IMG/VR virus record: IMGVR_UViG_3300000232_000393
Coordinates: 1-41,927 of that record
DNA from: a virus
Reading direction: 5' to 3' (one strand)
DNA length: 41,927 nucleotides
Shown here: positions 1 to 41,927 of the stretch, piece after piece
Numbering within the stretch: the first letter of the stretch is position 1
Layout: every line of letters begins with the position of its first letter
Notes under the pieces: generated by a model
Seen by the model: the letters and a program-made list of their open reading frames with translations, nothing else
The model's database searches: none
What the model was told of the DNA's origin: nothing
Position numbers and translations under genes: made by a program

Positions 1-975
1 TTATCTGGTAATAACATGACTATAGCCCTCCGGATTCTTAAAGATTTTACACCTTATGAATGCATCAACAACTAAAATATCTACACACATCTCTAATTCC
101 TCATACGGAATTTCAACATAGTTTTTGCTTTTAACAATAATATCAGTAATATTATTTGCTACTCCTAAAAATATTTCTTGGGGATTTTTCCCTTCATTTT
201 GCAACACTGCATATTGCTTTTTTATTACTTGAAAAACAGAAAAACTCTTATTCGAACCCTCTCTATCAAATTCAGAATATTTTTCATCCAACTTATGATA
301 GTATATTTTATAGACGTCAATAGTTCCTTTTACACTGTTAAGTTCATTAAATTCAATTTTTTTATCTATTTCAAATTCATTAATCTCAGGAGACTCAATA
401 TTTTCTGCTAAGTTTTCAGAAGCCAGAAGGTTTATTATTGCAGCTAAGTTGGAATCTACCCTTAATATATCTATTTCTGATCCTAATTCATTCTTTATTA
501 AATCAAAAATGTTTTTTTGTTTGACAATTTGTTTGCTACTAATTGATCTTAGTATCGTGACGTTGTCAATAATATCTTCTGTAGGATCAAACAACATATT
601 ATGAGGATTTGCAAAAGTATTCTCTCGTAACTTACCTGCTTCTTTTGAAATAGCTATAAATTTATATCTATATCCAGAGTAGGATGAAAAAATGTCCTTG
701 CTTAATGAATCCTCTATTTTTTGTTTTGAACAAGTTGCAGATACTTGAATAATTACTTTATTTTTTGCATCAACCAAATCAATCCCTTCAACATTCTGCC
801 TAAACTCATTCATATTTATTAGATGAAAATCGAAGAGCATATTGCACAAATCAGCAAAAAAAGTTTCTGAATGTATATTTAAATCAAGTATGTTTAGTTT
901 ACCACGCAGATTTATCCGGTATGCTAGTATAGCAAGTTTTTCTTCTATGTAATTGTAATAACGTGTTCTATTCAC
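1..975 (-). CDS. SMEK-domain, restriction-nuclease-like protein (candidate defence effector)
   Basis: 324 aa, GTG start preceded by AAAGGAGG. The N-terminal ~140 residues look like the SMEK domain of bacterial conflict proteins: a conserved YIEEKLAILAYRI helix, RGKLNILDLNIHSE, then GIDLVD (64-69) followed by IIQVSA (75-80). The D-(x)n-(Q)xS spacing resembles a PD-(D/E)xK nuclease core with a substituted catalytic motif, so nuclease activity is uncertain. The C-terminal ~120 residues end in CVDILVVDAFIRCKIFKNP, which resembles C-terminal domains of ABC-three-component conflict systems. No ATPase domain is present. It lies 22 nt downstream of an XRE gene in a two-gene operon. Base composition is more A/T-rich than the phage genes, suggesting separate acquisition. 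SMEK assignment is from memory of the family; the defence role is inferred. Confidence 0.72.
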   Translation of the reverse strand: MNRTRYYNYIEEKLAILAYRINLRGKLNILDLNIHSETFFADLCNMLFDFHLINMNEFRQNVEGIDLVDAKNKVIIQVSATCSKQKIEDSLSKDIFSSYSGYRYKFIAISKEAGKLRENTFANPHNMLFDPTEDIIDNVTILRSISSKQIVKQKNIFDLIKNELGSEIDILRVDSNLAAIINLLASENLAENIESPEINEFEIDKKIEFNELNSVKGTIDVYKIYYHKLDEKYSEFDREGSNKSFSVFQVIKKQYAVLQNEGKNPQEIFLGVANNITDIIVKSKNYVEIPYEELEMCVDILVVDAFIRCKIFKNPEGYSHVITR

Positions 976-997
976 AATTATGCTCCTCCTTTTCTAT

Positions 998-1225
998 TTA
1001 ATCTGTTTCTTGTTTGCTATCATCAATAAAAAGCAGATACGTCTCAATACCCAGAGCATCTGCAATTTTCTGAACATTTTCTAATGCTATACTCCTTTTT
1101 TCACATTCAAGTGCACTAATATACGTTCTGTGAAGTCCAGCTTTTTCTCCAAAAGCTTCTTGTGATAGCCCAATCTTAATGCGATATTTTTTAACATTGT
1201 ATGCAAAAATCCTAATGATATCCAT
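998..1225 (-). CDS. XRE-family regulator, C-protein-like
   Basis: 75 aa, almost entirely one helix-turn-helix domain (residues 9-62; recognition region around LSQEAFGEKAGLHRTYIS). The pattern of GLSQE, HRTYIS and KIADALGI is typical of controller (C) proteins of restriction-modification systems and of small XRE autoregulators. It is the first gene of an operon with the SMEK protein. The start is ATG with AGGTGA 10 nt upstream. A consensus-like promoter with a tandem 11-bp repeat over its -35 lies just upstream, so negative or biphasic autoregulation is likely. The protein could instead be a phage accessory regulator. Confidence 0.85.
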   Translation of the reverse strand: MDIIRIFAYNVKKYRIKIGLSQEAFGEKAGLHRTYISALECEKRSIALENVQKIADALGIETYLLFIDDSKQETD

Positions 1226-1249
1226 ATACGTATATTCACCTCATGATAC

Positions 1250-1278
1250 ATTTTAGATTCTCGCACACAATAAGTCAA
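1250..1278 (-). promoter_or_regulatory. Promoter of the XRE-SMEK operon
   Basis: On the minus strand, -35 TTGACT (1273-1278), 17-bp spacer, -10 TAAAAT (1250-1255). Start of transcription would be near 1243, about 18 nt before the XRE ATG. The -35 lies inside a tandem repeat that is probably the operator. Confidence 0.7.
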
Positions 1279-1292
1279 CATACAATAAGTCA
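1267..1292. repeat. Tandem 11-bp direct repeat, probable operator
   Basis: Two copies of ACAATAAGTCA at 1267-1277 and 1282-1292 (15-bp period). The first copy overlaps the -35 box. Spacing near 1.5 helical turns and position upstream of a C-protein-like gene suggest binding by that protein; the link is inferred. Confidence 0.6.
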
Positions 1293-1339
1293 CATTGATA
1301 AATTGTTCGTTTTTGAACATATCCTTTGATACAATATTT

Positions 1340-2947
1340 TTACGCCAATATCTCTCGCAACTCAATCCCACTTCTGAAAACAAAGGTTGCTTCAACCAGT
1401 GAATGAATAATCACTTTTTCAACCAATCTTCTAAACAGAGCTCCATCAAATTTTGAAAGGGGAGTGTCTGTTGAATGTAGGTATTTTCGCATTTCATCAA
1501 TTCTGCTTTGCTTTAGTCTCTGTGAAAGCTCAGCCTCCTCTATTATTGCTTTACGTTCACGTATTTGCTCCATTTCCTCTGATACCCTCATATACTCAGC
1601 CTCATATGCAGAAGTGCCGGTGCCAGCTCTTACATTAAGTCTTACAAGCCCCATCATTTCTTGCCCCAGCTCGTCAAGCCTTACGTTGAGCTCTTCAATT
1701 GTAAATTCATGCTCCAAGTGCTCAATTCCAGCGTTGATATTTTCAAGTAGCTGTTGCAAAAATTCCTTCTCACCCCCAATAGCTCTATCCATAGCTCTAA
1801 CAAAGGCTTTTTCTAAATCTTTTTCCTTTATATCTTTAGCAGGGCAAGCTTCAAGTCCATTTAATGCTTTATTGGTGCATTTCCAAATATAGCTTTTATT
1901 CTTGCCTTGCCCCCAAGTATTACGCTGTAGCTTTGCTCCGCAGTTATAGCAGAAAAGCATACCTGAAAAGGGATACTTACAGCCATACTGATTTTTGCCA
2001 GTAGTTGAGTATCCACGAATTGAAGATCTCCTCTTAAACTCTGCTTGCACTGCTGCAAAATCCTCACTTGAGATAATTGGCGGATGGCTTTCAGATACAT
2101 AGTAGCTTTGAACTATACCGTTGTTTTTTACCCGCTTCTTAGTTAAAAAATCTACAGTATAGGTCTTTTGCAGCCTTGCATCACCCATATATTTTTCATT
2201 CTTTAGAATACCAATAATATTGCTTTCGTGCCACTTGGTATTGCCTGCACCATTTTTTAGTCCATTCTTAGTTAGCCCGTTTGCAATTTGCCTTGTGCTT
2301 TTACCCTCTAAAAACTCTCTATAAATTCGCCTTACAATTTCAGCCTGCTCCGGAACAATTATCAGCTCCTTATTTTCATCCTTTTCATAGCCTAAAAATC
2401 GCTTAGCGTTTACCACCACTTTCCCATTCTGAAAGCGATGCACGATACCCCACCTTGTGTTGTGGCTAAGAGCGAATGATTCTTCTTGTGCAAGGCTTGA
2501 AATTATCACAAGTAAAACCTCGCCCTTTGCATCAAGTGTATTTATATTTTCCTTTTCAAAATATACAGCAATATTATTTTCTTTAAGCAGCCTTATATAT
2601 TGAAGACAGTCAAGAGTATTTCGTGCAAAACGAGAAACTGATTTTGTAATAACCATATCAATTTTACCGCCAAGACACTCATCAATCATTTTATTAAATT
2701 GCTCACGCTTTTTCGTGCTTGTACCACTTATTCCTTCATCAGCGAATATTCCAGCATATTCCCACGCAGGATTGCTGGAAATTTGGGAAAGATAGTGTTC
2801 TCTTTGTGCCTCAAAAGAGCTAAGCTGTTCGTCCTCACTGGTTGAAACCCTGCAGTAAGCCGCAACCTTTAGCTTTGGCTGCTCGGTAAAGCCCTGCCTT
2901 ATGAATTTAGGTTTAGCAGGAATTACTTCAACATTTCTTACTGCCAT
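1340..2947 (-). CDS. Large serine recombinase, third gene of the operon
   Basis: 535 aa. Resolvase-type catalytic domain at residues 27-170 with YCRVS (catalytic Ser35) and SVSRFARNT (arginines 106 and 109), then recombinase domain, a C4 zinc ribbon (Cys 334, 337, 358, 369) and a coiled-coil-rich C-terminus, all typical of phage integrases of the large serine type. Start ATG with AGGTGGGG upstream. It overlaps the end of the preceding recombinase-like gene by 20 bp, so the two are translationally coupled. It is the last gene before the XRE-SMEK cassette, consistent with a location next to an attachment site. Likely catalyses prophage integration and excision, possibly together with its two neighbours. 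Confidence 0.93.
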   Translation of the reverse strand: MAVRNVEVIPAKPKFIRQGFTEQPKLKVAAYCRVSTSEDEQLSSFEAQREHYLSQISSNPAWEYAGIFADEGISGTSTKKREQFNKMIDECLGGKIDMVITKSVSRFARNTLDCLQYIRLLKENNIAVYFEKENINTLDAKGEVLLVIISSLAQEESFALSHNTRWGIVHRFQNGKVVVNAKRFLGYEKDENKELIIVPEQAEIVRRIYREFLEGKSTRQIANGLTKNGLKNGAGNTKWHESNIIGILKNEKYMGDARLQKTYTVDFLTKKRVKNNGIVQSYYVSESHPPIISSEDFAAVQAEFKRRSSIRGYSTTGKNQYGCKYPFSGMLFCYNCGAKLQRNTWGQGKNKSYIWKCTNKALNGLEACPAKDIKEKDLEKAFVRAMDRAIGGEKEFLQQLLENINAGIEHLEHEFTIEELNVRLDELGQEMMGLVRLNVRAGTGTSAYEAEYMRVSEEMEQIRERKAIIEEAELSQRLKQSRIDEMRKYLHSTDTPLSKFDGALFRRLVEKVIIHSLVEATFVFRSGIELREILA

Positions 2948-3878
2948 TTTTTATCCCCACCTTTCGCTCGTATTGTTTATATACCTTGTAACCATTTAAA
3001 AACTCAAAACAAAGCATACCGTCTTCGTTAACTGTTACCTTTTCAATAACCCCTCGAAAGAAATCGGCATCAAAGCCTTTATCCATCAAATTCTTATCAG
3101 CAAGTATACGCTTTATTTTGCCTGTCTGATAATCAAAATCATCAATATAGGCTCTTTCATACTGTAAGTATGCTCGCCTTGCTATAAGCTCGCTTATATA
3201 TTCTTTGTTTTGTAATGCTTTTTTTGGTGATAAAAGCAGCTCTGAAATTTCATTGTCAATAGCTTTAATATCTGTATTAATCATTTGCTGTTCAGCTGGC
3301 TTTTTAAAAAGTGGCTTTAAATCCATTGCAAGCTGGTGTAGGACTCCTACAAAAATATCTTCTACATCGGTTTCATACATATTAGGTCGAGCAGTTTCGT
3401 TTTCCTTATGCTCTGAAAAATTTCTGCATTTCCATTGTGTCGCATATATATTATTTTTCATTCTGACCTGAAACCTATAAAATGTGCTGCCGCAGGTTTC
3501 ACAAAACAGCTTGGCACTAAAAGCAAATAGTGGCTCACGATATTCATAATCATCATTTTTGTAACGCTTATAATGTACTGCTTTTGCTCCTCTAACCTCC
3601 GCAGCTTTATCAAAGGTCTCTTGTGAAATCATTGCTGGATAGAAGTCATCACCTAAATAAACCTTGTTTTGCAGTAGCTTACCTATTGTCGGGTGTTTCC
3701 ATGAAACTCTGCCATTTCCGTTTTTATAGCCTGCATCTTGAAAATGCCTTGCTATATTAAACTGGCTATCTCCGTTACAATAAGCATCAAAAGCGTAATG
3801 TACCATTTTATCTTCGCCATCGTGTATTGCCGCCTTTCCATCCTTGATTTCATATCCTAATGGAATTGTACGCTGCAT
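2928..3878 (-). CDS. Recombinase-like protein lacking the catalytic domain
   Basis: 316 aa from the ATG at 3878, which has AGGAGAG 7 nt upstream and sits 1 nt after the stop of the preceding recombinase; an earlier in-frame Met at 3935 is inside that gene and less likely. The protein begins directly at the recombinase DNA-binding domain (PLGYEIKDGKAAI onwards), continues to a zinc-ribbon-like region (Cys 126, 129, 151; the fourth Cys is not obvious) and a C-terminal helical part. The N-terminal resolvase domain with its serine is absent, although the frame and ribosome binding site are intact. It therefore looks like a natural non-catalytic paralogue, perhaps a DNA-binding partner of the flanking recombinases, rather than a pseudogene. 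Confidence 0.85.
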   Translation of the reverse strand: MQRTIPLGYEIKDGKAAIHDGEDKMVHYAFDAYCNGDSQFNIARHFQDAGYKNGNGRVSWKHPTIGKLLQNKVYLGDDFYPAMISQETFDKAAEVRGAKAVHYKRYKNDDYEYREPLFAFSAKLFCETCGSTFYRFQVRMKNNIYATQWKCRNFSEHKENETARPNMYETDVEDIFVGVLHQLAMDLKPLFKKPAEQQMINTDIKAIDNEISELLLSPKKALQNKEYISELIARRAYLQYERAYIDDFDYQTGKIKRILADKNLMDKGFDADFFRGVIEKVTVNEDGMLCFEFLNGYKVYKQYERKVGIKNGSKKC

Positions 3879-3879
3879 A

Positions 3880-5487
3880 TCATCTCTCCTCTCTAAAAAC
3901 CTCAATTTTAAACTCAAGACCGTTGTATAAAACAAAGCCTATTGTAGACCGTTTATAATAAATAAACTTCTCAACCATTCGGTCAAAAAGCTCCTCGTTA
4001 AAACTATCTATAATGCCACCCTTTTCTCGGAGTATTGCAATAAGCTGCTCAGTGGAGCTAACTGAATTGTTGCTGCTTAAGATTTGATTATTAATGCTGT
4101 TGTACCTTTGCCTGACAATTTCCAATTCCTTGATTATTTTATCGTCCTGAACAGCAAACATTACATTATCAATATATCCTTTTGCTTGAAGCTGTAATAA
4201 CACTCGCTCCTCTTCCATAAGATCCTTAATTCTATTTTCCAAAGTTGAAAGCGTTGAATTTTCATGGGTATGCGACAGCAGCTTCTTTGTATCCTTTGCA
4301 AAGGGTGTTAGTATTTGCTCATAGTTGCAATAAAGCGTGTTGAATAGCTTTATAAACGCCAAATGCACCTTTTCCTCTACTATGCCAGTGGTACTACATT
4401 CCGTACCGTCTTTATAATGAGCACAATACCACAGAATGTGTTTTTTGTAGCTATTGGCTCCGGATATTTTTCTAGTAAGCCTGCATCCACATTCACCGCA
4501 GAACGCTTTACTAGAAAACACATAGCGATTATTATATTTGTTGATGTCATTCATATCTATGCCATACTGCTTCCGCCTTTGGGTAAGTACCGCCTGTGCT
4601 TTTCCAAAAAGCTCTCTTGAAATAATTGCAGGGTGGTGGTCTTTTACATAATACTGTGGTGCTTCCCCATAATTTTTCTTTCTTTTAAAGCTACCATCCT
4701 CTGTCGTGTAATGCTTACCAATCAAAAAATCACCTATATACTTTTCATTGGTGATAATTGATTTCACGCCACAAACACTCCACTTAGATTTTCCTGCAGC
4801 AGTTTTAATACCGTTTTCCATAAGCTCTGCCGCTATTAGTCCATGGCTTTTTCCATTTACATAGCTGTCGAAAATAAAGCTAATTGTTTTTGCCTCCTCT
4901 GGAACAATTACAAGCTCTTTTTTGTCATTGTATTCAAAGCCTAACAGCTTACTTCCAAGCCTCATCGGCTTACCCTCACGAGCCCTTTTTTGATGTGACC
5001 ATTTTAAGTTTTGTGAAATCGAATTTGATTCCTCTGCTGCAATTGAACTAAGAATAGTTAAAACAAGCTCGCTTTCTGCTGACATTGTATTAATATTTTC
5101 TTTTTCAAACTGAACTGAAATGCCAAGAGCCTTTAGCTTTCTAACGGTCTCAATACAATCGGTTGTATTCCTTGCAAAACGAGAAATTGATTTAGTAATA
5201 ATCATATCAATTTGCATTTGCTCGCAATCGCTTATAAGCCTTAAAAACTCACTTCGCTTGTCTTTGCTTGTGCCGCTTATCCCTTCATCAGCATAAATAC
5301 CGACAAGCTCCCACTCGGGATTAGAAGTTATGCTCTGGGTATAATGTTCCTTTTGAGCTTCATAAGAGCTGATTTGTTCAAGACTCGATGTACTCACCCT
5401 GCAATAAGCAGCAACTCTTATTTTGTTTTTTCTAACGCCATTCTCATCAAATTGTTTTACTGCTTCAATAGTTGTAACTGTTTTCAC
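3880..5487 (-). CDS. Large serine recombinase, first gene of the operon
   Basis: 535 aa, GTG start with AAGGAGG 7 nt upstream. Catalytic domain with YCRVS (Ser32) and ISRFARNT (arginines 103 and 106), recombinase domain, C4 zinc ribbon (Cys 330, 333, 355, 364), and a coiled-coil C-terminal region. It shares the architecture of the 1340-2947 product but differs clearly in sequence, so it is an ancient paralogue rather than a recent copy. It heads a three-gene operon. A terminator and a candidate promoter lie directly upstream, separating it from the lysis genes. Family role: site-specific integration and excision at short att sites. Confidence 0.93.
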   Translation of the reverse strand: MKTVTTIEAVKQFDENGVRKNKIRVAAYCRVSTSSLEQISSYEAQKEHYTQSITSNPEWELVGIYADEGISGTSKDKRSEFLRLISDCEQMQIDMIITKSISRFARNTTDCIETVRKLKALGISVQFEKENINTMSAESELVLTILSSIAAEESNSISQNLKWSHQKRAREGKPMRLGSKLLGFEYNDKKELVIVPEEAKTISFIFDSYVNGKSHGLIAAELMENGIKTAAGKSKWSVCGVKSIITNEKYIGDFLIGKHYTTEDGSFKRKKNYGEAPQYYVKDHHPAIISRELFGKAQAVLTQRRKQYGIDMNDINKYNNRYVFSSKAFCGECGCRLTRKISGANSYKKHILWYCAHYKDGTECSTTGIVEEKVHLAFIKLFNTLYCNYEQILTPFAKDTKKLLSHTHENSTLSTLENRIKDLMEEERVLLQLQAKGYIDNVMFAVQDDKIIKELEIVRQRYNSINNQILSSNNSVSSTEQLIAILREKGGIIDSFNEELFDRMVEKFIYYKRSTIGFVLYNGLEFKIEVFREER

Positions 5488-5504
5488 ACCTTAACCTCCT
5501 TCCT

Positions 5505-5547
5505 AAAAAAATATACTACCCCAAAAAGCTGATGCCTTTGGGGTAGT
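5505..5547 (-). terminator. Terminator after the lysis/SHOCT-like genes
   Basis: Perfect 11-bp inverted repeat (ACTACCCCAAA at 5515-5525, TTTGGGGTAGT at 5537-5547), read on the minus strand as a hairpin followed by a run of seven T (5505-5511). It ends the late transcript just before the recombinase ribosome binding site. Confidence 0.85.
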
Positions 5548-5548
5548 G

Positions 5549-5577
5549 ATGATACCTCTGTTTGCCTCTAATAGCAA
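5549..5577 (-). promoter_or_regulatory. Candidate promoter of the recombinase operon
   Basis: Minus strand: -35 TTGCTA (5572-5577, 4 of 6 consensus), 17-bp spacer, -10 TATCAT (5549-5554, 5 of 6). Predicted start near 5542 lies inside the right arm of the terminator, so transcripts from here would lack most of the hairpin's 5' arm and pass freely into the recombinases. Confidence 0.5.
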
Positions 5578-5578
5578 G

Positions 5579-5737
5579 TCAATTCTGTACAATATCTTGC
5601 ACAAAGCTTTTAATGTTTTCTTTGTCGATAGCATCAAATTCAACCTTTGAAATAAGACCCTTTTGAAGTAAGCCCATAATCATCTGCCTTGCTATTTCAT
5701 ACTTTATCGAAACTACCGGTTTTACCAATGCCTCCAT
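5579..5737 (-). CDS. 52-aa SHOCT-like small protein
   Basis: I translated this small frame directly. It encodes 52 residues, with GGAGG 6 nt before the ATG, 12 nt after the amidase stop. The segment ARQMIMGLLQKGLISKVEFDAIDKENI resembles the short SHOCT-type module (helix, G-L-I, then (E/D)(E/F) helix), a motif found at C-termini or as small free proteins, possibly in oligomerisation. It is the last gene of the lysis transcript and is followed by a strong terminator. Its position next to the recombinases makes a recombination directionality factor one possibility, but nothing in the sequence proves it. Confidence 0.7.
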   Translation of the reverse strand: MEALVKPVVSIKYEIARQMIMGLLQKGLISKVEFDAIDKENIKSFVQDIVQN

Positions 5738-5749
5738 ATCAACCCTCCG

Positions 5750-6457
5750 CTATTCATACTTTATATACCCATCAAAACCTGCAGCTTTCAGCTTCGCAAG
5801 CTGTGCATCCGCATTTGCCTTGATGCTGTAAGCTCCAACCTGCACCTTGTAAAACTTTTTGTTCTGATTTACAGGTGTTTCCGTTTTCTTTTTAGCTATT
5901 CCAAGAGATGTTACCATAGCTGCCACATATGCTCTTGCAATTGCATCCTTATTAGAAATAATCCACTGTGCCGCCTGCGGATGATCATGAAAATCCGTCT
6001 CAGCAAGCACTGCAACAAGACCACGTTGATATGGATTTCTAATCTCTCCATAGCCCTGTCCATTAAACGCAGCCATTCCACTTTGTACAGGTGATGATCG
6101 GTTTGATTTAATCGGGCATATTGCATTTAACTCCTTTACAACGTTACTTGCCAGTGTTTTACCCTGTGCCTGACTGGGATGATAAAAGGCTACAGCACCG
6201 CTTGCTTTACCTGCACCGCCAGCATTAGAGTGAATGGAGATATAAACATTACAGCCTTTGTCCTCAGCTTCTTTCGCTCTTTCATTGAATCCGATGCCCA
6301 TAGATAAGGTTGCCATGACCGTTTCGCACTCATATTCACTGTCAAGAATGTTTTTGATACGCTTTGCAACATCCTCCATCTGCACCTTTTCATTTGTACC
6401 ACCCACCACATAAGCGTTAGCAGGTTGATTGCTTGGTGATAAGTAAATCCTAACCAT
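5750..6457 (-). CDS. Phage endolysin: N-acetylmuramoyl-L-alanine amidase with SPOR domain
   Basis: 235 aa. Residues 1-185 form an Amidase_3-type zinc amidase, which cleaves the bond between N-acetylmuramic acid and the peptide stem of peptidoglycan. SIHSNA (zinc ligand His76) and LAETDF (catalytic Glu153) are visible. The usual first ligand motif near the N-terminus is replaced by YLSPSNQPANAYVVGGTNE, as in a recognised phage subgroup. Residues ~200-235 form a SPOR domain (FYKVQVGAYS...), a peptidoglycan-binding module. There is no signal peptide, so export would rely on the adjacent holin. It overlaps the holin gene by 8 bp. Confidence 0.93.
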   Translation of the reverse strand: MVRIYLSPSNQPANAYVVGGTNEKVQMEDVAKRIKNILDSEYECETVMATLSMGIGFNERAKEAEDKGCNVYISIHSNAGGAGKASGAVAFYHPSQAQGKTLASNVVKELNAICPIKSNRSSPVQSGMAAFNGQGYGEIRNPYQRGLVAVLAETDFHDHPQAAQWIISNKDAIARAYVAAMVTSLGIAKKKTETPVNQNKKFYKVQVGAYSIKANADAQLAKLKAAGFDGYIKYE

Positions 6458-6863
6458 TGTCCTTGTCCCCCTTATTATGAAGCTGCGATAGAATATCTTT
6501 TAATTTTTTTGGTATTGGAAGCCCAATTCTCGTTGCATTTTCTAAAAGACTGATGCCCTCATTGGATATATAAAAGAAGATTACTGCTGTCCGTATGGCA
6601 TCGCCATTGCCCACTAAATAGCTGTCAATAATGTGTCCCACTCCAACAAGTGAGAATATAAGCACCTTTTTGAATATGCCTCTTGCACCAACCTCGCTGG
6701 ATAGACGCTTTTCAAGCACCGCACACATTACACCTGTTATATAATCAATAACCACAAAGGCTATAAGTGCATACAAAAAGCCATCAACTCCTCCTAAAAA
6801 CCAGCCTAGCCAACCTCCTATTGCGGTGATTATCACCTGCAACCATGTCCATATTGTTTTCAT
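6450..6863 (-). CDS. Phage holin, phi LC3/Cph1-type (holin family 4)
   Basis: 137 aa. Hydrophobic segments at roughly 8-30, 32-50 and 70-105 and the signature FVVIDYITGVMCAVLEKRLSSEVGARGI match the toxin-secretion/lysis holin family. The C-terminus is charged and polar, as expected for the cytoplasmic tail. Start ATG has GGAGG upstream. It would form membrane lesions that release the amidase encoded immediately downstream (8-bp overlap). The gene lies just after a terminator-like hairpin closing the tail operon, so expression depends on read-through or an unseen promoter. Confidence 0.93.
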   Translation of the reverse strand: MKTIWTWLQVIITAIGGWLGWFLGGVDGFLYALIAFVVIDYITGVMCAVLEKRLSSEVGARGIFKKVLIFSLVGVGHIIDSYLVGNGDAIRTAVIFFYISNEGISLLENATRIGLPIPKKLKDILSQLHNKGDKDNG

Positions 6864-6894
6864 TTAATTTCCTCCGTTTCAATAATTTTAACTA

Positions 6895-6928
6895 TAATAA
6901 AAGCACCCCAAAAATAAATTGGAGTGCC
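6895..6928 (-). terminator. Terminator between tail genes and holin
   Basis: On the minus strand GGCACTCCAA pairs with TTGGGGTGC through one G-U wobble, followed by TTTTATTAT. The short imperfect stem suggests partial termination, allowing some read-through into the lysis genes. Confidence 0.65.
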
Positions 6929-6946
6929 ATAATTGTATTAAGCTCT

Positions 6947-8278
6947 TTATGATATAACCACACCATCGGTTTGTTTGGTGCCTGAAATCTGCGAAACATA
7001 ATCCTTGAGTAGCGGTTTTCCTTTTCTGCCTCCACTATCTACAGAAAATTCTGTGTAAAAGCCATTTCTGCCAAGTGTGTGTCTAACCGAGGTAACCGTA
7101 CCAATAATGCTCCTCTTATTATCCATCTCGACTAGTTCCACTTGATCGCCAATAAGCATATGCGGTGTAAATATCCCCACAAAGCTTTCTATTCTGCCCG
7201 ATATAGCAATATTTGATATTAACTCTTCTGCGTAAATATTCATCTGTGCAAGGCTTGTGCCATCGGGAACAGCTACTCGCATCGTTTTATGACTTGGAGT
7301 AATCCACCACTTATGAGGTGGCAAATCCTTATAAATAATATTTGGAGGCTCCTTGCAGCTAACGCATACCTTGCTGACAGTGTTTTCGTCATCATACTCC
7401 ACACTGTAGCTAAAACAGGTGGTGTCCCTATAAAAGATATATGTGCTGGGCTGCTCAAATCGGTTATCTGATAAGGGTCCTATGCCAACACTACCATCAG
7501 TGTTTTCAGATATCTTCCACGAGGGTAGAAGCTCTACAACCTGTAAAATTCCATCAAGCAGCGAAAGCTCAGGCTTAAAGCTTAGTTTCCAACTTTTTTG
7601 TGGGTCTGCAACAAAGAAGCTTTCGACCTCTGCAAGCGTTAAAATTGCAGTAAGGTTTTCTTGCAAGGTTTGGGCAATAAAGCTTATATCCTCATTAAAG
7701 CTTTGCTCTTTAAGTAATTTACCTATACTGTTTCTACTGGAAACTGAAATACTGTTTTCGGGATAATTGATGCTTACTCTATCGATATAAAACTGACCAA
7801 GCGAAATCTCATCACTGTCACCCATACTAAAATATAGTTCAAATTTTGAGTTTGGTATTACTACTGACCGATATCTGCTTATAATTTCACCACCGGCATT
7901 TTGCAAATTAACAGAAAGCTGAGAAATTACACTGTCCTTACTATAAGAGATATTGCCATCAAGCAGGGTGTGAGAAACATCAACGGGCAACATATACATT
8001 ACAAACTTATGCATATTTTCAGCACTCCAAAAACCAAATGCACCATGATGTGCCACCTTTTTTAGCTGAGGCTTGCTCACTCCTAAATCTGCTGATACAC
8101 TGCCTTTTTCTGTATAATTTAAATTAGTATATATACCAAGTGGCGGGAATGCTACCTTTGCATTTACTTCGCCACTGGTGGTAAGATAAATTATTCTTAA
8201 GCCATTATCCATCATGTGTACCACCTGCGGGCAAAGTCCTGCACCTGCTGTTTTTGTGTATTCAAATGTAAGCCGCAT
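6947..8278 (-). CDS. Tail tip / baseplate-hub-like protein
   Basis: 443 aa. No signature I can name with certainty, but length, beta-rich sequence and place (after the fibre gene, before lysis) fit a tail-tip structural protein. The central and C-terminal parts (e.g. SWKISENTDGSVGIGPLSDN, HMLIGDQVELVEMDNKRSIIGTVTSVRHTLGRNGFYTEFSV) resemble the gpD/gp27-like hub fold, where a small OB-like domain follows a repeated half-barrel. Start ATG directly follows the stop of the upstream gene, with AGAGGAAG upstream. It could alternatively be an upper-baseplate or receptor-attachment protein. Confidence 0.6.
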   Translation of the reverse strand: MRLTFEYTKTAGAGLCPQVVHMMDNGLRIIYLTTSGEVNAKVAFPPLGIYTNLNYTEKGSVSADLGVSKPQLKKVAHHGAFGFWSAENMHKFVMYMLPVDVSHTLLDGNISYSKDSVISQLSVNLQNAGGEIISRYRSVVIPNSKFELYFSMGDSDEISLGQFYIDRVSINYPENSISVSSRNSIGKLLKEQSFNEDISFIAQTLQENLTAILTLAEVESFFVADPQKSWKLSFKPELSLLDGILQVVELLPSWKISENTDGSVGIGPLSDNRFEQPSTYIFYRDTTCFSYSVEYDDENTVSKVCVSCKEPPNIIYKDLPPHKWWITPSHKTMRVAVPDGTSLAQMNIYAEELISNIAISGRIESFVGIFTPHMLIGDQVELVEMDNKRSIIGTVTSVRHTLGRNGFYTEFSVDSGGRKGKPLLKDYVSQISGTKQTDGVVIS

Positions 8279-9868
8279 TTAACTACCACTTCCTCTAGAT
8301 AATATTAACGAACAAGTAAACCGCAAAAGATTATTTGAGGTCTTAAACGGTAGTTCAATTTGGTAGCTTGCTTCAACGGCAGTCCCAGAAGGTGGGGGAG
8401 CGAAAAACCTTAGTCCCGGAACAGTTTTCCCAAGAAAAAAGGTAGTACCAAAAGCCTGCTCATCACGAGTACTTGTGCCAGTAACCAGAGCATAGCTCCA
8501 ACTATAGCTTGGAATAAACACCTTCCAATATCGTGCTGACGTGAGATTAAAGCTCCACACTTGGCTTGACCTTATCATATTAGGTACGTCTGCCCACGTT
8601 TCATTATCTGACGAATACTGAATCTTAAGGTTAGCAACCTGTGCAGCAGGAACGGTATTAATTTCAATCTTCATACGGTTACACTCTTTAGAAGAGCCAA
8701 AATCAAAGAAGATAGGATTTGCCTCAGTGACTGTACATGAAGTTGGATACTGATTTGCTTCGTAGCAATCCCACCAAGCAATTGGATCACGGTAATTACC
8801 ACCGTTTTTTGTTGCTGTTTTAAGGTTTCCAAAGCTAACATTTTCAAGCCTTGCGGTAAGCCCTGCGGTATGATAGTTTTCTCTCATGTCACAGAAATTG
8901 TTCTCATAGTCAAATTCATAATCAACTCCACGAGTTTTTGCCACACCACCAACATAGATAGTTTCAGAATTTTCCACGATAACAGCAGCCTTAACATTAA
9001 ATTCTGTTGTTGTTGCATCACCACTACCAACTGGAATTTTCGTGATTGGTAGCAATGGAAATAATGTGTGGTTTGGCAAAGAAATTGCACCAACACTGTT
9101 GATACCGATTGTTCTAACGGTATGATTATTCCTCTCAGTATCAAGCCAAGTTATTACAGGATAGTCAATCCTCCATGTAGTAGCATTTCGTGTACAAGAA
9201 TCCAAGCTTGTAGTTTTAACGCCATGCTTGCTGCTCCACATATCAGTTGAATACTGCAGGTTGTATCTCGAAAAGGAGATGGTATTTGGAAACGTGGCAA
9301 TGCCAAGCAACCATCTGACTATGCCATTTTGGTCAGCAGGCGGATATATCCCGTTATCTCCAAAGCCTGCACAAGTGAAGGTAACGTAAAAAGTTCCCCT
9401 AATAATTACAACGTCTGTATCGGTTTTATTTATTGCGATTTGATTTCCTTCACTGTCTTGCAAAAATGCATGAGTGACAAAATGGTAATATGAAGTATAG
9501 TATGCTGCTAGAAACCCAACTTCCGTTATGTTATTGCCATTGAATTGATCTGCCTCTAAACGTATTTCCTTAGTTATATATGATGTTGGATAGCTATATA
9601 CCGTTTCTATAGTTGTGGGGTCTTTTCTGCCCAAATAGGAAAACAAGTCTGTTCTATTAACATCAAGGGTTCCTGTGCCTTTACCAATGCCGATAGCCAT
9701 TAACGGAGTGGCATAATATGAAACCCCACCCGTCTTTGTAAAATAATGAAACCATCTATTTAAGATAATATTGTAGGCTTTTGCTGTTTGCTTAAGCTCA
9801 TTTGTTTTTGCGTCTCTAACTTCAATTTCAAACTTGTTGTGAATTATAGCCTCTTGTTTAAAATTCAA
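8279..9868 (-). CDS. Tail fibre / receptor-binding protein with discoidin-like domain
   Basis: 529 aa, TTG start with AGGAGG 8 nt upstream. The N-terminal ~150 residues (IGIGKGTGTLDVNRTDLFSYLGRK...) resemble baseplate-attachment parts of phage fibres. Residues ~350-455 carry an F5/8 type C (discoidin)-like beta sandwich: FDFGSSKECNRMKIEIN, NLKIQYSSDNETWADV and ARYWKVFIPS are typical. Such domains bind carbohydrate, so host-surface recognition is likely. It lies between two other tail-tip genes with no gap from the downstream gene. Confidence 0.7.
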   Translation of the reverse strand: MNFKQEAIIHNKFEIEVRDAKTNELKQTAKAYNIILNRWFHYFTKTGGVSYYATPLMAIGIGKGTGTLDVNRTDLFSYLGRKDPTTIETVYSYPTSYITKEIRLEADQFNGNNITEVGFLAAYYTSYYHFVTHAFLQDSEGNQIAINKTDTDVVIIRGTFYVTFTCAGFGDNGIYPPADQNGIVRWLLGIATFPNTISFSRYNLQYSTDMWSSKHGVKTTSLDSCTRNATTWRIDYPVITWLDTERNNHTVRTIGINSVGAISLPNHTLFPLLPITKIPVGSGDATTTEFNVKAAVIVENSETIYVGGVAKTRGVDYEFDYENNFCDMRENYHTAGLTARLENVSFGNLKTATKNGGNYRDPIAWWDCYEANQYPTSCTVTEANPIFFDFGSSKECNRMKIEINTVPAAQVANLKIQYSSDNETWADVPNMIRSSQVWSFNLTSARYWKVFIPSYSWSYALVTGTSTRDEQAFGTTFFLGKTVPGLRFFAPPPSGTAVEASYQIELPFKTSNNLLRFTCSLILSRGSGS

Positions 9869-9886
9869 AATATATTCCTCCTCTCG

Positions 9887-11251
9887 TTATATCGGAATTA
9901 CACCAATGGGGTAAAGTTCGATACTGCCTTGTGGCACTACTGTAGCAGTTTCATTGAAATATCTATTGTTATCATTTTTTATATCCAATCTAATAGCAAA
10001 AACTTCTATTGCCACTGCTACTGTTTCATTTAAAATAGTTGTTAATGGGTCGCCGGGAACAGTTAGTGTCATAGCCTCAATGGGCATCTTTTGATTTCCA
10101 ATATACTGCCAAGCTTCGTGACATTCAGTTATTATTAAATCTAAAGCTACACTCTGTCCCAGATCCTGAGTCAAAATCAGCTTAAGCTGATTCCCATTTT
10201 GCCAAACACAAGTAGCAACCTCTCTAACTGGGAAGGTCGTAAAATAGTTTATAAACGCACCACTAATACCATCAATATTTCGGTTAAAGATAATTATTAT
10301 TTCTCTGGTACCAATACGCTGACTTTCTACAATTTGAAGAGGTAATGTAGTAGCATCATAGCATGCAACATAAGGCTGTTCTAATATGCACTTTGCATAT
10401 TCTTTGGCAATGGGATAAAACCATGCAACAGCATCTTGCCAAACCTTTGAATCCTGCATTTGTGCATTGGCGTATTCTGGTGGCATTGCTTGACCTGCAT
10501 AGGTTCGCTGAGATAATACATATTTCATTTCACCGCCATTTTCAGATATAAAACCAACTCTAAAATCATTGGTGCGAAATACGCATAAAGTGGTATTTCC
10601 AGTTCCAAGCTGTGTTATTTCATTCTCACTTTCCCAAAGATACTGACCATCAATTTGCTGACAGTAGGCTCGGTAATATACCTTACCACCACGCAAGTAA
10701 CCGATAATCAGCCCTTGGTCAACACCTGTATCAAGTTTTGACTGCCAACCACGACACACTGATATCTGTGAAACCCCCGTTGCAAGGGATGTCTTTGTCG
10801 TGGTATCCATCCACCTTTGAACGAATAATTCATTATTATTATCAACGTAAAAAATATATGGTGTTTCATCTGTAATTAGCTCATACCATCTGCGTCTAGC
10901 TTCAATTGTCCATACACCACTAAACTCAATAGCCACATCCTTTGCACTGCCCAATGTCCAAAGCTCACTCCAAGGATTATCCAAATCAGCAGGGAAGGTA
11001 CGTTCATATATCTTAGCTATTCCGTTATCAATACATATCGCATAAGCCAAGGATAGCGATTTTTCACCAGGCAATTGTCTAAGAGCCACATCACCAAAGG
11101 CTGATGAAATATCATCGTGTATTGGCTCTGATATAAGGGTATTAATAGTTGCTTGTGTTGCAATGAGCCTTAAATTGGGCTTAGCATTCTTGCTATCAGC
11201 CTGCCATCGCTCTAAAAGCTTATCTCGAAGCGTTTGTGATATGCTCCTCAT
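9887..11251 (-). CDS. Large tail appendage protein, unknown family
   Basis: 454 aa, ATG overlapping the preceding stop (TAATG) with GGAGGTGG upstream. I do not recognise a family. The sequence is rich in beta strands with repeated aromatic patterns (YLRGGKVYYRAY, FRTNDFRVGFISENGGEMKYVLS, DNNNELFVQRW), suggesting a beta-propeller-like or beta-sandwich fold in the first 300 residues and an Ig-like domain near 310-400 (LQIVESQRIGTREIIIIFNRN). Place after the tape measure and before the fibre indicates a distal tail structural or adsorption role. Confidence 0.55.
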   Translation of the reverse strand: MRSISQTLRDKLLERWQADSKNAKPNLRLIATQATINTLISEPIHDDISSAFGDVALRQLPGEKSLSLAYAICIDNGIAKIYERTFPADLDNPWSELWTLGSAKDVAIEFSGVWTIEARRRWYELITDETPYIFYVDNNNELFVQRWMDTTTKTSLATGVSQISVCRGWQSKLDTGVDQGLIIGYLRGGKVYYRAYCQQIDGQYLWESENEITQLGTGNTTLCVFRTNDFRVGFISENGGEMKYVLSQRTYAGQAMPPEYANAQMQDSKVWQDAVAWFYPIAKEYAKCILEQPYVACYDATTLPLQIVESQRIGTREIIIIFNRNIDGISGAFINYFTTFPVREVATCVWQNGNQLKLILTQDLGQSVALDLIITECHEAWQYIGNQKMPIEAMTLTVPGDPLTTILNETVAVAIEVFAIRLDIKNDNNRYFNETATVVPQGSIELYPIGVIPI

Positions 11252-11589
11252 TAGCTATCCACCTCCAGTGAAAGTGTAAGCTTTGTCTTATAGTATTTAG
11301 GTAGCTGAACATCATACCCTGACACCTCAGTTATTTTTCCAAAAAATGTACCGCTGTTTGATACCACCTTTAATCTTGTATTTTTATCATCAGCTTGCAT
11401 AAGCTCTACTTTTTGTGCTTCATCAATAATTATCTCAACCTCTGCAAAGGGTGCTGGAACACCAATTCTCTGTATATATTGCTGTCCATCAAGCGTTGTC
11501 TGCACGATGCGTATAAGCTCATGGTTAAGATTAACCTTTGCAAAATACGAAATAATAAATTCAGTTTCTGCATTGTATAGAATAGCCAC
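11251..11589 (-). CDS. Small distal tail protein
   Basis: 112 aa, GTG start overlapping the tape measure stop (TAGTG), with AGGAGGTG 8 nt upstream. Mixed alpha/beta, no membrane segment, no motif I can name. Position directly after the tape measure gene is where siphophages put distal tail or tail-tip components, but at 112 aa it is shorter than usual distal tail (Dit) proteins. It is tightly coupled with the 454-aa appendage gene. Confidence 0.6.
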   Translation of the reverse strand: MAILYNAETEFIISYFAKVNLNHELIRIVQTTLDGQQYIQRIGVPAPFAEVEIIIDEAQKVELMQADDKNTRLKVVSNSGTFFGKITEVSGYDVQLPKYYKTKLTLSLEVDS

Positions 11590-13733
11590 TACCTACGCAC
11601 CTCCTTGCGAAGCTCATCAATAATAATATCTACAACACCCGATAGCTCACCTTTGGAATTTACACCCTCAACACGAATTGTTCCGGTATGAGATACTGTT
11701 TGTGCCTCGTTTATCTCTGTATAAGTTCCCGTTTCAAAAGCAGGAATCGCTACTTGTGGGGCAAGCAAACTATTAAGCTGTGCATTAAGCTGTGGCACAC
11801 CCTGCTTTATTCCATCAGAAAGCATATTTATTAAATTTGGCATCCATTTATCTGCTGTGCTACCTGCACCCTCTTCTGTAGGGGAGGCAAAGCCTAAAAA
11901 ATTACCTATTGCCGAAGCGACACTGCCTACAGCATCCTTAACCCACTTAATACCAGCTTTGATACCGTCCGCTATACCTTTTACTAAATTTAGTCCCCAC
12001 TGCGTTGCACCTGAAATAAAGTTTGTAATGAAGGATGCAATGTTATTAAAGGTATTTGCAATTCCGTTATAAATATTAACTACTGTGCTTTTGATGTTGT
12101 TCCAAAGATCAGTAAAAAACTTACCTATCGAGGCAAGAAGATTATTTATAAAGTTTCTAAATCCCTCGCAGTTTTGGTATAGATAAGTGAATGCCCCCGC
12201 AAAGGGGTTTATTATAAATGCCAATATGCTCTGCCAATTAGTTGCAACGAAATTAACAACGGTATTAAAAATATTTATAATAAAATCAATAGCCGCCTTA
12301 AACCCAGCCACAATACCATTCCAAATTGCAATAACCGCATTTCTAAAGCCTTCATTAGTATTCCAAAGATAAATAATCCCTGCCACCAGTGCCGCTATTG
12401 CCACAATAATAATGCCAATTGGGTTAGCGGACATTGCTGCATTCAGTAGCCATTGAGCCGCCGCTGCAGCTTTTTGCACACCTGTCATAATAGCGGTCTT
12501 GATTGCTGCGAGATTATTTGCATCTGCAAGCCACTTGACCGCATTTACAGCAGCACCAACTCCGCTTGTCAGGTTTCCAATTAAAGTCATGGCGGGTCCG
12601 ATTGCTGCCGCTATGCCAATAAAGGATAAAATCATTGTTTGTGAGCCACTGTCAAGGTTTCCAAACCAAGTAACTACATCCGATATTTTTCCAAGTAAGC
12701 CTTCAATTGCAGGCATTGCGTTGTTGATCGCTGTCATAAGGTTAGCACCAAGCGGTTCTAAGGCAACAGCCGCTTTATTCTTCATAATTGCTAATTTTTC
12801 AGAAAAATCCATTGTTTCAAAAGCGGCACCGTTGATGGTTTCGCTACTTGATTTAAGTCCGCCAACTAATTCAGATAACTCAAATCTACCCTCACGAATT
12901 GCTGCAGCCATATCGGGTCCTATTCTTGCACCAAACAGCTCTAATGAAATACGGTTTGCTTCACCAGTACTGCCAGCTTCCTTGATTTGCCTTGTAACTT
13001 CCTGTAGTGCCGCTGATGTATCCGTAATACCTGCCTTTGCCATTTTACCCAGTGCAATACGAAGTCCTCCAAGCACAAGCTCTGTATTTACACCTTCTTT
13101 TTCGAACTTACCCATCATTGCAGCTGATGTTTCTATATCAAACCCCATCTGACGAAGAGGTGCTCCAAACTGAACTAATTTAGCATTAAGATCATTAAAG
13201 CCAACGCCTGTGCTCTGCGAAACCTTAAACAAATAGTCCATTGTACTACCAGTTTTGTCTGCTGAGATACTCCAATCACCAAATAGGCGAGAGGAGTTTG
13301 CAATCATCCCCGATAAGTCCTCACCAGTAATACGAGAAAGGTTTAACATCTGGGTTGATAGTTCTTGTAATGGCTTGCCCGCAAGTCCTGTTCTTGTGTT
13401 TAAATCTGAAATAGCTGTGCTCACATCCGCCATACCAGAGGGAACAGAGGAATAGACTGCCTTAAAATCATCCTGCAAGCCATTTAGTGCTTCACCAGTC
13501 GCACCAGTACCCACACGAATTTTATCAAAGGCATCATCAAAATCCATACCAAGCTTTAAAAGACCAGCTCCTGCGGCGGCAATGGGCAGCGTCAACCCTT
13601 TAGTCAGAGTGCCACCAATTGATGACAGGCTTTTTCCTGCTTTATCAAGTGCTTTGGATGCATCGCCCAAGCCTCTTTGAAGCTCTGAAATATCTGCTCC
13701 TATTTTTACAACTACACTTCTTAAAACCGCCAC
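11589..13733 (-). CDS. Tail tape measure protein (TP901 type)
   Basis: 714 aa from the GTG at 13733, which has GGAGG 7 nt upstream and follows the previous stop by 1 nt; a TTG at 13757 is less likely. The N-terminal part has the TP901 tape-measure core (FDDAFDKIRVGTGATGE..., ISDLNTRTG, LLFKVSQSTGVGFNDL-like region). Hydrophobic segments follow at about 365-395 and 430-460 (PIGIIIVAIAALVAGIIYLW), then tryptophan-spaced helical repeats (LWNNIKSTVVNIYNGIANTF). The protein sets tail length and is extruded during DNA entry. The moderate size suggests a tail on the order of 100 nm by the usual residue-to-length relation. Antisense reading frames here are shadows. Confidence 0.93.
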   Translation of the reverse strand: MAVLRSVVVKIGADISELQRGLGDASKALDKAGKSLSSIGGTLTKGLTLPIAAAGAGLLKLGMDFDDAFDKIRVGTGATGEALNGLQDDFKAVYSSVPSGMADVSTAISDLNTRTGLAGKPLQELSTQMLNLSRITGEDLSGMIANSSRLFGDWSISADKTGSTMDYLFKVSQSTGVGFNDLNAKLVQFGAPLRQMGFDIETSAAMMGKFEKEGVNTELVLGGLRIALGKMAKAGITDTSAALQEVTRQIKEAGSTGEANRISLELFGARIGPDMAAAIREGRFELSELVGGLKSSSETINGAAFETMDFSEKLAIMKNKAAVALEPLGANLMTAINNAMPAIEGLLGKISDVVTWFGNLDSGSQTMILSFIGIAAAIGPAMTLIGNLTSGVGAAVNAVKWLADANNLAAIKTAIMTGVQKAAAAAQWLLNAAMSANPIGIIIVAIAALVAGIIYLWNTNEGFRNAVIAIWNGIVAGFKAAIDFIINIFNTVVNFVATNWQSILAFIINPFAGAFTYLYQNCEGFRNFINNLLASIGKFFTDLWNNIKSTVVNIYNGIANTFNNIASFITNFISGATQWGLNLVKGIADGIKAGIKWVKDAVGSVASAIGNFLGFASPTEEGAGSTADKWMPNLINMLSDGIKQGVPQLNAQLNSLLAPQVAIPAFETGTYTEINEAQTVSHTGTIRVEGVNSKGELSGVVDIIIDELRKEVRR

Positions 13734-13734
13734 A

Positions 13735-14001
13735 TTACCACCTCCGTTCCGGTACAATTAATCCTTTGCTTTTTGCAATTACATAAAGCTGTTCTATGGA
13801 TAATTTTTTTTGTGTCTTTTTAATACCACTATCTTTTAAAATTTTCTTTAGAGCAGGCAAGCGTTTCTGTCTTGCAAAAGCCTCTATGTGCCATGCTAGG
13901 TATAAAAGCTCCTGTCTTCGCTCACTTTGCCTTTCACCATAACCCTCAATAATAAGGGATAATTCATAGGGAGTTGTTTCCCAAAACACATCTGCTACCA
14001 T
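13735..14001 (-). CDS. Tail assembly chaperone, T part, probably made by -1 frameshift
   Basis: The 88-residue frame from the ATG at 14001 is open further upstream to position 14076, where it meets a -1 slippery heptamer in the preceding gene. The extra residues in frame (RTPGGSSDTGLNIDNLFLIA...) join naturally to FWETTPYELSLIIEGYGERQSE, the typical T-domain motif. The real product is therefore probably a G-T fusion of about 223 aa encoded by 14405 to 14076 and then 14076 to 13735. No convincing ribosome binding site precedes the ATG at 14001. Family role: binds tape measure and tail tube subunits during tail assembly and is absent from the virion. Confidence 0.85.
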   Translation of the reverse strand: MVADVFWETTPYELSLIIEGYGERQSERRQELLYLAWHIEAFARQKRLPALKKILKDSGIKKTQKKLSIEQLYVIAKSKGLIVPERRW

Positions 14002-14042
14002 GCCAAATTTACCGACAGCAATTAAAAACAGGTTATCAATAT

Positions 14043-14405
14043 TTAATCCTGTGTCGCTACTGCCGCCGGGGGTGCGTTTTTTGAGTTTGCTCCGCCAAAT
14101 GCTAGAGTCATAGCTTCACCCAGTTTTTCAGAAACAACTTCAATACTGCTATATTCATCTACCAAATCCGCCACTTTTTCAGGTGTAAGGGATTTATCTT
14201 CGTGAAAAAGACCTGCATACAAAATAGCTCGCAGGTCTTTCACCGATACATTATTAAAATCTAAGCCAGTAAGCGGCTTCCCAATTTGCTCCTCTATGGT
14301 TACAAGAGCATTTAGCCCATACCTTAGTATGCGTGGCTTGTCTAACTCTACTAAAACACCTTTTTTCATACCCTTTCCTAACCTCCTTCTCATTTCACGA
14401 TTCAT
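14043..14405 (-). CDS. Tail assembly chaperone, G part
   Basis: 120 aa. Located between tail tube and tape measure genes, where siphophages encode the G and G-T chaperones. The sequence has the common pattern: a compact helical domain (LRYGLNALVTIEEQIGKPL, DLRAILYAGLFHEDKSLTPEKVADLVDEY) and a flexible Ala/Pro-rich tail (NAPPAAVATQD) read only when no frameshift occurs. The codons TCA AAA AAC near the end give the slippery site. Most ribosomes make this 120-aa form; a fraction shifts to the T frame. Confidence 0.85.
   Translation of the reverse strand: MNREMRRRLGKGMKKGVLVELDKPRILRYGLNALVTIEEQIGKPLTGLDFNNVSVKDLRAILYAGLFHEDKSLTPEKVADLVDEYSSIEVVSEKLGEAMTLAFGGANSKNAPPAAVATQD
14076..14082 (-). promoter_or_regulatory. 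-1 ribosomal frameshift site (A AAA AAC)
   Basis: In the zero frame of the G gene the codons read TCA AAA AAC, giving an exact X XXY YYZ heptamer. Slipping back one base enters the frame of the T gene with no stop for all 25 codons before its ATG. G/C-rich sequence follows directly (CACCCCCGGCGGCAG), which may stall ribosomes. Confidence 0.85.
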
Positions 14406-14410
14406 TAACT

Positions 14411-15025
14411 TTAGTCCTCTCTATAAAAGAGTCTATCCGTACCTTCAAACTCGATGCTCTCATTAACTAAATCATCAACTGCCACCTCAATGCTGTCACC
14501 GGATATTATGGCATACCCCTCATAACGTTTTTTGCTCGGGCTGGTGTCCACATACATTGCAATAATGACTTCTTGTCCTAGCCTGCCAGATAGTTTTTCG
14601 TTTGCCCAGTAACACTCGGCTGATGCAGAAAACCCTTTAATGGTTGGTAAACTTTCCTTCCAGCCACCGCTTTCAAAGGTAGTTACGTCTGCTGTATCTG
14701 CTAAAAGCTCCACGCTCCAATTAAAAAATCCACCTGCTTGTGCAACCGCTATACTTTTGCCACTAACAGTTATAACACCATCTTCATCAAGTGGCGCAAT
14801 AAAGCACACTACTCCACCCAAAGGCTCAATCCACCAACCGCTATCAAATACCACATTATTAACATATACAGTCATATCTGCAGTCTTGTCTATATAGCGA
14901 CACGCCTCATCCGTAATGGTATATCTTGTCCTCTCAGCATTTCCTACTGTTGCTTTTTTCGTAAAGCTTGCAGGTGCATCCTCAGTTTGTAAAAACACTG
15001 CACCAATCTTACCCGCTATTGCCAT
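14411..15025 (-). CDS. Second tail tube-like protein
   Basis: 204 aa, beginning MAIAGKIGAVF like its upstream neighbour's MAIAGKGGKLG. The C-terminal two-thirds align with the 127-aa tube protein: NWSVELLADTADVTTFESGGWKE..., IKGFSASAECYW, GYAIISGDSIEVAVDDLVNESIEFEGTDRL. The difference is an inserted segment of about 70 residues (roughly 20-90). It is therefore a paralogue made by duplication, perhaps a tube variant, terminator-proximal ring or decorated tube subunit. It lies 14 nt after the first tube gene. Confidence 0.75.
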   Translation of the reverse strand: MAIAGKIGAVFLQTEDAPASFTKKATVGNAERTRYTITDEACRYIDKTADMTVYVNNVVFDSGWWIEPLGGVVCFIAPLDEDGVITVSGKSIAVAQAGGFFNWSVELLADTADVTTFESGGWKESLPTIKGFSASAECYWANEKLSGRLGQEVIIAMYVDTSPSKKRYEGYAIISGDSIEVAVDDLVNESIEFEGTDRLFYRED

Positions 15026-15039
15026 AAATCATCACCGCC

Positions 15040-15423
15040 TTAATTGTAGGTGAGAGCACCAGTGCCTTGGAATTCAAAGCTTATGCTCACCGTATCGTCA
15101 ACAGGATCTTCCACTGACAAACCCGAAATATATGCATTGCCGCCATAATAGTTCGTGTTGTTGACGTTGAGTTTTATAGAAACCTCTGTCCCCGCAAGAA
15201 ATGCATCTTGCAGAGCCTTTTGTCCTGTGGCATCTGTATGAACACTGAAAAAGCCTTCTGCCGATGCACTCCATTCTTTAATCCCGGCAATAAACTTTTT
15301 CCAGTCATCGCCAAAGGCTGTAACATCAAGAGTATCTGTGCCAAGCTCCAATGACCAGCTACTAATATCCACAACAACTGCTGCACCAAGTCCTAATTTA
15401 CCGCCTTTACCTGCTATAGCCAT
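15040..15423 (-). CDS. Major tail tube protein
   Basis: 127 aa, AGGAGG upstream of ATG. Beta-rich small protein with the pattern of siphophage/TP901-type tube proteins: SWSLELGTDTLDVTAFGDDWKK, GIKEWSASAEGFF, AYISGLSVEDPVDDTVSISFEFQGTGAL. Gene order (tail completion protein upstream, chaperones downstream) supports the call. Expected to polymerise around the tape measure into the non-contractile tail tube. No sheath gene is nearby. Confidence 0.85.
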   Translation of the reverse strand: MAIAGKGGKLGLGAAVVVDISSWSLELGTDTLDVTAFGDDWKKFIAGIKEWSASAEGFFSVHTDATGQKALQDAFLAGTEVSIKLNVNNTNYYGGNAYISGLSVEDPVDDTVSISFEFQGTGALTYN

Positions 15424-15424
15424 A

Positions 15425-15802
15425 TTAATTTACCTCCTCATATTGAAATTCAAATTCTATCTTTACTGAATAAAGCTCAGTATCTTTTTCATAGTCTGCG
15501 GTCTCTGAAATGATCAAAACACCACCGATATTTAAGCCAGCCATATTACCAGAAAAATCCGAAAGCTCCGAGCGAATAAGTGTAGCTGTCCCAGTTGCTT
15601 CCTTTGCTGTTTTTGCAAAGCAGCTAAACTGAAAGCGATGCTTAACAAAGCCTGTATCCTTTTGCAGTGCGTGTACCCGCTCTATTGATACACTTGTGTA
15701 AGCGACTGCAGGAAGGTTTGGCTTTTGTGGCAATATATAAGGGTATAACCGATTACTGAGTTTTCCTTGCATAAACTGATTTACAGCTTCCTCTAATCTC
15801 AT
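15425..15802 (-). CDS. Tail completion/terminator protein, DUF3168-like
   Basis: 125 aa, GGAGGG upstream of ATG, overlaps the preceding gene by 4 bp. N-terminus LEEAVNQFMQGKLSNRLYPYILPQKPNLPAVAYTSVS and the later ...SVKIEFEFQYEE match the gp17/DUF3168 tail completion family: Pro-rich joint after a short helix, then an alpha/beta sandwich. The family caps the tail tube and joins it to the head. Located exactly between gp10-like and tube genes. Confidence 0.82.
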   Translation of the reverse strand: MRLEEAVNQFMQGKLSNRLYPYILPQKPNLPAVAYTSVSIERVHALQKDTGFVKHRFQFSCFAKTAKEATGTATLIRSELSDFSGNMAGLNIGGVLIISETADYEKDTELYSVKIEFEFQYEEVN

Positions 15803-16206
15803 GTTTCCCTCCCGATTGCCTTAAGCACTGCGTCGTTAACTGTTTTAGCTACAGCCTGCATATTTTCATCAATTGCAGGTCTCAAAAAGGGCTGTGCCTT
15901 CATTTTTGACGTACCAAGCTCCACCGGTGCAAAATGCTCAGCTCCTGATTTTTTTGATACATAATACTCACTTCTAACCTTTGCATTTTTCACCTTGCTT
16001 TTTTTAAGAACTAAGCTGTCACGAAGCTTTCCACTATCCACAGGTACTTTTTGTTTTGCATCGTTAAAAACAATATCAGCACCATCCTTTGCCGCCTTAT
16101 CTAATACATCTGTTGCCGCATCTCCCATATCCTCAAACAGCTTCTGCACCTCGGCAAGCCCCTCGATATGCGTTTTTCTAATCCTCGTCCTCATTCTTTT
16201 AGCCAT
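15799..16206 (-). CDS. HK97 gp10-like head-tail joining protein
   Basis: 135 aa, AAGGAGG 9 nt before ATG, overlapping the adaptor gene by 8 bp. Helix (VQKLFEDMGDAATDVLDKAAKDGADIVFNDAK), then KVPVDSGKLRDSLVLKKSK and a C-terminal FLRPAIDENMQAVAKTVNDAVLKAIGRE are hallmark segments of the HK97 gp10 family. It acts in joining and maturation at the head-tail interface or as a tail component (gpZ-like). Confidence 0.9.
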   Translation of the reverse strand: MAKRMRTRIRKTHIEGLAEVQKLFEDMGDAATDVLDKAAKDGADIVFNDAKQKVPVDSGKLRDSLVLKKSKVKNAKVRSEYYVSKKSGAEHFAPVELGTSKMKAQPFLRPAIDENMQAVAKTVNDAVLKAIGRET

Positions 16207-16525
16207 CAGGTACCGCCTCCTTGCACATCAGGTTAAGTTCAATGTTTCTCTCTTCAAAATTGAGTACTGAAAGAATCTCAAATATGCGACTGCCAAATAG
16301 CACACGCATTTTGGGTGTGATCCCCTGCAAATACCGCATGGTAATTTTAGTTGTTACCTCTGCATTCCATTGCTGCGTGGCAAAATACTCTTTACCTGAT
16401 ACTGGGGTAATACTTGCAAATGCCGATGCCTTATCAGTCCAAGTCTGAACTTCTGCACCAAAGCTGTCCCTTGTTGCTATATACTCCTGTATTGTAATTT
16501 TGTGCCTGAGCTTTCCTATTTTCAT
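16199..16525 (-). CDS. Head closure / head-tail adaptor (SPP1 gp16-like)
   Basis: 108 aa from the ATG at 16525, which overlaps the upstream stop (TAATG) with AGGTG 8 nt upstream; a TTG two codons earlier is unlikely. Short beta barrel: GKLRHKITIQEYIATRDSFGAEVQTWTD, ASITPVSGKEYFATQQWNAEVTTKITMRYLQGITPKMRVLFGSRIFEILSV is a textbook phage head-tail adaptor sequence. It closes the portal exit after packaging. Confidence 0.92.
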   Translation of the reverse strand: MKIGKLRHKITIQEYIATRDSFGAEVQTWTDKASAFASITPVSGKEYFATQQWNAEVTTKITMRYLQGITPKMRVLFGSRIFEILSVLNFEERNIELNLMCKEAVPDG

Positions 16526-16803
16526 TACCAAGACACCTGCCTTTCAGTGAATAACAGTTGCCTTAAAACCTCAGTAAGCTCTGCCATTTTCAGTTCATTA
16601 CGCTCCTCGTACATTTTAGAAACCGTAAAATATATGGAGTGCTTCACTGGCTCTGGAATATCACCTTCATAATTGGATAAGGGAAAGCGGAGGACACCTT
16701 CAACAATGCCCTCCGCCGCCACAATAAAATCGGTAATAAGCGAGTCCTCATCAACAGCCTCAACTCTTATCCATTCCTTTGTTTTCTCAAGTGTAACAAA
16801 CAT
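16525..16803 (-). CDS. Head-tail connector (gp6/gp15-like)
   Basis: 92 aa from the ATG at 16803 with AAGGTGG 8 nt upstream; a GTG four codons earlier (16815) is possible. All-helical connector: VTLEKTKEWIRVEAVDEDSLITDFIVAAEGIVEGVLRFPLSNYE..., then PVKHSIYFTVSKMYEERN, typical of the QLRG/Phage_connect_1 families that add a dodecameric ring under the portal. It sits between the head fibre gene and the adaptor. Confidence 0.9.
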   Translation of the reverse strand: MFVTLEKTKEWIRVEAVDEDSLITDFIVAAEGIVEGVLRFPLSNYEGDIPEPVKHSIYFTVSKMYEERNELKMAELTEVLRQLLFTERQVSW

Positions 16804-16833
16804 TACAACCACCACCTTCCTGACTCCTCATAG

Positions 16834-17517
16834 CTATTCTTCTGAATTGAAGGTTACCGCAGCTATGGTTTTCCTTGTCAGCACCACATATTCACCAAAA
16901 TCCTTCTCACTTTGCTGTGTACCGGCAAGTCCTGCATCATCAGAGATTACCGCTTGTAGTGTTAGGTCAGTAGTGAAGTCTTTCTCCAAACCGCTGACAG
17001 TAAAATCAAAAGCTTGAGTCGTATGCAGGTTAAGCTTGTTACGGGTGACTACGACCTCGTTTTGACCTTTGATAACATCACTAAGCCAAAGTACACGAGT
17101 GGGTGCTTCAACAGTATAATGAGTACCTCCTATGGCTGGATTATTGATTTTAACCTTTGTACCTGTCGGAATAAGTTGTGAGGAGAATATAATTGCATCA
17201 GTAACCCATGCATCTCCTTCACCGCTTACATTAGTATAAGTAGTAAGGGTATTAAGCTTGTTTTCCACACCACTGTCTTCTTCTATGGTGGTAAAGGCTC
17301 TTTCCATAAGACCTGCGTACTGCAGTTTAGCCATCAATGCATTAAACTCGTCCTTTAGAGCTGCAACAGTGGTGGCGGTACTAACCGCCTGACCCACTGC
17401 CGGTTTAAAGGATGTGCCACCAAAAGTAACCTTGCCTTCACTATTTATCTTTAACTCTCCACCGATAACGGTTTTTTCACCGCATTGCTCAGTGTAATTT
17501 TTCGTGTTATATCCCAT
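16834..17517 (-). CDS. Head fibre-like protein (phi29 gp8.5 family)
   Basis: 227 aa, AAGGAGG upstream of ATG. The N-terminal 60 residues (MGYNTKNYTEQCGEKTVIGGELKI..., then TATTVAALKDEFNALMAKLQYAGLM) match the Phage_fiber_2 head-fibre family. The rest is beta-rich, with Ig-like character (TDLTLQAVISDDAGLAG). In phi29 the homologue decorates the capsid and aids adsorption. Its place right after the major capsid gene fits capsid decoration. An internal terminator-like hairpin separates it from the capsid gene. Confidence 0.75.
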   Translation of the reverse strand: MGYNTKNYTEQCGEKTVIGGELKINSEGKVTFGGTSFKPAVGQAVSTATTVAALKDEFNALMAKLQYAGLMERAFTTIEEDSGVENKLNTLTTYTNVSGEGDAWVTDAIIFSSQLIPTGTKVKINNPAIGGTHYTVEAPTRVLWLSDVIKGQNEVVVTRNKLNLHTTQAFDFTVSGLEKDFTTDLTLQAVISDDAGLAGTQQSEKDFGEYVVLTRKTIAAVTFNSEE

Positions 17518-17532
17518 TGTTTTTTCCTCCTT

Positions 17533-17568
17533 AAAAAGTAGACAGACAGCCGTTTATGACTGCCTGCC
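17533..17568 (-). terminator. Terminator-like hairpin after the capsid gene
   Basis: GGCAGGCAG pairs with CTGTCTGTC through G-C and G-U pairs on the minus strand, followed by TACTTTTT. Wobbles and a weak T run suggest partial termination, which would raise capsid over downstream gene expression. Confidence 0.6.
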
Positions 17569-17580
17569 TCTGTTTTTATG

Positions 17581-18777
17581 CTACGCTTTCTGAACAAGCA
17601 CCTTGATAGCCTCTGGTAAGATTAGCTTACCGTCAACCCTCTGTGTTGCCATAAACCCAACTTGACCGGTTGCCGCAAAGAGCTCATTTAATCTCTTAAA
17701 GGCTCTACCTTGACGATCCGCAACCCAATAATATGAAAAATCGCCAAAGGCTACAGTTTTCTTGCCTGCTTCAATTGTTGGAACAAATGCAGATGTCAAA
17801 ACAGGTCTTGTTAGAATGGTATCAGGAGTGCCGGCGGTTATTGATGGAGTCCATAAATACTGCCCGTTGCCATCCTTTAACTTTCTTATAGCTTTAACCG
17901 TTGCATCGTTCATCACAAAGGTTGAATTTTTACGATATGGCGATTTAAGACTGAAGAACAAGTCCATAATCTCGTCAACCGTAATAGCAGTAGCACCTGC
18001 AGTTGTTATACCAGTTCCTGCACCACCTGTGGCATTGAAAATTCCAGTAGGCTTGCCAGTTCCATCTCCAACAAAAAACGCTTCTTCCTCTTTAGTACCA
18101 ATACGTCTTGCAAACTCTTTTGCAATATAGCTTTCAAGATTAAAAATGCTATCATTCAAAAGCTCCTCGCTGACCTTAATCATTGTGGCAAGCTTGTATG
18201 CTCCGATGGAAACCTGACCAAAGCTATCATCACTCTCTGGAATAGCACCTTCCTCATCTACCCATGAAGCTGTTCCTTTGGTAGCCACAACAGGAATTTT
18301 CTTATCACCGCTTGATGTGGTGATTACTTTTGCAAGCTTTCTAAAGATATTTTCCTCAAGCAAAGCCTCCACAAGTGTGCGTTCAAATTCATCAGGAACA
18401 AGATAACCACCCTCGCTGTCAGTTCCAACTTGCAGAGCATTCGAAACATCATAGTGTGTGTTTTTATTACGCATGGTTTTCCAGAACGCCTGCTTATATT
18501 CATCAGTAGCTCTTCCTGTTTTGGTTTCACCGGTTGCTGTTGGTTTGCCTGTAATAGGCGTATTTACTGGTTTAGATAACTCTAAATCCAGCGTCTGCTG
18601 TCTTTCTAAGCGGTCAATTTCCTTGCCGAGATTAACAACATCTGCTTCCATTTTTTCATAGGTAGCAGTGTCCTCTGCTGAAATAAGTCCATCTGTACCC
18701 CTTTTGGTATCGAGAAACGCCTTGGCTGTTTCCCATGCTTTTGCCCTTTTTTCACGTAGCTCTAAAATTTTACTCAT
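17581..18777 (-). CDS. Major capsid protein, HK97 fold
   Basis: 398 aa from the third in-frame Met (18777), which has GGAGG 8 nt upstream; GGAGG overlaps the codons of the earlier Mets. Residues 1-80 form a coiled coil (delta domain) normally removed by the protease. The mature part begins near the Thr-rich linker at 85-100 and has HK97 signatures: QVGTDSEGGYLVPDEFERTLVEALLEENIFRKLAKVI..., RIGTKEEEAFFVGDGTGKPTGIF, SPYRKNSTFVMND. It lies directly after the ClpP-like protease that would cut it. Confidence 0.95.
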   Translation of the reverse strand: MSKILELREKRAKAWETAKAFLDTKRGTDGLISAEDTATYEKMEADVVNLGKEIDRLERQQTLDLELSKPVNTPITGKPTATGETKTGRATDEYKQAFWKTMRNKNTHYDVSNALQVGTDSEGGYLVPDEFERTLVEALLEENIFRKLAKVITTSSGDKKIPVVATKGTASWVDEEGAIPESDDSFGQVSIGAYKLATMIKVSEELLNDSIFNLESYIAKEFARRIGTKEEEAFFVGDGTGKPTGIFNATGGAGTGITTAGATAITVDEIMDLFFSLKSPYRKNSTFVMNDATVKAIRKLKDGNGQYLWTPSITAGTPDTILTRPVLTSAFVPTIEAGKKTVAFGDFSYYWVADRQGRAFKRLNELFAATGQVGFMATQRVDGKLILPEAIKVLVQKA

Positions 18778-18791
18778 TGTCATTTCCTCCA

Positions 18792-19478
18792 TTATTTTAT
18801 TAAATTTAGTCGTGTATCTAACACGCCTATTGGTGTACCTGTGCGTTTTCCCTTGTGGGGAAGCTTGCTCAAAATAGAATTTGTGACCGCCATCCTACTA
18901 AAAATGACACCCTCATTCGAAGGTGCCATTTCAGTTTCTTTTTGAAACATGATGTTATCTGCAAAGCCAAGCTCAATCGCCTTTTTGGCGTTAAACCAAC
19001 TTTCGGCATCCATAAGGTGTGCAAGCTTTGCCCTTGATAAACCAGTTTTAAGCTCGTATGCGTTGATAATGCTTTCCTTGACTTCATCAAGCATTGAGAT
19101 TGCTTTTGCCATTTCCTCAGTGTCACCAAATGCTATGGTCATAGGATTATGAATCATGAACATTGCCACTGGCGACATTTGCACCTCACCGCCTGCCATT
19201 GCAATAACCGATGCCGCACTTGCAGCAATTCCGTCAATTTTTACAGTAACCTTGCCCTTGTAATCCATCAGCATATTGTAAATTTGACTTGCAGCAAAAA
19301 CATCGCCGCCGGGTGAGTTAATCCAAATCGTTATGTCACCCTCACTACTAAACAGCTCTGATTTAAACTGTTTAGGCGTTATTTCATCCCCAAGCCAAGA
19401 CTCCTCAGCAATTGCTCCGTCAAGATACAGTGTGCGTGTGTCCTCGTTTTTAACCCAATTCCAAAACCTCTTATTCAC
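18792..19478 (-). CDS. Head maturation protease, ClpP-like (S14)
   Basis: 228 aa from the GTG at 19478, with GGAGGG 9-10 nt upstream; the ATG at 19535 lies deep in the portal gene. ClpP fold: WINSPGGDVFAAS, GIAASAAS (catalytic Ser87), MIHNP (catalytic His110), and the acidic residue further on. It processes scaffold/delta domains of the capsid protein during prohead maturation. There is an 8-bp overlap with the portal stop. No frameshift or missing residue is visible. Confidence 0.93.
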   Translation of the reverse strand: MNKRFWNWVKNEDTRTLYLDGAIAEESWLGDEITPKQFKSELFSSEGDITIWINSPGGDVFAASQIYNMLMDYKGKVTVKIDGIAASAASVIAMAGGEVQMSPVAMFMIHNPMTIAFGDTEEMAKAISMLDEVKESIINAYELKTGLSRAKLAHLMDAESWFNAKKAIELGFADNIMFQKETEMAPSNEGVIFSRMAVTNSILSKLPHKGKRTGTPIGVLDTRLNLIK

Positions 19479-20709
19479 TCTTTTTTCCCTCCAATCCAGT
19501 ATTGTTTTTATTTGCAAATGCCCCTGCATCAGCAAGCTTTGTCATTGCACCATTAACAAGATACAAATCACCACCCACCTCCTTGGGTATTCGGTTGAGA
19601 TTTTCCAGCTCTCTAATGTCATTGCTTGATAACCAACCGTTTTGTCTACCTGTGGCATAACCAGCCATTCGTGATGCGTAATCTCCACGAAGCAAACCCT
19701 CAACTGAAAATCGAATAAAATATTCTTTCTTTTCAGCCGAAGAAAGCAGTGCCATCTGTAAGGCTTGCTCCCACCGAATAACCCATGGGTCAAGCGTATA
19801 TATTACAAACTCCAAGGACTGCTGCTCAATGTTTGAAAAGCTGGATTTTTCTAAATCTCCAATCATGTGTGGTGGTATTCGAAAAATTCTAGCAATCTCA
19901 TTAATTTGGAACTTCCTTGTTTGCAAAAATTGTGCCTGCTCTGGAGGTATTCCGATCGCTTGAAATTTCATGCCTTCTTCCAAAACTGCCACACGATGAG
20001 CATTTTCGCTGCCTTGATAAACAGCATTCCAGCTATCTCGTACACGCTTAGGGTCTTTCACAATGCCCGGATGCTCAAGCACACCGCCCGGATTGGCACC
20101 GTTAGCAAAGAATTTAGCTCCATACTCCTCTGTGGCAATTGCCATGCCAATTGCATTTTTAGCCATTGCAATGGGTGAATACCCAATCAGACCATCAAAG
20201 CCAAGTCCCGGGATATGCAATACATCCTCTTTTCTTAGGACTATTTCACCTTTGTCACTCTGATATTTATAAAAAAGCTCCCCGTTTGTGGTTCTATCAA
20301 CTGTCATTTTGTCAGGCATAAGGGGATAAAGTGCTACAATCTTACCTCTTCCATCCCTTATAATCTGTGCATAGGCGTTCCCCCATAATAAAAGATGACT
20401 CATCAGCGTTTCTCTAAACAAAAATGAAGTCATCTCAGGATTTGGCTCGCTATGAAGCAGATTGTAAAGTGAATGCTCCGGCGATTTTTCCTTGCCATTA
20501 TCGGTGTATTTGTATGTGTGCAATGGCAGACTTGCTATTGTTTCTGCTAGTATCCTCACGCATGAATACACTGCAGAGGTCTGCATGGCTGTACGCTCGT
20601 TTACTGTTTTCCCCGATGTAGTCCCTCCAAAGAAGAAGCTAAACGGATTATTGTTTAGATAATTCTTTGGCTTATCCCTTGAATGGAATATGCTTTTGAA
20701 TATACTCAT
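19471..20709 (-). CDS. Phage portal protein, HK97 family
   Basis: 412 aa, usual length for this family. MQTSAVYSCVRILAETIASLPLHTY, GNAYAQIIRDGRGKIVALYPLMPDKMTV, VLHIPGLGFDGLIGYSPI, and the later RKFQINEIARIFRIPPHMIGD are diagnostic. The portal forms the dodecameric DNA channel at one capsid vertex. It overlaps the large terminase stop by 4 bp (ATGA), so translational coupling is likely. Confidence 0.95.
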   Translation of the reverse strand: MSIFKSIFHSRDKPKNYLNNNPFSFFFGGTTSGKTVNERTAMQTSAVYSCVRILAETIASLPLHTYKYTDNGKEKSPEHSLYNLLHSEPNPEMTSFLFRETLMSHLLLWGNAYAQIIRDGRGKIVALYPLMPDKMTVDRTTNGELFYKYQSDKGEIVLRKEDVLHIPGLGFDGLIGYSPIAMAKNAIGMAIATEEYGAKFFANGANPGGVLEHPGIVKDPKRVRDSWNAVYQGSENAHRVAVLEEGMKFQAIGIPPEQAQFLQTRKFQINEIARIFRIPPHMIGDLEKSSFSNIEQQSLEFVIYTLDPWVIRWEQALQMALLSSAEKKEYFIRFSVEGLLRGDYASRMAGYATGRQNGWLSSNDIRELENLNRIPKEVGGDLYLVNGAMTKLADAGAFANKNNTGLEGKKSE

Positions 20710-22265
20710 AGGATAAGTAACCCCCTTTCTGAGTCATAAATGCTTTCAGTATCTTGATGTCTTAAGGCTCTATCCAGAGCCATAACAAGTGCTACCGCTC
20801 CATCAACACGCTCGGTAGATTTTTCCTTGCTTATTTTAATCGCTGCTGCTTTTGTTTCAACTTGTATATTGTCTATATTCCAACGCAGCACCGGATGCCC
20901 TCTGTGAGCAATATTTTTCTCAAGCACCAGCTTTAGCAGCTCGTTTGTAGGTGCATGCATTGAAGCGAAGCCCTGTCCAAAGGGTACTACCGTAAACCCA
21001 AGTGTGTCTAAGTTCTGCGACATTTGAATTGCACCCCATCTATCGTAGGCAATTTCCTTAATATGATATTTCGTGTTAAGTTCCACGATAAATTTTTCTA
21101 TCGCCGAATAGTAAACCACATCACCCTCAGTGGTAAAAATATTACCCTGTCGCTCCCAAACATCATAAGGTACATGATCACGTCGTACCCTTGCTTCAAT
21201 GTTGTTTTTGGGTATCCAATAATAGGGCAGCACACAAAATTTATCATCATCATCAATTGGTGGGAAAACAAGCACCAGTGCTGTTAAGTCAGTTGTGCTT
21301 GATAAGTCAAGCCCTGCATAGCAGGTGCGACCCTTTAAGCTTTCAGGGTCAAACATAAAATCACATAAATCCCACTTATCCATTGCAAGCCAACGAATAC
21401 TGCTTTGTGTCCATTGGCAAAGAAAAAACTGACGAAAGAACATCTCCTCAGCTGGATTCTGCTTTGCACTATCACAAGCTATCTGTAAGCTTTCCTCCGT
21501 AAAGGTGATACCGAGAGATGGATTACTGTTTCGCCAAACCTTAGAATCAGTCCAATCAGCATCATCCGGCGTACCATAGACAACAGGATAAAAGCTCGAG
21601 TCAATTTTTCTACCCTCAAGAATATCCATAGCCTTTTGATGGACTTCATAGCAAATGCTATTTCTATCGTTACCGGCAGTGGTAATAACAAAGTTAAGTG
21701 GCTGCTTTCTTGCAATACCCGCTCCCTTTGTCATAACATCGTAAAGCTTACGATTTGGTTGTGCCAACAGCTCATCAAAAATACAGCTATGCACGTTGTA
21801 TCCAAACTTTGAAGCAACATCTGAGGATAGCACCTGATATATAGACTTTAAGGGATGATATACAATCCTTTTCTGTGAATCTAATATTTTTACTCGTCTT
21901 TGTAGTGATGGACATTGACTGACCATATCCTTTGCCACTTCAAATACGATGCCTGCCTGTTTTCTATCTGAAGCACAGGAATACACCTCTGCACCCGCCT
22001 CCATATCCGCACAAAGAGTATAAAGTGCAATTGCTGCAGCAAGCTCTGATTTGCCACTTTTCTTACTTGTTTCTACAAATGCAGTTTGAAACTGCCTATA
22101 TCCATCCGCCTTTATAACCCCAAACACATTACGAATAAGCTCCTCCTGCCATGCAATAAGCTCAAACGGCTGTCCAGCCCACACACCCTTTGTATGCTTT
22201 AGGTTCTGAATGAAATTTACAGCGTGGTCAGCTTTTTTCTTATCATAATGTGAGGTTGGCAGCAT
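20706..22265 (-). CDS. terL: Terminase large subunit
   Basis: 519 aa from the first ATG. ATPase domain with an ETSKKSGKS Walker A-type loop (65-73) and IFDE Walker B (162-165), then an RNase H-like nuclease domain (CYAGLDLSSTTDLTALVLVF). The start is uncertain: the frame is open for 15 more codons upstream to 22310, encoding residues typical of the family N-terminus (KYKLKNFKPTRF), but with no ATG, GTG or TTG there. AAGGAG lies 10 nt before an ATA codon at 22308-22310, whereas no good ribosome binding site precedes the ATG. The protein packages DNA into proheads with the small subunit encoded 4.4 kb upstream. Confidence 0.92.
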   Translation of the reverse strand: MLPTSHYDKKKADHAVNFIQNLKHTKGVWAGQPFELIAWQEELIRNVFGVIKADGYRQFQTAFVETSKKSGKSELAAAIALYTLCADMEAGAEVYSCASDRKQAGIVFEVAKDMVSQCPSLQRRVKILDSQKRIVYHPLKSIYQVLSSDVASKFGYNVHSCIFDELLAQPNRKLYDVMTKGAGIARKQPLNFVITTAGNDRNSICYEVHQKAMDILEGRKIDSSFYPVVYGTPDDADWTDSKVWRNSNPSLGITFTEESLQIACDSAKQNPAEEMFFRQFFLCQWTQSSIRWLAMDKWDLCDFMFDPESLKGRTCYAGLDLSSTTDLTALVLVFPPIDDDDKFCVLPYYWIPKNNIEARVRRDHVPYDVWERQGNIFTTEGDVVYYSAIEKFIVELNTKYHIKEIAYDRWGAIQMSQNLDTLGFTVVPFGQGFASMHAPTNELLKLVLEKNIAHRGHPVLRWNIDNIQVETKAAAIKISKEKSTERVDGAVALVMALDRALRHQDTESIYDSERGLLIL

Positions 22266-22340
22266 AAATCTTGTAGGCTTGAAATTCTTTAGCTTGTATT
22301 TTGCATCTATTTACACCACGCTCCTTCCTTCAAAAATGAA

Positions 22341-22374
22341 CAACAAAAAAGACACCCAAAAGCTGAGTGCCTCT
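22341..22374 (-). terminator. Terminator before large terminase
   Basis: On the minus strand GGCACTCA pairs with TGGGTGTC (two G-U pairs) with TTTTTTG after it. It resembles the hairpin at 6895-6928 in sequence. It separates the accessory genes from the terminase large subunit and may tune late expression. Confidence 0.7.
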
Positions 22375-22392
22375 TAAAAATAATTCTGTCTA

Positions 22393-22914
22393 CTATCTCT
22401 CGCCAGTGAGAATGAACTTTGAGTATTCCTTCCTGTGATGCTCTATAAAAAAGAATAATTCGTCAAAGCTTTTGCGAAGAGCTTCTTGCTGGATTTCTAT
22501 CACCGAGAACATATTGTACTTGCCCTCGTTCCTTATTTCCATAAGCTGCTCGATAACCTTATCTGAAAGAATGTATTTCTTATATTCAGTGATAAGCTCC
22601 GAGCAATCGGGAAAATAGCTTGAGTAACGTAAATACGAGTAGCCTTCGCAATTTCCAATAATAATATCGCTACCACCGTCTGCCATAATGCCTATACAGT
22701 GCCATACTCCGCCGCTGTCGACATACTGAAGCTCCACGTTGTCTTCAATAAAATCAAAGTCATCAAGCAGATTTTCTTGGAAATGCTCAAAGCAGTCAAG
22801 TGGCAGCTCAATTATTTTTTCAATAACAAAATAGCTTTTATCCTGCTCCAGCCCAGTTCTGATTTTTAGCTCCTCGGCATTTACTGCTTTCCTTGTAAAA
22901 AAAGCTTTATTCAT
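22393..22914 (-). CDS. Hypothetical phage protein between terminase subunits
   Basis: 173 aa from the ATG at 22914 with AGAGGTGGG upstream; a GTG four codons earlier is possible. I do not recognise the family with confidence. Acidic alpha/beta protein with HFQENLLDDFDFIEDN, VWHCIGIMADGGSDIIIGNCEGYSYLRYSSYFPDC and a helical C-terminus. The overall look is like small phage DUF proteins carried beside methyltransferases. It overlaps the zinc-ribbon gene by 8 bp and ends before a terminator. Confidence 0.7.
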   Translation of the reverse strand: MNKAFFTRKAVNAEELKIRTGLEQDKSYFVIEKIIELPLDCFEHFQENLLDDFDFIEDNVELQYVDSGGVWHCIGIMADGGSDIIIGNCEGYSYLRYSSYFPDCSELITEYKKYILSDKVIEQLMEIRNEGKYNMFSVIEIQQEALRKSFDELFFFIEHHRKEYSKFILTGER

Positions 22915-23140
22915 TACCTTTCCCACCTCTTATCCCTCTAAAATTGTAATTTCCTTGTTTTATCTGCTCGTGGTCAGCTTTTACCGCTTTATCATAGTCA
23001 GGGTCTTGCTTTTCCTTATCTGAGCAAGGAATACAAATGCAATCCTCATTAAATTTTGACATTATGCGTCCGCTCTTTAAGTCACCGCCACATTTATCAC
23101 AATGCTTCTGTGTAAAAAACTTATCAATGTTAGCTTTCAC
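22907..23140 (-). CDS. Small zinc-ribbon protein
   Basis: 77 aa from the GTG at 23140, with GGGGGTG upstream; the more distal Met at 23221 lies inside the previous gene. KHCDKCGGDL and DCICIPCSDKE supply CxxC pairs for one zinc site, followed by an acidic helix DYDKAVKADHEQIKQGNYNFRGIR. This pattern recurs as a small orphan gene in clostridial phages and mobile elements. Function unknown; nucleic-acid binding is possible. It overlaps the preceding gene by 11 bp. Confidence 0.75.
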   Translation of the reverse strand: MKANIDKFFTQKHCDKCGGDLKSGRIMSKFNEDCICIPCSDKEKQDPDYDKAVKADHEQIKQGNYNFRGIRGGKGNE

Positions 23141-23909
23141 TAGTAACACCCCCACGAAAGGCTCTATTTCCTTCAAGCTTTGACAGTAAAATCTTCCTGC
23201 TTTCCTTATATTCATCCCCAATAAATCCTAGCCTCAAAAGGAAACATCTCATTGTATATGCCTCATTGTCTGTTTCCTTTTGCTTTGGACTTGTATGCTT
23301 CTGGTTTAAAGCCATCTCATTTAATTTCTGTACCAGTGTTATATAAGCCATTACCTCATCAACATTAAGAGTGCCGTTGAAAAAGCATAGCCCAATTTCA
23401 TTTGGCAAATGGTCAAGCCATACATCTCCACTATTGGAATATTGATTGTTTTCCAACCCAGAATTAAATACTCTCAAAAAATCCTCAACCGTATCAATTG
23501 GCATACTATTTAGGACTTCCACCAAGGCTTGCGGTGTTGCCCCGCTTTCCCGACCAAGTGCCTTTGCGATAAGTTTGCCCTTGCTGTTTACGATATTGCA
23601 CAGGTTGCGAAGTGTTGCCCCTGTGTGAGCCTCTGCAGATAAAATAACTGATGCATCACCCTCTGCAGCTAATCCTGCATTTTTTAGAGACTCAAATACC
23701 ACCTTTAAAGTATCTAATTCAGCAAGCTCTAATTGTGGCGACCTTAACAGTCCGCTTTTTTCGATTCGCCAGCCTCCGGCTAAATAAGCAAAGCTTGGTA
23801 CCCCTTCATATTGGGCTTGCGTTTCTAATGCCTTTGCAATAATACCGGCGATTTCTTTGCGTTCTTTGCCAATAACCTTTTGTGTAACAACTACCTTTTT
23901 ACTGTTCAT
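23130..23909 (-). CDS. Conserved phage protein, often labelled virulence-related
   Basis: 259 aa. The C-terminal YTMRCFLLRLGFIGDEYKESRKILLSKLEGNRAFRGG and N-terminal ERKEIAGIIAKALETQAQYEGVPSFAYLAGGWRIEKSG are characteristic of a conserved family found in Firmicutes phages and integrative elements, commonly given the name virulence-related protein without evidence. No catalytic motif stands out. The C-terminal block recalls DNA/RNA-binding helical domains. It lies just after the second methyltransferase and overlaps the zinc-ribbon gene. Confidence 0.8.
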   Translation of the reverse strand: MNSKKVVVTQKVIGKERKEIAGIIAKALETQAQYEGVPSFAYLAGGWRIEKSGLLRSPQLELAELDTLKVVFESLKNAGLAAEGDASVILSAEAHTGATLRNLCNIVNSKGKLIAKALGRESGATPQALVEVLNSMPIDTVEDFLRVFNSGLENNQYSNSGDVWLDHLPNEIGLCFFNGTLNVDEVMAYITLVQKLNEMALNQKHTSPKQKETDNEAYTMRCFLLRLGFIGDEYKESRKILLSKLEGNRAFRGGVTSES

Positions 23910-23986
23910 AAACCTTCCCGCCTTTCATTTTAAATCCGCAATATTACGGTAGTGTAGTAATCACTCTAAACGGCAGGGAAGTCAAG

Positions 23987-25243
23987 TTATATCTGTACTT
24001 CTTTAAAAGGTGTTCTAATTCCTAAACGCAGTAACTCAATACCGTCACTATCTCCGTCTTTGCTTTCAATAAAGCGTTTTACAATAACATCACAATATTT
24101 AGGATCAAGCTCCATCATATTGCAGGATCTGCCTGTCTGCTCTGCTGCAATCAGTGTTGTTCCCGAGCCTCCGAATAAATCTAAAACAACATCTCCCGTA
24201 TGTGAGCTGTTCATTATTGATTTTGCAACAAGTAAAATAGGCTTCATCGTTGGATGCTCTACTGAAATTTTGGGTCTTGGAATATCCCACACATCACTTT
24301 GCTTTCTATCTGTCAAAGGACAAAGCCTTGTGCCATCAAGCCAGCCATACCATATTGGCTCAAACTGTGTATGATAATCCTTTCTTGATAATACCAAGCT
24401 GTCCTTTTTCCAGATAATTGTTGATGACCAGTGAAATCCAAGCTCACGCATGGCATTCATGAGGTTACCCCATTCCTGTCCTGACATAACGATATATGTC
24501 ATGCACCCAGTTTCTGAGACAGCCTTCATGCAGCTAAATGCTTGCAATAGAAAAGCACCGAAATCCTCGGTGCTCATTTTATCGTTTAATATTGTTCTTG
24601 GCTTCCAGCTTGGATGCTTTGTATCCGATCCGTAATCAACATTCCATGGTGGATCCGTAAATACCAGCCTCGTTTTTTTATTATCCATAAGCAGCTTCAC
24701 ATCATCAAGAGTTGTCCTATCGCCACACATAAGCCGGTGCTTGCCTAAAAGCCAAATATCACCCCGCTTGGTAATTGGCGTTTCAATTTCTGCAATAGCT
24801 TTGTCTGCATCAAAATCGTCCTCTTTCACATTGCCTGCGGTTTTATCCTTAAAAAGCTCATCTATTTCTGCCATATCAAAGCCTGTAAGTGAAACATCAA
24901 AGCCGTTGTCGCCAATATCCTTGAGTAGCTCACTAAGAAGTGGAATATCAAACTCGCCGCTTATTTTATTAAGAGCAATATTTAAAGCCTTTTCTTTTTG
25001 CTCATCAATATCTAAAACCACACAATCAATTTCATTGTATCCCAGTGCAGTTAAAACCTTATATCTCTGATGTCCGCCCACAATATTACCTGTGCGTTTG
25101 TTCCAGATAACCGGCTCCACATACCCGAACTCTTCAATGCTTCTTTTTAGCTTTTCATATTCAGCATCGCCGGGCTTTAGATTTTTGCGTGGGTTATATT
25201 TTGCAGCCTTAATTCTATCAACTGATATTTTTTGTATATCCAT
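23987..25243 (-). CDS. ParB-like/DNA adenine methyltransferase fusion
   Basis: 418 aa. Residues 1-130 form a ParB/sulfiredoxin-like domain (RSIEEFGYVEPVIWNKRTGNIVGGHQRYKV; GGHQR at 56-60). The rest is a beta-class methyltransferase: DPPW (197-200, motif IV) comes before LDLFGGSGTTLIAAE (motif I), as in m6A or m4C enzymes; DPPW is more usual for N6-adenine. It overlaps its paralogue by one base (TAATG) with GGAGGTGG upstream. No partner nuclease is present, so this is an orphan methyltransferase, probably protecting phage DNA or altering host regulation. Confidence 0.93.
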   Translation of the reverse strand: MDIQKISVDRIKAAKYNPRKNLKPGDAEYEKLKRSIEEFGYVEPVIWNKRTGNIVGGHQRYKVLTALGYNEIDCVVLDIDEQKEKALNIALNKISGEFDIPLLSELLKDIGDNGFDVSLTGFDMAEIDELFKDKTAGNVKEDDFDADKAIAEIETPITKRGDIWLLGKHRLMCGDRTTLDDVKLLMDNKKTRLVFTDPPWNVDYGSDTKHPSWKPRTILNDKMSTEDFGAFLLQAFSCMKAVSETGCMTYIVMSGQEWGNLMNAMRELGFHWSSTIIWKKDSLVLSRKDYHTQFEPIWYGWLDGTRLCPLTDRKQSDVWDIPRPKISVEHPTMKPILLVAKSIMNSSHTGDVVLDLFGGSGTTLIAAEQTGRSCNMMELDPKYCDVIVKRFIESKDGDSDGIELLRLGIRTPFKEVQI

Positions 25244-26547
25244 TAACCTTCCACCTCCATCTTAACAGCCTTTTCCCCAGTAAACTCCTCCCACCGTCTA
25301 ACAGCTAAATCGCAGTAAACAGGGGATAGCTCCATTGCATAACAGTATCTTTCCGTTTGCTCGCAAGCAATAATTGTAGTGCCGCTCCCACTAAAAGGCT
25401 CCAGCACTATGCCGCCTCTATCACTGTGCATCTTTACGCATCGCCAAGGAAGCTCTACCGGAAACATTGCAGGATGCTCCTTATTAGCACGAACAGTTGT
25501 CATCTCCCATATTCCTGCATAGCCCCATTTTTTTCGTTCCTCTTTGGTAAGCCTTTTTACAAACTTAAAGCTGTGCCCTGCAAAAGCTGAAAGCCATATA
25601 TAATCTTGGTCGTTATATTCCTCAACTTCACCGTTTTTGCTGAAGGCTGAGATATATTCATATTGTTGGACGGGTTTATTGCTCACCAAATGATAGGGTC
25701 CAACGCCAAAGTTCATCCCTTGCTTTTTCCAAATGCGTATCCAAATAGGGCGAAAGTCACTATCTGCAAACATTTGCACAGAATAAAAACCAGTTGGCTC
25801 AATAAACTGTGAGCCAGTGCAATAAAGGTCAATCATCTGCCAGCAGATAACATCAGCGTGTTTGCAAATATTCATTATTACTGGCTTCATGGTTTGAAAC
25901 CAAGGCTCAATACCTGCTTTTTCATATTCCTTGCCGACTCCATAGGGTGGGGAAGTGACTGCACATTGTGCATGGCGGTTATCCATTAGCCTTTCAAAAT
26001 CCTCTGCCGATGTTGAATCTCCACACATGAGACGATGATTTCCCAAAAGCCATATGTCACCTTTTTGAGTAATTGTGCCGTTTGCTTCAATTTCCTCTTT
26101 TGCTTTATCAACATCAAACTCATCCTGCACAGCTTCTTTTGAGTAAAACCTATTCATAAGCTCATCAACCTCTGCTGCATCAAAGCCTGTAAGAGATACA
26201 TCAAAGGCACCAGCATCTAAGTCTGCCATAAGACTAGCCAATTTATCCTCATCCCACTCACCTTGAATTTTGTTAAGAGCAATATTTAAGGCTTTTTCCT
26301 TTTGCAAATCGAGCTCAACCACAACACAATCAATTTCTGTATGTCCCAAATCAAGCATTACCTTTAATCTCTGATGACCGCCCACAACATTGCCAGTGCT
26401 TTTATTCCAAATAACTAGCTCAACATAACCAAACTCTGCTATACTGCGTTTTAGCTTCTCGTATTGCTTGTCACCAGGCTGTAAATCTTTTCTTGGATTA
26501 TATTCTGCTGGGTTTAATAGCTCTGCCTTTATTTTTTGTATATCCAA
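25243..26547 (-). CDS. ParB-like/DNA methyltransferase fusion with TSPPY motif
   Basis: 434 aa from a TTG at 26547 with AAGG 8 nt upstream, 3 nt after the preceding small gene. The ParB domain (GGHQR 56-60) is highly similar to the next gene's, position for position over ~190 residues, then the catalytic parts diverge. Motif IV is TSPPY (198-202), typical of N4-cytosine methyltransferases, and EPFSGSGTTIIACEQ is motif I. So this is a duplicated pair with different target bases. The likely roles are the same as for its twin. Confidence 0.92.
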   Translation of the reverse strand: MDIQKIKAELLNPAEYNPRKDLQPGDKQYEKLKRSIAEFGYVELVIWNKSTGNVVGGHQRLKVMLDLGHTEIDCVVVELDLQKEKALNIALNKIQGEWDEDKLASLMADLDAGAFDVSLTGFDAAEVDELMNRFYSKEAVQDEFDVDKAKEEIEANGTITQKGDIWLLGNHRLMCGDSTSAEDFERLMDNRHAQCAVTSPPYGVGKEYEKAGIEPWFQTMKPVIMNICKHADVICWQMIDLYCTGSQFIEPTGFYSVQMFADSDFRPIWIRIWKKQGMNFGVGPYHLVSNKPVQQYEYISAFSKNGEVEEYNDQDYIWLSAFAGHSFKFVKRLTKEERKKWGYAGIWEMTTVRANKEHPAMFPVELPWRCVKMHSDRGGIVLEPFSGSGTTIIACEQTERYCYAMELSPVYCDLAVRRWEEFTGEKAVKMEVEG

Positions 26548-26550
26548 AAG

Positions 26551-26703
26551 CTACACCTTCCTTCTAAGTAATCGTTCGAGCCCTTTTTTAGCACCAACAA
26601 CATCCCCCGCTAATGCTTGACCTCGTAAGGTTTTTATCTGCTGCTTTGAAAACTCATATTTTATTAGGCTTTTAATAAAGCCACTTACCTCAATACTTCT
26701 CAT
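26551..26703 (-). CDS. Conserved small basic protein next to TerS
   Basis: 50 aa from the ATG at 26703, with GAGAGG 8 nt upstream and 4 nt after the small terminase stop. MRSIEVSGFIKSLIKYEFSK then QIKTLRGQALAGDVVGAKKGLERLLRR: amphipathic helices with net positive charge, reminiscent of a helical connector or DNA-binding peptide. The longer frame starting in the terminase gene is not credible. I cannot name a function. Confidence 0.7.
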   Translation of the reverse strand: MRSIEVSGFIKSLIKYEFSKQQIKTLRGQALAGDVVGAKKGLERLLRRKV

Positions 26704-26707
26704 TGTA

Positions 26708-27244
26708 TTAACCTCTCCCGCTAAGTAGCATTTCCATTGGATCAGAGCCATTTGGAAATCCTGTATAAGGAGTCTCGCAGTATGCTCTAACAATATTTTC
26801 AATGGTCTGTTGCATCTGATTAAGAATTTTAAGTCTGTTAAGTGCCATTGCCTCCAGCGGTGATTCAATAGCTGTCCCTGATGATGACTTTGCTAAAAAT
26901 CCTGTTTTGCTAATTAAGTTTTCTATTTGCACATATCGTGCCTGTTGCAGTGCAAACCTCTGCAGGTAATCCTCCTCAATAAGCTTTTCACATTTTCTAT
27001 CCACAAGCCATTTATATATCCGATTAAAAAACATCTCCGCAAGCAATAAATCCCCATCCTTTTGCCCTGCCTTTAAATATTCCATTACCTCCGGCACCGT
27101 TGGAGTGTTTTCATCCAGCAGCTCAACGCCCTCAAATTTTACAGTTTTAAGCCTTGATGGTCTTGTGCCATCAACTAACGCTTCTGATAATGCTTTGCGA
27201 GGTCTCCCCGCATTGTTCCTTGCACCTCCATGACCATTTGCCAT
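26708..27244 (-). CDS. terS: Terminase small subunit, P27 type
   Basis: 178 aa from ATG at 27244 with AAGGTGG 8 nt upstream; Met at 27268 is less likely. N-terminal basic tail (GARNNAGRPRK), then a helix-turn-helix region and ALQQARYVQIENLISKTGFLAKSSSGTAIESPLEAMALNRLKILNQM typical of the P27/Terminase_4 family. It recognises the packaging site. The neighbour upstream is an HNH nuclease, an arrangement common in cos-type phages. The large subunit is unusually far downstream (4.4 kb). Confidence 0.9.
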   Translation of the reverse strand: MANGHGGARNNAGRPRKALSEALVDGTRPSRLKTVKFEGVELLDENTPTVPEVMEYLKAGQKDGDLLLAEMFFNRIYKWLVDRKCEKLIEEDYLQRFALQQARYVQIENLISKTGFLAKSSSGTAIESPLEAMALNRLKILNQMQQTIENIVRAYCETPYTGFPNGSDPMEMLLSGRG

Positions 27245-27350
27245 TGAAATCACCACCTTGAAATCCACAACTTGATTTTTGACTTGAATTTGGCTTTTCT
27301 CACACGCTTTTTGCCGCCCGTTGCCCTTTCAAGTCTATTTTGAGATTTGA

Positions 27351-27704
27351 CTACCCCCACCGCCCGCCATCCTTTGCAGTAATAGAACTATGACAGCTTG
27401 TACATAAGGACATAAGGTTACTATCACTATGGTCACCGCCTTTAGAAAGTGGCAAGATGTGATGCACCTCCTCGGCAGGCGTTAACCTTCCAGCCTTCTT
27501 GCACTCCTCACATAGAGGGTTAGCTTTAATATATCTATCACGAATACGTTTCCAGCAGCGACCATAACGCTTCTTAGTCATTGTGTCACGCTGATATTTG
27601 TTGTAGCTATTGTCCACATCCTTTTTATGCTTATCGCAGTAGCGGTTATGTGTGAGCTCCGGACAGCCTGCATAGCTGCAGGGTCGCTTTGGCTTTGTTG
27701 GCAT
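27351..27704 (-). CDS. HNH endonuclease of the packaging module
   Basis: 117 aa from ATG at 27704 with AGAGGTG 8 nt upstream; the upstream in-frame ATG would read through a terminator hairpin. N-terminal treble-clef-like zinc part (CSYAGCPELTHNRYCDKHK), then CEEC...HH (81-82)...N96...H105 with a CTSC knuckle: the HNH fold. C-terminal GGRWG is standard for the terminase-associated group. In cos phages such nucleases cooperate with terminase in end cutting. The TerS gene follows after 106 bp. Confidence 0.92.
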   Translation of the reverse strand: MPTKPKRPCSYAGCPELTHNRYCDKHKKDVDNSYNKYQRDTMTKKRYGRCWKRIRDRYIKANPLCEECKKAGRLTPAEEVHHILPLSKGGDHSDSNLMSLCTSCHSSITAKDGGRWG

Positions 27705-27724
27705 GTTTTTAACACCTCTTTTGG

Positions 27725-27765
27725 GTATAATAAAAGCCCTCACAGGTAAGTCCTGCAAAGGCTTT
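27725..27765 (-). terminator. Strong terminator ahead of the late genes
   Basis: Fourteen-base-pair stem on the minus strand: arms at 27752-27765 and 27733-27746, loop ACTTA, all positions paired (three G-U), then TTTTATTAT. It lies between the predicted late promoter and the HNH gene, as tR' does between a lambda late promoter and its genes. Confidence 0.75.
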
Positions 27766-27793
27766 GTAGCTTTATATATTCTTCTACAATAAC

Positions 27794-27827
27794 ATAATAT
27801 CACGTACCAAACGGACAAAACGGACAA
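27794..27827 (-). promoter_or_regulatory. Candidate late promoter with tandem activator sites
   Basis: TATTAT -10 at 27794-27799 (minus strand). Where a -35 would stand there is a tandem repeat ACGGACAAA/ACGGACAA (27811-27819, 27820-27827), directly downstream of the RinA-like gene. The layout fits an activator-dependent promoter. Confidence 0.55.
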
Positions 27828-27830
27828 CTT

Positions 27831-28226
27831 TTAACTTTTTGATAAAAACCTTTCATGAGCCTTCCGAACACTCTCACCAGATATGCAACAGCTTATACTT
27901 GCCGCAACCTGCTCCCAATTAAGACCGTTCACATATCTTAGCGAAAGAATCATTCTCATCTGACTATCCTCTACACTCTCTATATAACGGTTAATACGAT
28001 TGAGCTCATAAAAGCACTTCTTGAGGTTTAGGTCTAGCAGTCCTCTGAGATCTGCTATTTCAGCAGCATATTTACCAAGCTTATCTGATATACCACTTAT
28101 TCGAGGCATTCCAGTAATATGAGAGGTGCAAGAGGTAGCCATATCCTCGAGCTCCTGCAGCCTTCGTTGCTGCTCCTCAATCTCACGATTTAAGTAATAA
28201 AGCTGTGATAGCTCCTTTTTATTCAT
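27831..28226 (-). CDS. RinA/ArpU-like late transcription regulator
   Basis: 131 aa from ATG at 28226 with GGAGG 8 nt upstream. N-terminal coiled coil (KKELSQLYYLNREIEEQQRRLQELEDM), central GISDKLGKYAAEIADLRGLL, and C-terminal sigma-region-4-like helix-turn-helix RMILSLRYVNGLNWEQVAASI...SVRKAHERFL. This is the layout of phage RinA/ArpU regulators that switch on late genes and packaging. Last gene of the early operon, followed by the candidate late promoter. It overlaps the helicase stop by 8 bp. Confidence 0.85.
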   Translation of the reverse strand: MNKKELSQLYYLNREIEEQQRRLQELEDMATSCTSHITGMPRISGISDKLGKYAAEIADLRGLLDLNLKKCFYELNRINRYIESVEDSQMRMILSLRYVNGLNWEQVAASISCCISGESVRKAHERFLSKS

Positions 28227-29583
28227 ATGCACCACCTCCAATCCTTGCTTTTAAAGCCTGTATAAGCTCTGCCTGTCCTTTTTCCTTTTTTCTAATTGCT
28301 GCAATAACACTTTCATCCATCGTACCTTTTGTAACGATATGATGTACCACTACTGTATTTTTCTGTCCCTGTCGCCACAGTCTTGCATTGGCTTGACTGT
28401 ATAGCTCCAAGCTCCAGTTAAGACCAAACCAAATTATAATGCTGCCACCTGCTTGAAGGTTTAAGCCATGACCTACGCTTGCAGGCTGTGCCATTGCAAT
28501 CTCTATATCCCCTTTATTCCAAGCAATACAGCTCTCGCTGCTTCTTAGATCAACCGCATTAAAGCGTTTTGCAATACGATGCTTATCATGCTTGAAGTTA
28601 TAAAATATAAGGACAGGCTTACCGTTTGCTGCTTCAATTAAGTCCTCCAAGGCATCAAGCTTTCGATCGTGGATATACTTAACTGATCCATTCTCGTCAT
28701 ACACAGCACCATTTGCCATTTGTAGTAATTTGTTTGTAAGTGCTGCTGCATTAACTGCATCAATATCGCCGGTAGCAAAGGGAAGAAGTGCATCTCGCTC
28801 AAGCTGTGAATAGAGCTTTTCCTCTTTATCATCAAGGCTTACCTCTACGAAATTATCAATTCTCTCAGGCATTTTAATATAATCTGCCGATTTCATGCTT
28901 ATACAAATATCACCCAGCTTGTCATAGATTGCTTGCTCAGCACCTGCGAGTGGCTTAAAATCTATATCAATATTAGTGTTCGGTAGTCTAAAGCAAGAAA
29001 AATAATCTCTACGATACTTCCCAATAAATCTACCCAACCGCTCGCCCTTATCCAGCAAATATATCTGTGACCATAGGTCAATCAGACCATTTGGAGCTGG
29101 CGTTCCCGTAAGTCCTACAATTCGCTTTATGTAAGGACGCACCTTTTTTATTGCATTAAATCTTCCTGAAGTAGAGTTTTTAAAGCTCGACAGCTCATCA
29201 AGCACTACCATATCGTAAGGGAAGCTCGCTTTATAATGATCCACAAGCCATGCAATATTTTCACGATTGATAATATAAATATCAGCTCTGCGATTAATAG
29301 CTCTTATTCGCTCATCCTTACTCCCTAATATTTTTGAAATTTTTAAATGCCTTAAATGCTCCCATTTTGCACATTCATTTGACCATGTGTCCCTTGCTAC
29401 ACGAAGCGGTGCTACTACAAGCACTTTACCCACCTCAAAGGTATCGTGCAAAAGATCAACTATCGCTGTAAGGGTGATAACGCTTTTTCCAAGTCCCATT
29501 TCGAGTAGCAAGCCGCAAGCAGCATTTTTTATAATAAAATCCACACAATATTTTTGATATTCATGCAAATCATCTCTATTCAC
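28219..29583 (-). CDS. SNF2/DEAD-type DNA helicase
   Basis: 454 aa, GTG start overlapping the VRR-NUC stop (GTGA) with GAGGTG upstream. Walker A GLGKS (30-34), VLVVAPLRVARDTW motif Ia, DELS motif II (129-132), GLTGTPAPNG motif III, and QANARLWRQGQ motif VI define the SNF2-like helicases of phage replication modules. It is compact compared with chromatin remodellers. The fixed partnership with VRR-NUC upstream suggests joint action in replication or recombination. Confidence 0.95.
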   Translation of the reverse strand: MNRDDLHEYQKYCVDFIIKNAACGLLLEMGLGKSVITLTAIVDLLHDTFEVGKVLVVAPLRVARDTWSNECAKWEHLRHLKISKILGSKDERIRAINRRADIYIINRENIAWLVDHYKASFPYDMVVLDELSSFKNSTSGRFNAIKKVRPYIKRIVGLTGTPAPNGLIDLWSQIYLLDKGERLGRFIGKYRRDYFSCFRLPNTNIDIDFKPLAGAEQAIYDKLGDICISMKSADYIKMPERIDNFVEVSLDDKEEKLYSQLERDALLPFATGDIDAVNAAALTNKLLQMANGAVYDENGSVKYIHDRKLDALEDLIEAANGKPVLIFYNFKHDKHRIAKRFNAVDLRSSESCIAWNKGDIEIAMAQPASVGHGLNLQAGGSIIIWFGLNWSLELYSQANARLWRQGQKNTVVVHHIVTKGTMDESVIAAIRKKEKGQAELIQALKARIGGGAYE

Positions 29584-29858
29584 GTTTTCACCTCATTTAC
29601 AAATTCATCTACCGCACTCTTGCTATCAAGCACTAAAACCTCAAAGCCTAATTTGCGGAGCATACCATGCACCTTTTCCTGTTTTGGTGTAGCTTTTTTA
29701 CCTTCGCTCTTTAATTCCACAAAGTAGAGTCTGCCAAGTGGAAGTAGCACAATTCGATCGGGCATACCATCGTAGCTTGGTGAAATGAATTTTAGTGCTA
29801 AGCCTTCAATATCTTTTATTTCACGCCTCAAGTGGCTTTCTATCTGCTTTTCTAACAT
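29580..29858 (-). CDS. VRR-NUC nuclease
   Basis: 92 aa from ATG at 29858 with GGAGG upstream; the Met at 29900 is not supported. PDRIVLLP (Asp34) and FVELKS (Glu48, Lys50) form the PD-(D/E)xK centre of the stand-alone VRR-NUC family. Adjacent SNF2 helicase and 4-bp overlap indicate a functional pair, thought to process branched or nicked DNA during phage replication. Confidence 0.93.
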   Translation of the reverse strand: MLEKQIESHLRREIKDIEGLALKFISPSYDGMPDRIVLLPLGRLYFVELKSEGKKATPKQEKVHGMLRKLGFEVLVLDSKSAVDEFVNEVKT

Positions 29859-29878
29859 ATTTACCTCCATTTTCAAAT

Positions 29879-29998
29879 GAACAAGAAAACAAAAAAACAA
29901 AGATTTCCCTATACGTGCGTGTGCATTTTGCGTACATGCTTTCTTTTACTTCTATATAAATACATTATCTCTATATATAAAATCTTGTTTTCTTGTTC
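29879..29998. repeat. 14-bp perfect inverted repeat in the VapE-VRR intergenic region
   Basis: GAACAAGAAAACAA at 29879-29892 and its exact complement at 29985-29998 enclose 92 bp, which include a partial copy of the phage operator (CATTTTGCGTA, 29924-29934). The 202-bp gap 29859-30060 holds no gene. It is A/T-rich and contains promoter-like TATA stretches that I cannot resolve into one promoter. Confidence 0.65.
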
Positions 29999-30060
29999 CA
30001 TTCCTATATCCTGCCGCTATTTTCAAGGCTTTTTTACGTAAACAACAATTAGAACAAGCT

Positions 30061-32367
30061 CTAATCTTGTTGCAATACATACCCTCGCTGCCGCCCATAG
30101 ACTGAGAAGGTCATTTGATTATCTGCCTTTTTCCAACCACTGAGCTTTGCTAAAATTGCATTTATCTCATAAGAGTCGATCTTCCTGAGATTTACCGTAT
30201 CCCTGCAAAACAGCTCGCACCATATTTCCATTGTGCAGACACGTTCACGCTTAACAGTGCCTTTTATTGGTGTGCCAAAATCCTTATTATGAATAAAGCT
30301 TCGCCTATCCATAAGGCTTAAAGCATCCCAATTTTCAGGTAATAGCAGATTTAGATACTCAACAATAACTCCCTCTCGGTCATCCGATTCTAAGGCTTTG
30401 CGTTGCTCGGCTACAGCCATTTCCTTTACCTCATCTGGCAGGTCTATCTTTTCACCAGCCTTTACATAGTACAAAGCTTCAGCCCATATCAAAAACACAT
30501 CATCACGTGTCATGTCCCATACCTTTTTAATGCCGATTCCAACATTGACCGGCAGGAATCGCCTGTTACCAGTTAAATCACGAAGAAAGCCTTCCTGTGC
30601 ATTGGTGCTTCCAACAAGTATGCATTGGCGAGGATGTGGCTCAACTCGTCTGCCATAGCTTGCTCTATATTTATCGTCCTGCCTACTAACAAAGGAACGT
30701 ACAGTTTCACTTTCAACCTTCCGAATACCCGCAAGCTCCGACACTTCAATAATCCAGCAGCCCTGCAGCTTTTCTGCACCAGTTTTGTCCTTCATATCAG
30801 CTACGGATAAGCTGTCAGAGTACCATTCCAGACCCAGCCTTGCGAATAATGTACTTTTACCAATTCCCTGTGCTCCAACTAAAACAAGCATTGGGTCGAA
30901 CTTTATGCCTGGCTTGTAAATCCTAGCAACCGCTGCACATAGCACCTTTCTTGTAACCTGCCTTGTATAATAGCAATCTGCCGCACCTAAATAATCAACC
31001 AGCAGCGTTTCAACCCTTGGAGCCTTATCCCACAAAGGCAAGCTATCTAAAAATTCTTTAACTGGATGATAGCTTCTATCGTCAGTCACCTTTGTCACAG
31101 CAATTAGATAATTTTGTTTTGTAAAAGCTCCATATTTACCGTCAATATAAGCGGTTAGCTGTGCATCGTCAGCATCTCGCCAATATTTACTTGGATGCTG
31201 CCAAGGCACAGTTCCTTTGATTTCCATACCATCAAGCAGTTGATTGAATACAATGTTTTTCAAATATTCATCATTCTCAAGTATTAAAATCAAGTTTTTC
31301 AAGGAGTTTTCAACCTCGCCACGCTTATTTAATTCCAGACCTGTTTGCCAATCCTCAGCTTCAAACTCTTTTTTTGCCTGCTCCTCTCGCTCAATTCCAA
31401 GCTGCTTTTTAACCTCGTTATCATTGGCACAAAAATCAAGCATCTCTTTATTTGATTTTTCATCGTCACCAAATTTATGAATTCTGACTAAATCAAAGCT
31501 GTTTAGTAGCCTGCTATGTGCCGGATCTGTAGCGTGATGTGAATATGCAAACTTTCCCTCATAAACAACAACTCCGGCGGTTGAATCAGCTTCTATAAAA
31601 TCATAGCGTCCTGCAATTTCAGACGGCTCATAGATGCTACTTAAAAACCTTTCAATTGCCGCCTCAATACTGTAAACTCTACAAAACGCACCAACTAAGC
31701 CCTCTTTTGCAAGTGGATCCGCCTGCTTGGTTATCTCACGCTGAACAACAGCAGTTTGCCTACTGCTTACTGGATACTCGCTTGTATCCTTCCAGTCCTT
31801 ATATCTCGCAAGAAATAAATCAGGATCTACAATTCGTCCATCCTGCTGCTCAAATAAAAACTCACCATCACAGCAGGTGCTCGCCCAGTACATTAGTCTT
31901 TGCGGTTGATAGGTGGTATCGTCAAAATACTCGATGCCAACATCCTTTGCTATAAGCCTTGCTATTGCTACATACTCATCACTTGAAACATCCCTTTCAA
32001 ATGGCATGATTAGCCTAAGGCGTGGTTTATCGTTAGTGTGTTTATGTGTTGAGTAGATGCAGGCTTTATAGTCAAAAAGGCTAACAAAATACTCCCAAAA
32101 ATCAACAGGGGCATAGTCCATATCCAGTGTCAAGATGCTTCTAAAACCAACATGAGAGCCACGCCTTTTTCCATCCCGAAGCGAGCCGCCGACAAAGCCG
32201 CCGATGTCCTTTATAGTATCCTGCTGGAGCTTGCTCATTTTCCTATATTCACTCATGCTTTCAGCAGTAGTCCTTGTAACTCTTGCTTTCTCAAGAAACT
32301 GCTCCCATGATAGCTCTATATTTTTCCACGCTTTTGCCTTGCGTGAATTTGCAACTGAAATAATCAA
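30061..32367 (-). CDS. VapE-type primase-helicase
   Basis: 768 aa, TTG start at 32367 with GAAGGAG 8 nt upstream; the ATG at 32397 would overlap the polymerase gene. N-terminal AEP primase-like region (LTLDMD acidic pair at 81-84 and STHKHTNDKPRLRLIMP), then a superfamily 3-like/VapE ATPase domain: VGAQGIGKST Walker A near residue 510, WIIEVSELAG Walker B-like, ILVGSTNAQEG sensor. This replaces separate primase and helicase in many Firmicutes phages. It follows the polymerase gene with a 5-nt gap. Confidence 0.93.
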   Translation of the reverse strand: MIISVANSRKAKAWKNIELSWEQFLEKARVTRTTAESMSEYRKMSKLQQDTIKDIGGFVGGSLRDGKRRGSHVGFRSILTLDMDYAPVDFWEYFVSLFDYKACIYSTHKHTNDKPRLRLIMPFERDVSSDEYVAIARLIAKDVGIEYFDDTTYQPQRLMYWASTCCDGEFLFEQQDGRIVDPDLFLARYKDWKDTSEYPVSSRQTAVVQREITKQADPLAKEGLVGAFCRVYSIEAAIERFLSSIYEPSEIAGRYDFIEADSTAGVVVYEGKFAYSHHATDPAHSRLLNSFDLVRIHKFGDDEKSNKEMLDFCANDNEVKKQLGIEREEQAKKEFEAEDWQTGLELNKRGEVENSLKNLILILENDEYLKNIVFNQLLDGMEIKGTVPWQHPSKYWRDADDAQLTAYIDGKYGAFTKQNYLIAVTKVTDDRSYHPVKEFLDSLPLWDKAPRVETLLVDYLGAADCYYTRQVTRKVLCAAVARIYKPGIKFDPMLVLVGAQGIGKSTLFARLGLEWYSDSLSVADMKDKTGAEKLQGCWIIEVSELAGIRKVESETVRSFVSRQDDKYRASYGRRVEPHPRQCILVGSTNAQEGFLRDLTGNRRFLPVNVGIGIKKVWDMTRDDVFLIWAEALYYVKAGEKIDLPDEVKEMAVAEQRKALESDDREGVIVEYLNLLLPENWDALSLMDRRSFIHNKDFGTPIKGTVKRERVCTMEIWCELFCRDTVNLRKIDSYEINAILAKLSGWKKADNQMTFSVYGRQRGYVLQQD

Positions 32368-32372
32368 ATTTA

Positions 32373-34316
32373 TCACTCCTTCTTGTAAAATTCGCATTCA
32401 TAGCCATCTGCCTTAAGTGGTAGTCCGTCCACCCATACGGGGCTTATCGCCATTAAGCTGCACATTTCATTAAGTGTTCCTTTACCCATAGGCATTTCGG
32501 CTATCACCTCATCATGAACATGCATAACTATTTTGTAGCCTGCTTTATCAAGTCGTAGCATAGCTTCAGCCAGTAGATCACGAGCCACAGCCTGCACAAT
32601 ATTTTCTACAAATTTGGGTCCGTATGAGTCAAGACGTCCCCATTTTTTTGAGCTTGTTATTCCTTCGTAAGTAACACTTAAACGGTCAAACTTGCCAAGC
32701 TGCATAGAAGGGTGAAAATAGCAGAGCCTGCGACCAGAGGCAAGAATAAACATCAAATATCTGTCGCCGCCGACCTTTGCACAACCTGTTTTTATTCTGC
32801 CAACAGTAGTAGCCTTACCCTGTGTTACAGCAAGCTCTGCTGCTCGTCCTATATCCCACCAAAACTGAACAATTGCTGGATTTGCATTTCGCCAAGCATT
32901 CACTAAGCCCTGAAGCTCATTTTCAGCTACACCCATTGATAATGCTCCCATAGCCTTCAACGCACCAACCGATCCGCCATATCCAAGTGCCAGCTCTGCA
33001 ATCTTACCTTTTTGACGAAGCGGTGAGCCTTTATCTATCTGTTCTATTGGCACATGGAACATAGCCGATGCTGATGCCTCATAGATCTTGCCATGAGAAT
33101 TGAAAACATCAAGTCTCCACTTCTCACCTGCAAGCCATGCTATAACACGAGCCTCAATTGCAGAAAAGTCCGCCACTATAAATCTGTTACCGTTTGCAGG
33201 AATGAATGCAGTACGAATAAGCTCTGAAAGCACTGCTGGCACACTATCATATATCTGCTCAAGCAAATTAAAATCGCCACTTTTAACTGTCTGTCTTGCG
33301 AGCTCTAAGTCCTTAAGATGATTTTGCGGTAAATTTTGCACCTGTACGATGCGACCCGCCCAGCGACCGGTTCTATTTGCTCCACAAAATTGAAGTAGCC
33401 CTCTAACCCGTCCATCACTGCAGACGCTACGCTTTATTGCTTCATATTTTTTGGTTGAGGTTTTTGACATGCGAAGCCTTAAATTTAGTAGCTCCTGAAC
33501 ATCTCCTTCATTTTCCTTAACCAGTTCCTGCACTGTTTTCTTAGATAAGCTATCAACCTCTAGCCCATTATCCATAAGCCACTGCTTAAGCTGAGCCACA
33601 CTGTTTGAATTATCAAGACCTGTTAATTCCTTTGCCTGTGTTAAGGTATCACCTTTAGAGAGAGCGTCAAAGGCAATAGCCTTCTCAGCAAGCTCTATAT
33701 CTACCAAAACTCCAGTATCGTTAATTTGCTGATCAAGGCAATATAAGGCATGCTCGTTAAACTGAAACTCCAATGGCTTATTTCTTATATTCCTCTCAAC
33801 CTCAACGTCCCGTATACAATACTTCTTAAAAAGCTCCCATTTTTCAGGTGCATGGCAGGGTAGGTTTTTACACCTACCGCCATTTACCTTTGTGGGTGAG
33901 CAGGGGACAGAAAAGTATTTTATTAAATCCCTACCCTCGCTCATTTTTCCTTCTGATAGCCTAAGCACCTTTGCTACATTTTCAAGTGATGCGGGAAGTG
34001 ATAAGGTCGCTGCTTTTACTGCTGTACATTCCCAAGCCTTAGGCGAGAGGTGCGTGCCTAAATATTTACTTAGGCACACCCTTTCAAACTGAGCATTGAA
34101 TGCCGACTTTGTTATGCGTTCATCACTTATAGCCTGTACCAGTTTTGTTGGTAAGTTCTCGCCGCTTGCAATGTCAATAATTTGCACCTCATCAGCATCA
34201 AAAGCATAAGCCAGAAGCAATATATCAAAGTCGCTTGCTTCAACATATTTGTACACGCCGCAGCTTATCAAATCCACGCTGCTATACGTTTCAATGTCTA
34301 AGCTAAGTACACTCAT
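32373..34316 (-). CDS. Phage DNA polymerase, family A
   Basis: 647 aa from the ATG overlapping the previous stop (TAATG), AGGAG 8 nt upstream. Residues 1-170 have the 3'-5' exonuclease (LDIET, catalytic DxE). Polymerase motif A is VADFSAIEARVIAWLAGE, the O-helix RQKGKIAELALGYGG is motif B, and HVHDEV is motif C. This is the replicative enzyme of the phage. Length is normal for the phage type that lacks the 5' nuclease. Confidence 0.96.
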   Translation of the reverse strand: MSVLSLDIETYSSVDLISCGVYKYVEASDFDILLLAYAFDADEVQIIDIASGENLPTKLVQAISDERITKSAFNAQFERVCLSKYLGTHLSPKAWECTAVKAATLSLPASLENVAKVLRLSEGKMSEGRDLIKYFSVPCSPTKVNGGRCKNLPCHAPEKWELFKKYCIRDVEVERNIRNKPLEFQFNEHALYCLDQQINDTGVLVDIELAEKAIAFDALSKGDTLTQAKELTGLDNSNSVAQLKQWLMDNGLEVDSLSKKTVQELVKENEGDVQELLNLRLRMSKTSTKKYEAIKRSVCSDGRVRGLLQFCGANRTGRWAGRIVQVQNLPQNHLKDLELARQTVKSGDFNLLEQIYDSVPAVLSELIRTAFIPANGNRFIVADFSAIEARVIAWLAGEKWRLDVFNSHGKIYEASASAMFHVPIEQIDKGSPLRQKGKIAELALGYGGSVGALKAMGALSMGVAENELQGLVNAWRNANPAIVQFWWDIGRAAELAVTQGKATTVGRIKTGCAKVGGDRYLMFILASGRRLCYFHPSMQLGKFDRLSVTYEGITSSKKWGRLDSYGPKFVENIVQAVARDLLAEAMLRLDKAGYKIVMHVHDEVIAEMPMGKGTLNEMCSLMAISPVWVDGLPLKADGYECEFYKKE

Positions 34317-34867
34317 TAGCAAAGCTCCTCGTCATCAACATCCTCGAAGGAATCAAAATCATCCTCAGCTTTAGCTCTGCCACTTAATGCTTCACCTTCA
34401 GCCAGCTTTTGCAGGTTTTGAAGTCCGCAAGCTATACCCCTGTTGCCATTGGAGTTAAAAGCATAAAACACAATACTTGCTCTGCCATAACAGCCGCTGT
34501 ATACATCATCTTGGTCAAGAATTGGTTTTACTGCCTTATCAACAATGCCCGGTCTGTCCTTGCTGTTAGCGTTGATAAAATAGCTGTTTGCATAGGCTTC
34601 GTCATCCGCTCTATCAATGTCACCATCACGAAGAGGCAGTTTTAAATTGCCAGGAATTTTACCGCCAAATTTACCCTTACCATCCTGCTTTGCCGCTTCA
34701 ATAGCTGCATTAATGTCAGCTATTGTCTTTTTGTCGCTCTTTGGAATAATCAGCGAAACACTATATTTTGCCTCACTACCGTTGATGCTTTTTGGCTCCC
34801 ATATATTTGCGTAGCTGAAACGTACCTTACCTGTAATAACCTTTGTTACTGTAATCTCTTTTTTCAT
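34316..34867 (-). CDS. DUF2815 single-strand-binding-like protein
   Basis: 183 aa from ATG at 34867 with AAGGAGG upstream. KVRFSYANIWEPKSINGSEAKYSVSLIIPKSD and a C-terminal acidic tail (DDFDSFEDVDDEELC) match DUF2815, an OB-fold family that stands in for SSB in phage replication modules. The acidic tail is the usual partner-binding element. Location between DUF2800 and polymerase genes is conserved. Confidence 0.93.
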   Translation of the reverse strand: MKKEITVTKVITGKVRFSYANIWEPKSINGSEAKYSVSLIIPKSDKKTIADINAAIEAAKQDGKGKFGGKIPGNLKLPLRDGDIDRADDEAYANSYFINANSKDRPGIVDKAVKPILDQDDVYSGCYGRASIVFYAFNSNGNRGIACGLQNLQKLAEGEALSGRAKAEDDFDSFEDVDDEELC

Positions 34868-34868
34868 G

Positions 34869-36008
34869 TTAAATTTCCTCCTTAAAATCATCCCTTGCTG
34901 CATCAATATTTACAGCAGGTCTTTTATCACTATCTGATACCAACGCCAACTTGCCTTGTGGCTTTTCAACCAGCTCAGCCAGCAGCTCATTAAACTTTTT
35001 CTTGCCCAGCAGCTTTTCCATATCCGTTATGCCAATAAGCTCATGGGTATGGAGTTCCTCATCCGTTTTGCCGTAGCCAAGACATACTGTGAGCACCGCC
35101 TGCTTATCTGTATATTTTCGATTGCTTCTACCCTCAACAACCTTGAAGCCATTCCACTCCTTGCCCTCATGGATAGCCTTTTCCTGTGCATAGGCATACA
35201 CATCATTCGCCCAACCAATAAGTGCATTAAGCTGTGGTAGTATTTCCTGCACCTCGTCATCGGTTAGCGTAGGGGAAAGTGCAAAGTCCCATTTTGCCAG
35301 CTCCAAGCTTTTTTCACTTCTTGCTCTACAGGTAGCCTTTGCTTTGCAAAACTTACAGGTATATTCACTTGGTACAAATTCACCCTCACCATTAAAAGCA
35401 AGCTCCGCAGCAGGTTTTAGTGTATTTTCTGCCCACTCCTTAAGATCCTCCACGCTCATCTCATCACTTGAGATGTTTTCAAGCCTCGGTTGGCAGATGC
35501 TCATTCGCACAGTTTGGATATCATATAAGTCATCAAAAAGTGCCAGTGCTCCGAGTGCATAGAGCCTCATTTGTGGATTTCCTTCTGCATATACAGGCAC
35601 GCCCATACCATATTTCAGGTCACATATATCAAGCACACCATCTGCAATGACTACTAAATCGCCCGTTCCAAATCCCTCATCACAATAATGAGAATAATCC
35701 AGCCTCTGCTCAATTAAGACAATTGGGTCTTTGCATCGGTACCTTGCCTGAGTAATTAAGTCCACCGCAAACTCAACATAGTCGTCTGTAAAACGCTCCA
35801 TGTCATCGCAGTCAAACTGACTTACCGGACATTTGCCTTTTATACCGAGAAATTCACGCAGCTTATACTCCGACAAATTATGTGCCGCTGTGCCTTCCTC
35901 CGCATAAACACTTGTTTCTTCGCTCATCTGCTCCTCAAGTCTTGCAGAAGGAGTACAATGTAGCCACCTATGAGCCGATGAAGCACTAAGCAGTGCATGT
36001 TTACCCAT
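34869..36008 (-). CDS. DUF2800 (Cas4/RecB-like) exonuclease
   Basis: 379 aa, ATG overlapping the preceding stop. N-terminal SASSAHRWLHCTPSARLEEQ and GTAAH, then GTGDLVVIADGVLDICDLKYG (the D...DxK nuclease centre), QMRLYALGAL, and C-terminal Cys cluster YTCKFCKAKATCRARSE, probably an iron-sulphur site. The family is a PD-(D/E)xK recombination exonuclease that works with single-strand-annealing/SSB functions. The neighbour downstream is the DUF2815 protein. Confidence 0.93.
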   Translation of the reverse strand: MGKHALLSASSAHRWLHCTPSARLEEQMSEETSVYAEEGTAAHNLSEYKLREFLGIKGKCPVSQFDCDDMERFTDDYVEFAVDLITQARYRCKDPIVLIEQRLDYSHYCDEGFGTGDLVVIADGVLDICDLKYGMGVPVYAEGNPQMRLYALGALALFDDLYDIQTVRMSICQPRLENISSDEMSVEDLKEWAENTLKPAAELAFNGEGEFVPSEYTCKFCKAKATCRARSEKSLELAKWDFALSPTLTDDEVQEILPQLNALIGWANDVYAYAQEKAIHEGKEWNGFKVVEGRSNRKYTDKQAVLTVCLGYGKTDEELHTHELIGITDMEKLLGKKKFNELLAELVEKPQGKLALVSDSDKRPAVNIDAARDDFKEEI

Positions 36009-36301
36009 TACAATTCACCTGCAGCTTTCAAAAGCTCAGCATATTTTTTGGGATCAATATCTGTGAGCTTACTTGCACCAAATTTATTAAGCAGCTCTGT
36101 AATGGACTTACCCTCCTGCTTTTTTGCAGCTAGCAATGCTCTAACGTCCTCAAGGGTTACTTTCTTTACAACCTTTGGCTTTTCTTCGGTTACAGCTGCA
36201 GGTGCCTCACCCTCTTGCATTGCATTTGCCAGTGTTTCTATGCTATTTGCTAACTGCCTTAAATCTTCTACAACTGATAAAGCTAATTTAATCTTGCTCA
36301 T
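36008..36301 (-). CDS. Small conserved early protein
   Basis: 97 aa from ATG at 36301 (GGGGTG 8 nt upstream; ATG at 36307 is equally possible). N-terminal helix KIKLALSVVEDLRQLANSIETLANAMQ, linker rich in Glu/Pro/Lys, and C-terminal TLEDVRALLAAKKQEGKSITELLNKFGASKLTDIDPKKYAELLKAAGEL. Homologues are sometimes misnamed rRNA biogenesis protein. The two-helix end resembles a SAP/LEM-like DNA-binding unit. It is tightly coupled to the DUF2800 nuclease gene, so it may be an accessory to recombination. Confidence 0.75.
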   Translation of the reverse strand: MSKIKLALSVVEDLRQLANSIETLANAMQEGEAPAAVTEEKPKVVKKVTLEDVRALLAAKKQEGKSITELLNKFGASKLTDIDPKKYAELLKAAGEL

Positions 36302-36317
36302 ACGCATTTCACCCCTC

Positions 36318-37091
36318 TCATAATGACATTTGTGCTGGTGCAAGCAAATTTACAAAATATACTTGACCTTTGCCGGTTACCTTAGTTGTTTTGGTAATGC
36401 GAACACTACCATCTGGATTATTAATTGTGGATTCCTTAACCTCAAAGAGTCCTGCCTCCATGCTGCGTTGGGTAGGCATATTGTGCCTTTCACCAAATTT
36501 CATTAAATAGCCGTTTCCACGAAGCCACTCAAAAAGGCGATTTTGCCCGATTTCTCTACCATTTTGCTTTAGGATCTTAGCAAGGTCGCCAATAAGAATA
36601 CTGGTATGTGATGCTTCAACTGCGTTTGCAAACAAGACTCTCGGCTTGTCCTCAGCCACCTTCTCTTTTAATGCCACAACCTTCATCCGCTCGGTTTTAA
36701 GCTCAGAAAATAGTCTTATTGCTAAATCTGGGTCAGCAAGCATTGCATCAAGTGTCTGTGGCGTTGCATATACTCCATGCCTTCGGATTTCATGCAATAT
36801 CTGCTTGACCTGCTTTTTAAATTCCTTTGCAATAGGCTTTCTACTTTGCAGGAGCACTTCATAAAGACCGTCCTCTGTTAAAAACCAACAATCACGATTT
36901 TGACCTGATACAAACATTGTTTGGGTCAGCTTTTCGTCCTCATTAACCGTTCTTAACATTGTAGAAACGTCACTGTGCTCAATCAGCATTGCCACGTCCT
37001 TTGCTAAGAACAGTGAATTTTCTGAATCACCATATATTTTGAATTCCTGCCCTAATATTTCACGCTCCGTTATAACCTGTAAATTATTCAT
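36318..37091 (-). CDS. Phage antirepressor, BRO-N plus KilAC
   Basis: 257 aa. BRO-N domain (residues 1-110: EFKIYGDSENSLFLAKDVAMLIEHSDVSTMLRTV...CWFLTEDGLYEVLLQSRKPIAKEFKKQVKQILHEIRRHGVY) and KilAC domain (residues ~145-250: IGDLAKILKQNGREIGQNRLFEWLRGNGYL). AGAGAGG precedes the ATG. Such proteins relieve repression or control early genes through binding to DNA or repressor. The likely target is the XRE repressor encoded at 39585-39983; this link is inferred. Confidence 0.93.
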   Translation of the reverse strand: MNNLQVITEREILGQEFKIYGDSENSLFLAKDVAMLIEHSDVSTMLRTVNEDEKLTQTMFVSGQNRDCWFLTEDGLYEVLLQSRKPIAKEFKKQVKQILHEIRRHGVYATPQTLDAMLADPDLAIRLFSELKTERMKVVALKEKVAEDKPRVLFANAVEASHTSILIGDLAKILKQNGREIGQNRLFEWLRGNGYLMKFGERHNMPTQRSMEAGLFEVKESTINNPDGSVRITKTTKVTGKGQVYFVNLLAPAQMSL

Positions 37092-37092
37092 G

Positions 37093-37422
37093 CTAATCGA
37101 CCTCTCTTTCTACACACCTGTCGGTGAAATATCTGATTTGAATTTTCATTTGCTGTGCTGCTCTTAGTTCCGCTTTCATGCCATCCGTCAGCTTATCTCC
37201 AAAAAGCCACAACTCATCTGATCTTAAAAGAAATTGCAGTCCCAGCATTATTCCTGCTTCCCGCTCCTCTGGAATGCTTTCATCGAGGAACTGGGTATTA
37301 TGCAGGTGAGGAGCAAAAGGAATATTCCCCCGGGAGTGAATAAACCTGCAATAGCCTTGAGCTCTGCTGGTGTTGTACTCTACATTCCCTCTATATGGGC
37401 TACACACGAATATCAGCTTCAT
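37093..37422 (-). CDS. DUF7768/nucleoside deoxyribosyltransferase-like protein
   Basis: 109 aa, AGGTGG upstream of ATG. Rossmann-like: KLIFVCSPYRGNVEYNTSRAQGYCRFI, APHLHNTQF, ELWLFGDKLTDGMKAELRAAQ. This looks like the DUF4406/DUF7768 group related to nucleoside 2-deoxyribosyltransferases. A role in phage nucleotide metabolism or nucleotide-signal handling is possible. It overlaps the XRE gene by 4 bp. Confidence 0.8.
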   Translation of the reverse strand: MKLIFVCSPYRGNVEYNTSRAQGYCRFIHSRGNIPFAPHLHNTQFLDESIPEEREAGIMLGLQFLLRSDELWLFGDKLTDGMKAELRAAQQMKIQIRYFTDRCVEREVD

Positions 37423-37634
37423 ATTGCCACCTGCCTTTGCTCTGTCAGACTTGCCACCGTTTCATTAGGGAATTGCTTTAATAACCCCGACAGAAGCTTT
37501 CGTCCCGCTCCACGCCTACCGCTTAAGGAATTTGACAAATAGCCCTTACTGATACCAATTTGCTTTGCCATTTGATTTTGAGATAGAGCCGCTTCCCCAA
37601 TTAAATTAGTTATTACATTTGCATTTAATCGCAT
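37419..37634 (-). CDS. Small XRE-type regulator of the early operon
   Basis: 71 aa, one helix-turn-helix domain: ALSQNQMAKQIGISKGYLSNSLSGRRGAGRKLLSGLLKQFP. Overlaps its neighbours on both sides by 10 and 4 bp. It could be a Cro-like second regulator acting on the operator region 38636-38766, for example on the long inverted repeat there. No direct proof. Confidence 0.8.
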   Translation of the reverse strand: MRLNANVITNLIGEAALSQNQMAKQIGISKGYLSNSLSGRRGAGRKLLSGLLKQFPNETVASLTEQRQVAI

Positions 37635-37816
37635 GGCGGCTCATCCTCCTTGCTCTCACCAGCATGAATGACTTCCTTTGGCTTTATGCCAAGCAGTGCT
37701 TCAAGCTTGCTAAAAGAGGACTTTTTCTTTTTTGCCTTGTCCTCCTCAGGCTTTCGCTCCGTTAGCACTACATTTGCAGGCTTTTCGCTGGTGATTGTAA
37801 TTTTGATGGTTTGCAT
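37625..37816 (-). CDS. Small charged early protein
   Basis: 63 aa, AAGGAGG 8 nt upstream. MQTIKITITSEKPANVVLTERKPEEDKAKKKKSSF starts as a beta strand followed by a lysine/glutamate-rich linker, then KLEALLGIKPKEVIH and an acidic end. Mostly disordered by composition. Function unknown; overlaps the XRE gene by 10 bp. Confidence 0.65.
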   Translation of the reverse strand: MQTIKITITSEKPANVVLTERKPEEDKAKKKKSSFSKLEALLGIKPKEVIHAGESKEDEPPCD

Positions 37817-37833
37817 TTTTCACGCCTCCTTAT

Positions 37834-37876
37834 GGCTTATATTTGAAGGCTGTTTTTTGCCTTCTATATACAAGCC
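37834..37876 (-). repeat. Imperfect hairpin ahead of the small charged gene
   Basis: GGCTT-TATAT-GAAGGC on the minus strand pairs with GCCTTC-ATAT-AAGCC across loop AAAAAACA, with small bulges. No T run follows; the AAGGAGG of the next gene begins 4 nt after it. It could slow or gate translation, or be an RNA-processing site. Confidence 0.5.
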
Positions 37877-37898
37877 ACGAGAAAAGACATTCACAACC

Positions 37899-38294
37899 CT
37901 AATCCAAAAAGTTTTTTAAATTTTTATAAATTACCCTTAGCTGCTTACTGATAGCCTGCTGAGAAACACCCAATTCACGTGCCACTTCCGTTTCTGATAG
38001 CCCCTGATAAAATATCTTTTGCACCAGCTCCTGCTGATGTGGCTTTAGTTGAGAAATTGCATCTTCAAGGTTTTTCTTGTCTGCGTTCCATTCAGCCGCT
38101 GCCTCTACATCAATGGACTTATCCTCTAATTTTTCCTGCTTGTCGTTATCATCGCTGTAGCTCTCGTGCCTACGGGTTTCTCTGCGGTTATAGTTGTATT
38201 CAACACGCTCAAGCTCTACAATAATTTCACCTAAGGCTTCATCCACCTCAATTTCCACAATCTCGCCAGCTGCAAATTCGTACATAATTTTCAT
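37899..38294 (-). CDS. Sigma-70 region-4-like regulator
   Basis: 131 aa from ATG at 38294, AAGGAG 9 nt upstream; the longer frame from 38369 is weaker. N-terminus KIMYEFAAGEIVEIEVDEALGEIIVELERVEYNYNRRETRRHES is common in phage sigma-like proteins, and the C-terminus is a clear region 4 helix-turn-helix: LKPHQQELVQKIFYQGLSETEVARELGVSQQAISKQLRVIYKNLKNFL. It probably stimulates early or middle transcription with host RNA polymerase. It is the first gene after a strong terminator. Confidence 0.9.
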   Translation of the reverse strand: MKIMYEFAAGEIVEIEVDEALGEIIVELERVEYNYNRRETRRHESYSDDNDKQEKLEDKSIDVEAAAEWNADKKNLEDAISQLKPHQQELVQKIFYQGLSETEVARELGVSQQAISKQLRVIYKNLKNFLD

Positions 38295-38348
38295 CTTAAT
38301 CGTCTCCTTGAATTTTTTAATTTTGTTAAAATCCAAAGAGCCGATTGC

Positions 38349-38377
38349 ATTATCCGAACAGAGCTTCATAAACGCAA
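38349..38377 (-). promoter_or_regulatory. Possible promoter of the sigma-like gene
   Basis: Minus strand -35 TTGCGT (38372-38377, 3 of 6 consensus), 17-bp spacer, -10 GATAAT (38349-38354, 5 of 6). The -35 overlaps the T run of the terminator just upstream. Weak evidence but correct spacing. Confidence 0.4.
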
Positions 38378-38418
38378 AAATAGCCAGACTAATGTCATAA
38401 AGACATCAATCCGGCTAT
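38376..38418 (-). terminator. Terminator between the 60-aa gene and the sigma-like gene
   Basis: Seventeen-base-pair stem (arms 38402-38418 and 38380-38396; three G-U pairs on the minus strand), short loop, followed by TTTTT (38376-38380). Strong by appearance. It lies inside the early transcript, so early expression must pass it or restart. Confidence 0.8.
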
Positions 38419-38446
38419 CTAGCAGCTCTGTGGATTTTACTTTGTA

Positions 38447-38629
38447 TTATTTTTTCGACTTGGCTTTTTCAGTACGGTCAAGCACTTTGTAATTGACAAA
38501 CTGACCATTCTTACATAGCTTGACCTTTATTTTTTCATTTTTGCGAACGATCTCAATGATATCGTTTTCCGCATCCCACTCAAACAAAAGCTTGCTATTA
38601 GGTTCATCTGTTCGGACTTGTATTTGCAA
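38447..38629 (-). CDS. Small early protein next to the operators
   Basis: 60 aa from TTG at 38629, which has AGGAGG 6 nt upstream; the ATG at 38635 is immediately adjacent to AGGAGG and would be poorly spaced. QIQVRTDEPNSKLLFEWDAENDIIEIVRKNEKIKVKLCKNGQFVNYKVLDRTEK is beta-rich with no recognisable motif. It is the first gene after the operator region and is cut off from the next gene by a strong terminator, so it would be produced first on induction. Possible antiterminator or early regulator; unproven. Confidence 0.7.
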   Translation of the reverse strand: MQIQVRTDEPNSKLLFEWDAENDIIEIVRKNEKIKVKLCKNGQFVNYKVLDRTEKAKSKK

Positions 38630-38644
38630 AGGCATCCTCCTCTC

Positions 38645-38671
38645 ATACGCATTTTACGCCATTTTGCGTAA
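38645..38671. promoter_or_regulatory. 27-bp operator, copy 1 (downstream of early promoter)
   Basis: Dyad ATACGCA...TGCGTAA with central TTTTACGCCATTT. One of three near-identical 27-bp sites. It lies at about +8 to +34 of the predicted early promoter start. Confidence 0.8.
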
Positions 38672-38684
38672 CTAAAACTAAAAA

Positions 38685-38690
38685 ATTATA
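38685..38690 (-). promoter_or_regulatory. -10 box of the early promoter
   Basis: Exact TATAAT on the minus strand. The -35 region is poor, so an activator or sigma-like helper may be needed. Flanked by both operator copies and overlapped by a 36-bp inverted repeat. Confidence 0.6.
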
Positions 38691-38722
38691 TGTGTACAAA
38701 AATGAGTGCTTGCACACATATA
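38687..38722. repeat. 36-bp inverted repeat over the early promoter
   Basis: TATATGTGTACAA (38687-38699) and TTGCACACATATA (38710-38722) match as inverted copies at 12 of 13 positions, separated by 10 bp. Unrelated in sequence to the 27-bp operators, so it probably serves a second regulator. Confidence 0.75.
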
Positions 38723-38726
38723 TTGA

Positions 38727-38753
38727 TTACGCATTTTTTGCCTTTTTGCGTGA
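38727..38753. promoter_or_regulatory. 27-bp operator, copy 2 (upstream of early promoter)
   Basis: TTACGCA...TGCGTGA with central TTTTTGCCTTTT; the most diverged of the three copies. Lies at about -49 to -75 of the predicted early start. Confidence 0.75.
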
Positions 38754-38766
38754 CTTAAGGCAAATT

Positions 38767-39588
38767 TTATAACAGTGTGTGTTGAGACTGCTGTTCTTCA
38801 AATGATTTTATATCAATAATAAACCCGAATTTTTTTAGTTTTATAAGGGCTGCCTGTCTAGAAACACCATAAACTTCTGATATCCTCCTCGGAAGTCGTT
38901 GGTTTGCAAACCAATCAGTTTCTATATCTGTTCCTGTTACAATACTGTCTCCACAAATGCCTGCAGATTTAAGTGCACCTTTAACAAAAGGTATAAATGT
39001 TGATTTAGGCATTGCAATAGCCGAGGCAAAATAGTCAGCATGATGTTCTCGCCAATCTTCTGCAGTTCTAAAACCGCCGATATTTCCAAAGTTTTCAATA
39101 TTTTCCTTGCGGCAGCAAATTACAGGTCTTGTAGCTAAAGACTCAAACAAGGAAAGCTGTCCTTTTGCACGATTATATACTCCAGGATGCATCCAAAGGT
39201 GACCACCTTCATGCAATGCTGTGAATAGTGCAAGTCCCTCTTTTCCTTTCTCCATAATACTGTTATCCAATATTATGGTTCTGTTATTTATGGGTATATC
39301 GCTTGCACACATATTTTCCCTATCAAATATTTTTAAAATCTCATCATTAAAAGCAGTCGCACCTAGAATTGGTCTTTCATCCACACCATAAAAAATATCG
39401 TGGAATTCGAGAGTAGCACCTAAATATGATTCAAGAAAATGCAGATAGTTAATTTGAGCTGGTTCTTTAAGCAGATTAGGTTTATAATCGCTTAAAATAA
39501 GTTCTGCTAAATCATCTATCTCTTTATCCTTTAAAATTGGCGTATTGTTATTTTTTCTATCAACTTTGCTGCAACGAAATTCTATCAA
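38767..39588 (-). CDS. ImmA/IrrE-type metallopeptidase
   Basis: 273 aa, TTG start overlapping the repressor stop (TTGA). HEGGH zinc motif at 126-130 in LFTALHEGGHLWMHPG, with later conserved TAEDWREHHADYFASAIAMP. C-terminal YGVSRQAALIKLKKFG resembles a helix-turn-helix. In phage and ICE systems the enzyme cleaves its partner repressor on a damage signal, triggering induction. The partner here is the XRE protein encoded directly upstream. Confidence 0.93.
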   Translation of the reverse strand: MIEFRCSKVDRKNNNTPILKDKEIDDLAELILSDYKPNLLKEPAQINYLHFLESYLGATLEFHDIFYGVDERPILGATAFNDEILKIFDRENMCASDIPINNRTIILDNSIMEKGKEGLALFTALHEGGHLWMHPGVYNRAKGQLSLFESLATRPVICCRKENIENFGNIGGFRTAEDWREHHADYFASAIAMPKSTFIPFVKGALKSAGICGDSIVTGTDIETDWFANQRLPRRISEVYGVSRQAALIKLKKFGFIIDIKSFEEQQSQHTLL

Positions 39589-39983
39589 GTATCCTCACCT
39601 CGTTTTTCTTCCATTTCTTGAATAAACTTTTTCCAATCTTCTTCGCTGATTTTTCCAGCGGTTGATTGCCTTAGGGCAAACCTTGCCATTTTCCCAATTT
39701 CGCCATACATCATAATATCCTCTAAATCTGAGGGGATTTCGCCACGGTCGAGTCCTGCCAAATCGTACATTGTAGCTTTATCTTCGTCAGACAAATTAAG
39801 TTCAGTGACAAAGATTTCAATTTTATCAGAATCGAAAGCCTTTCTACGATTGTTTTCAATGTCACTTAACAAGCTAAGAGATATCCCTAATCTTTCAGAC
39901 ATGTCCTTCAAGGTTATTTCTCTGGGATCGCTTAGACGTTTGTTTTTGATAAAGTCTCCAAATCTCATATTTTTATCTTTCAT
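39585..39983 (-). CDS. XRE-type phage repressor
   Basis: 132 aa, AAGGAGG 9 nt upstream. N-terminal helix-turn-helix (FGDFIKNKRLSDPREITLKDMSERLGISLSLLSDIENNRRK), C-terminal domain with YDLAGLDRGEIPSDLEDIMMYGEIGKMARFALRQ..., the form that pairs with ImmA proteases. Operator copy 3 overlaps its own promoter, so autorepression is expected. It is a clear paralogue of the XRE protein at the right edge (shared LSD(E/D)D, YDLAG and DWxxFI). Confidence 0.92.
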   Translation of the reverse strand: MKDKNMRFGDFIKNKRLSDPREITLKDMSERLGISLSLLSDIENNRRKAFDSDKIEIFVTELNLSDEDKATMYDLAGLDRGEIPSDLEDIMMYGEIGKMARFALRQSTAGKISEEDWKKFIQEMEEKRGEDT

Positions 39984-39997
39984 AACTCAATGCCTCC

Positions 39998-40024
39998 TTA
40001 CGCATTTTACGCCTTATTGCGTAA
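39998..40024. promoter_or_regulatory. 27-bp operator, copy 3 (repressor promoter)
   Basis: Perfect dyad TTACGCA...TGCGTAA around TTTTACGCCTTAT. It covers about -7 to +20 of the repressor promoter and touches its ribosome binding site. Confidence 0.85.
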
Positions 40025-40052
40025 TTGTAACATTTTTATTTCCCCATGTCAA
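40024..40052 (-). promoter_or_regulatory. Repressor promoter
   Basis: Consensus sigma-A promoter on the minus strand: TTGACA (40047-40052), 17-bp spacer, TACAAT (40024-40029) with an extended TG at -14. Start near 40017, inside operator copy 3. Confidence 0.85.
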
Positions 40053-40079
40053 TAGGCATGAGGAAATTTTTTAAAAATA

Positions 40080-40116
40080 CAAATAAATAATCTACTTGCT
40101 TCTAAATCAGCAAGAA
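40080..40116 (-). terminator. Weak terminator after the ASCH gene
   Basis: CTTGCT pairs with AGCAAG (40109-40114 and 40095-40100), followed on the minus strand by an A/T tract rich in T. A short stem and diffuse T run make this uncertain. Confidence 0.4.
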
Positions 40117-40124
40117 TAAAATGT

Positions 40125-40493
40125 TTATAGATATACAAATGATTGCGGAGCACATTTGACACCTAGTTCAGAAAGCAGCATAGGTTTATTATATTTTTTG
40201 ACTTTTCCTAATCGGTAAGCAACGGCTTTTTCTTTACCTTGATAATATTGATCATAAAATAATTTACTTATTCCAGCTAGTCCTGAGGCTAACTCCCAAA
40301 CGATATCCAAGTGATCTTCGATGATTTCTAGCACCTCTGCTTCACCAACAATACGCATAATAGGGGATGTTGCATATATTACTATTTTATCCACGTCAGC
40401 TTTACAGCGAACTCTTCGGAATTCAAATTGCTTTTCACCACTTAAAATATTATCCACGTGTTGTGGATTAATCGATAATAACATTTTGCACAT
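40125..40493 (-). CDS. ASCH (PUA-like) domain protein
   Basis: 122 aa. LLSINPQHVDNILSGEKQFEFRRVRC, IVIYATSPIMRIVGEAEVLEI and the final CAPQSFVYL match the ASCH family, PUA-like beta barrels that bind RNA or modified bases. It overlaps the end of the GNAT gene by 26 bp, which signals translational coupling. As the third gene of an XRE-led accessory operon it may sense or bind the target of the acetyltransferase. No catalytic claim can be made. Confidence 0.85.
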   Translation of the reverse strand: MCKMLLSINPQHVDNILSGEKQFEFRRVRCKADVDKIVIYATSPIMRIVGEAEVLEIIEDHLDIVWELASGLAGISKLFYDQYYQGKEKAVAYRLGKVKKYNKPMLLSELGVKCAPQSFVYL

Positions 40494-41538
40494 TTACATC
40501 ACCCATTTCTAGAATTTTTAAAAACTCCACTTTGCTATAATCAATGTTATAAGGGTGAGAGGGGAATAGACTATTATCAGATAACTCTTTATGGGTTACA
40601 TTATGCCCCTTGCCAAAAAATCCGTTATAGACCATCTCAATCATTATAACATTAGCACTTTCATTATAAATCTTTGTTAATTCATCTGCAGTAAACACTG
40701 TCTTATTACCAGCATTTTTAATAAAATCAATTAAACTTACTACCGTTGCTCCTCTATTTTTTATGACGTCAATTTTTGTAATGGTGCAGTACGACGTAAT
40801 AACTGACTTATATGTTTTTTGACCCACACCTTGAAAAATTCGATATATTCCTACCGGTTCACCGACATTATAATGAATAGAAGTATACGGAGCACCTATA
40901 TATACTTTTGTGATTCCATTGCCAGCGGTTTCTTCCTCCATCTCACGCCCATTACCTTTTAACTCTGAATAAGGAAATAGTCGATCGTGAAAACAGTCAA
41001 ACACTGGGATGACACCCGCCTTGTTAAAGGCAGGATTAATAAATGGGAATGCTCGATATGGATCTGAATAATCAATATTACTCCGACTTTTTATGTAAAC
41101 ACACTCTCCACGTTTGTTTTTACCTTTACATGAAAATCCAAACCGCACAAACAAGTTGATTAACTCAGTGTGTCTTTCAAATACCGTAACATATATATCA
41201 TTAACCTGACTTTCTTGCCAACGCCATAAAGAAACACCTAGTGCACCTTCACCGAGGCGTTTACCACGAAAACGTTCAGCAAGACGAAGCGTACCTATTT
41301 TTAGCCGGGGTATCGCTTGCAAAACTTCGGTTATTAATTCAATTGGCTCATTTTCAAACTTCAGATAAACAAAAGAACCTACACCTTGTTCATCGTAGAA
41401 TACAAGAGCACTTTCACCCTCGGTACTTTTTCTTGCAAACCAATTTGGGAATTCTTCGTAATCGTTTTTTAAAGAATCAAAGAAAGAATCCCTCAGATCT
41501 ACATCCGAAAATTTACACCATTGAAATTTCCCAGCCAT
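40468..41538 (-). CDS. GNAT acetyltransferase with C-terminal PUA-like domain
   Basis: 356 aa from ATG at 41538 with GGAGG 7 nt upstream; an upstream Met at 41562 is less well placed. GNAT acetyl-CoA loop RFRGKRLGEGALG (89-101) and VTVFERHTELINLFVRFGF (motif B) lie in the N-terminal half. The C-terminal half (from ~175) contains IGAPYTSIHYNVGEPVGIYRIFQGVGQKTYKSVITSYCTITKI, beta-rich and resembling an EVE/ASCH-type PUA domain. A protein with both parts is a good candidate for RNA- or tRNA-directed acetylation. Next to an ASCH gene; substrate unknown. Confidence 0.8.
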   Translation of the reverse strand: MAGKFQWCKFSDVDLRDSFFDSLKNDYEEFPNWFARKSTEGESALVFYDEQGVGSFVYLKFENEPIELITEVLQAIPRLKIGTLRLAERFRGKRLGEGALGVSLWRWQESQVNDIYVTVFERHTELINLFVRFGFSCKGKNKRGECVYIKSRSNIDYSDPYRAFPFINPAFNKAGVIPVFDCFHDRLFPYSELKGNGREMEEETAGNGITKVYIGAPYTSIHYNVGEPVGIYRIFQGVGQKTYKSVITSYCTITKIDVIKNRGATVVSLIDFIKNAGNKTVFTADELTKIYNESANVIMIEMVYNGFFGKGHNVTHKELSDNSLFPSHPYNIDYSKVEFLKILEMGDVNVQNVIID

Positions 41539-41558
41539 TATACTACCTCCATTCAAAA

Positions 41559-41927
41559 TCACTTATTTTCAAGCACCGCAATAAACTGTTGCCAATCCTT
41601 CACGGTTGCTTTATTCTTCGCTTTTCTTATTGCCATCCTAACAATATCAGTTGACATTACATATCCTGCAATATCTGGAGGTACACATCCTTTGTTTTGT
41701 CCTGCCAAATCATAGTATAATGGAAGATCATCATCTGATAATTTCAAAACATCCACCAACTTTGCTAATAGCTCCCCACCAGTTGGTGGATATCTGCGGT
41801 TCTTTTCAATATCACAAATATAGACAGTAGTAACACCCAACGCATCCGCAACTTGTTTTTGCGTGATACCTTGGGTCTTTCTTTTATTATAAATAAATGC
41901 ACCAAATGTCATAATTTGTTCACTCAT
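41559..41927 (-). CDS. XRE regulator of the GNAT-ASCH operon
   Basis: 122 aa. The start codon CAT (ATG on the minus strand) is the last three bases of the window, so its ribosome binding site and promoter are not visible. Helix-turn-helix GITQKQVADALGVTTVYICDIEKNRRYPP, then LSDDDLPLYYDLAGQNKGCVPPDIAGYVMSTDIVRMAIRKAK as in ImmA-paired repressors. No protease gene follows. The GNAT gene starts 20 nt after its stop. Paralogue of the phage repressor 39585-39983. Confidence 0.9.
   Translation of the reverse strand: MSEQIMTFGAFIYNKRKTQGITQKQVADALGVTTVYICDIEKNRRYPPTGGELLAKLVDVLKLSDDDLPLYYDLAGQNKGCVPPDIAGYVMSTDIVRMAIRKAKNKATVKDWQQFIAVLENK

Follow-up and report, generated by a model that had tools for sequence, protein, structure and literature searches.

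A GevT-GevA pair (GNAT-EVE and ASCH), a probable toxin-antitoxin module, behind an XRE gene in a temperate phage

The stretch of DNA analysed here (the window) is a complete virus record of 41,927 bases. It holds a siphophage-like prophage, which encodes portal, terminase and tape measure proteins and comes from a Gram-positive host, probably a clostridial one. All frames except small chance ones lie on the minus strand. Serine recombinases stand at one end of the prophage and the repressor region at the opposite end, where the gene order is XRE, GNAT-EVE, ASCH and then a repressor with an ImmA/IrrE-type peptidase (Table 1). The record terminates precisely at the XRE start codon, the prophage having probably been cut at a gene border, and since it stops there, the sequence upstream of XRE, promoter included, lies outside our view. 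Elsewhere in the window, tandem large serine recombinase-like genes occupy 1340-5487, the first an integrase/invertase by PHROGs, and two adjoining genes with similar starts (23987-25243 and 25243-26547), an apparent diverged tandem duplication, encode N-termini resembling ParB / DNA methylase fusions.

Table 1. Genes and predicted signals at the repressor end of the prophage (window coordinates)
Feature	Position	Strand	Evidence and remarks
XRE-family regulator, 122 aa	41559..41927	-	HTH_3 1.7e-8; record ends at XRE ATG
GevT homologue, GNAT + EVE/PUA-like	40468..41538	-	PDC-M11A 1.3e-69; phrog_6345 4.3e-68; model
GevA homologue, ASCH, 122 aa	40125..40493	-	PDC-M11B 2.4e-41; model; profile match 5GUQ/5GUS 1e-20
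Terminator-like hairpin 3' of GevA	40095..40114	-	consensus scan; weak, candidate
Promoter-like TTGACA-17-TACAAT before prophage repressor	40024..40052	-	11/12 consensus bases, TG-extended
Probable repressor operator TTACGCA-N12-TGCGTA	39998..40023	.	26-nt repeat family, copies 81-88% alike
Prophage repressor (XRE), neighbour outside GevTA	39585..39983	-	36% identical to window XRE
ImmA/IrrE-type (M78) peptidase of repressor module, neighbour	38767..39588	-	Peptidase_M78 5.3e-7

We call the GNAT-EVE and ASCH proteins GevT and GevA after their homologues directly behind cI in Escherichia phage PhiR47_2, which the GenBank record (PV340567.1) labels "GevT toxin" and "GevA antitoxin". The first-pass annotation had described an overlapping, A/T-rich operon of XRE, GNAT and ASCH genes beside the repressor, carried by the phage and of GNAT toxin type with two PUA-superfamily domains. 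The three genes, their identities, that general description and the place beside the repressor all stand. The overlap holds for GevT and GevA, whose frames share 26 nt, and depends for XRE and GevT on where GevT starts. A GGAGG precedes the candidate ATG at 41538 by 7 nt, and a start there agrees with close relatives (MAGKF...) and puts 20 nt between XRE and GevT; only with the alternative GTG at 41562 does an XRE-GevT overlap arise. The A/T-richness is modest (35-37% G+C in the three genes vs 40% in the whole window) and is not special to them, the adjoining repressor genes having 36%. Between the ASCH and repressor genes lie the hairpin, the promoter-like site and one copy of a 26-nt palindromic repeat (TTACGCA-N12-TGCGTAA), which suggests that XRE, GevT and GevA are transcribed as a separate unit upstream of that of the repressor. 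Further copies of the repeat are found at 38645-38670 and 38727-38752; two of the three precede early genes, and all are predicted, with reasonable probability, to be operators of the prophage repressor. A counterpart of this repressor gene also follows GevA at several of the relatives' loci, which we number with L (L014, L017, L141, L175-L177 and L179).

GevT matches the PDC-M11A model of PADLOC end to end (residues 13-362), as well as a PHROGs family. Its GNAT domain (residues ~1-155) is weak in Pfam (0.015) and clear by fold, with Z about 15 to many acetyltransferases, in a structure model of pLDDT 90.6 built from an alignment of 70 relatives. The C-terminal domain (~170-356), which had been proposed to be PUA-like, is supported as such and is of the EVE kind: Pfam EVE matches 9 of the 70 relatives and, at 3.8e-7 and above the curated cut-off, a 494-aa PIN-GNAT-EVE homologue, and residues 173-335 of the model have the same strand/helix order as the GevA model. 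Pfam gives no EVE match in the window GevT sequence by itself, and the fold search, which used the whole of GevT, returned GNAT chains throughout. Because the profiles of GevT and GevA, compared with each other, did not match meaningfully (3.5% probability), the EVE/ASCH likeness at the window locus is one of fold order only. Invariant residues K60, E62, K80, T83, Y116 and T118 are predicted active-site candidates. In the TacT/AtaT GNAT toxins, the catalytic residue is a Tyr four residues ahead of GF. The GevT residue four ahead of the conserved GF, a site placed by motif, is Phe, Leu, Ile, Val or Met in 70/70 and never Tyr, and the chemistry of GevT may thus differ from that of these toxins.

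A single-sequence GevT query retrieved no relatives from viral contigs, and sequence divergence made a mixed GevT alignment unusable for scanning; the GevA alignment and tighter subsets yielded them. Homologues occur in phages of E. coli, Salmonella, Lactobacillus and Lacticaseibacillus, in plasmids, and in Clostridia, Bacilli, Bacteroidota and Proteobacteria; in E. coli, 274 of 5426 genomes carry homologues near-identical to the PhiR47_2 pair. Among 99 representatives (80% identity) from several phyla, GevT and GevA overlap by 23-35 nt in most, and their identity matrices correlate with r = 0.79, the maximum of 1000 permutations being 0.14. The gene ahead of the pair is variable. On these comparisons of sequences and gene order, the unit kept by evolution is the GevT-GevA pair and not the trio.

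The dependence within the pair is one-sided. In phage contigs found by GevT seeding, GevA lies beside every testable intact GevT (48/48; 47 in tandem and one, L208, inverted), and seven further loci hold GevA together with a broken GevT. Seeding with GevA, which is biased to intact GevA, yields 25 loci with GevA and a broken or missing GevT. Among 391 evenly drawn Clostridia genomes, GevT is present in 10, accompanied by GevA in all except one at a contig end, and a clear GevA is present in 14. Of these, G069, G100 and G154 are without GevT, G306 also lacks GevT while its GevA contains an internal stop, and in G035 only half of GevT is left. All four genomes with GevT among 289 Alphaproteobacteria also have GevA. 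Apart from the one at a contig end, GevT is thus seen only with GevA in these sets, and GevA often without intact GevT, which is the direction expected if GevT is the toxin and GevA the antitoxin. GevT, three times the length of GevA, would more often be broken by chance; this explains some of the asymmetry but hardly the total lack of GevT without GevA.

Several loci deserve separate mention. The only rearranged pair (L208:6977-9035) has convergent GevT and GevA with an AAA_17-like gene between them, GevA being inverted. In Lactobacillus prophage Lj965 (L007:2289-4384), the pair directly follows four phage tRNA genes (Ser, Glu, Tyr, Phe), and three tRNA genes lie near it in L070; tRNA genes are found anywhere in only 8/60 loci, and we reject them as a general association. 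A second, different ASCH gene precedes PIN-GNAT-EVE or AAA_17-GevT operons in L105, L106, L111, L120 and L015 (Pfam ASCH 1e-10 in L105 and L015), giving two ASCH proteins per operon. Orphan GevA-like ASCH genes stand beside a C5-methylase and an NgoPII-type enzyme (L155:5175-7372; PDC-M11B 1.5e-45) and beside a HaeIII-type enzyme and a methylase-like gene (L158:7001-9255).

We read the locus as a GevT-GevA (PDC-M11; GNAT-EVE + ASCH) toxin-antitoxin pair of a temperate phage with XRE as a local regulator in front, at a probability of roughly 0.68. Its most likely role is that of a toxin-antitoxin or superinfection-defence module expressed in the lysogen; the toxicity of GevT, its substrate, the way it is neutralised and the control by XRE are inferred. 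A related possibility, compatible with the toxin-antitoxin reading and to which we give slightly less than even odds, is that the pair chiefly defends the lysogen against other phages by abortive infection rather than serving prophage addiction. PADLOC lists PDC-M11 as a phage-defence candidate, and the place of the pair behind cI in lambdoid phages fits expression in the lysogen, but addiction fits the prophage position equally well. Restriction-modification genes beside the relatives may point the same way as the PADLOC listing: HsdM adjoins the pair in L013, L017 has an N6/N4 methylase together with a SNF2/ResIII helicase, and the helicase is also present in L100, L141, L145 and L176.

The regulator is less closely tied to the pair than its position suggests. 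The window XRE is an ordinary HTH_3 protein and matches none of the PDC-M11 models of PADLOC. It is as similar to prophage repressors (36-42%, its own among them) as to the XREs compared from inside PIN-GNAT-EVE/ASCH operons (32-34%), and a tree with long branches places it neither as an operon XRE nor as a duplicated repressor. The first-pass annotation had treated the trio as the unit; our conservation survey points to the pair, with no XRE in front of GevT in the closest relatives (L094, L016, L098 and L136, with GevT 76%, 70%, 69% and 68% identical). Among 63 upstream or intervening proteins at the relatives' loci, AAA_17 accounts for 14 and HTH_3 for 12, several of the latter being ordinary phage CI/Cro repressors. 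A related XRE, 32-33% identical to that of the window where compared, does recur directly before GevA in ten clostridial loci (L105-L108, L111, L112, L115, L116, L120 and L122); at the loci inspected, the gene before it encodes PIN-GNAT-EVE. The order in L119 is GevT, AAA_17, XRE, GevA. Judged from these gene neighbourhoods, XRE is a recurrent accessory outside the conserved core, presumably a local regulator where it precedes the window pair. The ten clostridial loci, L119, the 20-nt spacing and the XRE-ASCH fusions of some Alphaproteobacteria (PMC7641849) speak for a true three-part toxin system that could not do without XRE, as regulator or as second antitoxin; the missing XRE in the nearest relatives, the 12/63 count and the equal nearness to prophage repressors speak against this, and we consider it unlikely. 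About equally doubtful is a fuller three-component scheme, in which the free XRE would replace the XRE-ASCH fusion, EVE would direct GNAT to a particular tRNA, and the ASCH antidote would perhaps shield the same modified base; were it true, orphan GevA genes would be anti-toxins against incoming GevT-bearing phages.

A different proposal is that GevT is no toxin and acetylates a DNA or RNA base against host restriction, with GevA reading or shielding that base. EVE and ASCH superfamily domains bind modified bases, orphan GevA-like genes adjoin restriction genes in L155 and L158, and base acetylation was proposed for these proteins by Iyer et al., as reported in PMC7641849, which itself suggests protection against host restriction-modification. 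A harmless modifier would, on the other hand, not be expected to persist only alongside GevA, and we regard this proposal as improbable.

GevA matches PDC-M11B over residues 3-122. Its ASCH domain is weak in Pfam (0.011), and its model (pLDDT 96) matches ZmASCH with Z 17.9 and YqfB with Z 9.7. All 78 aligned GevA proteins keep the ASCH signature G-x-K-x-x-E-x-R and the P-Q-S motif without change, along with Tyr40 and Ser118, which correspond to Tyr47 and Ser128 of ZmASCH; the position of ZmASCH Lys53 is Met in the window GevA and Lys in only 18/78. With Tyr47 and Ser128 matched and Lys53 unmatched, GevA is predicted as likely to bind RNA and may or may not cleave it. ZmASCH is a reported single-strand RNase (PMC5615036), an activity unexpected for a plain antitoxin, which counts against the toxin-antitoxin reading. 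YqfB, an ac4C amidohydrolase, uses the triad Lys21-Thr24-Glu74 together with Arg26. That GevA would undo the acetylation made by GevT, as YqfB acts on the acetyl group of ac4C, seems very improbable, for although the fold is common to both and Lys21 and Arg26 are kept at equal spacing in 78/78, the essential Thr24 nucleophile is Glu in 78/78 and the conserved Asp27 is Lys, Arg or Thr. Deacetylation by the YqfB mechanism is thus unlikely from the alignment, and this missing nucleophile, together with likely RNA binding, favours neutralisation by binding of GevT or shielding of its RNA.

For the GevT-GevA toxin-antitoxin pair, we propose the following. The lysogen would transcribe the pair from a point upstream of the XRE gene, and the overlapping frames would cause GevT and GevA to be made together. 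GevT would then acetylate an amine on an RNA, most plausibly a charged tRNA, that EVE recognises by a modified base, and translation would halt; charged or modified tRNA is the putative target according to the family literature. GevA, the second PUA-superfamily protein, would neutralise GevT, probably in the way favoured above and not by chemical reversal. Loss of GevA through prophage curing, or its shut-off by an infecting phage, would free the toxin and result in prophage retention, superinfection defence or both. This analysis adds a clostridial-type phage branch to the family. The one-sided dependence of GevT on GevA indicates which gene would be the toxin, and GevA as its antidote is unlikely to act as a deacetylase of the YqfB type. 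Should EVE select RNA by its modification, the choice of target by this toxin would hinge on modified bases.

The locus had been put forward as a candidate new system, which it is not, since PDC-M11 of PADLOC, the class described in PMC7641849 and GevT/GevA in PV340567.1 all cover it; it is a member of a kind already predicted and named. The GevT/GevA family has thus far a published prediction and database names, and the papers searched gave no account of its mechanism. First of all, the PhiR47_2 pair is like that of the window in both domain architectures, gene order, overlap and place behind a repressor gene, with GevT 32% identical over 97% of its length and GevA 44%. PhiR47_2 is a lambdoid coliphage with cI upstream, whereas in the window the XRE ahead of the pair is of another type and a second repressor unit (XRE-ImmA) follows downstream. 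Second, the A and B models of PDC-M11, a phage-defence candidate in PADLOC-DB 2.0.0, match both window proteins end to end, whereas the window XRE has no match among them. Third, Koonin's group predicted the GNAT-EVE and ASCH pair as a toxin-antitoxin family in 2020, describing (PIN)-GNAT-EVE + ASCH as a putative class whose PIN-less form is typical of prophages (PMC7641849). The window agrees with this in its GNAT-EVE without PIN, its ASCH neighbour and its prophage setting and differs in having a separate XRE in place of an XRE-ASCH fusion and, among the genes called in the window, no AAA_17 beside the pair, a neighbour that is frequent in the class but optional; the view ends at the XRE start. 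Fourth, the closest solved structure to GevA is ZmASCH of Zymomonas mobilis (PDB 5GUQ; Z 17.7-17.9, 30-31% identity), of which Tyr47, Gln127 and Ser128 are matched in the window protein, whereas Lys53, needed by ZmASCH for RNA binding and cleavage, is unmatched. Finally, toxins of the TacT/AtaT type have the GNAT fold in common with GevT, as well as the proposed action on charged tRNA. They are partnered by a toxin-binding antitoxin with an RHH (or HTH) domain, whereas the conserved partner of GevT is ASCH, the XRE upstream not being conserved; GevT also has an extra EVE domain and no Tyr four residues before GF.
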